The notes under the pieces are model-generated. The model saw nothing but the letters and a program-made list of their open reading frames with translations, was not told the DNA's origin and made no database searches. From the NCBI GenBank assembly GCA_013285465.1, contig CP053449.1, positions 1,822,735-1,886,734 of the forward strand: 64,000 nt of DNA. Reading direction: 5' to 3'. Source of the DNA: Pseudomonadota bacterium. Its GTDB lineage: Bacteria > Pseudomonadota > Alphaproteobacteria > Micavibrionales > CSBR16-224. This document shows, one piece after another, positions 1-64,000 of the stretch. The position numbers were made by a program, and so were the translations under genes. How positions within the stretch are numbered: position 1 is the first letter of the stretch; each line of letters begins with the position of its first letter.

Positions 1-610
1 TATGCATGAATTCGACACCGATACGGCCGCAATAAGTGCCTTTCAGCGTCGCGAGGATTTCCCGCAATGTTGCGGTTTCAAAACCCAGCACATTATTAAT
101 AAAAATCGGGCGGTCATAATCATCCTCGGTAAAACCGTAATTTTTCGGGTCCAGCTCCGGATGATATTTGGTTTCCTGCAAGCCCAGCGGATCCAGATCA
201 GCCAGCAGATGACCGCGAATGCGGTAGGCGCGGATCAGTAACAGCGCATTCACGGAATCCAGTGTTGCACGACGCAGCTCATCGGTTGAAACCGGTGCAG
301 CCGCCGTTTTCTGCGGCGCCGCTTTTGCCGCTTTCGCACCGCCCTTTGCTCCTGCTTCCGGCATACCGTCATCACCGTTTGCAGGCAGGACAACCGCCAG
401 TTTCTCACTAGAGGGTGCCCAGCTCGCCCCGGTGATTTCCGCCAGAACATCGCGTTCGCTGTCACCGATATTTTTGAAAAAATCCGACCAGTCGGCACTA
501 ACCGAAGACGGATCGCGCAAAAAACGGGCATACAGCCCGGCAACATATTCGGCGTCCATGGAAGATAAAACGTGAAGAGGCGAAACGGCGGCGGAAGGGG
601 ATGCGGACAT
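1..610 (-). CDS. sucA: 2-oxoglutarate dehydrogenase E1 component, N-terminal part (cut by window edge)
   Basis: The gene runs leftward off the window, so about 203 N-terminal residues are visible. SucA is the thiamine-diphosphate decarboxylase subunit of the TCA-cycle 2-oxoglutarate dehydrogenase complex. The N-terminus has the family's small helical domain (SSMDAEYVAGLYARFL, then a WSDFF segment), an Ala/Lys-rich linker, and then the conserved IRAYRIRGHLLADLDPLG and the FETATLREIL region. The ATG at 608-610 is preceded by AAGGA about nine bases upstream. Two in-frame upstream ATGs (634 and 655) lack a ribosome site. The thiamine-binding domain lies outside the window. Confidence 0.9.
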   Translation of the reverse strand, partial: MSASPSAAVSPLHVLSSMDAEYVAGLYARFLRDPSSVSADWSDFFKNIGDSERDVLAEITGASWAPSSEKLAVVLPANGDDGMPEAGAKGGAKAAKAAPQKTAAAPVSTDELRRATLDSVNALLLIRAYRIRGHLLADLDPLGLQETKYHPELDPKNYGFTEDDYDRPIFINNVLGFETATLREILATLKGTYCGRIGVEFMH

Positions 611-741
611 TGTTCTTTTTTCCTTGGTTTTCATCAATGCATATCCGTTTTCCATGATATGCGGAACGGAAGCAGATTCATAGAGCAAATCGGAATTTTT
701 TGAAAGGGTTTTTTCAGCGGAAAACAGCAAAAAAACAGCGG

Positions 742-1479
742 TTATTCCGCATCCGCGTCAGGCCGCAGCACATAGCCCTGGCCGCGGATGGTGTGGAGGT
801 AGCGGGGATTTTTTGAATCTTTTTCAAATTTGCGGCGCAGGCGCGTGACTTGCACGTCGATACTGCGGTCGGAGGCCGCCATCTCGCCCTTTGCGGCCAG
901 TTCTTCGCGTGAGACGACCTGCCCGGGAACGCGTGCGAGGCAGAGCAAAAGACGGCGCTCGGTCTCCGTGAGCGGTATTATAATACCTTGGCCGGTATCG
1001 CGCAGCTCCTCCCGCGCGGTGTCAAATTCATATGCCCCCAGCTTGACGGGGCGGGTCTGTTCCGCTGCCATAGAAAAAGCCATCGTCCGGCGCAGAATTG
1101 CCTGAATACGCAGGATCAGTTCTTTCGGCTCGAAGGGTTTGGAGAGGTAATCATCGGCGCCCGCCTCCAGCCCTTTGATACGGGTTTCGGTTTCGCCCAG
1201 CGCCGTCAGCATAATCAGCGGCAGATCGCGGTGGGTTTTGCGGATTTTTTTGGCAAGGCTGATGCCGTCCTCGCCGGGCATCATAATATCGAGGATGGCG
1301 ATATCGAAGAGGAAATATTTCAGTTTTTCCTGCGCATCCACGGCATCTTCCGCCGTGATAACGATGCAGTCCTGCTGCGTCAGATAGCGGTCGAGCAGTT
1401 TGCGCAGCCGCGCATCATCATCCACCACCAGAATATGCGGTTTTTCCGCTTCGGATTTTATAGGTTTTTGCTGTGCCAC
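742..1479 (-). CDS. OmpR/PetR-type response regulator
   Basis: A 245-residue two-component regulator. The receiver domain (about 14-130) has the acidic pocket D20-D21-D22, phospho-acceptor D64 in LDIMMPG, T92 and K114 in SKPF, so it should be phosphorylatable. A winged-helix DNA-binding domain (about 143-240) carries the RSIDVQVTRLRRK recognition helix and ends in IRGQGYVL. It resembles the alphaproteobacterial PetR-type regulators that often sit near ilvE. No histidine kinase is adjacent, and no MarR partner is visible. Its targets cannot be read from the window. Confidence 0.9.
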   Translation of the reverse strand: MAQQKPIKSEAEKPHILVVDDDARLRKLLDRYLTQQDCIVITAEDAVDAQEKLKYFLFDIAILDIMMPGEDGISLAKKIRKTHRDLPLIMLTALGETETRIKGLEAGADDYLSKPFEPKELILRIQAILRRTMAFSMAAEQTRPVKLGAYEFDTAREELRDTGQGIIIPLTETERRLLLCLARVPGQVVSREELAAKGEMAASDRSIDVQVTRLRRKFEKDSKNPRYLHTIRGQGYVLRPDADAE

Positions 1480-1573
1480 GACATTCCTTTCCGGCTTCCT
1501 TTCCGATAGGGCATGCGCCCGCTGTCATAGGAGTATTATAGACAAGACGCGGTATAAATCACCTGAAAGATTT

Positions 1574-2359
1574 TCATGTTCCGGTAATGTATTTGCGGCG
1601 CTGCGCATAGAGGACAAGGTAATAGGTGCCGAAGGCCGAGGACAGATGTTTCAATGTATGGCCGCTGACCGCATGGCCGAGCGCCGTGAAGATAGCCTGA
1701 TCAAAATGTTCGAAAAATTTCGCCAGCGCATAGAACAGCATCAGCCACCACAGATATTTTGTGCCGCTGTATTTCGGCGGGAACAGCAGTAAAATCAGCG
1801 GTGCGGTTATCAGCGGGAAGAATTGCACCACGGCGTAGAAACGCAGATCCCCCCTGCCCGCCTGTTCGGTGATATGCCAGTACAGCGCCGCCGCCGCGCC
1901 CAGAACCAGCAGGAGAGGGAACAGGATTTTTCCCGCTTTTTTATGCACCCTTTCTCCGATCAGCATGGCGTAAATCGCCATAAAGCCGATGGTCATCGGC
2001 AGACGATCCCAAAACAATGTGCCGTTATCGGGGGCAAGGTGATAATATCCCGAGCCCAGCCCGACCAGAAAAATTCCGGCAAAAGCCGTGAACATCGCCT
2101 GTTTTTCAAAGGCACTGCGGAACCCCTCCGTATCACTCCTGCGGCGATAGACCGCCAGCATACCCAGCAGACCGGTCAGAAAATAGGGAAGGTTCGACAG
2201 GACGTCACCGAAATTGGCGATGCCCCACAGCCCCCGCTTATCCGCAAAGTCATGATAGGCCGGGTCTTGCGGCACGGGCGGCAGCATCAGCACCGCCGCG
2301 CCGCAGAGAACCGCCAGCACAATCAAAAGACGGGTTTTGACGTGATGTGATAATTTCAT
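1574..2359 (-). CDS. Ceramidase/CREST-family integral membrane hydrolase
   Basis: A 261-residue polytopic membrane protein with about seven hydrophobic segments. The arrangement matches the CREST alkaline ceramidase superfamily: GSGYYHLAPDN with H107, WDRLP with D118, and a C-terminal GHTLKH with H234 and H238. These are the expected zinc and catalytic positions. Bacterial members are mostly uncharacterised membrane hydrolases, so a lipid amidase role is inferred from the family only. It starts 14 bases after the autotransporter gene on the same strand and may be co-transcribed with it. Confidence 0.75.
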   Translation of the reverse strand: MKLSHHVKTRLLIVLAVLCGAAVLMLPPVPQDPAYHDFADKRGLWGIANFGDVLSNLPYFLTGLLGMLAVYRRRSDTEGFRSAFEKQAMFTAFAGIFLVGLGSGYYHLAPDNGTLFWDRLPMTIGFMAIYAMLIGERVHKKAGKILFPLLLVLGAAAALYWHITEQAGRGDLRFYAVVQFFPLITAPLILLLFPPKYSGTKYLWWLMLFYALAKFFEHFDQAIFTALGHAVSGHTLKHLSSAFGTYYLVLYAQRRKYITGT

Positions 2360-2373
2360 AGCCCGTCAGATAT

Positions 2374-4290
2374 CTACCATTTCAAACCGGCATGCAAACG
2401 CACAACGCCTTCCGTGTCGTCACCGCCGGTAATCGGGTCGCCGTTTTCGTCTTCGTCATTGAACAGCAGCGTATTCTGGTAGAAATTTGCATCAAGCCCG
2501 ACACCAAACGCATCCGAAATATGCAGGTAATCCATTTTCAGACCTGTTTTCTGGCGGCCTTCATCCAGGCCGACGGTCAGCTGCGGTGTAAACATGCCGG
2601 CAAATCTGTCGCTTTTGATGGATTTGACAATAATGCCGTCAACGCTCCAGCTTGTATAATCATTGCGTCCAAGCTGCACCGTTCCCTCAAGCGAGCCTGA
2701 CAAACCCGCCTCATCATTAAACCAGCGGAAGCCCGTCCCCAGATCAAAAGCGCTGGGGTCATTATTGATTGCATCGCTCATCTCAAGCAGGAAATCGGCC
2801 TTCACGAAGGGGAAGAAAATATTGCCGTTAGAGGCATAATTATAACCGCCCTCCCCGCCGATGCGGAACTCGCTGGAATTGGAGGTATTGCTTGCCGTCA
2901 CGACAGCCGCGGAATCGGTAAAGCCGTCGATATCACGATGCGATGCCGTATAGCCGAGCTTGCCCGCCAGCGTAAAGTCATCCACCTGTTTGGTCGCACG
3001 CGCGCGCAGGGATGCAAAATAGGTTGAGGCATCCGTATCGGCGCTGACCGGTACCGTTGATTTGGCACGCATCTGATCAATATTGCTAAACGTATATCCC
3101 AAAGCCCCATTCACCGTCAGCCAGTCATTGACCTGCCAGATGCCGTAAGGAGAAATCGTATAGGCGTTTTCATCATAATCGCCGTCGTTAAAGGAGGTAT
3201 CAATACGAATGGAGGAATATGACAGGGCGAGACCCAGCAACTGATTGCTCCGCAGCTTGTAATCACCGCCTGCGGTGACCGTAAAGGCATCGCCGTTAAA
3301 GGCAGAGGCCGCGCGTTCATTATCAACTTTGGCAAATGAGGAATAAGCCCAGAGATTGACATTGCTGCCCGCAAAATTGGAACGGCGCGTTGTGCCTGTT
3401 TTGGCATCAGGAATAGCATCCTGAGTCTGGTTCATGCGTCCGCCGAATAATGTGACACCGTCACCGCGCGCCGTATCGAAATTCATATAGGGGCTCAACG
3501 CAACCAGACCGCTACGCAGATCATTTGTGCCTTCGGTATAGTTATAGCGGGAGGAACCCAGAACATCATCAGCTTTGGAGAACAAGGAGGAAACAGCGGC
3601 AGAAGAACCGGAAGAATACAACCCGCCGCCCATAAAATTACTGGCGTTATTTTGGCCTTCCACAGCATTCGACTGCATACCGCCAAGCATGCCGGTTCCT
3701 GTAATCACATCGACGTGATTTTGGATATTGTTCAGTGTTCCCGTTGTGTTCGCATTGGATGCCGCGGCATTCAGGGATGTGTTGCCCGTGCCGGAGCCGG
3801 TGCCGCCGGTTACCGTAACGCTGGCATTATTGAAGGTCCATACAAAACCGGCAATCGTATAATTCGCCGATATGGTGATGGTCCGCCCCATTGAATCCGT
3901 CCGTGTCATTGTATCGGTAAATGTTGCGTTAACGCCCCCGGTAATACGGCTACACGCATTTCCAGCCGTAATAGCAGTGCCCTGCAAATTGCAGCCATTA
4001 TGATCTGTATTATTTGTACCCGCACCTGTGCCGACATTCGCTGCGGAATGAACGATGGCGGCTGCATCTTGCGAGAAAAGCGTGATGTCATCAAGCGCGG
4101 TTGAGGATGCCTGATACGGATTACCAACGGTACAGGCTCCCGCAGAGCTGTCATAAAAGACGACAAAGCCGGATCCGTTCCCGCCCCCCACACAATTGAT
4201 GGTTGCCGCCTTTGCACTGCCGGGAAATGCTGTGACCGCCAACAACAGAAAGGCCAAAACACTGTACAAAACGTTCATTTTCACTCTCAC
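2374..4290 (-). CDS. Autotransporter (type Va-like) outer membrane protein
   Basis: A 638-residue secreted protein. A signal peptide (about 1-28, ending GSAKAA) leads into a Gly/Asn/Thr-rich passenger (about 29-300) containing two Cys pairs, then an autotransporter beta-barrel (about 350-638) with alternating amphipathic strands and the C-terminal residue W expected for BAM recognition. The chosen start is GTG at 4288-4290, because GGGAG lies nine bases upstream. An internal ATG at 4278 has no well-spaced site. The passenger is short and shows no enzymatic motif, so adhesion is the likeliest role. It shares a VDV-I/V-TGT motif with the surface protein at 6457-8538. Confidence 0.8.
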   Translation of the reverse strand: MRVKMNVLYSVLAFLLLAVTAFPGSAKAATINCVGGGNGSGFVVFYDSSAGACTVGNPYQASSTALDDITLFSQDAAAIVHSAANVGTGAGTNNTDHNGCNLQGTAITAGNACSRITGGVNATFTDTMTRTDSMGRTITISANYTIAGFVWTFNNASVTVTGGTGSGTGNTSLNAAASNANTTGTLNNIQNHVDVITGTGMLGGMQSNAVEGQNNASNFMGGGLYSSGSSAAVSSLFSKADDVLGSSRYNYTEGTNDLRSGLVALSPYMNFDTARGDGVTLFGGRMNQTQDAIPDAKTGTTRRSNFAGSNVNLWAYSSFAKVDNERAASAFNGDAFTVTAGGDYKLRSNQLLGLALSYSSIRIDTSFNDGDYDENAYTISPYGIWQVNDWLTVNGALGYTFSNIDQMRAKSTVPVSADTDASTYFASLRARATKQVDDFTLAGKLGYTASHRDIDGFTDSAAVVTASNTSNSSEFRIGGEGGYNYASNGNIFFPFVKADFLLEMSDAINNDPSAFDLGTGFRWFNDEAGLSGSLEGTVQLGRNDYTSWSVDGIIVKSIKSDRFAGMFTPQLTVGLDEGRQKTGLKMDYLHISDAFGVGLDANFYQNTLLFNDEDENGDPITGGDDTEGVVRLHAGLKW

Positions 4291-4508
4291 CGGATGTTGC
4301 TCCCTTACAGTAATGCAGATATTTACAGGTTAAATCATTCTCGTGATAAGACATGACTTCCCGATAAATTGCAACCCGTTACATAGAACTTACATTGCAT
4401 TATTCTTATCAATTCCTTCTTTTTATTGCCCTGCGGCAATGGTTCCTGATACGATGAGGCTTCCCGTCTGGGCGGGCAATATAACGATAAAAACAGGATA
4501 TAAAGACA

Positions 4509-5408
4509 ATGGCGGATCTGCCTTTTGACCAGCGCGAAGGCTGGATATGGTTTGACGGTGAATTCATCCCCTGGCAGGAGGCGAAGGTGCATATTATGTC
4601 GCACGGCTTTCACTATGCCAGCGCGGTATTTGAAGGCATCCGCGCCTATAACGGCCATATCTTTAAACTGCATGAACATAATGAGCGGCTGATCAATTCC
4701 GGTAAGGTGATGGATTTCAAAATCCCCTACAGTTCTGATGAGCTGGATGAAGCCTGCCGCGCCACCATAGAAAAGAACGGATTGAAAAACGCCTATCTGC
4801 GCCCGCTCGCCTGGCGCGGCACGGAGCAAATGGGCGTGACGGCGCAGAGATCAAAAATCCATACCATGATTGCGACATGGGAATGGCCGAGCTATTTCTC
4901 GCCCGAAGCGCGGGAGAAAGGCATTTCCCTGATTACCGCCCCGTGGAAACGCCCCTCCCCCGAATGTGCGCCTGTGCATACCAAGGCGATCGGGCTGTAT
5001 ATGATCTGCACCCTGTCCAAGCATTTTGCCGAGAATAACGGTTATAATGATGCCTTGATGCTGGATTACCGCGGACAGGTTGCCGAGGCGACAGGGGCGA
5101 ATATCTTTCTGATGAAAGACGGCGAAATCCATACGCCGATTGCCGATTGCTTTTTGAACGGCATCACCCGCCGCACCATCATGGAGATTGCCGAAAGCCG
5201 CGGCTATCCCATCCATGAACGCGCGATCATGCCCGAAGAGCTGAAAGATTTTGACGAAGTGTTCCTGACAGGCACGGCGGCGGAAGTCACCGCCGTCGGC
5301 AAGATCAATGATTTGACTTATGAGGTCGGGCCGATTACGCGCCAACTGCGTGCCGATTATGAAGCGCTGGTCAATAGCGGCGCGGATGAGTGGATGCTGG
5401 CGGGGTGA
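4509..5408 (+). CDS. ilvE: Branched-chain amino acid aminotransferase
   Basis: A 299-residue fold-type IV PLP aminotransferase that interconverts Leu, Ile and Val with their 2-oxo acids using glutamate/2-oxoglutarate. Visible signatures are HGFHYASAVFEGIRAY near residues 32-47, the PLP lysine K159 in VHTKAIGLY, EATGANIF, and FLTGTAAEVTAVG, which all match group I enzymes. Length is normal. An AGGA lies about ten bases before the ATG. The 218-base region upstream separates it from the divergent autotransporter. It ends directly against the convergent zeta-toxin-like gene with no gap and no visible terminator. Confidence 0.95.
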   Translation: MADLPFDQREGWIWFDGEFIPWQEAKVHIMSHGFHYASAVFEGIRAYNGHIFKLHEHNERLINSGKVMDFKIPYSSDELDEACRATIEKNGLKNAYLRPLAWRGTEQMGVTAQRSKIHTMIATWEWPSYFSPEAREKGISLITAPWKRPSPECAPVHTKAIGLYMICTLSKHFAENNGYNDALMLDYRGQVAEATGANIFLMKDGEIHTPIADCFLNGITRRTIMEIAESRGYPIHERAIMPEELKDFDEVFLTGTAAEVTAVGKINDLTYEVGPITRQLRADYEALVNSGADEWMLAG

Positions 5409-6377
5409 TTAACGGCGGAAAGGTTTGGCCGCTTTGCTTGCCGCTACGGGCGTTTGCGCCGGTTTTTCAAAACGTGTTTCGTAGGATTTGACGCATTTTT
5501 GCCAGTTGACGGGCTTGCCGTGGGAGGCTAGTTCGCCGAGGAAGGCGTCCAGCGCCTCCTGATTATGGACGGTGACTTTGCCGTCTTTGGCCTCGACTGC
5601 CAGCACGGCGTCTTTTTCCAGACCGTCACGCCAATAGAGCGATACTTCATCCGAATACGCGAAATATTCACCGACGCGGTCGGGGAACATGTTATTGCCC
5701 TTATCGAGAAAATCCTGTTTGGGGATGTAGCGGCGCTCCGTCTCGAAGCGTTTTTCGGCGCTTTGCCAGCGCACATCTTCGGGCGCATGGCAAATAACAG
5801 TGGCGATATGATAACCCGCTTTTTTGATATTCTCGTATAATGTCGGCGTGGCGGGGCTGGTGCCTGTGGTGCCGAAAACGATATTGCGGCCTTCGCTTGC
5901 CGCGCGGTTCATCACCGCATTTGACACATAGTTGGAGCCCCAGCGCCATTTCGTATAGGCGGCAACACGCATCACATCGGAGTTAGGGTCGGCTTTCAGC
6001 ATGGATTTAAACCGCGTCATCTCCAGCAGCAGCTCATCCGGGTCAACATAAACGCCTTTGATATCGCCCTCGGCCAATTTGCGGCGCAGCAAGGTGGTTT
6101 TTCCCGAACCGGGGCCGCCTGCCGTGATATAGATTTTTTTGCCTTTTTTGCTGTTTCTTCCGCTGAAGGCAGCGGTGAGTTTTTTGGCCTGTTTTTGATA
6201 GAGGCGTTCGGCTTCGGATTTCAGATGCGTTTTTTCCGCATCGCTATAGCTTTCCTGTGATTCATCGCCCGCCGGTTCAATCCCCATGGACTGTTTTACA
6301 GCCGCATCAATGGCATAGGTTTTGTCGAGAAAGCCGTCGACGATCTCCGCCGGAACGATTGTCTTTTTTGCCGCCAT
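5409..6377 (-). CDS. Zeta-toxin-like P-loop kinase
   Basis: A 322-residue protein with the zeta-toxin/UDP-GlcNAc-kinase-type core: Walker A GGPGSGKTT near residue 95, then VDPDEL, a helical insertion, and the NIVFGTTG segment. Zeta toxins phosphorylate peptidoglycan precursors and are normally held by an epsilon antitoxin. No small antitoxin gene flanks it, so it may be a chromosomal housekeeping relative. ATG 6377 is preferred because GAGGA lies five bases upstream; the GTG at 6389 overlaps that site. The C-terminus is Lys/Ala-rich and basic (ASKAAKPFRR). Confidence 0.75.
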   Translation of the reverse strand: MAAKKTIVPAEIVDGFLDKTYAIDAAVKQSMGIEPAGDESQESYSDAEKTHLKSEAERLYQKQAKKLTAAFSGRNSKKGKKIYITAGGPGSGKTTLLRRKLAEGDIKGVYVDPDELLLEMTRFKSMLKADPNSDVMRVAAYTKWRWGSNYVSNAVMNRAASEGRNIVFGTTGTSPATPTLYENIKKAGYHIATVICHAPEDVRWQSAEKRFETERRYIPKQDFLDKGNNMFPDRVGEYFAYSDEVSLYWRDGLEKDAVLAVEAKDGKVTVHNQEALDAFLGELASHGKPVNWQKCVKSYETRFEKPAQTPVAASKAAKPFRR

Positions 6378-6409
6378 AACTTTCCTCACAGAATAAAATC
6401 AAAGAGGAA

Positions 6410-6438
6410 TTTTTAGCACAGTTTTTATAATATGTCAA
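6410..6438 (-). promoter_or_regulatory. Promoter of the zeta-toxin-like gene
   Basis: On the minus strand a perfect -35 TTGACA (6433-6438) is 17 bases from TAAAAA (6410-6415). The predicted transcript would begin about 25 bases before the ATG at 6377. The site lies in the short gap behind the 3' end of the beta-helix surface protein gene. Confidence 0.55.
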
Positions 6439-6456
6439 ATTGTAAACCCTGCTCTT

Positions 6457-8538
6457 TTACGGGCAGGTCGTGCCGTCCGTAAAGACGATCTGCCCTGTCG
6501 CGCCTGCGCCGATAATGTTGCACGTGCCGCCGTTTCTGACATTGCCCGTTGAGCCCGCGGCAATGCCGACAACATTTGTCAGTTGCACCGCAATCGGCGC
6601 AGTCAATGTATTGTTACTGATCAATACATTTGTGGAAGGAGAAATATCCATTGCTATTGCTGTTGCCGCCGGATTGAGGGTATTCACCGTAAAACTGTTG
6701 CCTGTGACAATGCCGTCAGGATTGAAGAAATACCATATGCCTCTTGCCTGTCCTACAAATGCCGGATTGGTATTGGTGACTGTGACGTTATTATTCAGCA
6801 AAGCTGCACTCATTGCCGCCAACCCTACTCCTGAAAAATCTCCTGTCGTGTTATTGGTGACATTCAGATTTAAACCCATGACCGTCGTATCCGTCTGGAA
6901 GATTGTTCTGACAACACTAAAGGAATTTGTTGCATTGATTGTCGGGCGCGTGCCCGGAACGACAAAGGCCGCCTTCCGTCCCGTCACGGTTCCTGTTGCC
7001 GTCAACACGGAGCCGCCCCCTGCCAGTATTTGTCCCTGCGGCATCAGGATATCCGTTCCCGCCGCCAGATTAATGGCACCTGCGCTGCCATCGACAATAA
7101 CAAAACTGTCGACACCTGCGGCAGTCACGGCAGCGGGGACATCAGCGGTATTCGCATCAATCACGGAAACCGTCGTATAATTGCGTGTATTCTGCGGGTT
7201 GGCGATTGTGGCGTTTTCCAGCAATCCCGCCGCCGTTCCCGTCACGACATCGACATCACGGTGAATGCGGGTTGTCATACGGCGGTCAAGCGCCGAGAGC
7301 GGGCGGGTCTGCGTATCAGCTTTTTTCGCAAATGAGGATAGCGGTATGCGGAGCCGTGCCAGCGCAAAGCTTTGCCCGCCGCGCTGATGATCCCTCTGCG
7401 TCTCGATACCGAATGTAAGGCGTGCATCCTCGCCGATATGGGGCAGACCTGTTTTTGCCAGTTCCAGCCGTCCGCGCGGCCCTGCCACTTTCTCAAAGCC
7501 GGATGCATCAAAATAATAGCCGCCGCCATAGCCCCAGAGGCTCCAGCCGTTTTCAAACTCATGTCCCATACCCAATTCGGCATCAAAGCCGGGCAAAGCG
7601 CGCTCCCTGAAATTCTGCACCTGTATCTGCCCGCCATTGACGGTGCCAACGGGGGCGGCCTCCTGCGTTCCGGCTTCGGGAAGATAGACATTAATGCGTG
7701 CCTCGCGGGTGTCCGTCATGGCCTCGGCACCCAGCGTGACCTGATGGAAAATATTGTCATACCGCGTCCGGCGGATATCATAAAAACCGTAAACGCCGCC
7801 GATCCATTGATCGTTAAATTGTTTGCGCAAGCCGATGCCGAAATTGCCTTCCTGTGATGAGCGGTTGTCAAAACGGAAACGCAGATCGGCAAAAAGCAGT
7901 GAATCATCACTCTGCGCCAGCGGGATGACGGTTGCCGCTTCTCCCAAAATACGTTTGCCGAACCTGCCTTCCGTTTCGATATAAGGCTGCCATTTTTCCG
8001 CCGACAGTTTTTTCCTGACGACGGAACCATAGGCGGGGATGATGCGCTCCGCCCTGTTGCCCCAGGCTTTATCGCGGTGCCAGCGGGAATTGGCGGAAGC
8101 GGCAAATAAGTCTGCGGAGACTTTTTCAAGATCAATAACAATGCGGTTATTCTGTGCATCATCCTGTTTTTGCAGCATAAAGCCTGCTTTGATATGCAGA
8201 TATTCATCAAATGCAAAAGTGATATTCCCGCTTTCGGCAGAGACATTCTCTGCCGTCAAAGGCAGGAAGGGCGGCACGGTTTTAAAGGAGGAAAGGTCAA
8301 TATCCGGCAGCGTCACTGCAGGGATCCGCACGACAAGGCGGCGCGGATCATCCGCGATATGAAATTGAAAATCCGTATCTGTGTCGAGTTCGATCACGAT
8401 GCGATAGACTTGATCCGCGGGCTGTCCGAAACGGATGTTTTTGATTTCCTGCGCAAACACCGTTTTTGGCAGCAAAAACAGCAGCGCCAGAAAGGCGGAT
8501 ATAAAAATCCTGTAACAAGTAATCGGCTTATAGAGCAT
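6457..8538 (-). CDS. AMIN-domain inverse-autotransporter-like protein with beta-helix passenger
   Basis: A 693-residue exported protein. Residues 1-30 form a signal peptide. Residues about 31-145 look like an AMIN domain (IKNIRFGQ, RIVIELD, RLVVRIP), a peptidoglycan/septum-targeting module known from AmiC and PilQ. Residues about 165-420 resemble the intimin/invasin-type inverse-autotransporter barrel (LLFADLRFRFD, GNFGIGLRKQF, GGVYGFYD). The C-terminus (about 430-693) is Asn/Thr/Val-rich with parallel beta-helix periodicity and ends in a Cys pair (GGTCNI, TTCP). This order fits an adhesin with a C-terminal passenger. No strong ribosome site precedes the ATG. Confidence 0.65.
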   Translation of the reverse strand: MLYKPITCYRIFISAFLALLFLLPKTVFAQEIKNIRFGQPADQVYRIVIELDTDTDFQFHIADDPRRLVVRIPAVTLPDIDLSSFKTVPPFLPLTAENVSAESGNITFAFDEYLHIKAGFMLQKQDDAQNNRIVIDLEKVSADLFAASANSRWHRDKAWGNRAERIIPAYGSVVRKKLSAEKWQPYIETEGRFGKRILGEAATVIPLAQSDDSLLFADLRFRFDNRSSQEGNFGIGLRKQFNDQWIGGVYGFYDIRRTRYDNIFHQVTLGAEAMTDTREARINVYLPEAGTQEAAPVGTVNGGQIQVQNFRERALPGFDAELGMGHEFENGWSLWGYGGGYYFDASGFEKVAGPRGRLELAKTGLPHIGEDARLTFGIETQRDHQRGGQSFALARLRIPLSSFAKKADTQTRPLSALDRRMTTRIHRDVDVVTGTAAGLLENATIANPQNTRNYTTVSVIDANTADVPAAVTAAGVDSFVIVDGSAGAINLAAGTDILMPQGQILAGGGSVLTATGTVTGRKAAFVVPGTRPTINATNSFSVVRTIFQTDTTVMGLNLNVTNNTTGDFSGVGLAAMSAALLNNNVTVTNTNPAFVGQARGIWYFFNPDGIVTGNSFTVNTLNPAATAIAMDISPSTNVLISNNTLTAPIAVQLTNVVGIAAGSTGNVRNGGTCNIIGAGATGQIVFTDGTTCP

Positions 8539-8563
8539 CTGTTTTTTCTGATCGTTTCAAGAA

Positions 8564-8606
8564 AGCCAAACACAGGCACGGAATGCGCCTGATAGAACAC
8601 TTGGCT
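8564..8606 (-). terminator. Possible hairpin upstream of the surface-protein gene
   Basis: AGCCAA (8564-8569) pairs with TTGGCT (8601-8606), with an inner AGGC/GCCT stem. On the minus strand it is followed by TTTCTT. It lies between trmFO and the surface protein gene, so it may terminate trmFO transcripts or shape the leader of the next gene. The T-tract is weak. Confidence 0.35.
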
Positions 8607-8658
8607 CTATCATAATGAAAATATATGAAAAAATACTGAAGAGATTACGGAAAACCTA

Positions 8659-10047
8659 TTAAGCGGCGGCGCGCATGGCGGCGGCAACGCGGGCGAGCCA
8701 TTCATCAAAGGCTGTTAAGGCGCGTGCGGTGTAGAATTTTTTGCGGTCCAGCCCTTTTAATTTGCGCTTTTTGCCGTTCGGGGTTTCCTGCACGGGAACG
8801 GGCGGAAACAGGCCGAAATTGATATTCATCGGCTGGAAAGTGTCGCTTTCCGCGCCGCCTGTGATGTGATTTAAAAGCGCGCCCATTGCCGTTTCATGCG
8901 GCGGGGTCAGCACATCACGCCCCAGAATTTCGGCGGCGGCAAAACGCCCCGCCATCAACCCGACAGAGGCACTTTCGACATAACCTTCACAGCCTGTCAT
9001 CTGCCCTGCGAAACGCAGGCGCGGCAGGGCTTTCAGGCGCAGGCTTTCATCCAGAAGTTTCGGGCTGTTGAGGAAGGTGTTGCGGTGGATGCCGCCCAGC
9101 CGTGCAAATTCGGCCTTTTCCAAGCCGGGAATGCTGCGGAAAACCTCGGTTTGCAGCCCGTATTTCAGCTTGGTCTGAAAGCCGACAATGTTATAAAGCG
9201 TGCCGAGTTTGTTATCCTGCCGCAGCTGGACAACGGCGTAAGGGCGTTCCTCACTATGCGGATTGGTCAAGCCGACGGGTTTCATCGGGCCAAAGCGCAG
9301 CGTTTCCGGGCCGCGTTCGGCCATGACTTCGATGGGCAGACAGCCTTCAAAATAAGGCGTGTCTTTTTCCCAATCCTTGAATTCGGTTTTTTCGCCTGTG
9401 ACCAGCGCATCAATGAAAGCTTCATATTGTTCTTTATTCATCGGGCAGTTGATGTAATCCTTACCCGTACCGCCCGGCCCCGGTTTGTCGTAGCGGGACT
9501 GAAACCATGCTTTGCTCATATCAATGCTGTCTTTATAGACGATCGGCGCGATAGCATCGAAGAAGGCCAACGCGTCCTCCCCCGTTACGCTGCGGATGGC
9601 TTCGGACAAGGCCGGTGAGGTCAACGGCCCTGTGGCGATGATGACATGCTGCCAATCTTCGGGCGGCAAGCCGTCCAGCTCGCCGCGTTCAAGCGTAATG
9701 CGCGGATGTGCGGCAAGTGTTTCCGAGACTTCCTGAGAGAAGACGTCACGGTCAACCGCCAGCGCCGAACCTGCGGGAACGCGGGCATTATCGCCTGCGC
9801 GCATAATCAGCGAACCGGCGCGGCGCATTTCCTCATGCAAGAGGCCGACGGCGTTATGTTCGTGATCGTCGGAGCGGAAAGAGTTGGAGCAGACAAGCTC
9901 CGCACAGCCTTCGGTCTTATGCGCGGGGGTCATTTTCTCGGGCCGCATTTCATGCAGCACGACGGTGACGCCAGCCTCGGCAGCCTGCCATGCAGCCTCG
10001 CTGCCTGCCAGCCCTGCGCCGATGATATGGAGTGTTTTGTCTGTCAT
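8659..10047 (-). CDS. trmFO: Methylenetetrahydrofolate-dependent tRNA (m5U54) methyltransferase
   Basis: A 462-residue flavoprotein that makes ribothymidine at tRNA position 54 using methylene-THF and FAD. The N-terminal dinucleotide-binding motif is [12 protein letters not shown] (9-20). C53 in [12 protein letters not shown] corresponds to the catalytic cysteine known in the Bacillus enzyme, and [12 protein letters not shown] carries the second conserved cysteine. [11 protein letters not shown] and LNFGLFPP-type motifs follow. The length is normal for TrmFO. Its promoter lies almost at the start codon (see the promoter entry). The downstream neighbour is the surface-protein gene on the same strand. 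Confidence 0.95.
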
Positions 10048-10056
10048 AATAATGAC

Positions 10057-10085
10057 CTTATAATCGGGTTTTGCGGGGGCGTCAA
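10057..10085 (-). promoter_or_regulatory. trmFO promoter, probably giving a leaderless mRNA
   Basis: On the minus strand TTGACG (10080-10085) and TATAAG (10057-10062) are exactly 17 bases apart, each matching consensus at five of six positions. The -10 ends nine bases before the ATG at 10045-10047, so transcription would start only about three bases upstream of the codon. Confidence 0.6.
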
Positions 10086-10112
10086 TGCGCTCTTATTATT
10101 ATGAAGTTATTA

Positions 10113-10955
10113 TTACTCTTTCTCCTGCGCGGTAGATGATTTTGCCAAATGTTCTTTGGCTTGTTCTAATAATTGCTTACTGTTGTCACCATTCCACTTG
10201 ATTGCACGTTCCAGCGGCTCCAAAGCTTCTGCATAACGTTTTTGATAAAAAAGTGCGCGTCCATAGCCGGCAACATATCCCAGCCCGAAATCTGCCGCCT
10301 TATTCTCTGTGCGTTCCTTCCATTGCAGATATGCCTGTTCACCCCTTTTATACGTTTCCTCGGCGCGTTGGTAATCCTTGACGCTTTCAAGAAACGCCGC
10401 CTTTTTCAAATAAAGACGCGGATGATTTGGGTATGAGGCAATCATCTGATCATAAACCGTTATTTGCGCTTTAATTGCAGCCAGTTGCGGCAGAGCATCC
10501 ACCCAACGGGGATGTTCATATTTTTCGCTATCGAGAGCATAGTAATCCTCGCACAAGCTCGGTACATAGCGACCTTCCTGATCTATATTCGCCAGAATGA
10601 TATACCGCTTTCCCGCATCGTAAGAAACGCCTTGCCTGCCATCCCTTAAATGACGAATTTCAATTTCTTTACCAATTTTTCCTTTATAAGTTTCCAAAAC
10701 CTCAAAAGCTGTAATGGCTGGATCTATGCCTAAACCAACAAAGAAAAACGCTCCAATTTCCGGCTCATACTTCTTATATAATTCCATATTAATTTTCTTT
10801 TGCGCCTCATCGCTTCTGACGGATAAAACCCGCCCTTCAAAAATGACAGGGTACGCCTCCACCATATCAAGAGGCTCACGGCATAGCGGCACAGCATAAG
10901 ATGCGGAGGGCAACATAAGCATGCATAAAAATGCTACAATGATAATTCTTTTCAT
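10113..10955 (-). CDS. Secreted NTR/TIMP-like and TPR protein, function unknown
   Basis: A 280-residue exported protein with a signal peptide (1-21, ending ASYA). Residues about 25-135 resemble an NTR/TIMP-like OB fold: an N-terminal Cys, VIFEGRVLSV, FEVLETYKGKIG, RYIILAN and a second Cys in SLCEDYY. The C-terminal half (about 165-275) has three or more TPR-like helical pairs (YPNHPRLYLKKAAF, YQRAEETYKRGEQAY, RYAEALEPLERAI). It is probably periplasmic and a protein-binding scaffold. The gene is somewhat richer in AT than its neighbours. The function is not recognised. Confidence 0.6.
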   Translation of the reverse strand: MKRIIIVAFLCMLMLPSASYAVPLCREPLDMVEAYPVIFEGRVLSVRSDEAQKKINMELYKKYEPEIGAFFFVGLGIDPAITAFEVLETYKGKIGKEIEIRHLRDGRQGVSYDAGKRYIILANIDQEGRYVPSLCEDYYALDSEKYEHPRWVDALPQLAAIKAQITVYDQMIASYPNHPRLYLKKAAFLESVKDYQRAEETYKRGEQAYLQWKERTENKAADFGLGYVAGYGRALFYQKRYAEALEPLERAIKWNGDNSKQLLEQAKEHLAKSSTAQEKE

Positions 10956-11032
10956 TTCCCCTCCCGTTTGTAAAAACTTCCCTTACAGCTTCGGCAATCG
11001 GATGGTTGATGTCAACGCAGTTAAGTCCTTAC

Positions 11033-11060
11033 TTGCCTTTTAGGTTACTTAGGTTATGCT
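11033..11060 (+). promoter_or_regulatory. Possible rlmJ promoter with no leader
   Basis: TTGCCT (11033-11038) and TATGCT (11055-11060) are 16 bases apart. Only six bases separate the -10 from the ATG at 11067, so the start codon would be at or next to the transcription start. No Shine-Dalgarno sequence is visible, which agrees with leaderless translation. Confidence 0.4.
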
Positions 11061-11066
11061 CCGCGC

Positions 11067-11870
11067 ATGAGTTTGAGCTATCAGCATATTTATCATGCGG
11101 GGAATCCTGCCGACATCCATAAGCATTTATGGCTGATGGCGGTGCTGCGTTATATGACTAGGAAGGACAAGCCGCTGTTCTGGGCGGATACGCATGCGGG
11201 GCGCGGGCTTTATGATTTATCCTCGAAAGAGGCCGCCAAAACCGCCGAGGCGGCGGCGGGGATTCAAAAGCTGCTGGCGGCGAAGATCGACCATGTGCTG
11301 TGGCAGGATTACGTTGCGCAAATTAAAAAATATAATCCGCGCGGCGGTTTAGGGTCGTACCCCGGCTCGGCCATACTTGCGGCGATGCTGCTGCGGCGGG
11401 ATGACCGCCTCTCCTGTTTCGAGCTGCATCCGCAGGAATTTACGCATCTGCAAAATTCTTTGAAAAAATACCGCCACAGCCATGCCGAAAAACAGGACGG
11501 GCTGCGCGGGTTGGGTGCCTATATGCCGCCGCCGCAAAAACGCGGCGGGGCGTTGATTGACCCCAGCTACGAGATCAAAACAGATTACGAAGCCGTGCCG
11601 CAAGCGCTGGCGCGTAATTTAAAGAAATTTCCGCAAGGCGTGTTTATGGTCTGGTATCCGCTGCTGCCTGCCGGACGGCATGAGATTTTGAAGGAGCAAT
11701 GCGCCGCGCTGGAGGCGGAAGTGTTGATTGATGAATGGATTTACGCCGACCCTGCCGCTCCCGACCATAAGGGCATGTACGGTTCCGGCATGGTGATTAT
11801 CAATCCGCCTTATACCGTGCCGGAAACGATGGGCGCGCTGAAAGAGATTATTCTGCCGCTGTTACGCTAG
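11067..11870 (+). CDS. rlmJ: 23S rRNA (adenine-2030-N6)-methyltransferase
   Basis: A 267-residue RlmJ (DUF519) enzyme that methylates A2030 of 23S rRNA with SAM. The N-terminal signature YQHIYHAGNPADIHKH and the SAM-binding DTHAGRGLYDL are intact. The catalytic D-P-P-Y-like motif appears as IDPSYEIK, followed by WYPLLP and a C-terminal INPPYTVPE. Length matches the family. It reads away from the TPR-protein gene and is followed by the peroxiredoxin gene, which has its own promoter. Confidence 0.92.
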   Translation: MSLSYQHIYHAGNPADIHKHLWLMAVLRYMTRKDKPLFWADTHAGRGLYDLSSKEAAKTAEAAAGIQKLLAAKIDHVLWQDYVAQIKKYNPRGGLGSYPGSAILAAMLLRRDDRLSCFELHPQEFTHLQNSLKKYRHSHAEKQDGLRGLGAYMPPPQKRGGALIDPSYEIKTDYEAVPQALARNLKKFPQGVFMVWYPLLPAGRHEILKEQCAALEAEVLIDEWIYADPAAPDHKGMYGSGMVIINPPYTVPETMGALKEIILPLLR

Positions 11871-11873
11871 GCC

Positions 11874-11901
11874 TTGATATTTGCGTCTATCTGACAATAA
11901 T
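11874..11901 (+). promoter_or_regulatory. Peroxiredoxin gene promoter
   Basis: TTGATA (11874-11879) and AATAAT (11896-11901), each five of six to consensus, lie 16 bases apart. The leader to the ATG at 11968 is about 60 bases and ends in a GAGGAG ribosome site. No OxyR-like operator was recognised. Confidence 0.6.
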
Positions 11902-11967
11902 AGGGGCGTGTTTCGCGGAGATGCGCGGGACAAAGATTCGCATTTATTTTTTAGAGGAGAAAAGACT

Positions 11968-12507
11968 ATGCTGACCATCGGTGACAAACTTCCCGAATTC
12001 AATCTGAAAGCCGTTGTTTCCAACGATCTGAGCGATGCTTTTATCGATGTCAAAAACGACACCTATAAAGGCAAATGGCTGGTGCTGTTCGCATGGCCGA
12101 AAGATTTTACCTTCGTCTGCCCGACCGAAATTTCCGATTTTGGCCGTCTGAACGGCGAATTCGCTGACCGTGATGCACAGGTTCTGGGCATGAGCACGGA
12201 TTCCGAATTCGTTCATCTGGCATGGCGCAAAGACCACCCTGATCTGAATAACCTGCCCTTCCCGATGCTGGCGGATATCAAGCGCGAGCTGTCCGAAGGT
12301 CTCGGCATCCTGCACAAAGACGCAGGCGTCTGCAACCGCGCAACCTTTATCATTGATCCCGAAGGCATTATCCGCCACGTATCGGTGAATGACCTCAGCG
12401 TCGGCCGCAACACGCAGGAAGTTCTGCGTATTCTGGATGCGTTGCAAACGGATGAGCTGTGCCCCTGCAACTGGAACAAAGGCGATGACACGCTGAAAGC
12501 GGCGTAA
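11968..12507 (+). CDS. AhpC/TSA-family peroxiredoxin
   Basis: A 179-residue thiol peroxidase that reduces hydrogen peroxide and organic hydroperoxides. The peroxidatic cysteine is C51 in FTFVCPTEI, with the upstream Thr/Pro context and the later Arg (HVSVND region) of the family. Two C-terminal cysteines, C165 and C167 in ELCPCNW, are candidate resolving cysteines in a CxC arrangement typical of AhpC that pairs with AhpD-like reductants. No ahpD or ahpF is adjacent. The ATG follows GAGGAG eight bases upstream. Codon usage looks highly optimised (many CTG and GGC), suggesting strong expression. Confidence 0.92.
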   Translation: MLTIGDKLPEFNLKAVVSNDLSDAFIDVKNDTYKGKWLVLFAWPKDFTFVCPTEISDFGRLNGEFADRDAQVLGMSTDSEFVHLAWRKDHPDLNNLPFPMLADIKRELSEGLGILHKDAGVCNRATFIIDPEGIIRHVSVNDLSVGRNTQEVLRILDALQTDELCPCNWNKGDDTLKAA

Positions 12508-12529
12508 GTTTTTCGCAGACATATCTTTT

Positions 12530-12561
12530 AAAAGGGCATCCTTCCGCAGGATGCCCTTTTT
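12530..12561 (+). terminator. Rho-independent terminator of the peroxiredoxin gene
   Basis: GGGCATCC (12534-12541) and GGATGCCC (12549-12556) form a perfect stem with a seven-base loop, flanked by AAAA before and a T5 run after (12557-12561). Confidence 0.92.
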
Positions 12562-12634
12562 CCTTGCCAAAATGCGCGGCTTGCCTTTATTCTTGTCGCC
12601 ATTGTTACGATAAATTTTCAGCGGAGGAAAACGC

Positions 12635-14179
12635 ATGGTTGCGCGGATCAAAACCGTCGCATTTCAGGGCATTGACGTCATGGATATTGATGTGCAGGTG
12701 CAGCTTTCCTCCGGCCTGCCCAGCTTCCAGATTGTCGGGCTGCCTGATAAAGCCGTGGCCGAAAGCCGCGAGCGCGTCCGTGCCGCTTTGCATGCCATCG
12801 GGCTGTCTTTGCCGCCAAAGCGTTTGACCGTCAACCTGTCCCCCGCCGATGTTTTGAAGGAAGGCAGTCATTTTGATCTGCCGATTGCGCTTGGCGTATT
12901 GGCGGCGATGGGGGTTTTCCCGTCAGACGAGCTTGACCATTATGTTGCGCTGGGCGAATTGGCGCTGGACGGTGCCTTGACGCCTGTGACGGGTATTCTG
13001 CCTGCCGCCATTCATGCCGCATCGCTGGAGCGCGGCGTGATCTGCCCCGAAAGCTGCGGCGCGGAAGCCGCCTGGGCGGGGGAAGAGGTCAATGTGCTGG
13101 CCCCGCATAATCTGGTCGCACTGATCAATCATATCAAAGGCACGCAGGTACTGCCTGCGCCGAAAGCCGTGCTGGAAAGCCGCGAAAAAGACGCCTATGC
13201 GCCCGATCTGAAAGATGTGCGCGGACAGGAAAGCGCCAAACGCGCCCTCGAAATCGCAGCGGCGGGCGGTCATAATATTCTGATGTGCGGCCCGCCGGGA
13301 TCAGGGAAATCCATGCTGGCGGCAAGGCTGCCCGGTATTTTGCCTGATCTGATGCCCGAGGAGGCTTTGGAACTGTCAATGATCCACAGTGTTGCGGGGG
13401 AGCTGAAAAACGGCGCCCTGAAACGCACCCGTCCGTTCCGCGATCCGCATCATTCCGCCTCCCTGCCCTCGATGGTCGGCGGCGGTCACCGTGCCAAACC
13501 GGGGGAAATTTCGCTGGCGCATCACGGCGTGCTGTTTCTGGACGAGCTGCCGGAATTCGCCCGCGCGACGCTGGAGGCGCTGCGCCAGCCTTTGGAAACA
13601 GGGCAGACGCTGGTTTCCCGTGTCAATTACCATGTCACCTTTCCCGCCGATTTCCAGCTGGTCGCCGCAATGAACCCCTGCCGCTGCGGGCATCTGGCGG
13701 ATGCCGCGCTGGCTTGCAGCCGCGCCCCGAAATGCGGGGAGGATTATCAGAACAAGCTCTCCGGCCCTTTGCTGGACCGGATTGATATTTATATTGATGT
13801 GCCCGCCGTCGATATCCGTGATCTGACCAATGCCGCACCTGCGGAAAGCAGTGAGACTGTTGCGGCGCGTGTTCTGGCGGCGCGGGAATTTTTCGCAGCA
13901 CGACTGGACAGGCTGGGCATCAAAAATCCGAAATTCCGCAAAAATGCCGATATGGACGGTGATGCGCTGGAGGAAACCGCCGCGCTGGATGCCGAAGGCA
14001 AAAAACTGCTGGCCGATATTGCCGAGAGGTTGAAACTCTCCGCCCGCGGTTATTACCGTATTTTGCGGGTAGCGCGGACGCTGGCTGATCTGGAAAGAAG
14101 CGAAACCGTCAAAACCAAACATATCGCCGAAGCCGCCAATTACCGCCTGATGCGCCCGGGGCAGACGCTGGCGGCGTAA
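12635..14179 (+). CDS. comM: ComM/YifB-family Mg-chelatase-like AAA+ ATPase
   Basis: A 514-residue protein with the three ComM parts: an N-terminal Lon-S5-like ChlI domain (about 20-145: GLPSFQIVGLPDKAV), the AAA+ core with Walker A GPPGSGKS near residue 222 and Walker B LFLDELPEF, an AAMNPCRCG sensor segment, and the C-terminal Mg-chelatase domain (SARGYYRILRVARTLADL). ComM is a hexameric helicase that drives branch migration during integration of transformed DNA. Because the organism also carries pilus genes, natural competence is possible, though inferred. GGAGG lies eight bases before the ATG. Confidence 0.92.
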   Translation: MVARIKTVAFQGIDVMDIDVQVQLSSGLPSFQIVGLPDKAVAESRERVRAALHAIGLSLPPKRLTVNLSPADVLKEGSHFDLPIALGVLAAMGVFPSDELDHYVALGELALDGALTPVTGILPAAIHAASLERGVICPESCGAEAAWAGEEVNVLAPHNLVALINHIKGTQVLPAPKAVLESREKDAYAPDLKDVRGQESAKRALEIAAAGGHNILMCGPPGSGKSMLAARLPGILPDLMPEEALELSMIHSVAGELKNGALKRTRPFRDPHHSASLPSMVGGGHRAKPGEISLAHHGVLFLDELPEFARATLEALRQPLETGQTLVSRVNYHVTFPADFQLVAAMNPCRCGHLADAALACSRAPKCGEDYQNKLSGPLLDRIDIYIDVPAVDIRDLTNAAPAESSETVAARVLAAREFFAARLDRLGIKNPKFRKNADMDGDALEETAALDAEGKKLLADIAERLKLSARGYYRILRVARTLADLERSETVKTKHIAEAANYRLMRPGQTLAA

Positions 14180-14348
14180 AGAACGCCGTATTGATGATGC
14201 CGGCGCGGCGGCGCTTCCACCCCCTCATGTCGCTTAACGGTTGAAGTTTCGCGGCAATTGCGCCATTATGGAATGAGGGAGCGGCAATTCCGTCCGCTTT
14301 CTGCATCAAGCGCATTCACGCCCAATCTCTGCTTTTTTCAAGGTATCC

Positions 14349-16433
14349 ATGGCCACAGCCGATAACAGCCGCGACCGGATGGAACAAAATACCGCCCCGC
14401 GCCCCGCGGCGGTAAAGGGCGGATTGCACATTCCCGGAACGGATTTTTACATTGATCCCGCAGCGCCGCTGCCGGAATTCTCGAAGCCCCATGCGCCCGC
14501 CTATAGCGCCTTTCAGGCGGAAGGCAATAAAAAATTTGTCGCATTACTGACCGGAAAATCCGTTGTTCCGCGTTTCCGGCAGCTTTCGACGGTCAAGACG
14601 TTCTTTTCGCCCAGCCTGCAGCAATTTCACGGCGGCGGGGCGGTTTTATGGCCGGAGGATAATATTTATTATTATGCCTGCGTCTTTGACAAGCCGCGCG
14701 GCAAGCGCATCATGGACAGCCCCAAAGACGATTTGAATCTGGATATCAGTTACGAAGCAGCGGGAAAACCGCTTTTGACGAAATTCATCGAACCCGCCAT
14801 CCAGCTATTGGCCGAATTGCACAAACATGACATCAGTCACGGCGCGATCAACCTGACCAATATTTACGCCCGTCCCGATTTTTCCACCACCGGCGTGTTG
14901 TTCGGCGAATTCCTCAGCGCACCGCATTCTTATGAACAGAATGTGATTTTTGAGCCTGTCGGACGCTCGCTGGCCGATCCGCTGGGACGCGGGCCCGCCA
15001 AAGACAAACATGATCTTTATGCGCTGGGGGCCTGTGCTGCGCTGCTGGCGCTGGGCAAAAACCCGTTCAAAGGTGCGAAAAACGGCGAAATTATCGCCCG
15101 TAAAATCGAACAGGGCTCCTATGGTGCGCTGGTCGGACGGGAACGTATGCCGCCGGGGCTGGCGGAATTCCTGCGCGCTGTTTTAAACGATGATCTTTCC
15201 GCCCGCTGGGGGCTGGAAGACGCGCTGAAATGGATGGAAGGCAGCCGCATGACGGTCAAGCCCGCCCGTGCAACCGCAAAAGCCGCGCGGTCATTCCAGT
15301 TCGGCGAGCATAATTACAGCTATCTGCGCAGCCTTGTGACCGCCATGGCCAAAACCCCGAATATGACGGCGCAGGTTTTAAAAGACAAGAAACTGCTGCA
15401 ATGGCTGCAGCGCCATATTTCCGACAAAAGCACCATCGCCAATTTCGAGCGCCATTTCGGATCGGATAAAAATCCGGGAGAAAATTACGACAGTCCGTCT
15501 CTGATGGTCGCGCATGCAACCATCGCGCTCGACCCCGACGCCCCCATCCGTTACAAGGGTCTGTCCGTCATGCCTGACGGTTTCGGAAACGCGCTGGCAC
15601 ATGCCGTATTGCATGGCGAAGATAACGCGCCCTATCTCGAAATTCTGCAATACCAGCTTTATAATTACTGGTTTGAAATGCAGCATATCCATCTGCCGGA
15701 CTCCGCTGCGCTGGTGCTGGAGATCGAAAAAGCCCGCAATTTCATGAAACAGAAAATGGTCGGGCGCGGCTTTGAACGCGGGCTTTATATGCTGTGCAAA
15801 GATATGCATTGTCTGAGCCCGACTGTCAGAAAATTCTTTATCCGCGATGCGGCGGGATTGCTGGCCGCCTTTGAGCAAATGGCGGAAGACGGCAAGCTCC
15901 CCGCCATTGACGGCTTTTTCGACCGCCATATTATCGCCTTTCTTGCCGTGCATGAGCCGCAGGTGATCGAGCCGTTCCTCAGCCTGATTTCCTCGAATAA
16001 TGCCGGACGGCGCCTGACAGGCTTGATGCATTGCTTTGCCGCCATCCAGCGCAAATTTGACGGCGGCCCCGCCCCGCAGCTGATCGGCTGGTTTATCCGC
16101 AATATCCGCCCCGCTTTGGAGCGTATCCATGACCGCCGCCTGCGCCAGAAACTGTTTGAACAATTGCAAAAAATGCAGGACACGCAAAGCTTTGATACGC
16201 TGCTGAACGTGATTGATAATCCGGGCGTTATTAACGCAGACCGCAAAAGCTTTTTTGCCGCACGCACGGAATTCACCGTTCTGCAAAATGAACGCATGCA
16301 TCTGCAAAAGCTGCTTGCGCACCGGCATACGCTTGGCAGCGACAAGGGACGGCAAACCGCTATGCTTGTCTCTCTGGGTTTATCATCGCTGATGATTTTG
16401 CTGTCGGTTTTATCCTATTACCACATTATTTAA
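14349..16433 (+). CDS. Tail-anchored protein-kinase-like protein, probably a pseudokinase
   Basis: A 694-residue protein. Residues about 75-295 follow the Ser/Thr kinase C-lobe pattern but with altered catalytic motifs: the HRDxKxxN loop reads HGAINLTNI (164-172), so the catalytic Asp is Ala, and the DFG position reads GEF (186-188). The alpha-F aspartate is kept in KHDLYALGA (D222). Residues about 310-640 are helical and of unknown fold. A single hydrophobic helix near residues 669-690 anchors the C-terminus, leaving the rest cytoplasmic. A 25-base gap leads to the small membrane protein gene. AAGG is placed five bases before the ATG. Confidence 0.65.
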   Translation: MATADNSRDRMEQNTAPRPAAVKGGLHIPGTDFYIDPAAPLPEFSKPHAPAYSAFQAEGNKKFVALLTGKSVVPRFRQLSTVKTFFSPSLQQFHGGGAVLWPEDNIYYYACVFDKPRGKRIMDSPKDDLNLDISYEAAGKPLLTKFIEPAIQLLAELHKHDISHGAINLTNIYARPDFSTTGVLFGEFLSAPHSYEQNVIFEPVGRSLADPLGRGPAKDKHDLYALGACAALLALGKNPFKGAKNGEIIARKIEQGSYGALVGRERMPPGLAEFLRAVLNDDLSARWGLEDALKWMEGSRMTVKPARATAKAARSFQFGEHNYSYLRSLVTAMAKTPNMTAQVLKDKKLLQWLQRHISDKSTIANFERHFGSDKNPGENYDSPSLMVAHATIALDPDAPIRYKGLSVMPDGFGNALAHAVLHGEDNAPYLEILQYQLYNYWFEMQHIHLPDSAALVLEIEKARNFMKQKMVGRGFERGLYMLCKDMHCLSPTVRKFFIRDAAGLLAAFEQMAEDGKLPAIDGFFDRHIIAFLAVHEPQVIEPFLSLISSNNAGRRLTGLMHCFAAIQRKFDGGPAPQLIGWFIRNIRPALERIHDRRLRQKLFEQLQKMQDTQSFDTLLNVIDNPGVINADRKSFFAARTEFTVLQNERMHLQKLLAHRHTLGSDKGRQTAMLVSLGLSSLMILLSVLSYYHII

Positions 16434-16458
16434 CGCAACAAACACACGGAAAACCATC

Positions 16459-16941
16459 ATGGCCCGCACACAAAAAAAACATGGGAAAGCAAATGCGCTG
16501 CAAGTTCTGGTCGCGCTGCTGATGCTGGTCATGCTGGGCATTGCTTTCGCCGGCGCCGCACTTTTCCTGTTCCTTTGCATGATCCCGACCTATATCGCGC
16601 TGTTTATTGACCGTCAGCTGCCGCGGACACTGGGCTTAACCGTCGGCGCGGCCAATCTGGCCGGAACCGTGCCGAATTTTTTGGAAGTTCTGAAGTTGAA
16701 TAATAATCCCGGCAATGCGCTGAGTTTTGCGCTGCAACCTTCAACACTGGCCATGGCCTATGCGGGTGCCGGGATCGGCTGGCTGATCCATCTGGCCGTG
16801 ACGCGTTTTGTCGCGCTGGTGATTGTCAGCAAGGCGGAGATGCGCATCCAGAAACTGGCAAAGCGCGAGCAGGTTCTGATCGAACGCTGGGGGCCGGAAA
16901 TCAAACAGCAATATGGCGGCACAGGCGGCGGCGAAGATTAA
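16459..16941 (+). CDS. Small membrane protein paired with the pseudokinase
   Basis: A 160-residue protein with a basic N-terminus (RTQKKHGK), a hydrophobic hairpin of two helices (about 15-55), a further membrane segment around 95-120, and a charged, soluble C-terminal tail (AEMRIQKLAKREQVLIERWGPEIK). It has no recognised enzyme motif. Position directly after the pseudokinase on the same strand suggests the two work together at the inner membrane. The gene converges on lptB, 28 bases away. The function is unknown. Confidence 0.7.
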   Translation: MARTQKKHGKANALQVLVALLMLVMLGIAFAGAALFLFLCMIPTYIALFIDRQLPRTLGLTVGAANLAGTVPNFLEVLKLNNNPGNALSFALQPSTLAMAYAGAGIGWLIHLAVTRFVALVIVSKAEMRIQKLAKREQVLIERWGPEIKQQYGGTGGGED

Positions 16942-16969
16942 ATGCAGCCCATATTGAAATCTGCGTGTT

Positions 16970-17761
16970 TTAGAGGGTGAATTTCTCGCCCAGATAAACC
17001 CGCCGCACATCCTTATGATTAACGATGTCTTCCGGCGCGCCCTGCATCAGCACCTTGCCGTCATGCAGAATATAGGCGCGGTCGACAATATCCAGCGTAT
17101 CACGGACATTATGATCGGTAATCAGCACGCCGATACCGCGGGTTTTCAGATGTTTGACCAGTTCACGGATATCGCTGACGGCAATCGGGTCGATCCCGGC
17201 CAGCGGCTCATCCAGCAGGATAAATTTCGGACGCGAGGCCAGTGCCCGCGCAATCTCGACACGGCGGCGCTCCCCGCCCGACAGTGCCGTTGCAGGGGTC
17301 TGGCGCAAATGGGTAATGGAAAATTCCGCCAGCAGCGATTCCAGTATCTGTTCGCGGCGCTCCGCATCTTTTTCCGTGACCTGAATGATGGAGCGGATAT
17401 TATTTTCAACGCTGAGACCGCGGAAAATTGATGTTTCCTGCGGCAGATAGCCGATCCCCAGCCTTGCGCGGCGGTACATCGGCAGATGGGTGATATCCTG
17501 CCCGTCCAGCTTGACCGTGCCGCCATCGGCATTGATCAGCCCCGTGACAATATAAAAGCTGGTGGTTTTACCTGCACCGTTCGGACCGAGAAGACCAACG
17601 GCTTCGCCTTGACGGACTTTCAGGCTGACATCATGCAGAATACGGCGTTTGCGGTAATATTTGACAATATGCGAGACTTCAAGCCCCTCATTTTTATGCA
17701 CAAGCCGCGGCGCTTTGGGCTTGCGCATATCGGTCACATTTGAATCGCCGTTATTTGTCAT
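16970..17761 (-). CDS. lptB: LPS export ABC transporter ATP-binding protein
   Basis: A 263-residue ATPase of the LptB2FGC complex, which extracts LPS from the inner membrane. Walker [11 protein letters not shown]-loop QETSIF, signature [15 protein letters not shown], Walker B ILLDEP and the switch His in [10 protein letters not shown] are all present. The N-terminus is about 20 residues longer than in E. coli. ATG 17761 is chosen; GTG 17788 and ATG further in are alternatives, none with a strong ribosome site. It is last in the kdsD-lptC-lptA-lptB operon. Confidence 0.95.
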
Positions 17762-17834
17762 TATTTTGATATCCGGTTTATCACACACCGTGCCGTTTTA
17801 ACCGCTTTTGCGGCAAACAGTCTTCCATTATACA

Positions 17835-18698
17835 CTAATTTTTGCCTGATGAGGGATAAAAAACGCCATGCACCCGCCCGTCGCCGCCGCTGCCGCCTGC
17901 AATCAGCTGGCTGACGCCTGTCTTCATATCCATCTGCGCCTTGTCGCCATGCAGTACATTCTGCCCCTGCTCGATGCTGATACCGCCCGTCATGACCGCG
18001 ATATCGCTGGCCGCGCTGTAAACGGCGGCCTTGCCGCGGATTTTTTCACGCGGGGTCGACAACACAACATTACCGCGGGCGCGGACTTCTTTCAGCGCCA
18101 GCTTATCCGTATCGCCTTTGGCCTTGCCGAACTGCGCCGTCAGATTTTCCGCATCCAGTACATGCTGGCCGCGCACAACGCGCGCGCCGCCATTCGCCGT
18201 GAAAGTTTGCGCTTCACGGTCATATTCCAGCATATTTTGTGCGGTGATGACTTCCCCCGGCGTGACGATTTTTAAGTTATCGCCGATCAGCGTCGCCTTG
18301 CCGCCCGTCACATCATAAACGCCTGTTGTGCCATAAGCCGTATAAGGCGGTGATTCAACGCGGATATTGCCTTCCATTTCAATGCGGGAGATATTGCCCA
18401 TGCCGCCTGCTGCACCCGTACCGTAATAGGCATACATCCGGTCTGCAAAGACGGCGGTATCCCCCTGACGAACCTCGACCGCGCCGCGTGCAATATAACG
18501 GCTGTGGCTTCTGTCCCATTCCAGCGCATGTTCTGCGGAAATCGTCAGAGGCTGTTGCCCGTCGGTCTGTGCATCCGTTGCGGTTGCTGCCGTTTCAGGC
18601 ACTGTTTCCGCGCGGGCAGCCGTGCCGTAGCACAACCATGTACCAAATACGGCAATTACCAGACAGGAAAAAACGGTGCGGCGTAAAGGGGAAAGCAT
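17835..18698 (-). CDS. lptA: LPS transport periplasmic bridge protein LptA
   Basis: A 287-residue protein with a signal peptide (about 1-30, ending ARAE) and an LptA/OstA beta-jellyroll (about 48-250). The repeated strand pattern LTISAEHALEWDRS, YIARGAVEVRQGDTAVFADRM and ARGNVVLSTPREKIRGKAA marks the LPS-binding groove. LptA oligomers carry LPS across the periplasm between LptC and LptD. It is longer than E. coli LptA, mainly from an extra repeat and a Gly-rich C-terminal tail. It starts three bases after the end of lptC. Confidence 0.92.
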   Translation of the reverse strand: MLSPLRRTVFSCLVIAVFGTWLCYGTAARAETVPETAATATDAQTDGQQPLTISAEHALEWDRSHSRYIARGAVEVRQGDTAVFADRMYAYYGTGAAGGMGNISRIEMEGNIRVESPPYTAYGTTGVYDVTGGKATLIGDNLKIVTPGEVITAQNMLEYDREAQTFTANGGARVVRGQHVLDAENLTAQFGKAKGDTDKLALKEVRARGNVVLSTPREKIRGKAAVYSAASDIAVMTGGISIEQGQNVLHGDKAQMDMKTGVSQLIAGGSGGDGRVHGVFYPSSGKN

Positions 18699-18701
18699 TT
18701 T

Positions 18702-19499
18702 CTAAGGTGCCTCCTTTAAAAACAGGTTTCTGGTTTGCAGGAACAGGGTCATTTTCGCCGGACCTGCAAAAATCACTTTATCATCTGCGGGTACAAAATC
18801 CATGCCCTGCGCTTCAATCGCGCCGGCGGGGCCGTGGCCTGCGACTTTTGTATCGGCGCGGACTTCATGGGTTTTTAAATCCATATGCAGGCCTTCGGTC
18901 AGCAATTCATAGCCGATATCATGGAAAAAGCGTACATGGTCTTCCAGAAACAGTTCCTGCTCTTTCTGCATATAGACACCGCGGCGGCTTTGCACGGCGA
19001 TCCAGCCGCCATCCGTCAGCGTCAGATCCGCCATCGGGTCGGCCAGATGCACGACATCGGGGCTGTCGGGGCTGCGTGATGCTTCGGCAGCGGTAATCGT
19101 ATAAGGCTGGCGTTTGTCATCCAGCCCGCCGTAACGCGCACCGATCATGGCAATTTTACTTTGCGCCGCAGCCGCCGGCATGACGCCTTCGGGCAGAACA
19201 TCTGCCGGATTCCGCACGGGACCGATCACTTGCTCTGCGGCTTTGCTTTTCTCTTCCGCAGCTGCCTGACGTTCATGCTGCCGCGCCAGACTGACCGTAC
19301 TGTGCCTGTCTTCGGTAAAGTTATAGACCAGAAGGCCGCAAAGCGCGACCACGGCCAGAAGAAGAATGATTTTTACACTGCGTACCGTCGCCGTATGGCG
19401 ACGTCCGGCGCGATATTGCAAATCTTCCGTTGCAGCATCGGGAGCCGCATACAGCCAATCGCGGTTTTGATGTCCGTTTTCAGCTGTTTGTCCGCTCAA
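18702..19499 (-). CDS. lptC: LPS export periplasmic membrane protein LptC
   Basis: A 265-residue single-pass inner-membrane protein that passes LPS from LptBFG to LptA. A cytoplasmic N-terminal region with charged residues precedes one transmembrane helix (IILLLAVVALCGLLVYNF), then a periplasmic LptC jellyroll (QPYTITAAEASRSPD, VFLEDHVRFFHDIGYELLTEGLHMDLKT-type strands). TTG at 19497-19499 overlaps the kdsD stop as TTGA, a classic translational coupling, so it is preferred over TTG 19520. Overlap and order fix the operon. Confidence 0.88.
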   Translation of the reverse strand: MSGQTAENGHQNRDWLYAAPDAATEDLQYRAGRRHTATVRSVKIILLLAVVALCGLLVYNFTEDRHSTVSLARQHERQAAAEEKSKAAEQVIGPVRNPADVLPEGVMPAAAAQSKIAMIGARYGGLDDKRQPYTITAAEASRSPDSPDVVHLADPMADLTLTDGGWIAVQSRRGVYMQKEQELFLEDHVRFFHDIGYELLTEGLHMDLKTHEVRADTKVAGHGPAGAIEAQGMDFVPADDKVIFAGPAKMTLFLQTRNLFLKEAP

Positions 19500-20542
19500 G
19501 AGAAGCCTGCTCTTAAACAATCATGAAGGTGGAGAATGCCGACGGGCTTACCGTCTTCCTGCACAACAAACAGGCAGGTAATGCGGCGGAAGCTTTGCGT
19601 GACATCATTCATAATGCCCATCGCCTCACCGACCAGCGTTTCCGGACGGATGATTTTCGGCGTTGCCGTCATGATGTCACCGGCTGTTTTGTTGAGGATA
19701 TCGTCGCTGATATGGCGGCGGATATCACCATCGGTAATGATACCGGCCAGCAGACCGTCCGCATCAACAAGGCCGATAGCGCCGAAGCCTTTTTCCGTCA
19801 TCACGGTAAAGGTTTCTTTCAAAGGCGCATCAAGGCTGATCAGCGGCACAGCATCGCCCTTATGCATGATTTCCGAGGCGCGCATCAATTGCTGCCCCAG
19901 CTTGCCGCCGGGATGGTAAACCTGAAAATCAGTCGCGGTAAAGCCTTTGCTTTCCAGCAGCGCAATCGCCAGCGCGTCACCGATTGCCAGCGACATGGTG
20001 GTCGAGGTCGTCGGCGCCAGACCGTTCGGACAGGCTTCGGGCAGTGCCGGAAGCTCCAGTACGATATCCGCGCTTTCGCCCAGCGTTGATCCCGGACGGC
20101 TCGTCACGCCGATCAGCGGAATGGCAAAACGGCGGGTATATTCGATCAGATCATTCATTTCGCGGCTTTCGCCGGAATTGGACAGGGCCAGAACGACATC
20201 ACCGCGTACGATCATCCCCATATCGCCGTGACTGGCTTCACCGGGATGCACAAAAAAGGCAGGTGTTCCCGTCGAGGCCATTGTTGCCGCGATTTTACGG
20301 GCGATATGGCCGCTTTTACCCATACCCGTCACAATCACACGACCTTCGATTGCCGCGATCAGATCAACGGCGCGGGAGAACTCTTCGTCGCTCCAGATTT
20401 TATCGGCAAGGTTTTGCAAAGCATCGGCTTCCATCGCCAGCACGCGCGCGGCGGAACGGTTACTGGCGGAGACAGCCGCCATGTTTTCTTCTTTACTTTC
20501 CGTTACTTGCGCCAATGTTGACACTGTATCTTGCGGAGCCAT
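19496..20542 (-). CDS. kdsD: Arabinose-5-phosphate isomerase
   Basis: A 348-residue enzyme converting ribulose 5-phosphate to arabinose 5-phosphate, the first step to KDO for LPS. A SIS sugar isomerase domain (about 45-185: VIVTGMGKSGHIARKIAATMASTGTP, HPGEASHGDMGM, LALSNSGESREM) is followed by two CBS domains (about 215-345). ATG 20542 is preferred because AGAGGA sits six bases upstream; the ATG at 20557 overlaps that site. First gene of the LPS-export operon, which links KDO synthesis to LPS export. Confidence 0.93.
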   Translation of the reverse strand: MAPQDTVSTLAQVTESKEENMAAVSASNRSAARVLAMEADALQNLADKIWSDEEFSRAVDLIAAIEGRVIVTGMGKSGHIARKIAATMASTGTPAFFVHPGEASHGDMGMIVRGDVVLALSNSGESREMNDLIEYTRRFAIPLIGVTSRPGSTLGESADIVLELPALPEACPNGLAPTTSTTMSLAIGDALAIALLESKGFTATDFQVYHPGGKLGQQLMRASEIMHKGDAVPLISLDAPLKETFTVMTEKGFGAIGLVDADGLLAGIITDGDIRRHISDDILNKTAGDIMTATPKIIRPETLVGEAMGIMNDVTQSFRRITCLFVVQEDGKPVGILHLHDCLRAGFS

Positions 20543-20578
20543 GATGTATCCTCTCATATCGCGTTTTTTATGTGTTAT

Positions 20579-20607
20579 TTTCTAAAGGATTTTTGCGTTA
20601 TCGTCAA
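20579..20607 (-). promoter_or_regulatory. Promoter of the kdsD-lptCAB operon
   Basis: On the minus strand TTGACG (20602-20607) is 17 bases from TAGAAA (20579-20584). The transcript would start about 30 bases before the kdsD ATG. Confidence 0.45.
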
Positions 20608-20694
20608 GTTTTCTGAAAAACACATCTTTACAACATCCCGCACGCCGTGCATGATAATTGCACTCCCGGAGTCATACAGGAACAGGCAATATTC

Positions 20695-21462
20695 ATGCGC
20701 AAGAAATTATATTTACGGCAGTCCTGCCCGAAGGATCTGCAGAAAATTCTCGATTTTTACGATAATAACAAACATCCCTTTATCGCCGGACGCGACCGCG
20801 AAACCATGGAAGAGCGTGTCGATGCAGGGGCTGTGACCATGCTGCAGGATGACAACGGCGATATTCAGGCCATTTCCATCGCCTATCCCGTCACCGCCAA
20901 GGATGAGAACGGCGATGAGGCCCATAAATGGACGGAAATCGGATCAACCCATGTGCTGATGTCCAATATGGGGCTGTTTGATGTGATGGTCGGTGCACAG
21001 CTTCTGAACGCGTTTTTGCTGGAGCCGCCGGAAGACCGTTTTGTCATCGAAATCGACCCGACAAATCTGCATTCCAAACATGTCTTTAAAAAACTGGGCT
21101 GTGCCGATTACGACAACCCGCCGGAAGATATGGTCAAGGGCGTGAACGGCATTTTAGCGCCCGAAGATGCCAATAAAGGCGTTGACTGGCTGTATGCCGA
21201 TCACGAAATGATGCCCGCACTGGCCAAAAAATTTCTGGACCGGATTGATAATCCCGTCATCACCAATAAGGCCACGGGCGAGGAATATGAGCTGGATGTT
21301 AGTGAGTCACCGCTGGGTAAACACTTTGTTGCCACGCTTGAAAAACTGGCCAAAAAAGATTACGGTCAAGGCAACGCGCCGGCCAATGACAAAGACAAAA
21401 AACAGGATGCAGATCCCGGCACAAAAAAAGCAAGAAACAACCTGTTCCACGGCCCGAAATAA
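20695..21462 (+). CDS. GNAT-like protein, substrate unknown
   Basis: A 255-residue protein whose first 150 residues resemble a GNAT acetyltransferase fold: KKLYLRQSCPKDLQKILDFYDNN, RETMEERVDAGAVTMLQDDNGDIQAISIAYPV, and NLHSKHVFKKLGC, the last like the family's final strand-helix. The acetyl-CoA pyrophosphate loop (Q/RxxGxG/A) is not evident, so activity is uncertain. The C-terminus is Lys/Asp-rich and disordered. ATG 20695 follows an AGGAACAGG stretch; the upstream GTG 20647 lacks support. It leads a probable operon with the AlgH-like gene and coaE. Confidence 0.6.
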   Translation: MRKKLYLRQSCPKDLQKILDFYDNNKHPFIAGRDRETMEERVDAGAVTMLQDDNGDIQAISIAYPVTAKDENGDEAHKWTEIGSTHVLMSNMGLFDVMVGAQLLNAFLLEPPEDRFVIEIDPTNLHSKHVFKKLGCADYDNPPEDMVKGVNGILAPEDANKGVDWLYADHEMMPALAKKFLDRIDNPVITNKATGEEYELDVSESPLGKHFVATLEKLAKKDYGQGNAPANDKDKKQDADPGTKKARNNLFHGPK

Positions 21463-21519
21463 TCTTTCTGCTGCCGGACAGAGCTAAAAACCAGAGAAGA
21501 CCCAAGGAAAATCCGGCGC

Positions 21520-22428
21520 ATGTCCGATAGTCGTAAGAAAACACCCGCGAAACCGAAAAAAGCCGCACAGAAAAAAAGTAAAACGGCCAAAAAGACCTCT
21601 GCGGCAAAAGCGTCCAAATCTCCGGCTGCGACAGAAGAGGAAAATCTTCCTTTCTACCGTAAACATATCGCGATCATCGAAGGGGTCGGCTATATCCTGC
21701 TGGCAATTTTGATGTTCAGCGTGCCGCAGCTGATGATCCGCCACCCGAACAGTCTGGCCGGACAAATTCTTGTGGCCGCTCCCTATCCCGAGAACCATCC
21801 AAGTCAGCCGCTTTTCGGCGAAACCGTCATATTGATGACCAAACATACCCGCCGCATGGCGCACGGCTTTATCGTCAACCGTCCGCTGGAGAGCATGTCG
21901 GCGCGCGCCTTGTACAAAAAACTGGATATTCCCGCACCGGGGCGTTCCGCCAGCCTGTGGATCACGCCCGCCTATGCCGATGAAGACGCGGAGGATGCAC
22001 CGAAAGAGGGCCGCAGCTATTTGAGCGACACGATGGAGCGTATGAGCTTTCCCGTCTATTGGGGCGGCCCGGTTGACGAAGATGAAGGGCATCTGCTGTT
22101 CCTTGACAAGGAATACAGCAAAAGCAAAATTACCCGTATCCCCAATACAAATGTCAGTTTTACCGACAAAATGAAAGTGATGAATAATGTGCTGGCCGCT
22201 TATGAGGAAGATGACGTCACCCCTTATAAAATCACTTTCGGACACGCGCAATGGGGACCGGGGCAGCTTGACAAAGAATTGAAAGACGGCCGCTGGCAGG
22301 TTGTGCCGTATGAACAGGAGATCGTTTTTTCAGATAACCCGAAAGGTTTGTGGAATGAATTGCAAAAACGCTTGGCAAAAAGCACTGAAACAGGTCAAGA
22401 AGATGGTCAAGAAAACACCGGCAAATAA
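21520..22428 (+). CDS. Membrane-anchored YqgE/AlgH (DUF179) protein
   Basis: A 302-residue protein. Residues 1-45 are Lys/Ala/Ser-rich, followed by a hydrophobic helix (about 48-70, VGYILLAILMFSVPQLMI). The rest (about 80-295) is a DUF179 domain: GQILVAAPYPENHPSQPLFGETVILM, HGFIVNRPL, VYWGGPVD, FGHAQWGPGQL. AlgH proteins are usually about 190 residues and soluble, so the N-terminal anchor is unusual. The basic residues before the helix would place the domain on the periplasmic side if the positive-inside rule holds. The function of DUF179 is unclear. coaE overlaps its 3' end. Confidence 0.75.
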   Translation: MSDSRKKTPAKPKKAAQKKSKTAKKTSAAKASKSPAATEEENLPFYRKHIAIIEGVGYILLAILMFSVPQLMIRHPNSLAGQILVAAPYPENHPSQPLFGETVILMTKHTRRMAHGFIVNRPLESMSARALYKKLDIPAPGRSASLWITPAYADEDAEDAPKEGRSYLSDTMERMSFPVYWGGPVDEDEGHLLFLDKEYSKSKITRIPNTNVSFTDKMKVMNNVLAAYEEDDVTPYKITFGHAQWGPGQLDKELKDGRWQVVPYEQEIVFSDNPKGLWNELQKRLAKSTETGQEDGQENTGK

Positions 22429-23125
22429 CACGGCCTTCGTGATCGGTATTACCGGTTCGATCGGCATGGGGAAAAGCACGGTTTCAAAAATGTTTGAACA
22501 CCATGATATCCCTGTCAATAACGCCGATGATGATGTGCATAAAGCCATGGGACCGGGCGGCCCCGCCGTCGAGGCCGTCGGCAAACTGGTACCCGCCGCG
22601 CTGGCCAAGGATGAGAAAGGCCGCGACTATATCGACCGTAAGATCCTGTCCGCACATGTTTTTGCCGATCCTGATGACTTATCCATGCTGAACGAACTTG
22701 AAAAAATTCTGCACCCGATTGTCGGGAAATTGCGGGAGGAATTCGTCGCGGAACAATCCGCCGCAGGGCATAAAATTGTCATTTGCGACATTCCGCTGCT
22801 GTTTGAAAACGGGCTGGAAAAAGAGATGGATTTGACATTATGTGTCAGCGCCCCCGCCGATGTGCAGAAACAGCGCGTGCTGGCGCGTCCCAATATGACA
22901 GAGGACAAGCTGAACAGCGTGCTTGACCGCCAGATGCCGGATGCGGAAAAGCGCAAAAAGGCCGATATCGTGCTGGATACCTCGCTGTCGCTTGAAAAAA
23001 CGCGGGAGCAGGTGGAGACACTGGTTCAGGATATTCTGGACGGTAAAATCACGAAAGCGCAATCGCGGAAATCTGACGCCCGCAATTCCCGTGGCCGTGG
23101 CGCAACATATGGCGCCGATAGCTGA
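22403..23125 (+). CDS. coaE: Dephospho-CoA kinase
   Basis: A 240-residue enzyme that phosphorylates the ribose 3'-OH of dephospho-CoA, the last step of CoA synthesis. The P-loop is GITGSIGMGKST, with NADDDVHK and the lid-region VCDIPLLFE-type motif (ICDIPLLFENGLE). The chosen ATG 22403 lies inside the end of the AlgH gene (26-base overlap); ATG 22355 is an alternative. The last 25 residues (from about 215) are Arg/Ser-rich and overlap pgeF antiparallel by 77 bases. Confidence 0.93.
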   Translation: MVKKTPANNTAFVIGITGSIGMGKSTVSKMFEHHDIPVNNADDDVHKAMGPGGPAVEAVGKLVPAALAKDEKGRDYIDRKILSAHVFADPDDLSMLNELEKILHPIVGKLREEFVAEQSAAGHKIVICDIPLLFENGLEKEMDLTLCVSAPADVQKQRVLARPNMTEDKLNSVLDRQMPDAEKRKKADIVLDTSLSLEKTREQVETLVQDILDGKITKAQSRKSDARNSRGRGATYGADS

Positions 23126-23810
23126 AGAATTTTTCCGGCTGCGCGCAGGTATCTTCCCCCGCATCGCTGATTTGCGTCACACCCGCCGCCGCTGTCTGGC
23201 GCAGCACATAACCTGCCAGATCAAACAGGAAATGGTCGGGTTTCCCCGCGATCTTCTGAAATAAGGCCTCATTCTCCGCGCTTTGCCGTAAAAAGCGGTT
23301 ATAGTAATCGCGGTCAATTTCATAGCTTTCCTGACGGATGGACGGGCCGATCACGGCTTTGATTTTTGCAATATCCGCCCCCTGCTGCCGCATCACCTGA
23401 ACGGTTTTTGTCACAATGCCGCCAAAGGCGCTGGGCCAGCCCGCATGTGCCGCGCCGATCACGCCGTTATCGGTATCGGCCAGCAGCACCGGCACGCAAT
23501 CCGCCGTCAAGACGCCCAATGCCAGATGCGGCGTTGTTGTCACCAGCGCATCGGCGGCGGGCGCTTCGGGCAATGCCTCCGTCACAACGGCAACATCCGT
23601 GCCATGTACCTGATGCATGGTTTGCAAAACGGGCGCCGCCGTTGATAAACGCGTCAGAACGCGGGCGCGGTTTTCCGTGACATTGTCCCGCGCATCCTCC
23701 TGCGCATAGGAGCAATTCAGCGAGGCATAATCCCCCGTACTGACCCCGCCCGTGATGCCGAAAAATCCATGCGGCGCATCTGCGAGAATTTTATCTTCAA
23801 TCACAATCAT
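23049..23810 (-). CDS. pgeF: PgeF/YfiH multicopper-like peptidoglycan editing factor
   Basis: A 253-residue laccase-domain protein. The metal-site motifs are QVHGTDVAVV, LTADCVPVLL, GAAHAGWPSAFGG and the C-terminal SYRRH and GRQISAIAL, typical of the family. These proteins act as purine nucleoside phosphorylase/adenosine deaminases or peptidoglycan editing factors; which applies here is not decided by sequence. The start overlaps the midA stop as ATGA. The 3' end overlaps coaE on the other strand by 77 bases, and both ends look genuine. Confidence 0.9.
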   Translation of the reverse strand: MIVIEDKILADAPHGFFGITGGVSTGDYASLNCSYAQEDARDNVTENRARVLTRLSTAAPVLQTMHQVHGTDVAVVTEALPEAPAADALVTTTPHLALGVLTADCVPVLLADTDNGVIGAAHAGWPSAFGGIVTKTVQVMRQQGADIAKIKAVIGPSIRQESYEIDRDYYNRFLRQSAENEALFQKIAGKPDHFLFDLAGYVLRQTAAAGVTQISDAGEDTCAQPEKFFSYRRHMLRHGHGNCGRQISAIALS

Positions 23811-24892
23811 GCCGAAAGCCCCATTACCTTAAATAATCTGCCCATTTCAGATGCGGCGGTCAAGCGCTGTACCGCAAGGATCAGCTCTTTCGCCTGTTCC
23901 GGCCTGGCCTGTTTGCGCAGATTTCCGGCATATTCTTCAATCCCGATGCCGCGCAGGAAATCTCCTTGCGTGATGATATCTGTGGCATAGACCCCTGCCG
24001 CCTGCACCGCCTTGCGCAGCACTGCGAAATTGACATGGGCGGTGATATCGCGCTCCCCCGGATCCCAGAGCGGGTCGGCATGCTGATGCGCACTGAGGGC
24101 CTGCAGCGTATCACCGATGGCCCATTCATCATCATGCCCGTAATCAATCACAAGGCACATCCCGCGCTGCGCCTTGATTTTGGCGGCAAGCTTTCCCATG
24201 ATCGCCTCCGCCGCCGGACAATATTCAAATACTGCGCCGTCCTTGACGCGTTTGGGCAAGTCCATTTCCGGTTTTTCCGGCAGCAATGTAAAGGCAAAGC
24301 CCTTGTTTTTTCCGGTTGTGATACCGCGTTCGCGCCATTCCCCTTTTTCCATGACGAATTGGCGGATCGGCAATGCATCAAAGAATTCATTGGCCATCAC
24401 GATCAACGGTCTGTCCTGCGGCAAATCATCAATACTGTCATGCCAGCTGATTTTTCCCTCCAGATGCGCCAGTGTTTCGCGCTGCCGTTCCTTTAAGACC
24501 GGACTGATTTCCACCAGATGCACCTCTGCCTGTGCGCAAAAATCCGGCGCGGCCTTTTCCGCGATGCGCCAGATATCGGCGGTCAGACTGCCGCGCCCCG
24601 GCCCCAGCTCGACCAGTGCGGGTTTTTCCGGTGCGCCCATTTCCTGCCAGTTTTCCAGCAGAAATGTGCCGATAATCTCGCCAAAGACCTGACTGATTTC
24701 AGGGGCGGTGGTGAAATCCCCGCGCGTTCCGAAAGGGTCACGCGTCATGTAATAGCCGTAGTCGGGATGCGCCAGACACAGCGCCATATAATCGGCAACG
24801 GAGACCGGCCCCTCTGCCGCGATTTTTGCGCGTAGCAGCGCCCCCAGCCCTGCATCCTTCTTGTTTTGACTGTCAGGATGATGCCGTGCCAT
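23807..24892 (-). CDS. MidA/NDUFAF7-family SAM-dependent methyltransferase
   Basis: A 361-residue class I methyltransferase of the DUF185/MidA family; the human homologue methylates a complex I subunit. The N-terminal motif VSVADYMALCLAHPDYGYY, GDFTTAPEISQVFGE, the SAM-binding VELGPGRGSLTADIWR, and ANEFFDALPIRQF are all hallmark segments. ATG 24892 overlaps lgt by 20 bases and is preceded by GGTGGA. It is third in the hldD-lgt-midA-pgeF operon, an order common in alphaproteobacteria. Confidence 0.92.
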   Translation of the reverse strand: MARHHPDSQNKKDAGLGALLRAKIAAEGPVSVADYMALCLAHPDYGYYMTRDPFGTRGDFTTAPEISQVFGEIIGTFLLENWQEMGAPEKPALVELGPGRGSLTADIWRIAEKAAPDFCAQAEVHLVEISPVLKERQRETLAHLEGKISWHDSIDDLPQDRPLIVMANEFFDALPIRQFVMEKGEWRERGITTGKNKGFAFTLLPEKPEMDLPKRVKDGAVFEYCPAAEAIMGKLAAKIKAQRGMCLVIDYGHDDEWAIGDTLQALSAHQHADPLWDPGERDITAHVNFAVLRKAVQAAGVYATDIITQGDFLRGIGIEEYAGNLRKQARPEQAKELILAVQRLTAASEMGRLFKVMGLSA

Positions 24893-25709
24893 GTTCCACC
24901 GTTTTTTGTTTTGCCGCATAACGGATCAGCCAGATGCCGCCCGCAATCATCGGCAGAGAGAGAATTTGCCCCATCGAGAAATATTCGGCGAACAGGCCGA
25001 GTTGCACATCGGGTTCCCGCACCCATTCGATGCAGAAACGCGCAGAGCCATACCATGCGAGGAACACGCCTGCCAATATTCCCGGGCGTTTCCAGACATG
25101 GAAAAACCGCGCCAGCACATAGAGCAGTAAAAACAGTACCAGCCCTTCCAGCCCCGCTTCGTAAAGCTGGCTGGGATGACGCGGAAACGGGTCGCCATAG
25201 GGAAAGACGATTCCCCAGGGCATCGCCGTCACCCGTCCGAATAATTCGCCATTGGCAAAATTGGCCAGCCGTCCGAAGAACAATCCGATCGGCACGACGC
25301 AGGCCACCAGATCAGCCAGCTGCAGCAGCGGAATTTTAGCCTGACGCGCATAGAGAAACAGCACGGCAATCACCCCTGCCATACCGCCATGGAAAGACAT
25401 GCCGCCCTCCCACAAATAGAAAATCTGCAGCGGGTTTTCGATGTAAAAGCTGAAATTGTAAAACAGCACATAACCAAGACGACCGCCGAGCACGACCCCT
25501 GCAACGATCCAGGGCAGCATATCTTCAATATCCTGCCGGTTCGGACGCCAGTCTTTGCCGAAACGTCCCGCCAGCCATGAGCCGTAGCCCCAGCCGCCGA
25601 GAAAACCCGCCAGATAGGCCAGCGCATACCAGCGGATATGCAGAATACCGAAAATGCTGAACGCAATCGGGTCAATATCGGGGAACGGGATGCCTGCGAC
25701 GCCCTGCAT
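24873..25709 (-). CDS. lgt: Prolipoprotein diacylglyceryl transferase
   Basis: A 278-residue inner-membrane enzyme that transfers diacylglycerol from phosphatidylglycerol to the lipobox cysteine of prolipoproteins. Seven hydrophobic helices are visible, with RWYALAYLAGFL, GGRLGYVLFYN, HGGMAG, the signature GRLANFANGELFGRVT and the C-terminal REPDVQLG. It starts 19 bases after hldD and overlaps midA. BamB at 53 kb carries a lipobox that Lgt would modify. Confidence 0.95.
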   Translation of the reverse strand: MQGVAGIPFPDIDPIAFSIFGILHIRWYALAYLAGFLGGWGYGSWLAGRFGKDWRPNRQDIEDMLPWIVAGVVLGGRLGYVLFYNFSFYIENPLQIFYLWEGGMSFHGGMAGVIAVLFLYARQAKIPLLQLADLVACVVPIGLFFGRLANFANGELFGRVTAMPWGIVFPYGDPFPRHPSQLYEAGLEGLVLFLLLYVLARFFHVWKRPGILAGVFLAWYGSARFCIEWVREPDVQLGLFAEYFSMGQILSLPMIAGGIWLIRYAAKQKTVEHGTASS

Positions 25710-25728
25710 GGTTTTGCCTTTCCGCTAC

Positions 25729-26733
25729 TTACCAGTAACGATCTTCTTTTGCGAGATGGGTTTGCACATAGTCGCGCACACCGTCTTCCAGCGATGTGAA
25801 ATCAGCCATATAACCGGCGGCGCGCAGTTTCGCCATATTCGCCTCGGTGAAATACTGGTATTGCGCCCGCAAATCTTCAGGCATGTCGATATAGCTGATA
25901 TCCGGCTCGCGCCCCAGCGCGGTAAACAGCGCCGTTGCCAGATCGGCAAAGCTGCGCGCCTTGCCCGTGCCGACATTGAACAAGCCGTTTTTATCGGCAT
26001 TTTCAAAGAACCAGAGCATGACATCAACGCAATCCTTCACATAGACGAAATCACGCATCTGGCCACCATCGCCGTAATCGGGGCGGTGGGATTTGAACAA
26101 GGTCGCGCCGCCGCCTGCCGCCAGCGGTTCGTAGAGTTTGCAGACGACGCTCATCATATCGCCTTTGTGATATTCATTCGGGCCGTAGACATTGAAAAAC
26201 TTTAAACCGACAAATTGCGGCGGCTTCGGTTCGATCTGTTTTAAGCGTTCATCTTGCGTCATACGCGCAACATAGCGGTCAAAGGCATGTTTGCTCCAGC
26301 CATAGGCGTTCAGCGGCTGCAAACCCGCCAATTTGTCAATTTCCTCGACATCGGTAAAGCCGTGACTGCCATCGCCATAAGTCGCTGCGGAGGAGGCGTA
26401 AATCAAACGCACATTATTGTCGGCGCAGTAATGCCACAATTTACGTGTCAGGATAAAATTGGATTTGACGATCAGATCGGCATCGCGCTCGGTTGTGGCG
26501 GAAATTGCGCCAAGATGAAAGATGGCATCAACTTTGCCTTTATGTTCCTCGAGCCAGTCAAACAGATCAGCCGGAAAGACAAAATCATAAATTTCGCGTT
26601 TGGCGATATTTTTCCATTTATCGCCTTCGCCGAGGTGATCCGCGATCACAATGCGCCGTCCGGGAAATTTTTCTTCCAATTTTGCAACCAGACAGGAACC
26701 GATAAAACCTGCGCCGCCTGTGACAATAATCAT
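25729..26733 (-). CDS. hldD: ADP-L-glycero-D-manno-heptose 6-epimerase
   Basis: A 334-residue short-chain dehydrogenase-type epimerase making ADP-L-glycero-beta-D-manno-heptose for the LPS inner core. The NAD(P) motif is VTGGAGFIGS at the N-terminus, the catalytic triad includes YGWSKHAFD (Tyr and Lys), and KFFNVYGPNEYHKGDM follows. ATG 26733 is preceded by AAGGA seven bases upstream; earlier in-frame starts lack this. It leads the hldD-lgt-midA-pgeF operon. Confidence 0.95.
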   Translation of the reverse strand: MIIVTGGAGFIGSCLVAKLEEKFPGRRIVIADHLGEGDKWKNIAKREIYDFVFPADLFDWLEEHKGKVDAIFHLGAISATTERDADLIVKSNFILTRKLWHYCADNNVRLIYASSAATYGDGSHGFTDVEEIDKLAGLQPLNAYGWSKHAFDRYVARMTQDERLKQIEPKPPQFVGLKFFNVYGPNEYHKGDMMSVVCKLYEPLAAGGGATLFKSHRPDYGDGGQMRDFVYVKDCVDVMLWFFENADKNGLFNVGTGKARSFADLATALFTALGREPDISYIDMPEDLRAQYQYFTEANMAKLRAAGYMADFTSLEDGVRDYVQTHLAKEDRYW

Positions 26734-26782
26734 GTGTTTTTCCTTGTTTTTTCTGTTTTGTCTTCCATTTCTGCGTTCCTCT

Positions 26783-26810
26783 GTTATACCGTCAATGCCC
26801 CGCTTGATAA
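26783..26810 (-). promoter_or_regulatory. Possible hldD operon promoter
   Basis: On the minus strand TTATCA (26805-26810) and TATAAC (26783-26788) are 16 bases apart, giving a leader of about 45 bases to hldD. Confidence 0.4.
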
Positions 26811-26819
26811 ACAAAAAAC

Positions 26820-26849
26820 TTGCCAAGAATACGTTAAATATGCTATGAG
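26820..26849 (+). promoter_or_regulatory. Possible ybjN-proC promoter
   Basis: TTGCCA (26820-26825) and TATGAG (26844-26849) are 18 bases apart, in the 154-base divergent region between hldD and the YbjN gene. Confidence 0.4.
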
Positions 26850-26887
26850 ATTCCTAATGAATAAAAACAATAAAGGCAGATAAACGC

Positions 26888-27403
26888 ATGACGAATGCTC
26901 CTTTTGAGTTTGCTTATAGCGGCGACAGTCTCAATCCTCTGGATCTTCTTGAAGAGCTGGCGCATGGCCGTCACTGGCTGTCCGAGCGGGTGAATGAAAA
27001 CCTGATGTATATTCAGGCCGCCGGAAAAAATTCCCAGTACAAGCTGCAAATGGAATGGGATGACGAGTTTAACGCGTTGCAGCTCTCCGTACCGCTGGAA
27101 GATGTGCGTTTGAAAGATGAATATCTGCCCGCCGCCGCCGAAATTTTCATGAAAATCAATGACACAATGTGGATGGGGCATTTTGATTTGTCCTCCGGTG
27201 AAAACCGCCCGACATTCCGCCATACTTCCATGCTGCATACCGTTCCCTCGCCGATTGCGGTCGAGATGATCGCCGATATTACCGAGATTGCGATTACGGA
27301 ATGCGACCGTTTTTACATGACCTTCAAAATGCTGGCCTCGGGCGATATCCGTTCGCAGGAAGCTTTCTCTATCGCCATGTTCCGCACCGCGGGCGAAGCA
27401 TAA
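26888..27403 (+). CDS. YbjN-domain protein
   Basis: A 171-residue soluble protein of the YbjN family, whose fold resembles type III secretion chaperones. The family pattern DLLEELAHGRHWLSERVNENLMYIQAAGKNSQYK-like start, the MGHFDLSSGENRPTFRHT centre, and the C-terminal EMLASGD-type (KMLASGDIRSQEAF) are visible. In alphaproteobacteria the gene commonly sits directly before proC, as here, with a 25-base gap. It has been linked to stress and motility regulation in enterobacteria, but no role is shown for this group. Confidence 0.85.
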   Translation: MTNAPFEFAYSGDSLNPLDLLEELAHGRHWLSERVNENLMYIQAAGKNSQYKLQMEWDDEFNALQLSVPLEDVRLKDEYLPAAAEIFMKINDTMWMGHFDLSSGENRPTFRHTSMLHTVPSPIAVEMIADITEIAITECDRFYMTFKMLASGDIRSQEAFSIAMFRTAGEA

Positions 27404-27428
27404 GCACAAAAATTAAGGTTACAGACTG

Positions 27429-28223
27429 ATGAAACTGATTCTGGTCGGATTCGGCAAGATGGGACAAGCCTTGTTTCAAGGCTGGCGCAAGCAAAGCCCC
27501 GCGCCGGATTGTCTGATTATTGACCCTTTTGCCGAAAATGCGCCTGATGGCGCAACACTTTACAAAAACGCCGAAGATATTCCCGCAGATTATCAGGCCG
27601 ATGTCATTGTTTTTGCCGTGAAGCCGCAGGTGATGGGCGAGATTGTGCCCGCATATCGCCGCTTTACCTCCGATACGACGCTGTTTATCTCCATTGCCGC
27701 CGGAAAGACGCTGGCGACGCTGGAAAGCCTGCTTTCCCCCTCCAGCGCCATTATCCGCGTCATGCCCAACACCCCTGCCGCCGCCGGAAAGGGCATTAGC
27801 GTTGCCTGCGGCAATAACTATGTGCGCGATGGCGAAAAGCAGGTTGCGCTGGATTTGATGGCGGCTGTCGGGCAAGCGCTGTGGACGGATGATGAAGGGC
27901 TGATGAATGCCGTGACCGCGGTTTCAGGCAGCGGCCCTGCCTATATCTTTCTGTTGATCGAATGCCTTGCCAAAGCCGGCGAAAATTCCGGCCTGCCTGC
28001 CGATATGGCGATGGCCTTGGCGCGGGAAACCGTGATCGGCAGCGCCGCCCTCGCCGCTGATGCCGCCGACACCCCCGCCGCAACATTGCGCGAAAATGTT
28101 ACCAGCCCCGGCGGCACTACCGCCGCCGCGCTTGGCGTTTTGATGGCTCAGGACAACGGCTTACAGCAATTGATGGACAAAGCCGTTGCCGCCGCCACCG
28201 CGCGTGGGAAAGAGCTGGAATAA
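27429..28223 (+). CDS. proC: Pyrroline-5-carboxylate reductase
   Basis: A 264-residue NADPH-dependent enzyme for the last step of proline synthesis. The Rossmann motif is LVGFGKMGQALFQGW, followed by VFAVKPQVMGEIV, RVMPNTPAAAGKG, the signature AVSGSGPAYIFLLIECL, and TSPGGTTAAALGVL. All residues of the proline/NADP site look intact and the length is normal. It follows the YbjN gene in one operon. Confidence 0.96.
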   Translation: MKLILVGFGKMGQALFQGWRKQSPAPDCLIIDPFAENAPDGATLYKNAEDIPADYQADVIVFAVKPQVMGEIVPAYRRFTSDTTLFISIAAGKTLATLESLLSPSSAIIRVMPNTPAAAGKGISVACGNNYVRDGEKQVALDLMAAVGQALWTDDEGLMNAVTAVSGSGPAYIFLLIECLAKAGENSGLPADMAMALARETVIGSAALAADAADTPAATLRENVTSPGGTTAAALGVLMAQDNGLQQLMDKAVAAATARGKELE

Positions 28224-28242
28224 TTTAACAGGCCTAAAAAGT

Positions 28243-28905
28243 ATGAAAAAAATAGCCTTGATTGCCAACGTTGTCGCCAACGTATTTTTCTTCTTAGCAG
28301 GCATAGGAATACTTGCCTATGCATTACATGAATTCTCCACATTAACTGAATGGAAGGTCACGACCCTATTCGCGTATTCAATTATCATGTTTTTATTGGC
28401 TTTTCGTAGTAGCTTATCAGGTTTTTCCGTATTTGGCCTAAAAGCAGAACTCCGCGAAAAAATTAATGAAGCTGACGCTGTGTTGAATGACCTTAGAAAT
28501 CTAGCGAAGCTAGTATTAAGCCCAACAATCACAACAGTAGCCAGTTTAGGACGATGGGGCGCGGGGTTTTCGCACAAAGAAAAGTACGACATTAAAATCC
28601 GCGCTGAAGAAGTTATGCAATCACTACATATGTCTGACAAAGAGATCGATGACGTTCTTTTAGAGTTGCATCGGTATAATCTGTTCGACCTCATGGCAGC
28701 AGCTAAAGCCCCCGCTCTGGAATTAATTAAGAAAAAAACTGCCGACAAGAGAAAAGAACATGAAAAACGCTTCAAAGGGACAATCACTGATAACGAGGGA
28801 CACAATAAGTCATGTGAAACACTACGCTTTTACGGTGCACAACAGCAGAGATTCTCTGAGCATTTACGCGGATACGATGAAGTGTTTAATTATACCAAAC
28901 ACTAG
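28243..28905 (+). CDS. AT-rich membrane protein of unknown function, apparently frameshifted at its 3' end
   Basis: A 220-residue protein with two N-terminal hydrophobic helices (about 4-26 and 40-57), then a charged helical cytoplasmic part (LKAELREKINEADAVLNDLRN, KYDIKIRAEEVMQSLHMSDKEIDDVLLEL). It is clearly richer in AT than proC and uses different codons, suggesting transfer. It starts 19 bases after proC. The reading frame ends in KH-stop at 28903-28905, but a second frame continues for 49 codons with a natural-looking sequence (next entry). No homologue was recognised. Confidence 0.6.
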   Translation: MKKIALIANVVANVFFFLAGIGILAYALHEFSTLTEWKVTTLFAYSIIMFLLAFRSSLSGFSVFGLKAELREKINEADAVLNDLRNLAKLVLSPTITTVASLGRWGAGFSHKEKYDIKIRAEEVMQSLHMSDKEIDDVLLELHRYNLFDLMAAAKAPALELIKKKTADKRKEHEKRFKGTITDNEGHNKSCETLRFYGAQQQRFSEHLRGYDEVFNYTKH

Positions 28906-29054
28906 TGCGTGAAATTCAAGCCTGTCCGATACTCACAGACGCAGAGAAAGCACAGCTTTGTGAAGACACTACTGCACTAGTTGATCTGAAATATTACTGC
29001 CAACATAAAGATTTTCGAGAGCCTAATGCACTCCCTTCATCAGTAAAAGAATAA
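28905..29054 (+). pseudogene. Probable out-of-frame continuation of the preceding gene
   Basis: A 49-codon frame starts with GTG overlapping the upstream stop as TAGTG and ends at TAA 29052-29054. Its sequence (VREIQACPILTDAEKAQLCE, then LVDLKYYCQHKDF) is amphipathic and protein-like, and the frame is open back to 28890, so it could join the preceding protein if one base were gained or lost near 28886-28893. It may instead be a coupled small gene. The remaining bases to 29108 hold nothing recognisable. Confidence 0.4.
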
Positions 29055-29108
29055 TCTCTGACTTTATTGCAAAATACTATAAATCGTATTAAACACTAAA
29101 AAACACAC

Positions 29109-29876
29109 TTATCTTTTTTGCAGATAACGGCGGATCAACGCCGATTTTTGGGCGCCGGAATGGGCGATATGGGCGGACATGGCTTTGCTATTGGCGGGGT
29201 CGATGATTTTATATTCCTTGGCAAAGACCATCGGGGAGACAACCGTATAGCCATCGGGGTCGCTGCTGTTTTCATACAGCACGGTTCCCGGTTTGACCTG
29301 CAGGGGCTTGCCTTTGACCTCCAAAACGGTTTCCTGCGGCACAACGACATAGCGTTGCGGTTTGTCATCGCGCTGCAAATGCGCTTTGTCATTAAACAGC
29401 CCCTTTAACGCATCATCGGCATAGGCCGCATTGGTGCGGAAGCTGACATGGAAATCAATATCGCGGATATAGGTCGGTGCGCCATCCGGAAAAGTGACCA
29501 GAAAGGCAGGCTGTTTTGCCAGCGCATGGACGGGTTTATGGTTTTTGCCTTTCGGATAGACGGCAAATGCCTCGCCCTCTTTCAGGCGGTGGACTTCGGT
29601 GCCGAAAGGCAGCGGCATGGCGTGGCGGTTATCCAGCGCGACGGCCTCGAATTCTTCTTTAAAATCCTCATCCTCGTAGAACAGATTCTGGCCGCCCCTC
29701 TCGACCTGCCAGCCATCCGTATCGGCGACCATTTCGACCTCCATGCCGAAATTGCCGGGGGCAAGGCATTCTTCGCCTTTTTTGACGGGACGGGCTTTTA
29801 CGACAGGCACTTGGCGGCACAGCCCTGCGCCCGCCTTTTCTTCCAATTCATGAAATATCTGCTGTAATTTCATCAT
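29109..29876 (-). CDS. Unknown soluble protein next to the HELGH metallopeptidase-like gene
   Basis: A 255-residue protein without signal peptide or membrane helix. It shows internal similarity: segments such as VVKARPVKKGEECLAPGNFG and VVPQETVLEVKGKPLQVKPG have the same charged beta-rich, Val/Lys/Pro pattern with PG turns, each followed by a strand with G-Y/W and an FAKEYKII-type end. That suggests repeated small beta-barrels. ATG 29876 has GGAGG eight bases upstream; GTG 29891 contains that site and is rejected. The start lies just inside the end of the upstream gene's region (six bases apart), so the two are coupled. Confidence 0.6.
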   Translation of the reverse strand: MMKLQQIFHELEEKAGAGLCRQVPVVKARPVKKGEECLAPGNFGMEVEMVADTDGWQVERGGQNLFYEDEDFKEEFEAVALDNRHAMPLPFGTEVHRLKEGEAFAVYPKGKNHKPVHALAKQPAFLVTFPDGAPTYIRDIDFHVSFRTNAAYADDALKGLFNDKAHLQRDDKPQRYVVVPQETVLEVKGKPLQVKPGTVLYENSSDPDGYTVVSPMVFAKEYKIIDPANSKAMSAHIAHSGAQKSALIRRYLQKR

Positions 29877-29881
29877 GTCCC

Positions 29882-30664
29882 TCACCTCCACGGCTGGAAT
29901 GCGCGGTTCCGCGCATAATCGGGGCTATCGAGGAAGTTTTTCAAGACGCTGCGGTATTGTGCTTCCAATTCCTCTTTATCAAAATCATCATTAAAATCGA
30001 GACCAGCCATCAAAGGACGCTCACCATGCCGTATCAGCTGGTTAAAATCAGCAAGAATTGTCGGCTGCTGCTCCAGACCGTAATCCATCAGATCCTTGCC
30101 TTCTTCCAGCTTGTATTCGTAATGGGAACTGCCGTCGCCGCCCATGACAAAATAATTGAACATGTCTTTTGCCGCGTGTAAGCGTGAAAATATGACATTG
30201 TTCTGATTTTGCCAGACATGACCGAGCTCATGCACAAAGAAGAACTCATCAACGGTGCTTTTTTGTGTAAAATCCTCCGCATATTCCGCCTGCGGCACAA
30301 TCACCATACTGCCTTTTGTCGCCAGCCCCATCTTCATCATATCCAGATAGAAATCGCCGAAAGCGGAAGCGTGGATTTTGACCTTGCTGTAATCAATGGA
30401 ATCATCATAGCCCATCTGCTGCAGCATTTTGGTTTCATTGTCATGCAGCGGGCGTCCGTCCAGAACATAGGGCAGCGATGCCTCCGCCGCCCACAGACCT
30501 GTAAAGGCCAGCGTCAGGGTGCGCGCGGCCTTCACAAAAATATTGGCTTTGCGGCTGAACAGAGTTTTATACCACGGGCGGCGGGTTTTGGCAGAAGGCA
30601 TCTTCGCCGCAGCATGTTCTGCTGCGCCGCCCTCCTGCTCATCTTTCTCAGGATATTCCGTCAT
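29882..30664 (-). CDS. HELGH-motif zinc-peptidase-like protein
   Basis: A 260-residue protein. The zinc-binding signature FFFVHELGHVWQNQN near residue 143-157 matches HExxH and resembles the HExxHxWQ pattern of DUF4157 and vgr-related proteins, where it accompanies secreted toxins or eCIS/T6SS cargo. Residues 41-60 contain a hydrophobic helix that may be an anchor. The glutamate third ligand is not certain. It reads into the unknown gene at 29109-29876 with a five-base gap. No secretion genes are nearby. Confidence 0.6.
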   Translation of the reverse strand: MTEYPEKDEQEGGAAEHAAAKMPSAKTRRPWYKTLFSRKANIFVKAARTLTLAFTGLWAAEASLPYVLDGRPLHDNETKMLQQMGYDDSIDYSKVKIHASAFGDFYLDMMKMGLATKGSMVIVPQAEYAEDFTQKSTVDEFFFVHELGHVWQNQNNVIFSRLHAAKDMFNYFVMGGDGSSHYEYKLEEGKDLMDYGLEQQPTILADFNQLIRHGERPLMAGLDFNDDFDKEELEAQYRSVLKNFLDSPDYARNRAFQPWR

Positions 30665-30769
30665 TCCCTAAAACCGCCTGCTCTGCCCATGTCAAAAACA
30701 AACATTATCCTATCACAATATTTTACATATCGCAATGGGATTGTAAGAAAAAAAGCCTGCGGGATTGTA

Positions 30770-31285
30770 TTATTTCGGACGACGCAGATAACGGCGCAGG
30801 GCGTTCTGGCGATGGCCGCGTGCCGCGACCCGCTGCGTCTTTTCACCGCGAAGGAAATCTTCGCACATTTGGGCGATTTCCGGCATGTCGCGCTCACGCG
30901 CGTAATCCAGTGCCGTTTTGCCCTCGCGGTTCGGAATATCGGGGCGTGCGCCGTGATCCAGCAGCAGTTTGACCAGCTCCGGCTTTACCGGTTCGAAAAT
31001 CTGCCACAGATGATGCGTCAGCGGTGTGCCGTAATAGGTCGAAGAGATATTGGGGTCGGCATTGTTTTGCAGCAGCACGCGCATGGTTTCCACCCCGCCC
31101 GAAACCGTGCTCGCCGCCAAGGCGGTATAGCCCATCATTTCATCAACGATGATATCGGGATTGGCACCGTTCAGCAGCGCGCAGGCAGCCATCAGCGCGG
31201 CTTCGCTATCATTGCCGTTGCCAAGGGTGATATTCACCGCATAGCGTAAATCCGTATCGGGGTCTCCGAATCTGAAACTGCCCAT
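30770..31285 (-). CDS. Small ankyrin-repeat protein
   Basis: A 171-residue protein with about three ankyrin repeats (AALMAACALLNGANPDII, MGYTALAASTVSGGVETMRVLLQNNADPNI, PELVKLLLDHGARPDI, GKTALDYARERDMPEIAQM), then a basic tail ending RRYLRRPK. Ankyrin proteins bind other proteins; the partner is unknown. The open frame extends upstream to 31594, but that part overlaps the plus-strand gene at 31388 and lacks repeats, so ATG 31285, with AAGGA ten bases upstream, is chosen. ATGs at 31321 and 31327 are possible. Confidence 0.65.
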   Translation of the reverse strand: MGSFRFGDPDTDLRYAVNITLGNGNDSEAALMAACALLNGANPDIIVDEMMGYTALAASTVSGGVETMRVLLQNNADPNISSTYYGTPLTHHLWQIFEPVKPELVKLLLDHGARPDIPNREGKTALDYARERDMPEIAQMCEDFLRGEKTQRVAARGHRQNALRRYLRRPK

Positions 31286-31352
31286 TGCGCCGTTTTCCTT
31301 TGATAAAATAAGGCGTATCATTAACATATTTGCAAAAGCGCCTGCAAGAATT

Positions 31353-31381
31353 TTGTCTTCCTTTATGAAAGCTGATATATT
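31353..31381 (+). promoter_or_regulatory. Promoter of the Sm-like small gene, probably leaderless
   Basis: TTGTCT (31353-31358) and TATATT (31376-31381) are 17 bases apart. The -10 ends only six bases before the ATG at 31388, and no ribosome site is visible. Confidence 0.45.
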
Positions 31382-31387
31382 TCCCGC

Positions 31388-31591
31388 ATGGCAAAGAAAC
31401 GCTCCCCCAGTCACTATTCGACGCAAAAAAACAAGAAAGTTTATATCCAGCTGCGTGACGGTACGGAGTTTGTTGACCGTTTTCTGGATAAAAAAGGCAG
31501 CTGGCTGCATTTGCAGGAGCGCGGCAAAATTCCGATTAAAGACATTGCCGTTTTCACTCATGCCCGTATCGACAAACCCGTGCAAGATTGA
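31388..31591 (+). CDS. Small Sm-like protein
   Basis: A 67-residue basic protein. After a short Lys/Ser-rich start, VYIQLRDGTEFVDRFLDKKGSWLHLQERGKIPIKDIAVFT fits the five-strand Sm/SH3-like barrel pattern: strand, Asp-Gly turn, bent strand, KKG turn, strand and an Ile-rich last strand. RNA binding is therefore possible but only inferred. It carries its own promoter. Its end overlaps the next promoter (31588-31616). Its small size means chance cannot be fully excluded, but the fold-like pattern supports it. Confidence 0.6.
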   Translation: MAKKRSPSHYSTQKNKKVYIQLRDGTEFVDRFLDKKGSWLHLQERGKIPIKDIAVFTHARIDKPVQD

Positions 31592-31616
31592 CATAATTTT
31601 GTAATTTTGCTATAGT
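31588..31616 (+). promoter_or_regulatory. Strong promoter of the unknown gene at 31653
   Basis: Perfect TTGACA (31588-31593) and TATAGT (31611-31616), five of six, lie exactly 17 bases apart. A leader of about 30 bases precedes the ATG at 31653. Confidence 0.75.
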
Positions 31617-31652
31617 CACCCGCTTATCGTAACATCTGCGGCGGAACCGGAC

Positions 31653-32117
31653 ATGCCCTATATCAAGGCTCATATTGTTGTCAAAGAACAGGACGAAAGA
31701 CTAACCATCCGCGAGGGCGGTTTTTATATGAATGCCGAGAATGTCTATAACATCCACCGCTATGATTATCATCCCGTTTTGGGCAAAGACACGCCGCGTA
31801 CCTGCGTTGAGCTGACCCCGCATAAGGGCGGAGAAAAGCGTTTTGTAATCTTCAATGCGCCACTGGAAAAAGTCGAGGATATGCTGCTGAACAGTCACAA
31901 AGCCGTGCGCCAATCAAAAAACCCGCGCGTGAAACATCTTTATAACGATATGAACAATATTATGGATGCCACGCTGATTACGATGTCGCAGAAGGAATTT
32001 GACGGCTATTACAAAGCCCGCCTTGCGGCAAAGGCAAGTGCCGAAGCACGGCACAGAGAGCGTCAGGCTGAAATCATGCGGCGCATTCTGCGCGACTATC
32101 GCGATCACCGCCGCTGA
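31653..32117 (+). CDS. Unknown charged cytoplasmic protein
   Basis: A 154-residue hydrophilic protein. The first 80 residues look beta-rich (YIKAHIVVKEQDERLTIREGGFYMNAENVYNI), with the rest mainly charged helix that ends in an Arg-rich tail (RHRERQAEIMRRILRDYRDHRR) suited to nucleic acid or acidic partners. No signal peptide, membrane helix or enzyme motif. It has a strong promoter of its own. It converges on the short gene at 32124 with six bases between stops. The function is unknown. Confidence 0.6.
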   Translation: MPYIKAHIVVKEQDERLTIREGGFYMNAENVYNIHRYDYHPVLGKDTPRTCVELTPHKGGEKRFVIFNAPLEKVEDMLLNSHKAVRQSKNPRVKHLYNDMNNIMDATLITMSQKEFDGYYKARLAAKASAEARHRERQAEIMRRILRDYRDHRR

Positions 32118-32123
32118 TCAATA

Positions 32124-32360
32124 TTAACAGTAATACCGCCGGTGATACGGATCATCATAGCCGTCATCCTGATAGTCCCGGCGGATTGTCGCGCCGAGGC
32201 TATCGAGCTTTTGCTTGAAATAGCCCGTCGGGTTTTCTTCAACCGTCACCGTGAATTTCTTGGCATCGCTGGATGCGACCTTTGAAAAATGTTCGGACAG
32301 GGATTTGATCCGCGGGAAACTCGCCTTATTGCCGGTAATGATAAAATTTGTGCCTGACAT
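32124..32360 (-). CDS. Small protein of unknown function downstream of an AsmA-like gene
   Basis: A 78-residue protein, mixed alpha/beta by pattern (MSGTNFIITG, then KFTVTVEENP), with a C-terminal tail rich in Asp, Tyr and Arg ending in Cys (DPYHRRYYC). GGAG lies seven bases before the ATG, which supports it as real. It begins 12 bases after the AsmA-like gene ends and is likely in its operon. No function could be assigned. Confidence 0.55.
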   Translation of the reverse strand: MSGTNFIITGNKASFPRIKSLSEHFSKVASSDAKKFTVTVEENPTGYFKQKLDSLGATIRRDYQDDGYDDPYHRRYYC

Positions 32361-32372
32361 AGAGCTGCTCCG

Positions 32373-33125
32373 TTAACGTCCGAGGACACCTTTCATCAGA
32401 TCCTGCGCCTTATCCAGACGCTGGTCCATATCGCTTTCGGGGATTGTGCCTGCCGCGCCGTCAAGTACGCTGCGTGCGCCTTTAAAGAAAGTATCGCCCA
32501 GCCCTTTTTCGCTGACGACCCTTATCGCGCCGCGTGCCAGCCTGTCCATGACTTGCGTAAAGACTTGTTCCGCCGTGACGGGTTTGGACTCCGTTCCCAG
32601 ATTTTTTAAGACAATATCCGGCATTTTTGCACTGCCCTGCCCGCTGATTTTGGCAACAGCCGCCAGCGGCGTGACGGAAATATTCGTCAGCTGCAGCCGG
32701 TCGATCGCAATATCTTTGCCGCCTGAGGAGGATGACGCGCCTGATTGTCCCGCTTTCATATTATCCTGCAACGCGCCCAGATTGGTGCCGCCCTTCCGTA
32801 CTTCGTAACGGATATCGACACCGTCAACCACGATCTCGCCCAGCGCCAGTACCGCGCCCGTCAGGTCACGCGCCGTCATACTGATCGTATCCGCATGCAA
32901 AAAATACGGGGATTGGAAAGCGCCCGGCGGGTTATCGACCTGAATGCCTTTCACCGTCACTTTTTTCTCGGCAATGGACACATCCAGCGCCGCCAGCGTG
33001 ACTTTTGTGCCAAGCGCATGGCTTGCGACTTTCTCGACCATCGGTTTCAGCATTGTGCCCATATAGAAATAAACACCGCCGCCGATCGCTGCGAGAATCA
33101 AAATAAATGCGAGAAATTTTTTCAT
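32373..33125 (-). CDS. AsmA-like envelope protein
   Basis: A 250-residue protein with an N-terminal signal anchor (about 3-24, FLAFILILAAIGGGVYFYM) and an AsmA-type segment (LDVSIAEKKVTVKGIQVDNPPGAFQSPYFLHADTISMT, VVDGVDIRYEVRKGG). AsmA-like proteins are thought to help phospholipid or OM protein transport. It is far shorter than typical AsmA proteins, so it contains only the N-terminal repeat part. CAGGAG lies nine bases before ATG 33125. It follows tRNA-Gly on the same strand. Confidence 0.7.
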   Translation of the reverse strand: MKKFLAFILILAAIGGGVYFYMGTMLKPMVEKVASHALGTKVTLAALDVSIAEKKVTVKGIQVDNPPGAFQSPYFLHADTISMTARDLTGAVLALGEIVVDGVDIRYEVRKGGTNLGALQDNMKAGQSGASSSSGGKDIAIDRLQLTNISVTPLAAVAKISGQGSAKMPDIVLKNLGTESKPVTAEQVFTQVMDRLARGAIRVVSEKGLGDTFFKGARSVLDGAAGTIPESDMDQRLDKAQDLMKGVLGR

Positions 33126-33163
33126 GAAAACGGCTCCTGTTTTGGGAAGAATCTGTGGAAAAA

Positions 33164-33237
33164 TGGAGCGGGTGATGGGAATCGAACCCACGTAACTAGC
33201 TTGGAAGGCTAGGGCTTTACCATTAAGCTACACCCGC
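33164..33237 (-). tRNA. tRNA-Gly(TCC)
   Basis: The minus strand gives a 74-base cloverleaf with an encoded CCA end (33164-33166 plus the discriminator at 33167). The acceptor stem GCGGGTG pairs with CACCCGC. The anticodon stem CTAGC/GCTAG holds a CTTCCAA loop with anticodon TCC. The T-arm contains GGTTCGATTCC. TCC reads GGA and GGG. Confidence 0.97.
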
Positions 33238-33260
33238 ATCAATGCTGTAATCAGGACATA

Positions 33261-33288
33261 TTTATAGCAACCCCGCGTAAAATTGCAA
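33261..33288 (-). promoter_or_regulatory. tRNA-Gly promoter
   Basis: On the minus strand TTGCAA (33283-33288) and TATAAA (33261-33266) are 16 bases apart, with a start about 17 bases upstream of the mature tRNA 5' end at 33237. Confidence 0.6.
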
Positions 33289-33301
33289 GCCTTTTACAGC
33301 C

Positions 33302-34474
33302 TTAGGCGGCAAGACGCTTCAGGCCGCTTTCCAGATCAGCCTGGAGATCCTCGACATCTTCCAGACCGGGATGGATACGCAGCAAAAATCCTTCCCCTTC
33401 CCAGGGTTTGGTAATGCGGGCCGCATTCAGCTGTTCGGGGAACAGCAGCGATTCATAACCGCCCCAGCTGAAACCCATTTTGAAAATATCCATACCGTCC
33501 AGCATTGCCGCGATTTTCGTACGGTCGGTTTCTTTCAGTACAATCGCAAAAACGCCGGACGTGCCTTTGAAGTATTTTTTCCAGTTTTCATGGCCGGGCG
33601 ATTCCGGCAATGCCGGATGCAGAACTTTTTTCACCGCATCATGGCCGGACAGCCATCTGGCCAGTACAAGGCCGCTTTCGCGGTGGCGGTCCATCCGTAC
33701 ATCCAGTGTACGCAGACCGCGCAGGCCGAGATAAAGTTCTTCCGATCCCGCACAATTTCCCAGCTGGCGGATCGTATCGCGCACCGGTTTAAAGGTTTTT
33801 TCATTGCAGGAAATCACGCCCAGCATCATATCGGAATGGCCGGAAATATATTTTGTCGCCGACATGATGGAAATATCAATCCCCAGTTCCAGCGGCGTCA
33901 AATGCAGCGGCGTTCCCCAGCTGTTATCGATAATGGTGATCAGATCATGCTTTTTGGTGACAGCGACAAAAGCGCCGATATCCTGCACCTCATAGCTTAA
34001 GGAACCCGGAGATTCCAGATAGAGGATTTTGGTATTCTTTTTCACCTGTTTCTCAATATTGGCGCCGATCATCGGATCGTAATATTCGACCTCGATGCCG
34101 AAACGCGCCATCGTGCGGTTACAGAAATCACGGGCAAAACCGTAAAAATTATCCGGCAGCAGAATATGATCGCCTGCCGCGACAAAGGTCATAATCGCGC
34201 CGTTGATTGCCGCCAGCCCTGATGAGGTGACGACACAGCCTGCCGCACCGTCCAATGTGGCAATCGCCTGTTCAAACGCCGTTGAAGAGGGTGTGCTTTC
34301 GCGGCCATAGCGGTAGGGTGCTTCAAAACAGTTCAGGAAATGATCGTAAGTATCGATCACAAAGGTCGAGGCACGGTGCACCGGCGTGTTAACAACGCCG
34401 TCATAACGCAACGGCTGCGATCCCAAATGCGCCAAAAGTGTTTTGGCGTGTTTATCTGTCGGTTTTTCCGTCAT
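33302..34474 (-). CDS. metC: Cystathionine beta-lyase (Cys/Met metabolism PLP enzyme)
   Basis: A 390-residue PLP-dependent enzyme of the Cys/Met metabolism family, which would cleave cystathionine to homocysteine or cysteine to sulphide. The substrate/PLP segments YRYGRESTPSSTAFEQAIA, SSGLAAI, and the PLP lysine in SATKYISGHSD are present. Sequence alone does not distinguish beta-lyase from gamma-lyase; metC is the best guess by length. The start overlaps the sseA stop as ATGA; the longer N-terminus to 34546 is discarded. Confidence 0.85.
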   Translation of the reverse strand: MTEKPTDKHAKTLLAHLGSQPLRYDGVVNTPVHRASTFVIDTYDHFLNCFEAPYRYGRESTPSSTAFEQAIATLDGAAGCVVTSSGLAAINGAIMTFVAAGDHILLPDNFYGFARDFCNRTMARFGIEVEYYDPMIGANIEKQVKKNTKILYLESPGSLSYEVQDIGAFVAVTKKHDLITIIDNSWGTPLHLTPLELGIDISIMSATKYISGHSDMMLGVISCNEKTFKPVRDTIRQLGNCAGSEELYLGLRGLRTLDVRMDRHRESGLVLARWLSGHDAVKKVLHPALPESPGHENWKKYFKGTSGVFAIVLKETDRTKIAAMLDGMDIFKMGFSWGGYESLLFPEQLNAARITKPWEGEGFLLRIHPGLEDVEDLQADLESGLKRLAA

Positions 34475-35298
34475 CCTGTCGTGGCTCCCCTTGTTGTCGC
34501 GCCCTTTTCCTTGGGCAAATGAGCGCATGCGCCCCACTCTGTCCACGACCCGTCATACACCGCCACATCCTTGCGTCCCATCCGGAACAGTAAAAAAGCC
34601 AAAACACATGCCGTAACACCACTGCCGCAAGTGGCGACAACATTTTTTACATTTAACACGCCCGCATCGGCAAAGGCTTTGCGGCAGTCATCCAGCGGCA
34701 GAAAACATCCGTCTTCCGCAAAAAATGATAAAAACGGCAAATTTACCGAACCCGGAATGCGTCCGTGCTCAACAAAGCGCAGATTATCACGCGCATCAAT
34801 GAGAACCGTATCCGTTGCTTGCAGACAGCTTTCGACCTTTGCCGCATCGCAGACCAGTTCGGGGCGAAAACCGGCTTTATATTCCGCATATTCAGGAGCC
34901 GCCGGACCAACACCGACCGTGCGTCCCTCACGCAGCCATTTCATCAATCCGCCATCGAGAATCTGCACATTTTCATGGCCAAAAGCCCGCAACATCCACC
35001 AGACGCGGCAGGCCGCCATGCCGGTGTTCATCTGTGCATAGACAATAACGTGATCCGTCTCCGTGATACCGAGCGCACCGAGTTTTTCCGCGAACAGCGC
35101 CGCATCCGGCATCATATGCGCATAATCCGCAGCAGGGTCGGCAATATCATCAATATCGAAAGCCACGGCATTACCGATTCTAAGATGTGCGGTTTCAGGC
35201 TGTGCGCCGCCGGGGAGGCTATAGGTGCCGTCCAGCAGCTTGACCTCCGGGTTATCCAGAATTGCCGCCAGTTCTTCCGTCGTGATCAACGCGTCCAT
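34471..35298 (-). CDS. sseA: 3-mercaptopyruvate sulfurtransferase
   Basis: A 275-residue tandem rhodanese. The N-terminal domain begins LITTEELAAIL and has LLDGTYSLPG. The C-terminal catalytic loop is VATCGSGVTAC, the CGSG(V/T)TA form of SseA rather than classical rhodanese. It transfers sulfur from 3-mercaptopyruvate. CAGGAG is placed five bases upstream of ATG 35298; the longer frame to 35343 is not used. It is coupled to metC, so the pair likely handles cysteine-derived sulfur. Confidence 0.88.
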   Translation of the reverse strand: MDALITTEELAAILDNPEVKLLDGTYSLPGGAQPETAHLRIGNAVAFDIDDIADPAADYAHMMPDAALFAEKLGALGITETDHVIVYAQMNTGMAACRVWWMLRAFGHENVQILDGGLMKWLREGRTVGVGPAAPEYAEYKAGFRPELVCDAAKVESCLQATDTVLIDARDNLRFVEHGRIPGSVNLPFLSFFAEDGCFLPLDDCRKAFADAGVLNVKNVVATCGSGVTACVLAFLLFRMGRKDVAVYDGSWTEWGACAHLPKEKGATTRGATTG

Positions 35299-35314
35299 CG
35301 ATATCTCCTGTTTT

Positions 35315-35956
35315 TTAGCTCCATTTTTTCCGGAGCCGCGCATGGTGGCGCAAGAACCAGTTCAATAAAATCAGAGCATTGGAATTGTGCACTTGATCTT
35401 CATCAAGAAGCGCAGCAATTTCATCGGGTTTTACGGTGAAGGTTTCGATCTCCTCCCCCTCTTCGGCGAGGCCGTGATAGCGCTCTTCCGGGATTTTCGC
35501 GATACGCGCACAATAAAAATAACATTCCTCATCCGTTGACCCCGCACTGGGGAAAGAATGGCCGATATATTCCAAATCGACAATCTCTGCGCCGGTTTCC
35601 TCAAAGCTTTCGCGCCGCGCCGCCTGTTCGGGCGTTTCATCATCATCCACACAGCCCGCCGCGCATTCGATCATAAAAGGATCATCTTCGTTGCGCAAAA
35701 CAGCGCCCAGCCGGAATTGGCGGCTAAGCAGAACGCTGTCCGATTCCGGATGGTAGAGCAGTACCACAGAGGCCTCCGACATCCGGCACATTTCGCGATT
35801 CATCACCGGCAGCCACTCATCTGCATCCGGATTCATTGTGCGGTGCGTAAAGCTGTAACGGTCAATCTTGCGGTAACCGTCATGCAGGCGTTCGCGCCCG
35901 CTGATGTGCACATCGCTGTTTCGCAGTTCCTCGATCTCGGATTGGGGCAGTGTCAT
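35315..35956 (-). CDS. NUDIX hydrolase, ADP-ribose/GDP-mannose pyrophosphatase type
   Basis: A 213-residue NUDIX protein. The box GCVDDDETPEQAARRESFEETGAEI fits GX5EX7REUXEEXGU with all metal-binding acids. The proline-and-acid-rich region after the box and the FPSAGSTDE segment resemble the NudF/NudK subgroup, which cleaves ADP-ribose or GDP-mannose. The start overlaps the pssA stop as ATGA, which places it inside the psd-pssA operon. Confidence 0.85.
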   Translation of the reverse strand: MTLPQSEIEELRNSDVHISGRERLHDGYRKIDRYSFTHRTMNPDADEWLPVMNREMCRMSEASVVLLYHPESDSVLLSRQFRLGAVLRNEDDPFMIECAAGCVDDDETPEQAARRESFEETGAEIVDLEYIGHSFPSAGSTDEECYFYCARIAKIPEERYHGLAEEGEEIETFTVKPDEIAALLDEDQVHNSNALILLNWFLRHHARLRKKWS

Positions 35957-36786
35957 ATATCCGTTTTCCCTTCCTCTTTTCCGTCTGCAACGGCTGCTGC
36001 GGCTTTTTGCTGCTTGCGGTAGGACATCCAGACCGCCAGAGGTATCGTCGCGCCATAGGCGATTCCCATTGCCGCCAATGTCGGCCAGGGCGCATTAATC
36101 AGCCCCGCCACCAAAAGGCCGAATGCCCCCAGCGCCGGAATAACCAGTTTAGGCGGCAGGCGGATCTGTTTGGTCGAAAAGGTCGGCACATGGCTGACCA
36201 TCAGCCAGGCAAATAGCAGCATCCACGCGCCGACGACTTCGGGATGCTGCATCATACCGATTTCTCCCGCAGCGGGCTTGTCCATCTGGAAATGAATAAT
36301 CAGCGGCAACAGCGACATCCCCGCCCCTGTCGGCGACGGCACGCCGCAGAAAAAGCTGTGATTGGCTTCAGGGTTTTCTTTGCCCGCCGCATTAAAACGG
36401 GCAAGACGCAGTGCTACCGCAATGGCAAAGACCAGCGCAATCGTCCAGCCGAAACGTCCGGCAAAATGCAGTGACCATGAATGCAGCACCATCGCCGGCG
36501 CCACACCGAAACACAGGAAATCCGACAGCGAGTCGAGCTCCGCCCCCAGCGCGCTTTGCGCTTTCAAAAGCCGCGCCGCCGCGCCGTCAAAAGCGTCAAG
36601 AAAAGCCGCAATGACAATGGCCAGCACCGCCGCCTCGAAACGTCCGGCAATCGCGAACTGCATGGCCGACATACCGGCACAAAGTGCGGCAATCGTAATC
36701 ATATTGGGAACAAGGCGGTGGAATGACGTCATCTTTGCGCCTCTCACGCCTTTTTCCTGAGCCGTTTTGCGCTTGCGGACAACCAT
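35953..36786 (-). CDS. pssA: CDP-diacylglycerol-serine O-phosphatidyltransferase
   Basis: A 277-residue integral membrane CDP-alcohol phosphotransferase that makes phosphatidylserine. The CDP-OH motif reads DGAAARLLKAQSALGAELDSLSD, which gives D-G-x2-A-R-x8-G-x3-D-x3-D. About eight hydrophobic helices are visible. ATG 36786 lies in the overlap with psd and has GAGGT nine bases upstream; an internal ATG at 36732 is possible. PssA feeds Psd, the gene before it, to make phosphatidylethanolamine. Confidence 0.92.
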   Translation of the reverse strand: MVVRKRKTAQEKGVRGAKMTSFHRLVPNMITIAALCAGMSAMQFAIAGRFEAAVLAIVIAAFLDAFDGAAARLLKAQSALGAELDSLSDFLCFGVAPAMVLHSWSLHFAGRFGWTIALVFAIAVALRLARFNAAGKENPEANHSFFCGVPSPTGAGMSLLPLIIHFQMDKPAAGEIGMMQHPEVVGAWMLLFAWLMVSHVPTFSTKQIRLPPKLVIPALGAFGLLVAGLINAPWPTLAAMGIAYGATIPLAVWMSYRKQQKAAAAVADGKEEGKTDI

Positions 36787-36787
36787 C

Positions 36788-37621
36788 TTACCGCACCTCC
36801 CCCTCGCGGGCCTTTTCGTTGGACTGCAAATCGGCAAGCACCGTTTCGCCGCCGATCATGCGCTGGCCGACTGTCACCAGAGGCATAGAACGGGGCGGCA
36901 GATAGATATCCATGCGGCTGCCGAAACGGATGATGCCGAAACGCTCGCCTGCTTTATAGGTCGTGCCCTTTTTGGCATCACAAAGAATACGCCGCGCCAC
37001 AAGCCCTGCAATCTGTACAAAAGCAATAGAGCTGTCCTTGGCGGCCAGTTTCATGACCACCGTGGCGCGTTCATTTTCCAGGCTGGCTTTATCCAGCGCG
37101 GCATTCAGGAATTTGCCCGGATGATACAGAACCTGTGTCACCTCGCCATCGGCGGGAACGCGGTTCACATGCACATCAAACACATTCAGGAAAACACTGA
37201 TCCGTGTCAGGGTCTTTGCTTTGAACAGCGGATCATCTTCATAGCCGTCGCTGTCGATCTCCGCCGGAAGCTCGGCCTTGCCGATTGCCTGTACAATACC
37301 GTCCGCAGGGCTGATAACCAGACCTTCGCGCGCCGGCGTGACCCGTACGGGATCGCGAAAGAAATAGACGCACCACAGCGTCAGCACCAGCCCGGCAAAG
37401 CCGAGGAATTCGGATAATAACGCCAACAGCACCGATACGATCGCAAAGCCCGCAATAAACGGCCATCCCGCCGGATGAACCGGCACGACAAGCGTTTTTG
37501 TTGCCTGACAGATAACGGATTTTACCGCCTTTAACCAGTCAGGCAGGGAATCCCGCTTATCCTGCGGTTTTGTCGCTGTTTCTTCTTCTTTTTCGTCTTT
37601 TTCGTCTGTTTTGCTACGCAA
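36788..37621 (-). CDS. psd: Phosphatidylserine decarboxylase proenzyme
   Basis: A 277-residue pyruvoyl-dependent enzyme that decarboxylates phosphatidylserine. Two membrane-associated hydrophobic stretches (PFIAGFAIVSVLLALLSEFLG region) precede the catalytic domain with YFFRDPVR, VISPADGIVQAIG, FLNVFDVHVNRVPADG and the self-cleavage site FGSR near the C-terminus (GS processing). An unusual Glu/Lys/Asp-rich N-terminal extension (about 1-30) is present. It is first in the psd-pssA-nudix-sseA-metC operon. Confidence 0.93.
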   Translation of the reverse strand: MRSKTDEKDEKEEETATKPQDKRDSLPDWLKAVKSVICQATKTLVVPVHPAGWPFIAGFAIVSVLLALLSEFLGFAGLVLTLWCVYFFRDPVRVTPAREGLVISPADGIVQAIGKAELPAEIDSDGYEDDPLFKAKTLTRISVFLNVFDVHVNRVPADGEVTQVLYHPGKFLNAALDKASLENERATVVMKLAAKDSSIAFVQIAGLVARRILCDAKKGTTYKAGERFGIIRFGSRMDIYLPPRSMPLVTVGQRMIGGETVLADLQSNEKAREGEVR

Positions 37622-37699
37622 AGCCTTGACCCCCGCGCCTAATTCATGCCATTTTGTTTCGCTTGAAACGAGAACAATACTTACTCAATCACGGTTAAA

Positions 37700-38275
37700 A
37701 TGGCAATAAGAAAACAACAAAATCGCACCGTTTGCGTTTATTGCGGTGCCTCCTCCAATGTGAGCGACATCTATAAAGACGCAGCTTATGAATGTGGAAA
37801 AATGCTGGCGCAGAACGGTATCGATGTCGTCTATGGCGGCGGCCGCGTCGGGCTGATGGGCATTGTCGCAGATGCGGCGCTGGAACATGGCGGCAATGTC
37901 ATCGGCATTATTCCCGGACATCTGCAGAAAAAAGAACCCAAACACATGCATCTGACGGAGCTGATTATCGTGGAAAGCATGCATGACCGCAAAGCACTGA
38001 TGGAACAGCGTTCGGACGGTTTTCTGGTGCTGCCCGGCGGTTTCGGGACAATGGATGAGACCTTTGAAATCCTGACATGGAAAATGATCGGACTGCATAA
38101 CAAGGATGTTGTGCTGCTGAACACCACGGGATATTGGGATCCTTTTATCGCTCTGGCCGATAAAATTATCAGCGAAGGCTTTGCGCAGGAAAAAGACCGC
38201 GGCTTTATCACCATGAATTCGATGGATGCCGTCATCTCCCATTACGGAAAGGCGTCCTTTTTGTTGGAGAAATAA
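37700..38275 (+). CDS. LOG-family (TIGR00730) phosphoribohydrolase
   Basis: A 191-residue Rossmann-like protein. The family motifs VYCGASS, VYGGGRVGLMG and the PGGxGTxxE signature LPGGFGTMDETFEILTW are intact. LOG proteins remove ribose 5-phosphate from nucleoside monophosphates (cytokinin activation in plants); the bacterial substrate is AMP-like in tested cases. Normal length. The divergent gene is psd; the 78-base gap between them contains a GTTTC-GCTT-GAAAC inverted repeat at 37656-37669. Confidence 0.88.
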   Translation: MAIRKQQNRTVCVYCGASSNVSDIYKDAAYECGKMLAQNGIDVVYGGGRVGLMGIVADAALEHGGNVIGIIPGHLQKKEPKHMHLTELIIVESMHDRKALMEQRSDGFLVLPGGFGTMDETFEILTWKMIGLHNKDVVLLNTTGYWDPFIALADKIISEGFAQEKDRGFITMNSMDAVISHYGKASFLLEK

Positions 38276-38284
38276 TCTGAATGG

Positions 38285-38320
38285 TATAGTATGATTCTGT
38301 ACGTATATACTGTATGTACA
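38285..38320 (+). promoter_or_regulatory. Possible promoter and operator of the diguanylate cyclase gene
   Basis: TATAGT (38285-38290) fits a -10 and is 18 or 19 bases after a weak TTGTTG that lies in the LOG gene. Just downstream, 38298-38320 is an imperfect palindrome, TGTACGTATA and TGTATGTACA arms around TAC, eight of ten matching. A repressor bound there would block transcription of the gene at 38362. Confidence 0.4.
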
Positions 38321-38361
38321 CAAAGCGGTAATAATGAATAAAACACATTGATTTAAAACCT

Positions 38362-39381
38362 ATGGAAGAAAAATCACCGACAAAGATTCACGATCCCGGC
38401 GCCGCCGCATGGGAAAGGGTCAGCAAAGAAGGGCTGCGCCCCTCGCCCGAGATGTTTGAGCTGTGGTACCGCTATTATGACGGTGATCCGGAAATCTGCA
38501 GTGCGATTGACCGTCATGAAGAGAAGATTGACGAAGCTTTCTGCATGGGTGTCCATAAGAAATTCATTGCGCGCGTCTCCGTTGACGATGCCATGCGCAA
38601 GATCAATGACAATCTGCAAAAAGCCCTGATCGAAGTCTCCGAAGCCGTTGGCGGCATGCAGAATGCCACAACCGATTACGGCTCATCCCTTTCTGATATG
38701 ACGGATCATATGAAAGAGGCGAATAGCATTGAGGATCTGGAAAAAGTCATCCTGTCGCTGGCCGAAGATACAAAGAAAATGGTGGAATATAACAAGTCGC
38801 TGGAACAGCAGCTTGATACCTCCTCCAATCAGGTCAATGCCCTGAAAGAAAATCTCGATACCGTCCGCCACGAAGCCATGACCGACGGGTTAACGGGGCT
38901 GTCGAACCGCCGCGCTTTCGATATCTATCTGAAAGAAGCTGTGATGCGGGCGGAAGAAGAAGGCAAGTCACTGGTATTGATGATGCTGGATATCGACCAT
39001 TTCAAACCCTTTAACGACAATTTCGGCCACCAGATCGGGGATCAGGTGCTGCGCCTTGTTGCGCGTTGTCTGATTGACGGCGTCAAAGGCCGTGACCGCG
39101 CCGCGCGCTATGGCGGTGAGGAATTTGCGATTATTCTGCCGGAAACACCGCTGAAAGCCGGTATTGTCGTGGGTGATGCCCTGCGCAAATCGGTTGAAAG
39201 CCGCGAAGTGGTCAACCGGACAAGTAATCAAAATCTGGGTAAAATCACGCTTTCCGTCGGTGTTGCCGAATTGCAGCCCGGTGAAACGGTCGAGTCTCTG
39301 ATTTCCCGGGCTGATGCGGCGCTTTATACCGCCAAACAAAACGGCCGTAATCAGGTCGCTGCCGCCTATCCCGAGAAGTAA
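38362..39381 (+). CDS. Soluble diguanylate cyclase (GGEEF)
   Basis: A 339-residue protein. Residues 10-170 form a helical, coiled-coil input region with no membrane helix. The GGDEF domain (about 172-335) has the active-site GGEEF at 251-255 and the substrate residues of LTGLSNRRAF and DIDHFKPFND. The I-site RxxD five residues before is KGRD (242-245), so inhibition by c-di-GMP may be lost. It should make c-di-GMP from GTP. The start is ATG 38362, 86 bases after the LOG gene. Confidence 0.9.
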   Translation: MEEKSPTKIHDPGAAAWERVSKEGLRPSPEMFELWYRYYDGDPEICSAIDRHEEKIDEAFCMGVHKKFIARVSVDDAMRKINDNLQKALIEVSEAVGGMQNATTDYGSSLSDMTDHMKEANSIEDLEKVILSLAEDTKKMVEYNKSLEQQLDTSSNQVNALKENLDTVRHEAMTDGLTGLSNRRAFDIYLKEAVMRAEEEGKSLVLMMLDIDHFKPFNDNFGHQIGDQVLRLVARCLIDGVKGRDRAARYGGEEFAIILPETPLKAGIVVGDALRKSVESREVVNRTSNQNLGKITLSVGVAELQPGETVESLISRADAALYTAKQNGRNQVAAAYPEK

Positions 39382-39506
39382 TCGCGCCGCCCTGTTCGAA
39401 TAATGGGGAATTGCGCTGTTTTCTTTGCGTAAGGGGATTGAAGAAAAGTGATTTTTTTGCTTTTATGCTAATGGAACAGTTTTTATTTTTGGAAATGAGG
39501 AAAACC

Positions 39507-40631
39507 ATGTCAGTCAAAAACCAGCCTTTGTTCGTAAAATTGATGGCGTGCTCCGTTGCCGCCCTGATCGGTGTCAGCGCGATGCCGGGCGATGCCGTTG
39601 CCGGATTTAAATGGCAGGGCCCCGCCAAATCCGAGGCGACCGTCTTCCCGGATGAAAAAACCTATATGGAGCCGGAAATCCGCTGGCACGGCGAAGGCAA
39701 TAACGCCGCACCGACGGCGGAGCTGATGGATGATGCGACAATGGTTGACGAAGCCCTGCCTGCCCCCGTGACGTCCGAAACACTCGGCAGCCTGAGCGGC
39801 ATGGAAAGCTATCCCGAAGATTCAACGCAAAATAACGGCGACCTGATTTCGCAAATTGTGAGTGACGCACCGCAAACATCCGCCACGGCACCTGCCGCTG
39901 CACCTGTCCTGTTCGTCGAGAATGCTGAAATGGCGCAGGGTTTCGGCAGCGATATTCCGCTGGTGATGGCCATCCGCCAGATTATCCCGTCCTCGCAGGC
40001 TTTTGCCTTTGAGCCGGGTGTTGATCTGGGTGCGCCCGTTTCCTGGCAGGGCGGCGCGCCCTGGCCGGAAGTGTTGAGCAACACGCTGTCAGCGGCCGGA
40101 CTTTACGCACGTATGCACCGCGATATGGTGATTATCGGTAAATATGACGGCGGCGCAGCCCCCGCACCGGTTTCCGGCGGTGAAGACCATGCGGCTTTTG
40201 ACGCACCGGTCACCTCCATGACGGCTTCCGCTCCGACACAAAGCACCAAACCGCAAACGGAAATTGAAAAAAGCATGGCCGGACAATCCGGCGGCATGAT
40301 GACCGCCCCCGCAAGTGATACGGGTATGAACAGTCCGGACAGCGCCCCTGTTGCAGCCGCCGCGCCGCAATGGAGCGTTACCCCCGGCCAAACCCTGCGT
40401 GACGCCGTCACGTCATGGGCAACGGAAGCAGGCGTTAAGCTGTACTGGACCACCGATTATGATTACCGTATTGATGCAAGCCATGTTTTCCAAGGCTCTT
40501 TCGAAGAGGCGCTGGCACAGCTTCTCGATACTTTTGCCGATACAACACCACAACCTTACGGACAGCTGCATAAAAGCTCCGAAGGCGGCCAGATCCTTGT
40601 CATCAAAACATATGACAGCAATCTGGGCTGA
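39507..40631 (+). CDS. Exported protein with two TcpQ-like domains
   Basis: A 374-residue periplasmic protein. A signal peptide (about 1-32, ending DAVAG) is followed by a Pro/Ala/Glu-rich region. Two segments have the TcpQ fold pattern (STN-like, found with toxin-coregulated pilus and secretin complexes): residues about 143-212 (IPLVMAIRQIIPSSQAFAFEPGV) and 288-368 (WSVTPGQTLRDAVTSWATEAGVKLYW). A linker rich in Ala, Pro, Thr and Ser separates them. GAGGA five bases upstream supports ATG 39507. It ends at a strong hairpin terminator. It probably serves the pilus/secretion machine. Confidence 0.7.
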   Translation: MSVKNQPLFVKLMACSVAALIGVSAMPGDAVAGFKWQGPAKSEATVFPDEKTYMEPEIRWHGEGNNAAPTAELMDDATMVDEALPAPVTSETLGSLSGMESYPEDSTQNNGDLISQIVSDAPQTSATAPAAAPVLFVENAEMAQGFGSDIPLVMAIRQIIPSSQAFAFEPGVDLGAPVSWQGGAPWPEVLSNTLSAAGLYARMHRDMVIIGKYDGGAAPAPVSGGEDHAAFDAPVTSMTASAPTQSTKPQTEIEKSMAGQSGGMMTAPASDTGMNSPDSAPVAAAAPQWSVTPGQTLRDAVTSWATEAGVKLYWTTDYDYRIDASHVFQGSFEEALAQLLDTFADTTPQPYGQLHKSSEGGQILVIKTYDSNLG

Positions 40632-40664
40632 GCCTTATATATAAGGTAAATTCTGTTTTAGAGA

Positions 40665-40688
40665 GCGCGCTGTTTTACAGCGCGTTTT
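40665..40688 (+). terminator. Terminator of the TcpQ-like gene
   Basis: CGCGCTG (40666-40672) and CAGCGCG (40678-40684) form a seven-pair stem with a TTTTA loop, followed by TTTTC. It overlaps the last codons of tsaB on the opposite strand. Confidence 0.75.
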
Positions 40689-41391
40689 CTTTTGGCTTGT
40701 CTTTGGGCATTGTGACATCCGGCGGACGGATATAAAACGGCTTGGCGGGATAGCGGGATGACAGATCAGTATCCGAGACTTCCGCCGCTTCCATCAGCAG
40801 CCGTCCCAGCAATATTGATGAATTTTCCGCCGCAAAATCATCCGGAATATCCGGCGCATGATAGCCTGCGGCGTCCAGCTCCCGCAAAACCGGTACGGCG
40901 TTCCCCGTTAGCAGCAGACCCTCTTTTTCGGTAAAGCGCGCCATAATACCTGCCGCATCTTCCTGAAACGGGTCGTCTTTCTTTTTGCCGTTTTTATCAA
41001 ACAACTGGCAGAAACATTCCTTGCGGTGGCTTTCCAGCAGGACAAGCCTGTCCCTGCCCGTATCCGGCGCTGTAGGCAAAGCATAGATAGAAAAATTGTC
41101 AAACCCCGCCAACGGCAGACCGGAGGCAAGCGCGATTCCCTGCATGGCGGCAAGGCCGACACGGATGCCTGTAAAGCTGCCCGGCCCCGTTGCCGCCGCC
41201 AGCGCATCCAGACCGGAAAAACCGAGCTCTGCCGCTTTCAATGCCTCCATAACCGATGGCAACAGGCTTTTCGCCTGATCGCGCATCTCGCCGGAAACGC
41301 GCGTCACAACCGGCACACCGTCACGGAAAACGGAAACCGACATGCCGCGCGTCGCGGTATCAACAGCCAGAATATTCAGCGTGCCGGACAT
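40675..41391 (-). CDS. tsaB: tRNA N6-threonylcarbamoyladenosine synthesis protein TsaB
   Basis: A 238-residue actin-fold partner of TsaD in making t6A37 of tRNA. The N-terminal ILAVDTATRGMSVSV and AATGPGSFTGIRVGLAAMQGIAL segments are hallmarks. The C-terminus (about 215-238) is slightly longer than E. coli YeaZ, with YIRPPDVTMPKDKPKENAL. It starts five bases after the nitroreductase gene ends, so the two are co-transcribed. TsaB normally sits with rimI; no rimI is visible here. Confidence 0.92.
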   Translation of the reverse strand: MSGTLNILAVDTATRGMSVSVFRDGVPVVTRVSGEMRDQAKSLLPSVMEALKAAELGFSGLDALAAATGPGSFTGIRVGLAAMQGIALASGLPLAGFDNFSIYALPTAPDTGRDRLVLLESHRKECFCQLFDKNGKKKDDPFQEDAAGIMARFTEKEGLLLTGNAVPVLRELDAAGYHAPDIPDDFAAENSSILLGRLLMEAAEVSDTDLSSRYPAKPFYIRPPDVTMPKDKPKENAL

Positions 41392-41396
41392 AGGGG

Positions 41397-42020
41397 TTAA
41401 ACGATCTCGCAGGCCTGTTCAAAGCTCAGACGCGGACCGCGCGGATGCAATAAGGACGCATCGCCGTAACCCAGATTGCACAGCATATTGGCTTCGAAAT
41501 TGCTGTCCGGGAAGAACGCCTCTTTGACTTTGCCGGGATTAAAACCGGACATCGGGCCGCAATCCAGCCCCAGACCGCGCGCGGCCAGCATAAAATAAGC
41601 CGCCTGCAGCGAGCCGTTGCGCATCGCTGTCTCCCGCACATAGTTTTCTTTTCCCGCACCGGTAAACCAGGATTTTGCATCGGTATGCGGAAACAGTTCC
41701 GGCAAATGCTCATAGAATTCCAGATCATTGGCCATGATGACCGTGACCGGTGCGGACATGGTTTTTTCGACATTTCCCGCCATCAAAGCCGGTTTCAGCT
41801 TTTCCTTGGCGGCAGGGGATTTGACGAAAACGAGGCGCAGCGGGCAGCAATTTGCCGAGGTCGGGCCGAATTTCATCAATGCGTAAATCTCCTGCAACAG
41901 GGCATCATCCACATCTTTCGCCAGCCAGCCGTTATGGGTTCTGGCTGTTCTGAACAGGATGTCCTGTACTTTTGCATCGATTTGCGCCGCATCTACGGCC
42001 TGTTTTTCCGCCTGTTGCAT
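41397..42020 (-). CDS. RutE/HadB-like nitroreductase (malonic semialdehyde reductase family)
   Basis: A 207-residue FMN-dependent reductase. The N-terminal [11 protein letters not shown], the [15 protein letters not shown] motif and [13 protein letters not shown] match the RutE/HadB subfamily, which reduces malonic semialdehyde in pyrimidine breakdown. No other rut gene is nearby, so the substrate may differ. The 112-base gap upstream to the deacetylase gene is shared by divergent transcripts and contains two TTGCAA elements (about 42063 and 42103). Confidence 0.85.
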
Positions 42021-42132
42021 ACTGCTTTCCTTTCTATTGTCCGGTCGTTTTCCGGTTTTTTATTGCAAATTCCTCTTCTTTTATATATCACTAAGGGCAG
42101 ATTGCAATGATATTCGAGACTGTATTCAAGCA

Positions 42133-43275
42133 ATGAGGAACCGCCTTCTCATCTTCTGCGCTATATTATTACTGCCCTTCTGCACCGGAAGCGCCCATGC
42201 GGAGGATATTCACCGCATTGCCCAGGATCGCAGCAAAGCCGTCTTTTTCGTCTATTTCCACATTGGTGAAGACCAGTATCCCGGTGCCAATATCCAGATG
42301 GAGCGCTTTCGCGAACATGTACTGGAAATGAAAACGGCGGGCTATAACGTGCTGCCGCTGGGCGAGATTGTCAGTGCGCTTGAAAACGGCACACCGCTGC
42401 CCCAGCACACGATCGGTATTACGCTGGAAGGTGCTTACCGCAGCTCTTTTGAAAATGCCGTGCCGCTGCTGCTGGAAGCCGGTCTGCCCTTCACGATTTT
42501 CCTTGCGCCCGAGCGCATCGACCGCGACAGCGATTTTTACATGAACTGGCGCGAGGTCAAGAAACTGGCGCGCAACAATCTGGTGACCATCGGTGCCATG
42601 GCCTATTCCTATGATCATCTGATCCGTATGGAGGAAAATGCGCAACGCCAACAACTTACCCGCGCCATCGCCCGTTTTCAGGAAGAGCTGGGGACCACGC
42701 CGGAGTTTTTCGCATGGCCGCATGGCGAATATACGGCCGCGCTGCAAGAAACGCTGCCGGAGCTCGGCTTTCGCGCCGGTTTCGGGCAGCAATCCGGCGT
42801 TGCCGCACATGGCGGCAGCGATATGATGTCCTTGCCGCGCTTTTCCATGACGGATCAATATGGCGGGCTTGACCGTTTCCGCCTGACGGCGCAAAGCTTT
42901 CCCTTTCCGGTTCTGCAGGAAGACCCGCCCGGCATGATCTGGGAGGACGGGCAGAACAGTATCAGCTTTACCCTGCCGCAAGAGCTGCGCGATGCGGCGG
43001 AGCGTCTGGCCTGTTTTGTTTCAGATACCGGCAAAGTGCCGCTGACGCGGGCGGATAACGGACGCATCACATTGCAACTTGAAGACATGGTCGCGGCAAG
43101 CCGCATCCGTATGAACTGCACCCTGCCCGTCCTGACAGTCGAGGAGACGAAGCACCGTCAACAGATCTGGCGCTGGTATGGCCGGCTTTTCACAGGCAAA
43201 GACGGCAGCGAGGCCGGTGATGATGACGAAACACTCATCAGCCTGTCACCTGAAAACGGCGCTTCCAACGAATAA
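42133..43275 (+). CDS. Polysaccharide-deacetylase-fold protein without its metal ligands
   Basis: A 380-residue periplasmic protein. A signal peptide (1-23, ending AHAE) leads to a NodB-type fold (about 35-240: FVYFHIGEDQYPG, LPFTIFLAPERID, FFAWPHGEY). The catalytic TFDDGY reads TLEGAY (97-102), and the zinc histidines of IGxHxxxH read IGAMAYSY, so M156 and Y160 replace them. Deacetylase activity seems lost. The C-terminal half (about 240-380) is beta-rich and ends acidic. The frame opens at 41959 but the ATG at 42133 begins the signal peptide. Confidence 0.75.
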   Translation: MRNRLLIFCAILLLPFCTGSAHAEDIHRIAQDRSKAVFFVYFHIGEDQYPGANIQMERFREHVLEMKTAGYNVLPLGEIVSALENGTPLPQHTIGITLEGAYRSSFENAVPLLLEAGLPFTIFLAPERIDRDSDFYMNWREVKKLARNNLVTIGAMAYSYDHLIRMEENAQRQQLTRAIARFQEELGTTPEFFAWPHGEYTAALQETLPELGFRAGFGQQSGVAAHGGSDMMSLPRFSMTDQYGGLDRFRLTAQSFPFPVLQEDPPGMIWEDGQNSISFTLPQELRDAAERLACFVSDTGKVPLTRADNGRITLQLEDMVAASRIRMNCTLPVLTVEETKHRQQIWRWYGRLFTGKDGSEAGDDDETLISLSPENGASNE

Positions 43276-43291
43276 AAAATAGAAAAAACGT

Positions 43292-45058
43292 CTAGGATTT
43301 CTGCAAATCGGCGCGTGTTTCCGGCGCGGTTGCGACGGATGCGTTTTTATCTCTACCGCCGCGGAGCGGTTTCTTCTTGAGATGGGTTTTGTGCAACACG
43401 CCCGCTTTTTCCAAAATCGGATAGGCGACAGCCGTCAGATAGCTGTTGATGCGGCGCAGATCTCGCAGGATATCCAGATGCAGGCTGGATGTGGCAACCG
43501 TCTCGGCAACACCTTTGCGCAGACGCTCGATATGGCTTTCCGATGCGCGGATTTCGCTTTTGCGGATAGCGGCTTTTTCCTCGACCAGCTTATAGGCCAT
43601 ATCCATATCGCCGGACATGAAAACATTCTGCGCCGCACGCAGATTTTCCATGATGACCGCATGCATTGCGGCAATCTCCTGAAAGCCTTCGTCAGAAAAA
43701 GTATATTGGTTACGGATTTTCTTGGCGGCCATTTCCATCAGGCTTTTATCAATGATATCGCCGATATGTTCCAGATTGGTCGCAAAAGTCAAAATCTCCA
43801 GATAGCGCTGGCTTTCCTTTTTATCCAGATACTGTCCCGACATCTGCGCCATATAGCGTTTGATATCCTCGTAAAGCCCGTCAACAACATCATCCTGTTC
43901 GCGGACGGCCTGTACGCGTTGCAGATTATGGGTTTTGAAGCTCTCCAGCGTGTCGCGCAACATGCGCTGGATATAATCGCTCATCCGCAGCGTTTCGCGC
44001 ATGGCGCAGGACAGCGCAGCCGGCGGCGTGCTAAGCGCGGAATTATCCAGATAACGCGCCTTGCCTTTTTCTTCCTCCTCGCCCTGATTTTCCGGCAGAA
44101 TTTTTGCCACCAGTGCCGCAACCGGTTTGGTCAGGAAGATAAAGCTGAAAGCCAGCGCAAGGTTGAACATCATGTGGAAACTGACCATCTGCCTTGCGCG
44201 GTCATCACCCATGCCGATTTTCATCAAGGCACCGTGAATAACACCGCCTTCAACAAACAGCGCCTCGCCAATCAGCGGCAGGAAGGGCATTGTTACCATC
44301 ACAAAAATACCGCGCATCATCAGATTGGCCAGCGGGATGCGCCGTGCCACGGCATTTTCACTCAGCGTCATCATCACAGGCGCAATCGCACCGCCCAAAT
44401 TCGCGCCCAAAATCATCATTAATCCCATTTGCGGCGGGATGGTCCCCATGCCGACAAAAGATGAAAACAGCAGCACCATCGCCAGACTGGAATGGGCAAC
44501 CCATGTCAATAAAGCTGCCAGCATCACCGCCAACAACGGTTCAGAAGAAAGAGATTCCACCAAAGCTGCCAGCGTAGGGGAACTGCGCAAAGGTTCGGAA
44601 ACCGTCACGACCATTTTCAGCGCCAGCAGTATCAGTGCAATCCCGATCATTGCGCGACCGACATGTTTATATTGCCCTCCGCTGAGAGCTTTATTGGTGA
44701 CATAGCCTGCCGCCAGCAGGATCGGTGCCAGCAAAGACAGATCGAATGTCAGAATTTGTGCGACGAGCGTTGTACCGACATCCGCCCCCAGCACCACGGC
44801 AATACCGCCCGGCACTTGTATTAAGCCGCGCCCGGCAAAAGAAGACAGGATCAGCACGGCTGCCGTACTGCTTTGCAGAACCAGCGTAGCCGCCATCCCC
44901 GATACCATGCCTTTAAAACGGTTGCTGGTCGAACGCGCAAGCAAACGGCGCAATTCGGCCCCGAATGCGCGGTTAAAACCGGTATTGACCATACTGACGC
45001 CCCATAATAGAAGGCAGACACCGCCAATGATGTGGATAAACACTGCAGTAGCGCTAAT
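43292..45058 (-). CDS. Na/Pi cotransporter family protein with PhoU-like domain
   Basis: A 588-residue protein (ATT start) or 583 residues (GTG start at 45043). Twin Na/Pi-cotransporter repeats carry QSSTAAVLILSSFAGRG, LGADVGTTLVA and, in the second, MMILGANLGGAIAPV; the C-terminal third is a PhoU-like helical domain (about 360-570). NptA-type proteins import or export phosphate with sodium. The family usually starts MSATxV; here that position is ATT-AGC-GCT-ACT, with GGGAG seven bases upstream. The GTG choice would remove five residues and lacks a ribosome site. Confidence 0.8.
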   Translation of the reverse strand: MSATAVFIHIIGGVCLLLWGVSMVNTGFNRAFGAELRRLLARSTSNRFKGMVSGMAATLVLQSSTAAVLILSSFAGRGLIQVPGGIAVVLGADVGTTLVAQILTFDLSLLAPILLAAGYVTNKALSGGQYKHVGRAMIGIALILLALKMVVTVSEPLRSSPTLAALVESLSSEPLLAVMLAALLTWVAHSSLAMVLLFSSFVGMGTIPPQMGLMMILGANLGGAIAPVMMTLSENAVARRIPLANLMMRGIFVMVTMPFLPLIGEALFVEGGVIHGALMKIGMGDDRARQMVSFHMMFNLALAFSFIFLTKPVAALVAKILPENQGEEEEKGKARYLDNSALSTPPAALSCAMRETLRMSDYIQRMLRDTLESFKTHNLQRVQAVREQDDVVDGLYEDIKRYMAQMSGQYLDKKESQRYLEILTFATNLEHIGDIIDKSLMEMAAKKIRNQYTFSDEGFQEIAAMHAVIMENLRAAQNVFMSGDMDMAYKLVEEKAAIRKSEIRASESHIERLRKGVAETVATSSLHLDILRDLRRINSYLTAVAYPILEKAGVLHKTHLKKKPLRGGRDKNASVATAPETRADLQKS

Positions 45059-45185
45059 GAGTTTTCTCCCTGGAGTGAAAACGCGGCATGCGCGTATCTG
45101 TTATCTTAGCAAAATATTTGAATAAGCAACAGCGAGATTTTTCAATCCCGCCATTGCGGCAATCCAAAAGAAAATTTACGGGCTG

Positions 45186-45968
45186 TTAATGCACATCGGC
45201 CCAAATGCGGCGTTTTGCGGCATAGGCAAAGCCGGCAAAGAAGAGCATGAAAAACAGAACTTTCAGACCGATTGTTTTACGGTATTCCATATGCGGCTCG
45301 GATGCCCAGGCAAGAAACTGCACAACGTCACGCGAGGCACTTTCAACAGAGGCGGAACGCCCGCTTGAATAGGTAATCTGCCCGTCAGACAGCGGCTGCG
45401 GCATGGCAATCTGATTCCCGGGGAAGTAATGATTCCAGTGCATACCATCGGGAATATCCACATCTTCCGGCGCTGTGCCATAGCCTGTCAGGAGGGCATA
45501 GATATAATCTTCACCGCCGTGGCGGGCTTTAATCAACAGCGACATATCCGGCGGCAATGCGCCGTTATTCGAGAAACGCGCCTGCTCGTCATTTGCGAAG
45601 GGAGAGACAAAACGGTCTGCCGGCGCAGCAGCGCGTTCAAACATATCGCCTTCATCATTCGGGCCGTCCATCACGGTGGCCTCGGACGCAACCGCCTTCA
45701 CTTGCGCTTCGGTAAATCCCAGATCCTGCAAATTCCGGTAAGCCAGCAACCGCAGAGAATGGCAGGACGCACAGGCTTCACGGTAAACCTGAAAACCGCG
45801 CTGCAGGGCAGCCTTATCATATTTGCCCATAAAACCTTTATGCGGCCAGTATTGCTGCGGCAGCGGTGTATTGCCTTCCGCAGCATGAGCTGCAGCAGGC
45901 AGTACCATCATCATCGCCAGCAAAGCCAGCACCGTCAACGGGTAGATACGCATCGCTTTTGTTGTCAT
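45186..45968 (-). CDS. petC: Cytochrome c1 of the bc1 complex
   Basis: A 260-residue protein with a signal peptide (about 1-29), the c-type haem motif CASCHS near residue 66, the methionine-ligand region (PNEGDMFERAA, then GYGTAPEDVD and NHYFPGNQIAMPQPL), and a C-terminal transmembrane anchor (LKVLFFMLFFAGFAYAAKR). It takes electrons from the Rieske protein and passes them to cytochrome c. Its ATG overlaps the stop of petB as TAATG. Confidence 0.96.
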   Translation of the reverse strand: MTTKAMRIYPLTVLALLAMMMVLPAAAHAAEGNTPLPQQYWPHKGFMGKYDKAALQRGFQVYREACASCHSLRLLAYRNLQDLGFTEAQVKAVASEATVMDGPNDEGDMFERAAAPADRFVSPFANDEQARFSNNGALPPDMSLLIKARHGGEDYIYALLTGYGTAPEDVDIPDGMHWNHYFPGNQIAMPQPLSDGQITYSSGRSASVESASRDVVQFLAWASEPHMEYRKTIGLKVLFFMLFFAGFAYAAKRRIWADVH

Positions 45969-47263
45969 TATTGCGCTCCCTCTTTATCCTGCAAGACCGC
46001 AGCATTAATGCTTTTTGGTACAGGCAGTGTTTTCTCATTACGGCTAAGATACGGTATCACCGCCAGGAAGTGCAGGAAGTAATAACCGGTTGCACAACGT
46101 GCCAATGTCAGCATCGTGCCTTCAGCCGGCTGTGACCCTGCATAACCCAGGATAAACATTGCCAGCAACAGCAGATAGTTACATTTACGATAAGTCGGAC
46201 GATAGCGTGAGCTGCGCACAGGTGACTTATCCAGCCAGGGCAGGACAAACAGGATCAGAACCGAACCGAACATCGCGATAACGCCCTGCAGTTTCGCCGT
46301 AAACACAATGCCGTGTTCAATGATGAAACCGGTAAACGGAATATGCAGATCCACCGTAAAGGAGCGCAGGATGGCATAGAATGGCAGGAAGTACCATTCA
46401 GGCACGATATGCTGCGGCGTCACCATCGGGTCAAAAGGCACGAAGTGATCGGCATGTGTCGCCGCCAGCGGTGCGAAGAATACGATCAGCATATAGGCGA
46501 TCATAAACACGGTCAGACCGAAGGTGTCCTTAATCGTGTAATAGGGATGGAACGGAACCGTGTCCTTTTTATTGGCCGGCTCAACACCTGACGGGTTGTT
46601 TGATCCGGTGATGTGCAATGCCCAGACATGCAGGAACACGACACCGACAATCACGAAAGGCAGCAGGAAATGCAGCGCAAAAAAGCGGTTCAGCGTCGGG
46701 TTGCCGACCGAAGGACCGCCCCACAGCCATGTCACGATGGAATCGCCGAAGAACGGTATGGCCGAGAACAGATTGGTAATCACATTCACGCCCCAGCCGG
46801 ACATCTGGCTCCACGGCAGCGAATAGCCCATAAAGGCTGTCGCCATCATCAACAGGAAGATCAGCACGCCGAAAATCCATAAAAGTTCACGCGGCTGTTT
46901 ATACGACCCGTAATAAAGGCCGCGGAAAATATGGACATAAACGGCAAAGAAGAAGAAATGCGAACCGTTCATGTGCAGATAGCGCAGCATCCAGCCGTAA
47001 TTGACATCACGCATAATACGCTCGACACTGTCAAAAGCCATGCTGGTATGCGGCGTGTAATTCATCGCCAGAAAAATGCCCGTTGCGATCATCAGCATCA
47101 GCATCACCATCGCGATGGCACCGAAATTCCAGAAATAGTTGAAATTCTTCGGTGTCGGATAAGCGCCATATTCCTTATCCATCATCGTAAAGATCGGTAA
47201 ACGTTCGTCTACCCAGCGAATAACAGGATTTTCAAAGCTTGATTTATTCAGTTTCGCGGCCAT
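45968..47263 (-). CDS. petB: Cytochrome b of the bc1 complex
   Basis: A 431-residue, eight-helix membrane subunit holding haems bL and bH. His pairs are visible in [27 protein letters not shown] and [20 protein letters not shown]. The Qo-site PEWY motif is in [17 protein letters not shown]. It forms the quinol oxidation and reduction sites. The gene is between petA and petC in the usual alphaproteobacterial order. Confidence 0.97.
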
Positions 47264-47299
47264 GTTCGTTCATTCTCTTTATGTTTTTTTATGGTCAAA

Positions 47300-47836
47300 T
47301 CAACCGATTTTAACAACCGTGTCCGAAAGAAATTCGTAAGGCGGCACCGGCAGGTTTTTCGGCGCCGGACCGGCACGCAGACGCCCGGATGTATCATAAT
47401 GAGAGCCGTGGCAAGGGCAGAACCAGCCGTTAAAGTCGCCATGCGGCTGACCGGCTTTACTGCCCTGCGGGATACAGCCAAGATGGGTGCAAACCCCGAC
47501 AACGATCAGCCATTCCGGCTTTTGCGTACGGTCGGAGTCTTTTTGCGGGTCGCGGAGATCCGCTTCATCATCGGCGATTGCCTGTGCGATTTCCTCTTCG
47601 GTGCGCCGTTTGATAAAAACGGGTTTTCCCTGCCATTTTACCACGCGGGTCTGTCCGACCTCGATGCCCGACAAATCGACTTCCGTCGTTGCCATTGCCA
47701 GCGTATCCGCTGCGGGGTTCATCGTATCAATCAGCGGAACAAGTCCCGAACCGACACCGACGGCACCCATGGCGCCGACTGTCAGGTTAAGAAAATCCCG
47801 TCTGCTTTGCGTTTCCGAATCTTTTTTTGCTGCCAT
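47300..47836 (-). CDS. petA: Rieske iron-sulfur protein of the bc1 complex
   Basis: A 178-residue protein with a twin-arginine signal-anchor ([21 protein letters not shown]) and the 2Fe-2S ligands in CTHLGCIP and CPCHGSHYD, with the disulphide cysteines in the same loops. GGAG ten bases upstream supports ATG 47836; the upstream GTG 47884 only adds basic residues. It is exported folded by Tat, then oxidises quinol and shuttles electrons to cytochrome c1. First gene of petABC. Confidence 0.95.
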
Positions 47837-47958
47837 TCCTGCACGGCTCCGTTTTTGTTGTTTTGATCCTGTTTTGTCGCGCACTTGATTTAAATCTAGT
47901 AACCCACCATTACTGAATAATCCTACAAAAAGCTTTTGTAAAGGCCAAGTTACATTTT

Positions 47959-49410
47959 TTACTTATCCAGGAAATAGGTATTTTTGTCATCGGTATAGAT
48001 TGCCATATCCTTATCTCCCGCGGGATCATTGCGGTAGATATATATGACATTGCTGATATACATACCGCGCCCGAGCCTTGTTTTTTCCCAGCCGTTAAAC
48101 TCCTCGCCCGATCCCGGCATCACGGTGCGCGTCAGATGGGGAAAGACCGAACGCAGCGTATTATCCATACGGCGCGTATAGTCATCCTCGAAATGCGCAC
48201 TGGCGATCGAGTTCATAATCATAAAACCGCCCGGCTTCAGCGCCGCTTTTACATCCTGAAAATATTCCCGCGTCAAAAGATGTTCGGGCATCGCGAAGCC
48301 GGCTTTAAACGTATCCAGCACAATCATATCGTAGAGTTCACCACGCTCCGCCGCCTGATGCACATAGGCGCGCGCGTCAATGACGGCGAATTTCTTGTTT
48401 GCGCCCAGCTTGTGCAGCAGCAGATGGTCTTCCGCAGCCTTTTGCAGCGCGGGATCAACATCCACAAACAGATAATCATTATGATCGTCAAAATCACCCA
48501 GCGTAAAACCTGCCGCGCCCAAAACCAGAATCTGTTTTTTCGGATCCGCTTTGGCAATCGGTTCCAGATAAGATTTGCGCACCAGCTTGGCGTAGTTGAA
48601 GATACTGCCTTCACCCGTTTTATAGCTGGAAGACAGATTGTTATTCAGCAGCATCAGACGGGTATCCTCATCCTTGGAGGAATTGAACACCTGCACCGTG
48701 TTATAGCCGTTATTGCTGACAATCCCCAGACTGCGCATCTGTTCGCTGCTATTGGCGGCCAGCATAAAGACAAAAGCCCCCGCCGCCGTTGCCATATAGG
48801 CGATTTGACGTTTTTTCGCCAGCAGGAAGATCAGCACGCATAACAGAAAAATCACGAAGACAGCCGTGTAATGCACCCCGACAACCGCCATCAGAACGAC
48901 GCTTGAAAACACCGAGCCCAAAAACGATCCCAGCGTTGAAAAAGACAGCATTTTCCCCGTCATTTCCGACAAGGCGCTTGAGGAAAAATAATGGCTGACC
49001 AGCGGAATGGTTTGCCCCAGCAGAAAGACCGGATAGACCAGAAAGACCGCGCAATAAATCGCCAGCTGTAACAGGCGCTGTTCAATCCCCAGATTATTCA
49101 GCGCTCCGAAAAACACTTCCAGCAGAATATAGGACAAACCGACGCACAGAATCAGGGTCGAGCGCGTAACGTTTGACAGCAGCTTCCGGCGCACGGAGAT
49201 ATGGCCCAGCCCTTTTTCACGGCAGCGCTTGCGGAATGTTCCGCCGAAATGATAACCGAAGGCCAGCGGCAGCAACACCGCCGCAATAATAATGGAAATA
49301 ACATCCGTTCCCGTGCCGATCCATGGCAGCACCAAGCGGATCGCCAGCAGTTCCGATGCAAGGACGATATAGCCCTCCATTAAAATAACCGCAAATAACA
49401 GGAATTGCAT
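47959..49410 (-). CDS. Membrane-fused spermidine-synthase-like protein
   Basis: A 483-residue protein. About seven hydrophobic helices (residues 1-220) are followed by a spermidine-synthase-type Rossmann domain: [65 protein letters not shown]. The usual aminopropyltransferase GGGxG is changed, so it may methylate or bind a different substrate. The two parts are fused in known bacterial families of unclear role. GGAG is five bases before ATG 49410; the longer frame to 49452 is not used. Confidence 0.75.
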
Positions 49411-49486
49411 AACCGCTCCGTTGTTTCTCTGTCGAAAATTCTTTAAAATCAAGCTAGCAGAAAATAACGGAAAGTGACAACGAGAA

Positions 49487-49966
49487 ATGCGCCTTGCCCT
49501 TTATGAACCCGACATTCCCCAAAACACCGGTGCGGTGATGCGCCTGTGCAGCTGTTTTGACGTCCCGCTGGAAATTATCGAGCCCTGCGGCTTTGTGCTT
49601 AGCGACAGCCGTATGAAACGTGCGGGAATGGATTATATGCAGCATCTGGACCTGACCCGCCACAGTAACTGGCAGGATTTTTACGAAAACAGCCGCAAAC
49701 ACGGGCGGCGCATCATCCTGCTGTCCACAAAGGCGGATTCTTTCTATACCGACTTTACCTTCAAACCGGGCGATATCCTGCTGGGCGGGCGCGAAAGCGT
49801 CGGCGTTCCCGATGATGTACATGCCGATGCCGATGCGCGGATTACGATTCCGATGGCGGCGCATGCGCGGTCGCTGAATCTGACGCAAAGCTGTTCCATT
49901 GTTTTGGCCGAAGCACTGCGGCAAACGGGGCTGTTTCCCCGTAAGGGCAGGCTTGTCCGCTCCTGA
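49487..49966 (+). CDS. trmL: tRNA (cytidine34/uridine34-2'-O)-methyltransferase
   Basis: A 159-residue SPOUT (TrmH-type) methyltransferase modifying the wobble base of tRNA-Leu. It begins [28 protein letters not shown] with the family's NTG motif, has the knot segment [14 protein letters not shown] and ends [28 protein letters not shown]. All three SPOUT motifs are intact and length is normal. It lies 71 bases before hemF. Confidence 0.93.
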
Positions 49967-50037
49967 TAAATATGGTATCACGGGCGCGGATATCCTTAAA
50001 AAAACGCCGGTCATATTTCATGCAAGGAGACTGCACC

Positions 50038-50937
50038 ATGACAGCACATGCCCCGCACCATCGGAAGGAATTATTTCACCTGCAGGGAGAAGACCAGACA
50101 CGCGCGGCGCTGTGGTTTGAAAAACTGCGCAATGACATCTGCGCGGAATTTGAAAAACTGGAAGATGAATTGACGGAAAGCGAGCTGCCCGCAGGACGCT
50201 TCACCCGCAAGACATGGGAACGCGACACATCAGGCCGCGACGCAAATGGCGGCGGCGGCACGATGTCGCTTATGCGCGGGCGCGTCTTTGAAAAAGTCGG
50301 CGTGAATATCTCCACAGTTTACGGCACGTTCAGCGAAGAATTCCGCGCGCAAATTCCCGGTGCGGATAAAGACGGTTATTTCTGGGCCAGCGGCGTCAGC
50401 CTTGTCGCCCATATGCGCAACCCGCATGTCCCTGCCGTGCATATGAATACCCGCCATATCGTGACATCACAGCGCGGCTGGTTCGGCGGTGGCGCCGATT
50501 TGACGCCTGTCTTCCCGCTGGAGCAGGATATTCAGGATTTTCACGGCGCAATGAAAGCGGCCTGCGATCTGCATGATGCGGATTATTATCCCAAGTTCAA
50601 AAAATGGTGTGATGAGTATTTCTTCCTGCCGCACCGGAACGAAGCCCGCGGCATCGGCGGTATTTTCTATGACCAGCTGAGCAATGATGACTGGGAAAAG
50701 GATTTCGCCTTTACGCAGGATGTCGGACGCGGTTTTCTGGACATCTATCCGCAGCTTGTCCGCCGCCATATGCATAAAAGCTGGACAGCGGAAGACCGCG
50801 CCGCCTTACTGCAGAAACGCGGACGCTATGCCGAGTTTAATCTGATTTATGACCGCGGCACGGCTTTCGGTCTGAAAACGGGCGGCAATGTCGAAGCGAT
50901 TTTAATGTCGCTGCCGCCGGAAGCCAGCTGGGCTTGA
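50038..50937 (+). CDS. hemF: Oxygen-dependent coproporphyrinogen III oxidase
   Basis: A 299-residue enzyme that converts coproporphyrinogen III to protoporphyrinogen IX with oxygen in haem synthesis. Conserved segments are [66 protein letters not shown] and [24 protein letters not shown] lies eight bases before ATG 50038, which is preferred over the frame opening at 49972. Haem supply fits the neighbouring cytochrome genes. It ends convergent to the FliL-like gene. Confidence 0.96.
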
Positions 50938-50942
50938 TGAAT

Positions 50943-51395
50943 CTAATAGGATGCGCGTGCCTGCAGAACTTTCAAAAGCAGGTCATGCACTTTCAGATGT
51001 TCATGATCATGCAGCATCTTCTCCGTAACCGCCAGTAGCCGCGTCTGCACCTTTTCCGCGTCAAAAGCGCCGCTTGGCCGGATGGCTTCGCCATTATCGA
51101 ACATGCTGTAAAGCGTCTGGATATAGGCATTGGCAAGACGCGGTTGATAGCCTTCCAGAAAGGGGCCCTGTCCCTGATCAATGCCGATGGAAATCAGGAT
51201 GCTGATATTCTGCGTTTTCCCCTCGCGGCTGATGACGGGCAAAAGAATCGGGCTCATATCCACATATTCCAGTGCGCCGTCCTTTTTTTCAGCCTCCGGT
51301 TTTTCCGGCGTTGAGGCTACGGCCTGTTGCGGCGGCACAGCCAGCGCCATGCCGCAAAATAACACGCCAATCCACATGTAACGGAGAAACCGCAT
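50943..51395 (-). CDS. FliL-like periplasmic protein
   Basis: A 150-residue protein with an N-terminal signal or anchor (about 1-28), an Ala/Glu/Lys-rich linker, and a domain of FliL-like pattern: EYVDMSPILLPVISREGKTQNISILISIGID, then helices with EGYQPRLANAYIQTLYSMF, and a C-terminal LHDHEHLKVHDLLLKVL that matches FliL's end. FliL supports flagellar stators, but no flagellar gene is in the window, so it could serve another motor or membrane complex. Start ATG 51395 is preferred over 51413. Confidence 0.5.
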   Translation of the reverse strand: MRFLRYMWIGVLFCGMALAVPPQQAVASTPEKPEAEKKDGALEYVDMSPILLPVISREGKTQNISILISIGIDQGQGPFLEGYQPRLANAYIQTLYSMFDNGEAIRPSGAFDAEKVQTRLLAVTEKMLHDHEHLKVHDLLLKVLQARASY

Positions 51396-51501
51396 CAATT
51401 CTTTTTCCCTCATCTGCCTGACCGCTTCTGCTGCGGCAGTTTTTTATCTTCTTCCCTTTAGTCTACAGGGAAGAGGTTTACACTTGGTTTAAGCAGGCCG
51501 T

Positions 51502-51536
51502 AAAAATACATACGGCGCTTCTGCGAAGCGCCGTAT
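51502..51536 (-). terminator. Terminator of the ankyrin gene at 51564
   Basis: A 12-base perfect stem ATACGGCGCTTC (51510-51521) / GAAGCGCCGTAT (51525-51536) with a TGC loop. On the minus strand it is followed by GTATTTTTA (about 51502-51509), which gives a U-tract. Confidence 0.75.
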
Positions 51537-51563
51537 CTGTTCTCTCCCCCCGAAAGAAACTTT

Positions 51564-52196
51564 TTAGAAATCAATGCGAATGCGCGGAAAGCGGCGTTTG
51601 CGTTCGGCACGGGCATCTTCGGTGAACAGGGCGATATCATCATCCTTCACCACTTCGGCAGTCAGTTTTTCCGGCATTGTGAAGACATGTGCCTCCGCGC
51701 CGTTTTTCGCCAGCAATTTGGAAATCACTTTATAACGCGTATGTTCCATATCGCGTTTTTTCACCGCGCGGGTCTGTTTTTCCTCCGGCGAAGACATGGT
51801 TTTTTCATCATCAAGCTTGATGTATTTTTCCAGCGCACGATCCAGCGGCGTGCAGCCGTCAAGGTCGCGCTCGCTCAGTTTTGCGCCGTTATCCATCAGC
51901 ACTTTCATCGCGTCAATATTGCCGTGAATGACCGCCACATGCAGCGGGGTCGAGCCTTCGGCAAATTCCGGACGCGTTCCCAGCGGGTTGGTCAGCGAAT
52001 AGGCCGATTCAGAGACGCGCTGGAACTGGAAATCAATATCCGCACCTTTTTCAATCAGCGTGCGCATCTCGGAGCCTTTACCTTTTTGCGCCGCCTGGAA
52101 AATTTTGGTCAGACCCTGTTTATCAACAGTGTTCACATCTTTTTCCTCCGGCAGATATCTGCGGATATTCCAGATGCTCGGTTTCTTCTCTGCCAT
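51564..52196 (-). CDS. Ankyrin-repeat protein
   Basis: A 210-residue cytoplasmic protein. Ankyrin repeats span about residues 28-150 (GLTKIFQAAQKGKGSEMRTLIEKGADIDF, GSTPLHVAVIHGNIDAMKVLMDNGAKLSE, GCTPLDRALEKYIKL), and the rest is charged and helical. It has no signal peptide. GGAGG seven bases upstream supports ATG 52196; the frame to 52358 adds unrelated sequence. A strong stem-loop terminates the gene. A protein-protein interaction role is inferred. The divergent gene is yfgM. Confidence 0.75.
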   Translation of the reverse strand: MAEKKPSIWNIRRYLPEEKDVNTVDKQGLTKIFQAAQKGKGSEMRTLIEKGADIDFQFQRVSESAYSLTNPLGTRPEFAEGSTPLHVAVIHGNIDAMKVLMDNGAKLSERDLDGCTPLDRALEKYIKLDDEKTMSSPEEKQTRAVKKRDMEHTRYKVISKLLAKNGAEAHVFTMPEKLTAEVVKDDDIALFTEDARAERKRRFPRIRIDF

Positions 52197-52382
52197 GGGT
52201 CGTACCTCCAAAAATGTCACATAATGAATATTTCGTAAAAAAGCTGCTTGCGGCAATATATAAAAATCGCTCCGGCTTGTAAATGGTCTAAAGACTTTAT
52301 ATTTCTCTTGACCGCACCGCCTGTTTTTGCTGTCTTGGGTGCAGACTTTAAAAAACACAATATGTTGAAGGGCGGCTAAAAA

Positions 52383-53036
52383 ATGGCTGATATTCTGGAC
52401 GAAGCGCAGCAGGATCTGAAACAGGAAAAACTGGAACTGCTCTGGCAGGAAAACAGGAATTTCATTATCGGCAGCATTATCTTTGCCATCTTACTGACGG
52501 CGAGCCTGTCTTATTGGCGCAACTGGGACTATCAGCAGAAGATGGATGCCACCACGGGCTATTACCATGCCTTTAAAAGCAATGATGTCGATACGATTCT
52601 GAATTATGCCGATTCCGCGAAGGGCGACCACGCCGCGCTGGCGCATTTATCTGCAGCCGGTGTTCTGTTCAAAAAGGGACGCAATGACGACGCCGTCAAC
52701 CAATTACGCGCCGTGCAGGCCGAAAGCGGCGCGGATAAAATGTATCGCGACCTTGCCGCCATAATGGAGGCATCGCATCTTTTGAACAGTGCCGATCCCG
52801 CCGCGCTGGAAAAGAAACTGCTGCCGCTGAGCAGCGGCAGCGCATGGAGCCTGACCGCACAGGAGTTCCTGGCCGTATTGGCGGCACGGCAAAAAGATTT
52901 CGACAAAGCCGTGCAGATTTTTGACAATCTGCTGCAAAAACCGGACCTGCCGCAAGATATGCGCAGCCGCATCGAAAAACTCGGAGCCCTTTACGCCATC
53001 AAAAAGGCGGAAAAAAACGCCTCTCTGCAAAACTAG
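52383..53036 (+). CDS. YfgM-like tetratricopeptide membrane protein
   Basis: A 217-residue protein anchored by one helix (about 27-45, IIGSIIFAILLTASLSYW), with its TPR-like domain in the periplasm. YfgM in E. coli is an ancillary SecYEG subunit that passes clients to periplasmic chaperones. The N-terminus DEAQQDLKQEKLELLWQENR and the LKKAGRNDDAVNQLRAV-type repeat segments match. It is followed by bamB after 12 bases, as is typical of this pair. Confidence 0.85.
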   Translation: MADILDEAQQDLKQEKLELLWQENRNFIIGSIIFAILLTASLSYWRNWDYQQKMDATTGYYHAFKSNDVDTILNYADSAKGDHAALAHLSAAGVLFKKGRNDDAVNQLRAVQAESGADKMYRDLAAIMEASHLLNSADPAALEKKLLPLSSGSAWSLTAQEFLAVLAARQKDFDKAVQIFDNLLQKPDLPQDMRSRIEKLGALYAIKKAEKNASLQN

Positions 53037-53048
53037 ATCGGATACGGC

Positions 53049-54416
53049 ATGACATCTTTCCGGATGAAATATTTGCGTCATTTTCTTTTTGTACTGTTGC
53101 TGACGGCAGTTATGCTGCCCGCCGCCGGCTGCAGCCGCATCAATAAAATCTTTGATGACGGTGACGACCCGCCGCTGCCGGGGGATCGTCTTTCCGTTCT
53201 GCAATATCAGGAAGAACTTGAACTTGATCCGGTTCTGGCCGCAACGCAGATGGAGCTGCCGGAAAGTTGGCGCAACAGCTTTTGGCCGCAAGCCGGGGGT
53301 TATCCCAGCCATGCGATGGGGCATCTGACGCTCGACACGCCGCTGGTACAAAAATGGTCCGTCTCTGCGGGCAAAACCGGCAAACGCAATAAACCGGTGC
53401 TGACGCAACCCGTTATTGCGGATGGCCGCGTTTTCACGATTGATGCGGGTGCCCGCGTCTCCGCCTTTAATGCCGCAAACGGCAAAAAGCTGTGGAACCG
53501 CAAAATCGTTCCGAAGAATGAAGAGAATATCGGCACGGCAGGCGGCGGCCTCGCCTTTTCTGACGGGCATCTTTATGTCACGGCAGGATACCGCCAGATT
53601 TTATCCCTAAAGCCGGACACCGGCGAAACAATCTGGAAACAAGAGACGACGTCTCCGACGCGGTCTTCACCTGCGGTGGCAGACGGCCGCGTTTTTGTTA
53701 TTACGCTGGACAATCAGGTGCAGGCCTTCGCCGCGGAAGACGGCAAATTCCTGTGGAATTACACCGGCGTGGTTGAAACCACCAACCTGCTCGGTTCCTC
53801 AAGCCCTGCCGTTGACCGCAACACGATTGTTGCCGCACTGTCTTCGGGCGAAGTACTGGCGCTTAGAACCGAAAACGGACAGGTTTTATGGCAGGATAAC
53901 CTTGCCTCGCTGAAACGCTATGGCGCTTTGCCCGGCATTTCCGATATCCGCGGCATGCCGGTCATGGATCGCGGCATTATATATGTCATCGGTGCCAGCG
54001 GGCGCATGCTGGCACTGGACGAAAATACCGGACGGCGCGTCTGGCAGAAAGAAATCGGCGGAACGGAAACGCCGTGGTCGGCAGGTGATACTGTTTTCAC
54101 CCTGACATCCGACCAGCAGCTGGTCGCACTAAGCCGTCACAGCGGGCAGATCCATTGGGTCACCCGTCTGCAGACCCTGCTGAATGAAAAGGATCAGACC
54201 CCTGCCGTCTGGACAGGGCCTGTTCTGGCCGGAGAGCGTTTAATCCTTGCGGGGAATACGGGACATGTTCTGCTGGTGAACCCCTATACGGGTGAGCTGA
54301 CCGGCAGGCTGAAAGTGAAAGGCGGCACGATTGTACCGCCGGTGGTTGCTGATGGCATGCTTTATATATTGTCGCGGGATGCTCGGCTTTATGCCTTTGG
54401 CCTGTCGGAGAAGTAA
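53049..54416 (+). CDS. bamB: BAM complex lipoprotein BamB
   Basis: A 455-residue outer-membrane lipoprotein. A signal peptide ends in the lipobox PAAGC, with Cys at about residue 28, and is followed by a beta-propeller of PQQ-type repeats (FTIDAGARVSAFNAANGKKLWNRKI, YVTAGYRQILSLKPDTGETIWKQE, LALRTENGQVLWQDNL, MLALDENTGRRVWQKE). BamB helps insert barrels such as the two autotransporters in this window. ATG 53049 or ATG 53064 could be the start. The gene for Der usually found next is not present. Confidence 0.9.
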   Translation: MTSFRMKYLRHFLFVLLLTAVMLPAAGCSRINKIFDDGDDPPLPGDRLSVLQYQEELELDPVLAATQMELPESWRNSFWPQAGGYPSHAMGHLTLDTPLVQKWSVSAGKTGKRNKPVLTQPVIADGRVFTIDAGARVSAFNAANGKKLWNRKIVPKNEENIGTAGGGLAFSDGHLYVTAGYRQILSLKPDTGETIWKQETTSPTRSSPAVADGRVFVITLDNQVQAFAAEDGKFLWNYTGVVETTNLLGSSSPAVDRNTIVAALSSGEVLALRTENGQVLWQDNLASLKRYGALPGISDIRGMPVMDRGIIYVIGASGRMLALDENTGRRVWQKEIGGTETPWSAGDTVFTLTSDQQLVALSRHSGQIHWVTRLQTLLNEKDQTPAVWTGPVLAGERLILAGNTGHVLLVNPYTGELTGRLKVKGGTIVPPVVADGMLYILSRDARLYAFGLSEK

Positions 54417-54471
54417 CGCCGCCTGTTGCCATGCGCGCTGTCTATTCCGCCATCATTCTTTATCAAGGTGA

Positions 54472-55797
54472 TTACTTTTTAAAGCCGCCGCCTTTATGGT
54501 CGGGCTTGCGCTGTTGCGGTGCTTTTTTCGGCTGATTGCCATTCGCCGCGCGGGGCTGATATTTCCCGTCAAAGGGGTGACCGCCTGTCAGATCTTCGAG
54601 CAGGTCGCGGCGGCGGATAAACAAAGGCTTTCCAACAGATTTTCCTGTCATGTCCTCGACCTTCCGCAGCTGCGAACGCAACGGACCGAAGACCGGACGC
54701 TGTAAGGCGCCTGTCAACTGGCGTTCGCATTCCGCCATACCCTCGGGGTCGCGCTCTCTGTTCTGTTCAATGCGCTCTTCAACACTGTCCAGAATATCCA
54801 GCAATTCCTGCACCAGCGGCTTTATGCGGCGGTCAAAGACACGCTGCGCATCCTCGCCGGCATTAAACTTGCCGGAGACGCCGTTTTTTTGTCCTTTGCC
54901 GGATTTCTTTTTCCGCGCCTCTTCATATTCCTGAAAAATGCGGGCTTCCGACGTCAATTGTCCGGCCATAACACCGATCTGATAGATTTCATTCGAAATG
55001 CGGCGCTGATGTTTCCAGACATGTTTCTTCTGTTCTGCGGCATCTTCCGGCACATACATATAACATTCGGCCTCGGTTCGTCCGCGGGTAACCATCATCA
55101 TGGCCCAGCTGGTATCGCCGGGTTTTAAATTCGGCAGCTCCTGCACCTCGTTAATGGCGTTTTTGATACCGTCATGAATACTGGACGGCAGCAGGATCAA
55201 ATTCGAGAAATGATTGACCTTATAGGTTTTGCGGTGGCCGTTATGGATGCTTTCATCCAGCTCCTGATCATGTCCCCAGTCGCCGCTTCCGGAGCGTTCG
55301 ATAATGTGATCGACGGTCATGTTATAAACGGCGCGGTCTTCATCGGCGGGATCAAGCCCGTTTTTCATCCGCTTGATACCGTGGTCGCAAATGCCGAGTT
55401 TTTTCAGATCCGCCGGGAACTTATCCGCCAGAAACATCAGGAAACGCGGACGGACATAGTCGGAATATTCGCGTTCCGTCTTTTTATTCTGTTCCTTGGA
55501 AATACGGGTATAGATCAACTCGCTCAATGTAAATTGCGGCGGAATGTTTTCCAGCGCCTCTTCGAATTTTTTGAGCTTTTCTTTCTGGCTGTCGATGCTT
55601 TTCTGAAGTTTTTCGATCGCCTGCTGATCGCTTGTACGGGCGAGTTCTTTCTCTTTTTGGGAAATCATCATGCCGAAACGGCCACGGATATTTTGCAAGA
55701 AGAATGCGCGGGATGGCGACGACGATAAACCTTTCGCAGAACCGGATGCCTGCTCACTTAAACCACGGGCCGTATCTGCGGAAACGTTGTGTTTCAT
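54472..55797 (-). CDS. HNH-like, highly charged protein of unknown function
   Basis: A 441-residue soluble protein. Residues about 45-80 form a coiled coil (KEKELARTSDQQAIEKLQKSIDS). Residues about 160-225 resemble an HNH nuclease core: MTVDHIIERSGSG, a NGHRKTYKVNHFSNLILLP segment with the His-Asn spacing, and a following IHDGIKNAIN helix. The C-terminus is Arg/Lys/Gln-rich and disordered, ending in HKGGGFKK. A DNA- or RNA-cutting role is only suggested by the fold pattern. No immunity gene, toxin partner or phage gene is next to it. Confidence 0.55.
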   Translation of the reverse strand: MKHNVSADTARGLSEQASGSAKGLSSSPSRAFFLQNIRGRFGMMISQKEKELARTSDQQAIEKLQKSIDSQKEKLKKFEEALENIPPQFTLSELIYTRISKEQNKKTEREYSDYVRPRFLMFLADKFPADLKKLGICDHGIKRMKNGLDPADEDRAVYNMTVDHIIERSGSGDWGHDQELDESIHNGHRKTYKVNHFSNLILLPSSIHDGIKNAINEVQELPNLKPGDTSWAMMMVTRGRTEAECYMYVPEDAAEQKKHVWKHQRRISNEIYQIGVMAGQLTSEARIFQEYEEARKKKSGKGQKNGVSGKFNAGEDAQRVFDRRIKPLVQELLDILDSVEERIEQNRERDPEGMAECERQLTGALQRPVFGPLRSQLRKVEDMTGKSVGKPLFIRRRDLLEDLTGGHPFDGKYQPRAANGNQPKKAPQQRKPDHKGGGFKK

Positions 55798-55989
55798 CTT
55801 CTCCCGGTCTTGATAAAAGCTGTACTTGCCATATGCTAACGGAAGGGCGGCTGTTTTGCAAATATTATTTCACTTTTCTGTCATTTTCGGCATTATTTCA
55901 TCACATTTTTACCGTTTTAAAAAAATTATACTGTTTTTTAAGACCGTTTCTGTAGAATACAATCTATTGGGGTGAGAAACTATCTCTTA

Positions 55990-56004
55990 CCCTCTTCTTG
56001 AGGG
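55990..56004 (+). promoter_or_regulatory. Hairpin covering the ribosome site of the GGDEF-EAL gene
   Basis: CCCTC (55990-55994) and GAGGG (56000-56004) form a five-pair stem with a TTCTT loop. The AGGGGG ribosome site (56001-56006) lies inside it, six bases before TTG 56013. A possible -10, TACAAT (55958-55963), has only a weak -35. Confidence 0.4.
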
Positions 56005-56012
56005 GGACTATT

Positions 56013-58205
56013 TTGGAAGAGCAGATAGAAGAAAAGCCGACAGGCAAGTCGCTTAAAAAAAAGGCTTTTTCTGGACGGACCGGCGAGTTTAAGATTTCGC
56101 CCATGCAGCTGTGGTTCAGCCGAATCGGCTGGAAGATCAGTATGCGCGCCTTTTTTACGCTGATTATCATCCAGACCCTTGCCCTTGCCGTCACCCTGCC
56201 GAATTTCCAAAACGAATATATTGACCACCTGAAAGAAAACGGCAAAATCGCCTTGATTTCCTCTATGGATCACATGGCGGTGAAACGTGACGTCTCTGTT
56301 TTGCCGATTAGCGATAAATCCGCCGATGCCTTGCTGACCCGCACACTGATCATCGGCTTGTCTATTTATGATCTGGAATATAATCATCTCGGCGCCTATG
56401 GCAATCTGCTGAAGATGTCTGACGAGACCATTAAAAAAGCCGCAGAAACCGGCATAAATCAAGTCTCTCTGAGCCGCAAAAAAGATTTCCTCAATGTCGT
56501 CTATGCGCCGCTGGATCTGGGCCGCCCCTATACGATTGTCGTTCACATGGATTCTTCAAATCTGGCTAGTGCGCTGAAAAGCTATATCATCAGCAGCGCC
56601 GTCATCATGCTGATCCTGTCCAGTTTGGTCACCATCGTTCTGATGCTGTCCATCGGCCGTTGGCTGTTGGAGCCCGTCATCCTGCTGCGCAACAACCTGA
56701 TCGATGCCGCCAAACATCCCGAAACACCGAATATCATGCAGCCGCGGGCGGAAAGCAGTGATGAGGTCGGGGTGGCGCTGAAAATCGCCAATGACCTGAT
56801 CCGCCAGAATGCGACAAACCTGCTGCGTCTGCGTTCGCAGGCGGAAGACCGCATTCACAAACTGGCTTATTTCGACCGCCTGACCAATCTGCCCAACCGC
56901 AGTATGTTCATGGAAAAAATGGATGAATACATCAAAAACATGGTCATCAAAGAGGACAAAAAACTGGTTGTGATGGCGATTGACCTTGATAACTTTAAAG
57001 ACGTCAATGATACGCTGGGGCATGAAGTCGGTGATAAGGTTCTGGAAGCCGTTGCCCAGCGCTTTGTCCACAATATGCCGGAAAATGCCGTTATCTCCCG
57101 CGCCAGCGCCGATGAATTCAATATTCTGGTGCCGATGACGGATAAACAGCGTCCGCAGGATTTTGTCGAAAAAGTCTTTGCCGCGCTGGAAGAACCGATC
57201 ACCATTTATCAGGAAAGCTTTAAAATCGGCGGTTCCATCGGTGTTTCCAACAGCCCCGGTGACGGTATCGACGGGGCCAAATTGTTGAAAAACGCGGATA
57301 TCGCCTTGAACCGTTCCAAAGAAGACGGCCGTAATACGGCGCGTTACTATTCCGAGGAGTTCGACAAAGCCGTCCAGAAACGCTTCCAGATGCTGCGGGA
57401 TCTGCGTGTGGCACTGGATGAAGATCAGTTCCAGTTACATTACCAGCCGCAATTCGACCTGCATACCGGCAAGATGATCGGTACGGAGGCGCTGCTGCGC
57501 TGGTGGAAACCGGATAAAAGCAAAGATGGCGGCCATTTTATTTCGCCTGCCGACTTTATTCCCGTGGCCGAACAATCGGGCCTGATCGTCCCGATCGGCG
57601 AATGGGTGCTGCGCACGGCCTGTCAAACGGCGACAGAGTGGCTGAAAGAGGGCTTCCCGCCGATCCGCATGGCCGTCAATATCTCCGGCGTGCAGTTCCA
57701 CCGCAGTAATCTGGTGCGTATCGTCTCTGATGTTTTGCAGGAAACCGGTATTGACCCGAAATTCCTGGAACTGGAAGTCACGGAAAGCATCTTTATGGAT
57801 GAAATCGAAACAACCATTGCCACGCTGAACAAGCTGCACCAGCTGGGGATCGAGCTGGCGATTGATGATTTCGGAACCGGCTATTCATCCCTTAGTTATC
57901 TGCGTCAATTCCCGATTGACCGTCTGAAAATTGACCAGTCCTTCATTCGCAACGCCCTGTCCAACCCCGATGATATGTCGATCACCAAAACCATCATCAG
58001 TCTGGGACACAGTTTGAGCCTGAATGTCATCGCCGAAGGCGTTGAAACCAACGAACATGAAGCCTTCCTGAAACAGGAAGGTTGTGATGAAGTTCAAGGC
58101 TTTAAATACAGTAAACCGATTGCCAGCGCCGAATTAATGCAGTTCATGCGTACCTATGCGGATGATTTGCAGCCGCCCGGCAAATTAGCCTCCGTCAAGT
58201 CCTAA
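56013..58205 (+). CDS. Membrane GGDEF-EAL protein, predicted c-di-GMP phosphodiesterase
   Basis: A 730-residue protein with a sensor of two transmembrane helices (about 43-62 and 190-212), a periplasmic loop, and a HAMP-like linker (about 213-265). The GGDEF domain (280-450) has ASADEF (364-369) in place of GGDEF, so cyclase activity is unlikely. The EAL domain (460-715) keeps the catalytic set: EAL at 492-494, VNISG, ELEVTES, DDFGTGYSS, LKIDQ, AEGVET and QG. It should cleave c-di-GMP. The start is TTG 56013 (AGGGGG six bases upstream), not TTG 55998. Confidence 0.88.
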   Translation: MEEQIEEKPTGKSLKKKAFSGRTGEFKISPMQLWFSRIGWKISMRAFFTLIIIQTLALAVTLPNFQNEYIDHLKENGKIALISSMDHMAVKRDVSVLPISDKSADALLTRTLIIGLSIYDLEYNHLGAYGNLLKMSDETIKKAAETGINQVSLSRKKDFLNVVYAPLDLGRPYTIVVHMDSSNLASALKSYIISSAVIMLILSSLVTIVLMLSIGRWLLEPVILLRNNLIDAAKHPETPNIMQPRAESSDEVGVALKIANDLIRQNATNLLRLRSQAEDRIHKLAYFDRLTNLPNRSMFMEKMDEYIKNMVIKEDKKLVVMAIDLDNFKDVNDTLGHEVGDKVLEAVAQRFVHNMPENAVISRASADEFNILVPMTDKQRPQDFVEKVFAALEEPITIYQESFKIGGSIGVSNSPGDGIDGAKLLKNADIALNRSKEDGRNTARYYSEEFDKAVQKRFQMLRDLRVALDEDQFQLHYQPQFDLHTGKMIGTEALLRWWKPDKSKDGGHFISPADFIPVAEQSGLIVPIGEWVLRTACQTATEWLKEGFPPIRMAVNISGVQFHRSNLVRIVSDVLQETGIDPKFLELEVTESIFMDEIETTIATLNKLHQLGIELAIDDFGTGYSSLSYLRQFPIDRLKIDQSFIRNALSNPDDMSITKTIISLGHSLSLNVIAEGVETNEHEAFLKQEGCDEVQGFKYSKPIASAELMQFMRTYADDLQPPGKLASVKS

Positions 58206-58245
58206 AGCCCGTTTCAGGGGCTAAATATGCGAAAAACCGTTAAAT

Positions 58246-58286
58246 AATTCGTTTTTAACCATAAAACCTACTTTTGTTAACGAATT
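58246..58286. repeat. Inverted repeat upstream of the pilus ATPase gene
   Basis: AATTCGTT (58246-58253) and AACGAATT (58279-58286) are perfect inverted arms about 25 bases apart, in the 157-base AT-rich leader region before the ATPase start at 58363. It may be a regulatory site. It does not look like a terminator. Confidence 0.35.
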
Positions 58287-58362
58287 TGTCATTTTTATAT
58301 GTAACTCTTATAAGGGGAACAAAGGTCAATAATAATAACCCGCTAACCAATGAAATAAAAAA

Positions 58363-60372
58363 ATGATAGGAATGAGCAACAATATGACATCGGACACGGA
58401 TAAACGGAATGAGGAAAACTCGTCCGATTTATCCTTTGACATGAATCCGAGTATTTTGCCTGCCGCCGAAGAAAACAAAGGCGACACTGCGCCCGCTCAT
58501 CCGCCGCCGAACGGGAATGGAACGCCGAACGGAAACGGAAATGACTCCCCCGGCGGCAATGCCGATAGTGACACGGGCGGATTATCTTTGGAACTTGAAA
58601 CGGATAGCGGCGATGATGACGCCGCCCCGGTCTCCTCCGATGCGCCGCCCGCAGCAGATGCGCCCGCGGAAGCGGGAAAACGCCTGCCGATCGGTGAGAG
58701 GCTGATTGTTGCCGGGCTGATTGATAAAGAACAGCTGAACGTCGCCCTTTACGAGAAACAAAACCACCCCGACAAAATGCTTGGGGAAATTATCGTTGAT
58801 CTCGGCTTTATTACCCCGAATGACCTGTCGGCGATATTGGCGGAGGATGCGGGTTTTGAGAACTTTAACCCGAAAAACGTTCTTTATGACTCTGAAATTC
58901 TGGATATGGTCTCCAAAAAAGACGCCCAGAAATTCCAGATGCTGCCGATTTCCATCGACAAAGAGAAAAACGAAGCCACCGTCGCGATGGTTGACCCCTA
59001 TGACGTTGTCGCAATGGATAAGCTGCGCCGTCTGTTGCCGAAAGGCTGCATTATCAAGCAGCAAATCTGCCCGCAAGGGGTTCTGACGGAGGCGCTTGAT
59101 GCGGCCTACGGCTACGCCACATCGGTGGAAGGTATTCTGAAAGAGCTGGCCGGTGAAGATGTCAGCAATATCGAGCTGGATGATATTAGCGAAGATGCCG
59201 GATATAGCCACCCGATCGTCCGCCTTGTCAACGCGCTGGTGATGAACGGTGTGAAAATCGGCGCCTCGGATTTGCACTTTAACCCCGAGGAAAGCTTTGT
59301 CCGTATCCGTTACCGGATTGATGGTGTTTTGCGGTCAACCTATATTATTCACAAAGAATACTGGACCGCGATTGCCCAGCGCCTGAAAATTATGGCCAGC
59401 ATGAATATCGCCGATAAGATGATGCCTCAGGACGGTCGTTTCAGTATTGAGGCGGCGGGACGCGAGGCTGATTTCCGCGTGTCCTCTCTTCCGACGGTGA
59501 ATGGGGAAAACTTCGTTCTGCGTGTTCTGGATAAAAGCTCGGGGATTGTGCCGCTGGCGAAGCTGGGCTTTAGCGATCACAATATGAAACTGATTAAAAA
59601 AGCCCAATCACGCCCTGAAGGCATCATTATCGTCACCGGCCCGACGGGTAGCGGTAAAACCACCTCGCTTTATTCCATGCTGAATGAAGCCAACCGCGTT
59701 GACGTCAATATTATGACCCTTGAGGATCCGGTGGAGTATTCCCTGCCGATGATCCGTCAGGCCAATGTCCGCGAGGGGTCGGGACTGACCTTTGGTGACG
59801 GTGTCAAAGCCCTGCTGCGTCAGGATCCGGATATCATCTTCGTTGGTGAGGTACGTGACCAGACGACTGCGGAACAGGCGCTGAAAGCCGCCATGACCGG
59901 TCACCAGGTTTACACCTCGCTGCACACCAATGATAGTTTTGGCGCCATCCCGCGTCTGCTGGATTTGAAATTGAAACCGGGGATGCTGGCCGGTGCCATT
60001 ATCGCCTGTTTTGCCCAGCGTCTGGTACGGCTGTTATGTGCGAATTGCAAACAGGAAAAAACAGCCACGGAAGAGGAATGCCGCCTGCTGGGCGTTGACG
60101 CCTCCAATCCGCCCCAGATTTTCGAGGCCAAAGGCTGCCCGCATTGTGACAATACCGGCTATAGCGGCCGGACGGCTGTGGTGGAAATTTTGTTCATGGA
60201 CGAGGATCTGAACGATCTGGTCGCGGAAAATGCACATAAAGCGCAATTAAAAGCAAAAGCCAAAGAAAAGGGCTTCAAAAGCATGCTGGATGACGGCATT
60301 CTCAAAATTCTCGAAGGCAAGACATCCCTTGAAGCTCTGATGAAAGTTGTCGATTTCACAGACAGGATTTAA
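58363..60372 (+). CDS. Type IV pilus/type II secretion assembly ATPase with MshEN-like N-terminus
   Basis: A 669-residue PilB/GspE/MshE-type ATPase. Residues 1-106 are a low-complexity Asn/Gly/Pro/Asp tail. Residues about 107-255 resemble the tandem c-di-GMP-binding MshEN motif (IGERLIVAGLIDKEQLNVALYEKQ, then MLGEIIVDLGFI). The ATPase core has Walker A GPTGSGKTT near 425-433, the Asp box (FVGEVRD), His box (TGHQVYTSLHTND) and a zinc-binding Cys set (CANCKQ at about 558 and CPHCDNTG). It drives pilus extension or pseudopilus assembly. The start could be ATG 58363 or 58384. Confidence 0.9.
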   Translation: MIGMSNNMTSDTDKRNEENSSDLSFDMNPSILPAAEENKGDTAPAHPPPNGNGTPNGNGNDSPGGNADSDTGGLSLELETDSGDDDAAPVSSDAPPAADAPAEAGKRLPIGERLIVAGLIDKEQLNVALYEKQNHPDKMLGEIIVDLGFITPNDLSAILAEDAGFENFNPKNVLYDSEILDMVSKKDAQKFQMLPISIDKEKNEATVAMVDPYDVVAMDKLRRLLPKGCIIKQQICPQGVLTEALDAAYGYATSVEGILKELAGEDVSNIELDDISEDAGYSHPIVRLVNALVMNGVKIGASDLHFNPEESFVRIRYRIDGVLRSTYIIHKEYWTAIAQRLKIMASMNIADKMMPQDGRFSIEAAGREADFRVSSLPTVNGENFVLRVLDKSSGIVPLAKLGFSDHNMKLIKKAQSRPEGIIIVTGPTGSGKTTSLYSMLNEANRVDVNIMTLEDPVEYSLPMIRQANVREGSGLTFGDGVKALLRQDPDIIFVGEVRDQTTAEQALKAAMTGHQVYTSLHTNDSFGAIPRLLDLKLKPGMLAGAIIACFAQRLVRLLCANCKQEKTATEEECRLLGVDASNPPQIFEAKGCPHCDNTGYSGRTAVVEILFMDEDLNDLVAENAHKAQLKAKAKEKGFKSMLDDGILKILEGKTSLEALMKVVDFTDRI

Positions 60373-60505
60373 ACCTGCCGCAATATTATGGCTTGTGCTT
60401 TTCGGCATGTGATGCCACTCTAAAAGAGTACGTAAATAATGTGCATCGTGCTTTTCCATGATGACGTTTTTTAGGTATGTTTCCGGTGGAGGATGTTGAA
60501 AGTAA

Positions 60506-61723
60506 ATGTCTGTAAAATTCAGTTACCGCGCACTTAACACAAAAGGCCACCCCGTCCGGGGTGTGATTTCCGCTGCGAATGAGAATGATCTTGCGCAGCA
60601 GCTGGAAAAGCGCGGTTATGAGCTGATTGACTGCAAAGAAGTCAGCGAGAAAAAAGGGAAACTGAGCGCCGCACTGACCCGCGGCGTTAAAACCCGTGAT
60701 CTGATCCAGCTTTTTGTCCATCTTGAGCAGTTGCAGCGTGCCGGCGTACCGCTGATGGACGGGCTGGCCGATATCCGTGACACAACGGAATCGGCAAAGT
60801 TGCGCGATATTATGATGGATATTTACCGTGATGTGTCGGAGGGGCAGTCCCTCTCCGCCGCCATGGCCGTGCACCCGCGCGAATTCGGACAGATTTTTAT
60901 CTCGCTGATTGCCGCCGGTGAAGAGACCGGTAACCTGACCAACTCCTTCAAACAGCTTGTCCATCACCTGAAATGGACGGATGAAATGAATACGAAGGTA
61001 ACAAAAGCCACACGTTACCCGAAAATCGTGATTGTCGTGATTTCACTGGTCGTATGGCTGATGATGGCCAAGGTTATTCCGCAGATTACCGAGTTTCTTT
61101 TAAGTCTGGATCAGGAAATTCCGCCGATTACCAAGGCGCTGATTGCCACATCGGATTTTTTCGTCAATTATTCCTTGCACACGCTGGGGGTTATGATTGC
61201 TTTCTACATGTTCATGAAAGTGATGCGCAGTACCTCTTACGGTTTCCGGCGCGCGACTGATTCCTTTGCCTTGCGCCTGCCGATGTTCGGTATGCTGATC
61301 CGCAAAATCAGTCTGTCGCGTTTTGCCCAGACTTTCGGCGTCCTCTTTAATAGCGGTCTGGAAGTTCTGAAATGCCTGAAATCCGCCGAGCAGACCGTCG
61401 GAAATCTGGTTCTGCTGGAAGCGCTGGAAGATGTGCGGGAACAGGTGCAGCAAGGAACGCCGCTATCGGATGCGATGGAAACATCGGGGGAATTCCCGTC
61501 AATGGTGGTGCGTATGCTGAAAATCGGCGAGGAATCCGGTAGTTTGACAACCGTTTTGAATCAGGTCGTGGAATTTTATAACAATGATGTCAACGATGCC
61601 GTTGATGCAATGATTCAAGCAATCGAACCTGCGTTGACAGCCGTACTTGGCTTGATTATCGTATGGATTCTGGCGGCCGTTTTCGGACCTGTTTACGATA
61701 CGGCCACCACAATGGGAATGTAG
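60506..61723 (+). CDS. Type IV pilus/type II secretion inner-membrane platform protein
   Basis: A 405-residue PilC/GspF-type protein with two T2SF domains (about 65-190 and 270-395), each ending in a membrane helix; ELGEETGNL-type segments (GEETGNLTNSF and GEESGSLTTV) are the duplicated motifs. It forms the platform that the ATPase rotates or pushes. The 133-base gap from the ATPase gene holds no obvious gene. The SD before ATG 60506 is weak. Confidence 0.92.
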   Translation: MSVKFSYRALNTKGHPVRGVISAANENDLAQQLEKRGYELIDCKEVSEKKGKLSAALTRGVKTRDLIQLFVHLEQLQRAGVPLMDGLADIRDTTESAKLRDIMMDIYRDVSEGQSLSAAMAVHPREFGQIFISLIAAGEETGNLTNSFKQLVHHLKWTDEMNTKVTKATRYPKIVIVVISLVVWLMMAKVIPQITEFLLSLDQEIPPITKALIATSDFFVNYSLHTLGVMIAFYMFMKVMRSTSYGFRRATDSFALRLPMFGMLIRKISLSRFAQTFGVLFNSGLEVLKCLKSAEQTVGNLVLLEALEDVREQVQQGTPLSDAMETSGEFPSMVVRMLKIGEESGSLTTVLNQVVEFYNNDVNDAVDAMIQAIEPALTAVLGLIIVWILAAVFGPVYDTATTMGM

Positions 61724-61742
61724 GAAAGGACTTACCAAACGC

Positions 61743-63404
61743 ATGGCGAGAAAGCTTCGCGTACTTGTACTGGGTGATGAGGGAATCGCGCTGTTCTTAA
61801 CGAACGGCACGAAGATCGAACGCGAGTGCTCGCTACCCTGGGCTGTTCCAAATCTTGAGCAAGAGCTCGTGGAAGTTCTGCAAAACAAGAAAAACATCAA
61901 TACGCCCGTCTTTATTCTTTATGATGCGCTGGAACAGCAATACCGCAAGGAAGATATTGTCCGCACCAATATTCTGGACCAGAAAAAACTGGTGAAACGC
62001 AAACTGAGCAGTCTGTTCCCGAATGTTCTGGCCTATTCCTTCGTGCATTTGAAGCCGCCCAAAAAGGCCAAAGTCAAAAGCAAACATAATTCCTATCTGA
62101 TTGCCGCCCTGCCCTCGACGGAGCATATGCGCCGCCTTGAGGGTATTTTGAAGGAATCACGCGTCGATATTGCAGGTCTGGCCTTCCTGCCTGTTGAATC
62201 CTCGCATTTTGCCGGAGCTTTCATTGATAAGCTGACAAAAAAATCGAGCAAGAAAAAAGACAAAGATGCGCCGACCTCGCGCTGGACGCTGATGATCAGT
62301 CACCATGAAACGGGCGGTCTCAGGCAGATTTTCACCAAAGACGGAACGCTGGCTCTGACGCGTCTGACGCCGCTGGCCGATAACTCACCCGAAAACCCGA
62401 ACTGGGTGGAGGAGCTGTATCACGAATTTACCGGTACGATGGGCTATATCTCGCGTTTCGGCTTCTCGACGGCGGACGGGCTGGATATCGTCATCATTTG
62501 CAACGAGAACAATAAAAAAGAGCTGCAAGGCCGCGACTTCAAAGGCGCGAATTTACATCTTTATACCGTGGACGAAGCTGCAAAAGTCTTTGGTTTTTCC
62601 ATTTCCAGCAAACGGAAAAACCCGAATGACCAATATGCGGATTTGTTGCATGCAGGTTGGCTGGCCCGCCAGCGCCGGCTGAAAATGCCGTTCAAAATCG
62701 GCTGGATCGAAAAAATCGCCGTACCGCGTCAGGTTGCAAAATCAGCCTCCGGCGTTTTGGCGCTCGGGATGCTGGCACTCTCTTATCTGGCTTTTACAAC
62801 CTGGCAGCAATATACGGATTTCCAGCAGGATATCGCCGACCGCGAGGGTAATAAGCGTATTTTGGAACAGGAATACGAGCAGGAAGCCAAGATCTTTGAT
62901 GTGCTGCCTGTCCGTCCGAAAACCGTGCGCACCACACTGGAGATGAAAGACAAAATTGAGGATAGTACGCTTTATTCCTATTCCGTTTTAGAAAAAGTGA
63001 ATGGCGTCATCAAGGACCGGGCTACATTGCTGAGCCTGACCTATGACGACAAAAGAACGCCAGATGAAGAAATTGTCGATAAAAAGCCGCAAGCCAGAAC
63101 CGGACTTGCCGGATTGCGCAGCGATAATGAAAACCACTTCTCTGTTTTTGTCCGCTTCCGTTTGCCGGATAAAATGCCGATCGAAGAAAAAATCAAAACC
63201 GTTGATGCGGTCAAACTGTCTTTTGAACGCAGCTTTCCCGGTATGAAGGCCGAAGTCACAAAACAATACGGCAGCACTGCCGATCAGATGACTGACGGCG
63301 CTTTAAGCGGCAATTTTCAGGACAATGAAAAGAAAAACAAGCAGCAGAACATGCGCCCTGAAGAAAATTACGCTGAAATTATGCTGAAAGGTGCGCGCAT
63401 ATGA
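61743..63404 (+). CDS. PilM-PilN/GspL-like fusion protein of the pilus operon
   Basis: A 553-residue protein. Residues about 1-300 look like the PilM/GspL actin-like part, with beta-rich start (RVLVLGDEGIALFLT) and SLFPNVLAYSFV-type segments. A single membrane helix lies near 332-352 (VLALGMLALSYLAFTT), followed by a coiled coil and a C-terminal ferredoxin-like PilN/GspL-like domain (about 400-500). Classical pili keep PilM and PilN separate, while GspL joins them, so the architecture sits nearer type II secretion. A polar tail ends the protein. It overlaps the PilO-like gene by four bases (ATGA). Confidence 0.7.
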   Translation: MARKLRVLVLGDEGIALFLTNGTKIERECSLPWAVPNLEQELVEVLQNKKNINTPVFILYDALEQQYRKEDIVRTNILDQKKLVKRKLSSLFPNVLAYSFVHLKPPKKAKVKSKHNSYLIAALPSTEHMRRLEGILKESRVDIAGLAFLPVESSHFAGAFIDKLTKKSSKKKDKDAPTSRWTLMISHHETGGLRQIFTKDGTLALTRLTPLADNSPENPNWVEELYHEFTGTMGYISRFGFSTADGLDIVIICNENNKKELQGRDFKGANLHLYTVDEAAKVFGFSISSKRKNPNDQYADLLHAGWLARQRRLKMPFKIGWIEKIAVPRQVAKSASGVLALGMLALSYLAFTTWQQYTDFQQDIADREGNKRILEQEYEQEAKIFDVLPVRPKTVRTTLEMKDKIEDSTLYSYSVLEKVNGVIKDRATLLSLTYDDKRTPDEEIVDKKPQARTGLAGLRSDNENHFSVFVRFRLPDKMPIEEKIKTVDAVKLSFERSFPGMKAEVTKQYGSTADQMTDGALSGNFQDNEKKNKQQNMRPEENYAEIMLKGARI

Positions 63405-64000
63405 TGGACACCCTCCGCATTATCGGTCCCAGATTGCTGGCAACACTTGGTGTGCTGGTGGCCTTTAACCTCGCCTTATTTGCAACATGGTTTCTGTGGG
63501 CCACGCCAATGCGGACCGATGCGGAAAGAAACCTGCGCAAGCTTGACGGCGAAATCAAAAAATTGCGCAGCTCTATCGTGAATATCAAAGACGAAATGAT
63601 CTATTACAATGACAATATAGATAAATTTAATGCTTTGAAGGACAAGGGCTTCATTCTGTCCGGAGAGGAAGACAACACCCAGGCGCAGGTCTTTGACTTC
63701 ATCTCGGCACAGCGCACGGCAAACCGCATTATCAATATGCAGTATGAAATTACGGAACCGACCACCATTAAAAGCCGTGAAATTGAATTAACCAAGCATA
63801 TGCTGCAAAAGCGCCAGATTACGCTGTCCAATATTGCCGCCTTTTTTGATACGGATATCTTCCGTATGATACACCAGTTAAATACGCAGGCTGCCGGACA
63901 TACGCGCATTACCTCGGTTTCTTTGGTCAGACCCAACCCCGACAATTTCGAGAAATCTTTGGAACGTATTGCGCTTGGCACGCAAGAGGGGTTAATAACG
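63401..64000 (+). CDS. PilO-like pilus alignment-complex protein (cut by window edge)
   Basis: The first 200 codons are visible. An N-terminal membrane helix (about 11-33, LATLGVLVAFNLALFATWFL) precedes a coiled coil (about 40-75, RNLRKLDGEIKKLRSSIVNIKDEM) and a globular region. This layout matches PilO or GspM, which dimerise with PilN/GspL in the inner membrane. The start overlaps the preceding stop as ATGA. The rest lies beyond the window. Confidence 0.7.
   Translation, partial: MMDTLRIIGPRLLATLGVLVAFNLALFATWFLWATPMRTDAERNLRKLDGEIKKLRSSIVNIKDEMIYYNDNIDKFNALKDKGFILSGEEDNTQAQVFDFISAQRTANRIINMQYEITEPTTIKSREIELTKHMLQKRQITLSNIAAFFDTDIFRMIHQLNTQAAGHTRITSVSLVRPNPDNFEKSLERIALGTQEGLIT

Follow-up and report, generated by a model that had tools for sequence, protein, structure and literature searches.

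The two genes and their features

The window, as the whole analysed stretch of 64,000 nucleotides is called here, carries two open reading frames on the + strand with 25 bp between them. The first encodes a pseudokinase in which a low-confidence N-terminal tail (residues 1-20) is followed by a pseudokinase domain, then by a helical domain, and at the C-terminus by a membrane helix, while the second encodes a small membrane protein, called the partner in the following. Both genes were found where the first-pass annotation had placed them, and on the same strand.

14349..16433, + strand: pseudokinase gene, 694 aa (open reading frame)
14415..15245, + strand: pseudokinase domain, residues 23-299 (VIA-align, hhalign)
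14535..14552, + strand: modelled beta-3 strand FVALLT, residues 63-68, lacking the VAIK lysine (model, 39-member alignment)
14838..14861, + strand: HGAINLTN, with the HRD aspartate replaced by Ala and Asn171 kept (39-member alignment)
14904..14912, + strand: GEF at the DFG place, family consensus G-[E/D]-C (39-member alignment)
15246..16328, + strand: helical domain, residues 300-660 (AlphaFold2 model, profile matches)
16356..16412, + strand: C-terminal membrane helix, about residues 670-688 (hydropathy 2.15)
16459..16941, + strand: partner gene, encoding a small membrane protein of 160 aa (homologues in the order and the class)
16888..16893, + strand: invariant W144-G145 in the C-terminal part of the partner (identical in 37 of 37 aligned partners)

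The partner has a basic N-terminus, a charged C-terminal part, and two clear hydrophobic segments; a third segment appears at a laxer threshold only, so that three or four passes are both possible. Thus, of the three-helix protein with a charged tail that had been described earlier, the membrane character and the charged part stand, and the third helix depends on the threshold. Searches with the partner returned no convincing match in Pfam or NCBIfam, where no sensor domain was recognised either, and no match at all among PDB sequences. The W144-G145 dipeptide is a putative docking point, proposed from an alignment of 37 partners that were hand-picked among the loci at hand. For neither the pseudokinase nor the partner was a family-specific Pfam or NCBIfam model found, in agreement with the earlier remark that the two carry no known family name.

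A kinase fold with degenerate motifs

The AlphaFold2 model of the 694-aa protein (pLDDT 89.6) predicts with confidence a bilobal kinase fold. When residues 23-299 of this predicted model were compared with the PDB by VIA-align, the best match was WNK3 (5o21_B; Z 22.7, with 256 residues superposed at 3.0 A), followed by PknA (Z 21.2), KSR1 (20.9), and the TYK2 pseudokinase (20.8). Further support was provided by hhalign, which aligned the pseudokinase profile to three canonical kinases with a probability of 97.7 % in local and 98.6 % in global mode, and set the canonical HRDLKPAN against HGAIRPTN of the family. The kinase domain, whose C-lobe the first-pass annotation had recognised, is upheld despite a weak Pfam score: the Pkinase model (PF00069) matches the window protein with E 0.0072 and 16.2 bits, below the gathering cut-off of 31.7. 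Some relatives score better, as 25 of the 39 aligned members match at E <=0.01 and the pseudokinases of three genomes (G024, G013, and G010) exceed the cut-off.

The catalytic motifs were followed through an alignment of 39 members, hand-picked among the loci at hand. Residue 166, the place of the HRD aspartate, is A in 20 members, N and S in five each, C and G in three each, and E, K, or R in one each, and is never D; the replacement of this aspartate by Ala in HGAINLTN, which had been noticed earlier, thus holds for the window, and homologues with the aspartate intact number 0 of 39. At the beta-3 strand none of the 39 members has a lysine at residues 63-68, and glycines of the beta-1/beta-2 loop are scarce, with zero in 18 members and one in 15. 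WNK kinases possess a substitute for the beta-3 lysine. Here, the best position within residues 33-56 is a lysine in at most 10 of 39 members, so that a substitute of the WNK type is not seen. Other residues of the fold are kept, namely N171 (38 of 39), D222 (39 of 39), and R286 (38 of 39). Judged from the alignment, the loss of the HRD aspartate and of the beta-3 lysine is family-wide and not peculiar to the window.

At the DFG place the first residue is G in 38 of 39 members, and the next is E in 28, D in 10, and Q in one. The letters GEF given by the first-pass annotation are correct, and what occupies the Asp position differs between methods: the global hhalign alignment puts the E of GEF on the DFG aspartate with a one-residue gap, and the end of the modelled strand has the G there instead.

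Behind the kinase domain, the helical domain is modelled well on its own (AlphaFold2 pLDDT 92.5) and has twelve invariant residues (R314, W352, R355, P399, G474, E476, Y480, C488, S490, D525, Q567, and D631), with H527 nearly invariant. No fold relative was found for it in the PDB, where the best Foldseek match had E 1.3 and the best VIA-align match Z 3.8; the VIA-align comparison, made with 984 chains, listed no match with Z >=5, a result short of proving a new fold. A PDB sequence search gave weak matches only, to armadillo designs (E 0.025). Among 398 genomes of the phylum the domain has 16 clear matches, all at the pseudokinase's own 16 places; it is conserved and, in these 398 genomes, seen only joined to this pseudokinase.

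These residues bear on the idea that the protein is a hidden enzyme, with either a pocket that performs a chemistry other than phosphorylation, as in SelO and SidJ, or an active site in the helical domain that the pseudokinase regulates. The conserved acidic residue of G-[E/D]-C, which falls on the DFG Asp in the global profile alignment, and the conserved N171 would suit such a pocket, and SelO has a similar motif, Hgvmntdn, in the table of PMC12599244. The invariant polar residues of the helical domain (E476, C488, and D525, with H527 close to invariant) could equally be compatible with an active site. However, the same table has SelO, which is an AMPylase, and SidJ retaining the beta-3 lysine, whereas the window's family lacks it in all 39 members, has few loop glycines and no WNK-like substitute, and joins this pocket to a helical domain for which no fold relative was found. 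Taken together, a hidden enzyme appears quite improbable.

The membrane helix that closes the window protein is the only one predicted in it, as in tail-anchored membrane proteins, and is followed by six residues. A C-terminal membrane segment is predicted in 39 of 39 aligned pseudokinases, so that the anchor noted earlier is shared by the whole alignment; in seven of the 39 there is an additional hydrophobic window elsewhere. Because K/R residues are in excess on the N-side of the helix in 36 of 39 members, the pseudokinase and helical domains are most likely on the cytoplasmic side of the membrane, an orientation drawn solely from this bias.

A pair of genes kept together

Within the order, pseudokinase homologues occur in 53 of 55 genomes, the window's own included, and partner homologues likewise in 53 of 55. 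In every genome that has both genes the two are adjacent (52 of 52; three weak kinase places, G048:C49, G003:C24, and G051:C2, were left out of this count). Across 289 sampled genomes of the class, 99 have both genes, one the kinase only, three the partner only, and 186 neither, so that presence and absence agree in 285. The one genome counted as kinase only (G118) has short, weak matches, and one of the 102 genomes with a partner match (G058) has a weak one (E 1.4e-4). At 102 of the 113 kinase places in the class, a number that excludes the two weak places of G118, the partner lies directly downstream. The conservation check that the first-pass annotation had proposed thus bears out its dedicated partner, the two genes being separated as an exception in three genomes of the class.

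Full-length relatives were seen only in this class, with the exception of a single contig that carries the label Anaerolineae. A kinase match occurs in 100 genomes of the class, and in 87 of them it is the only one; since few candidates were scored per genome (at most three for the kinase and 12 for the partner in the class searches, and at most two in one and five in another search of the phylum), copy numbers may be underestimates. Pairs also duplicate as a whole, and both G187 and G329 have them in tandem. Second kinases without a partner occur in G150, G189, and G289, and orphan partners in G068 and G200, three in each. Both genes are also present in the small complete genomes G101 and G225 (complete-genome sizes of 1.4-1.6 Mb). 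The family occurs in cultivated Azospirillum as well, and two annotated Azospirillum relatives carry the name 'serine/threonine protein kinase'.

The usual site of the pair lies between purA and rpoH, and in two genomes that lack the pair the gap between these genes is 68 bp and 231 bp. Its frequent neighbours are purA, hisZ, and rpoH, that is, biosynthetic genes or rpoH, and one might suppose that two unrelated neighbours are merely held together by a conserved region of the chromosome. Mirror-tree values would agree with this: over 24 loci the kinase-partner partial correlation is 0.50 (Mantel 1 of 5000), and the same loci give 0.52 for both kinase-PurA and kinase-RpoH, so that the kinase-partner value is no sign of specific co-evolution and was rejected as evidence of binding. 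In the window's own family, however, the pair adjoins an LptB-like gene instead of purA and is still together. Moreover, the 285 concordant genomes, the duplication as units, and the three genomes that keep both genes although they are apart (G272, G085, and G224) oppose this explanation, which is very improbable. The pairing of kinase and partner is real, and the two genes are gained, lost, and duplicated together.

Other neighbourhoods raised two further candidates. A paralogue in G289 (L210), located close to where a T6SS cluster ends, suggested a role in type VI secretion, which found no support within the order: ImpA_N was matched in 0 of its 55 genomes, with a positive E. coli control. 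A flagellar role was raised by G187, where two tandem pairs precede the genes of FlhA and of a MotA-family protein, and was set aside in turn, FlhA being matched at the loci of this genome only among the loci examined.

The same genomes were considered for an active Hanks kinase that the pseudokinase might regulate. In the window's own genome no Pkinase match exceeds the cut-off, and six of 55 order genomes have one; in G024 and G013 it is the pseudokinase itself, and another gene exceeds the cut-off in four of 55 (G004, G010, G011, and G026). Of four kinase-like loci that were inspected, three have an H-x-D motif (two in G011, one in G010) and the one in G004 does not, and G011 has neither pseudokinase nor partner. 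As the window's genome has no such match and only four of the 55 carry another gene of this kind, it is unlikely that the pseudokinase regulates a Hanks kinase.

Proposed role and comparison with known pseudokinases

The first-pass annotation had read the genes as a signalling pair. In its explicit form, the partner would sense the state of the membrane and bring about a conformational change in the pseudokinase platform, and the platform would in turn switch a downstream client. Regulators do occur among the pseudokinases described in the review PMC12599244, and in G068 the gene immediately upstream of one orphan partner encodes a hybrid histidine kinase. Nevertheless, this link is found at a single locus, no sensor domain is recognised in the partner, and nothing in the window's genome matches Pkinase above the cut-off; the pair stands, then, and its signalling function is unlikely.

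On balance we favour, with moderate confidence, that the products of the two genes assemble in the inner membrane into a single complex, which serves as a non-catalytic scaffold and involves no phosphotransfer. In this model the pseudokinase and helical domains would provide a docking platform on the cytoplasmic side, with the tail helix packed against the helices of the partner, whose charged C-terminal part with the invariant Trp-Gly would bind the platform on the same side. By analogy with EssB/YukC and MviN, the complex may recruit or stabilise another component of the cell envelope. Its task would be housekeeping rather than a defence or mobile trait, as suggested by its location, usually one and the same place on the chromosome in the midst of biosynthetic genes, and by its presence in complete genomes of 1.4-1.6 Mb. 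A scaffold fits the evidence at least as well as a signalling pair does, and the pair is probably an old, unnamed alphaproteobacterial two-gene module with a structural job. A bolder version, possible though doubtful, is an ancestral alphaproteobacterial membrane machine, in which the dead kinase, the helical domain of unsolved fold, and the dedicated partner would form the core of an envelope complex and might be needed for growth.

About a third of the sampled class genomes (99 of 289) carry this pair, which has no family-specific model. It is open to genetic test, being mostly single-copy (87 of 100 genomes) and present in cultivated Azospirillum. No paper on the family was among the matches listed in a literature search whose scope left most subscription journals and bioRxiv preprints outside.

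Several kinase-like families were compared. The matches to MAD6, MkoA, PD-T4-6, and class IV lanthionine synthetase were taken as generic kinase similarity, being low in bit score; in the comparison with MAD6, MkoA, and class IV lanthionine synthetase, where the matches cover the kinase part, the window protein reached scores of 26.2 and 28.4 bits, far below the NCBIfam cut-offs, which are 460 and 650. The GLW pseudokinases, compared by motif description, have GLW in place of HRD and LLLL/W at beta-3; the window's family has GLW in 0 of 39 members at residues 158-172 and LLLL in 0 of 39 at residues 60-72.

Closer in kind is the pseudokinase domain of MviN (ActPs3), which PMC12599244 presents as a non-catalytic recruitment module within a transmembrane protein. 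It is mainly actinobacterial, with the motif Lsidhpsr and a deletion in the activation loop, and acts after phosphorylation by PknB, whereas no match to Pkinase passes the cut-off in the genome of the window. EssB/YukC of type VIIb secretion is, according to PMC9600267 and PMC12599244, a membrane pseudokinase that touches all other components of its system, and resembles the window protein in its membrane location and degraded catalytic motifs. It differs in belonging to Firmicutes and in having an extracellular domain (PMC9600267), whereas the window protein has six residues past its membrane helix and a large helical domain before it. On this reading the pair is a new family among the bacterial pseudokinase scaffolds, a kind already known, and, if it is indeed a scaffold, a widespread addition to the few bacterial pseudokinases of known role.

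The two genes and the kinase fold

The two genes lie on a common strand with a gap of 25 bp between them, and genome searches found a single place for each in the genome to which they belong:

14349-16433, + strand: pseudokinase ORF, 694 aa
16459-16941, + strand: partner ORF, 160 aa

Upstream of the pair is a gene that looks ComM-like by its sequence, and downstream, on the opposite strand, one that looks LptB-like.

The kinase is barely visible to sequence models in the window protein, which scores 16.2 bits with Pfam Pkinase (PF00069), a model whose gathering score is 31.7. An alignment of 39 pseudokinases, consisting of the window protein and 38 relatives picked from loci of the order (Micavibrionales) and class (Alphaproteobacteria), produced an AlphaFold2 model with a pLDDT of 89.6. 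Residues 23-299 of this model match solved kinases with Z scores from 22.7 (WNK3) to 19.9 in the best 50 entries listed, which include the pseudokinases KSR1 and TYK2-JH2. When the family profile was compared with three canonical kinases from relatives, the match had a probability of 97.7 % (local) and 98.6 % (global), with HGAIRPTN aligned to the canonical HRDLKPAN.

The first-pass annotation had read the catalytic Asp as lost in this protein, and the loss extends to the whole family: none of the 39 aligned members has Asp at position 166, the place of the HRD aspartate, which is occupied by Ala (20), Asn (5), Ser (5), Cys (3), Gly (3), Glu (1), Lys (1) or Arg (1). Likewise, none has Lys at residues 63-68, in the modelled beta-3 strand, and a substitute Lys within residues 33-56 occurs in at most 10 of the 39 at any position. 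Asn171 and Arg286 are each kept in 38 members and Asp222 in all 39. The DFG place has Gly in 38/39, followed by Glu (28) or Asp (10); the position of the DFG Asp itself falls on an acidic residue by global profile alignment, with a gap after it, and on Gly by the modelled strand end. The family is one of old pseudokinases, as opposed to a recently decayed gene.

Helical domain, membrane anchor and partner protein

A helical domain spans residues 300-660; it reaches a pLDDT of 92.5 when modelled alone and has 12 invariant residues among the 39 sequences. No relative of the modelled domain was found in the PDB (best Foldseek E 1.3, best VIA-align Z 3.8), yet this does not prove a new fold. Across the 398 phylum genomes (Pseudomonadota), it has 16 clear matches, at places identical to those of the 16 strong pseudokinase matches, and one extra weak match (genome G507).

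A C-terminal hydrophobic helix, at about 670-688 in the window protein, is found in 39/39 members, so that the anchor proposed in the first-pass annotation is upheld as a prediction. Basic residues are commoner on the N-side of this helix in 36 of the 39, and for this reason both large domains are most likely cytoplasmic; a further hydrophobic window elsewhere in the protein occurs in 7 members.

In the partner, a basic N-terminus is followed by a long hydrophobic stretch (about 16-50). After a weaker region comes a second hydrophobic segment (about 105-123), and then a charged part in which W144-G145 is identical in 37/37 aligned partners. Pfam and NCBIfam gave scattered matches to these 37 proteins, in 1-2 members each (best E 0.00065), the best NCBIfam match of the window partner scoring 15.3 bits where the cut-off is 65, and no PDB sequence matched the partner profile at E 1.

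Linkage and chromosomal site of the pair

Among 55 order genomes, the kinase occurs in 53 and the partner in 53. Conservation of the gene pair, which the first-pass annotation had named as a check, is evident in the 52 genomes with both, where the genes are adjacent, with the partner 3', in 52/52. One genome has the kinase alone (G016) and one the partner alone (G022), in assemblies of 220 and 290 contigs, respectively, and G011 has neither. The latter, the sole sampled order genome with neither gene, has a single contig that carries two Hanks-type kinase genes (loci L220 and L248), possibly as contamination.

In the class (289 genomes), the kinase matched in 100 and the partner in 102: both in 99, kinase only in 1 (weak), partner only in 3 (one weak match, two incomplete genomes) and neither in 186. 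The partner is directly downstream at 102/113 kinase places, with a median gap of 54 bp between profile matches. Within loci L062-L139, some of which share a genome, 75 of 78 have it next to the kinase; L075 and L096 are truncated where their contigs end, and L083 (G272) genuinely departs from the rule. Some genomes hold more than one pair: three in G187, two of them in tandem; three in G182, one with a weak partner match; two in tandem in G329; and two each in G098, G231 and G326.

The 11 kinase places lacking an adjacent partner comprise partial gene matches (G328:C190, G176:C293, G151), places cut off by contig ends (G204, G166), genes lying apart (G272, G085, G224) and second kinases without a partner (G150, G189, G289). 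Unlinked partners account for 15/117 partner places. G068 and G200 have three apiece, and the 7-8 kb examined around these hold no kinase match; the others are in G166, G204, G272, G085, G176, G224, G100, G086 and G058. The kinase-partner link is therefore very strong, not absolute.

The neighbours of some paralogues may be recorded here. The partnerless kinases of G150, G189 and G289 share a small neighbour gene (L198, L199, L200), which appears to be VOC/glyoxalase-like. At L210 (G289:C5, 4625-14209), one small gene separates a partnerless kinase from the edge of a type VI secretion cluster, in which Pfam confirmed ImpA_N and VasE. Two tandem pairs at L212 (G187:C2, 3238-12892) immediately precede the genes of FlhA, a MotA-family protein and a sigma-54 activator, and an orphan partner at L195 (G068:C1, 3878-7458) immediately follows the gene of a hybrid histidine kinase that has HAMP, HisKA, HATPase, receiver and Hpt domains.

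Among the matches listed for the 398 phylum genomes, full-length kinase matches are confined to the class, and those outside it are partial and fall for the most part within the kinase domain. Most of the 49 named loci are from Azospirillum and Niveispirillum, because sequences of this kind made up the scan query. Contig L131, labelled Anaerolineae, has the pair together with purA and hisZ; it may be alphaproteobacterial and misassigned. Two Azospirillum relatives are annotated as 'serine/threonine protein kinase', and the partner as 'hypothetical protein' (one record, Azospirillum thermophilum).

In 48 neighbourhoods, a few of which share a genome and whose genes were named from sequence and the A. 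thermophilum annotation, the neighbours include purA (29), rpoH (29), hisZ (26) and serC (20). Within the order, families f2, f4 and f7 have purA next to the pair, and in f1, the family of the window, the LptB-like gene takes its place. Among 20 purA regions of genomes that gave no kinase match, rpoH is present in 8 and absent from 12. G083 and G081 lack both pair genes; there, purA and rpoH are separated by 68 and 231 bp, respectively, and hisZ flanks purA on its other side. These are empty sites, and together with the recurrent neighbours they indicate an old gain or loss of the pair at a recurrent place.

Proposed function and known pseudokinases

The two-gene module is real and widespread, no name was found for it, and its conservation is striking. 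We favour a non-catalytic membrane scaffold. Phosphotransfer would be dispensable, given sequences with neither the catalytic Asp nor the beta-3 Lys, and the confident models and the conservation show the kinase fold and helical platform to be under strong constraint. The pseudokinase, with a membrane anchor predicted in 39/39 members, would be held at the membrane with a partner that is gained, lost and duplicated together with it; the tail helix and Trp-Gly part may bind the partner to it directly, and the complex could then recruit a client. That the pair instead regulates a Hanks kinase is argued against by the genome of the window, which has 0 Pkinase matches over the cut-off. The pair is also present in complete genomes of small size (G101, 1.4 Mb; G225, 1.6 Mb), which speaks for a housekeeping task. 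In a mirror-tree analysis of 24 loci, the partner did not stand out from PurA and RpoH, the partial correlations with the kinase being 0.50 (partner), 0.52 (PurA) and 0.52 (RpoH).

A 2025 review lists seven bacterial pseudokinase families (ActPs1-3, GLW, CP1, DYD and DLHK) among 42 kinase families, and also discusses EssB, SidJ and SelO (PMC12599244). The family is not GLW, whose defining motif it lacks; it may fall in another of the 42, with which it was compared by published motifs at most. By analogy, its nearest working likeness would be EssB/YukC, a membrane pseudokinase hub (PMC9600267), although, unlike EssB/YukC, the window pseudokinase stops just past its membrane helix.
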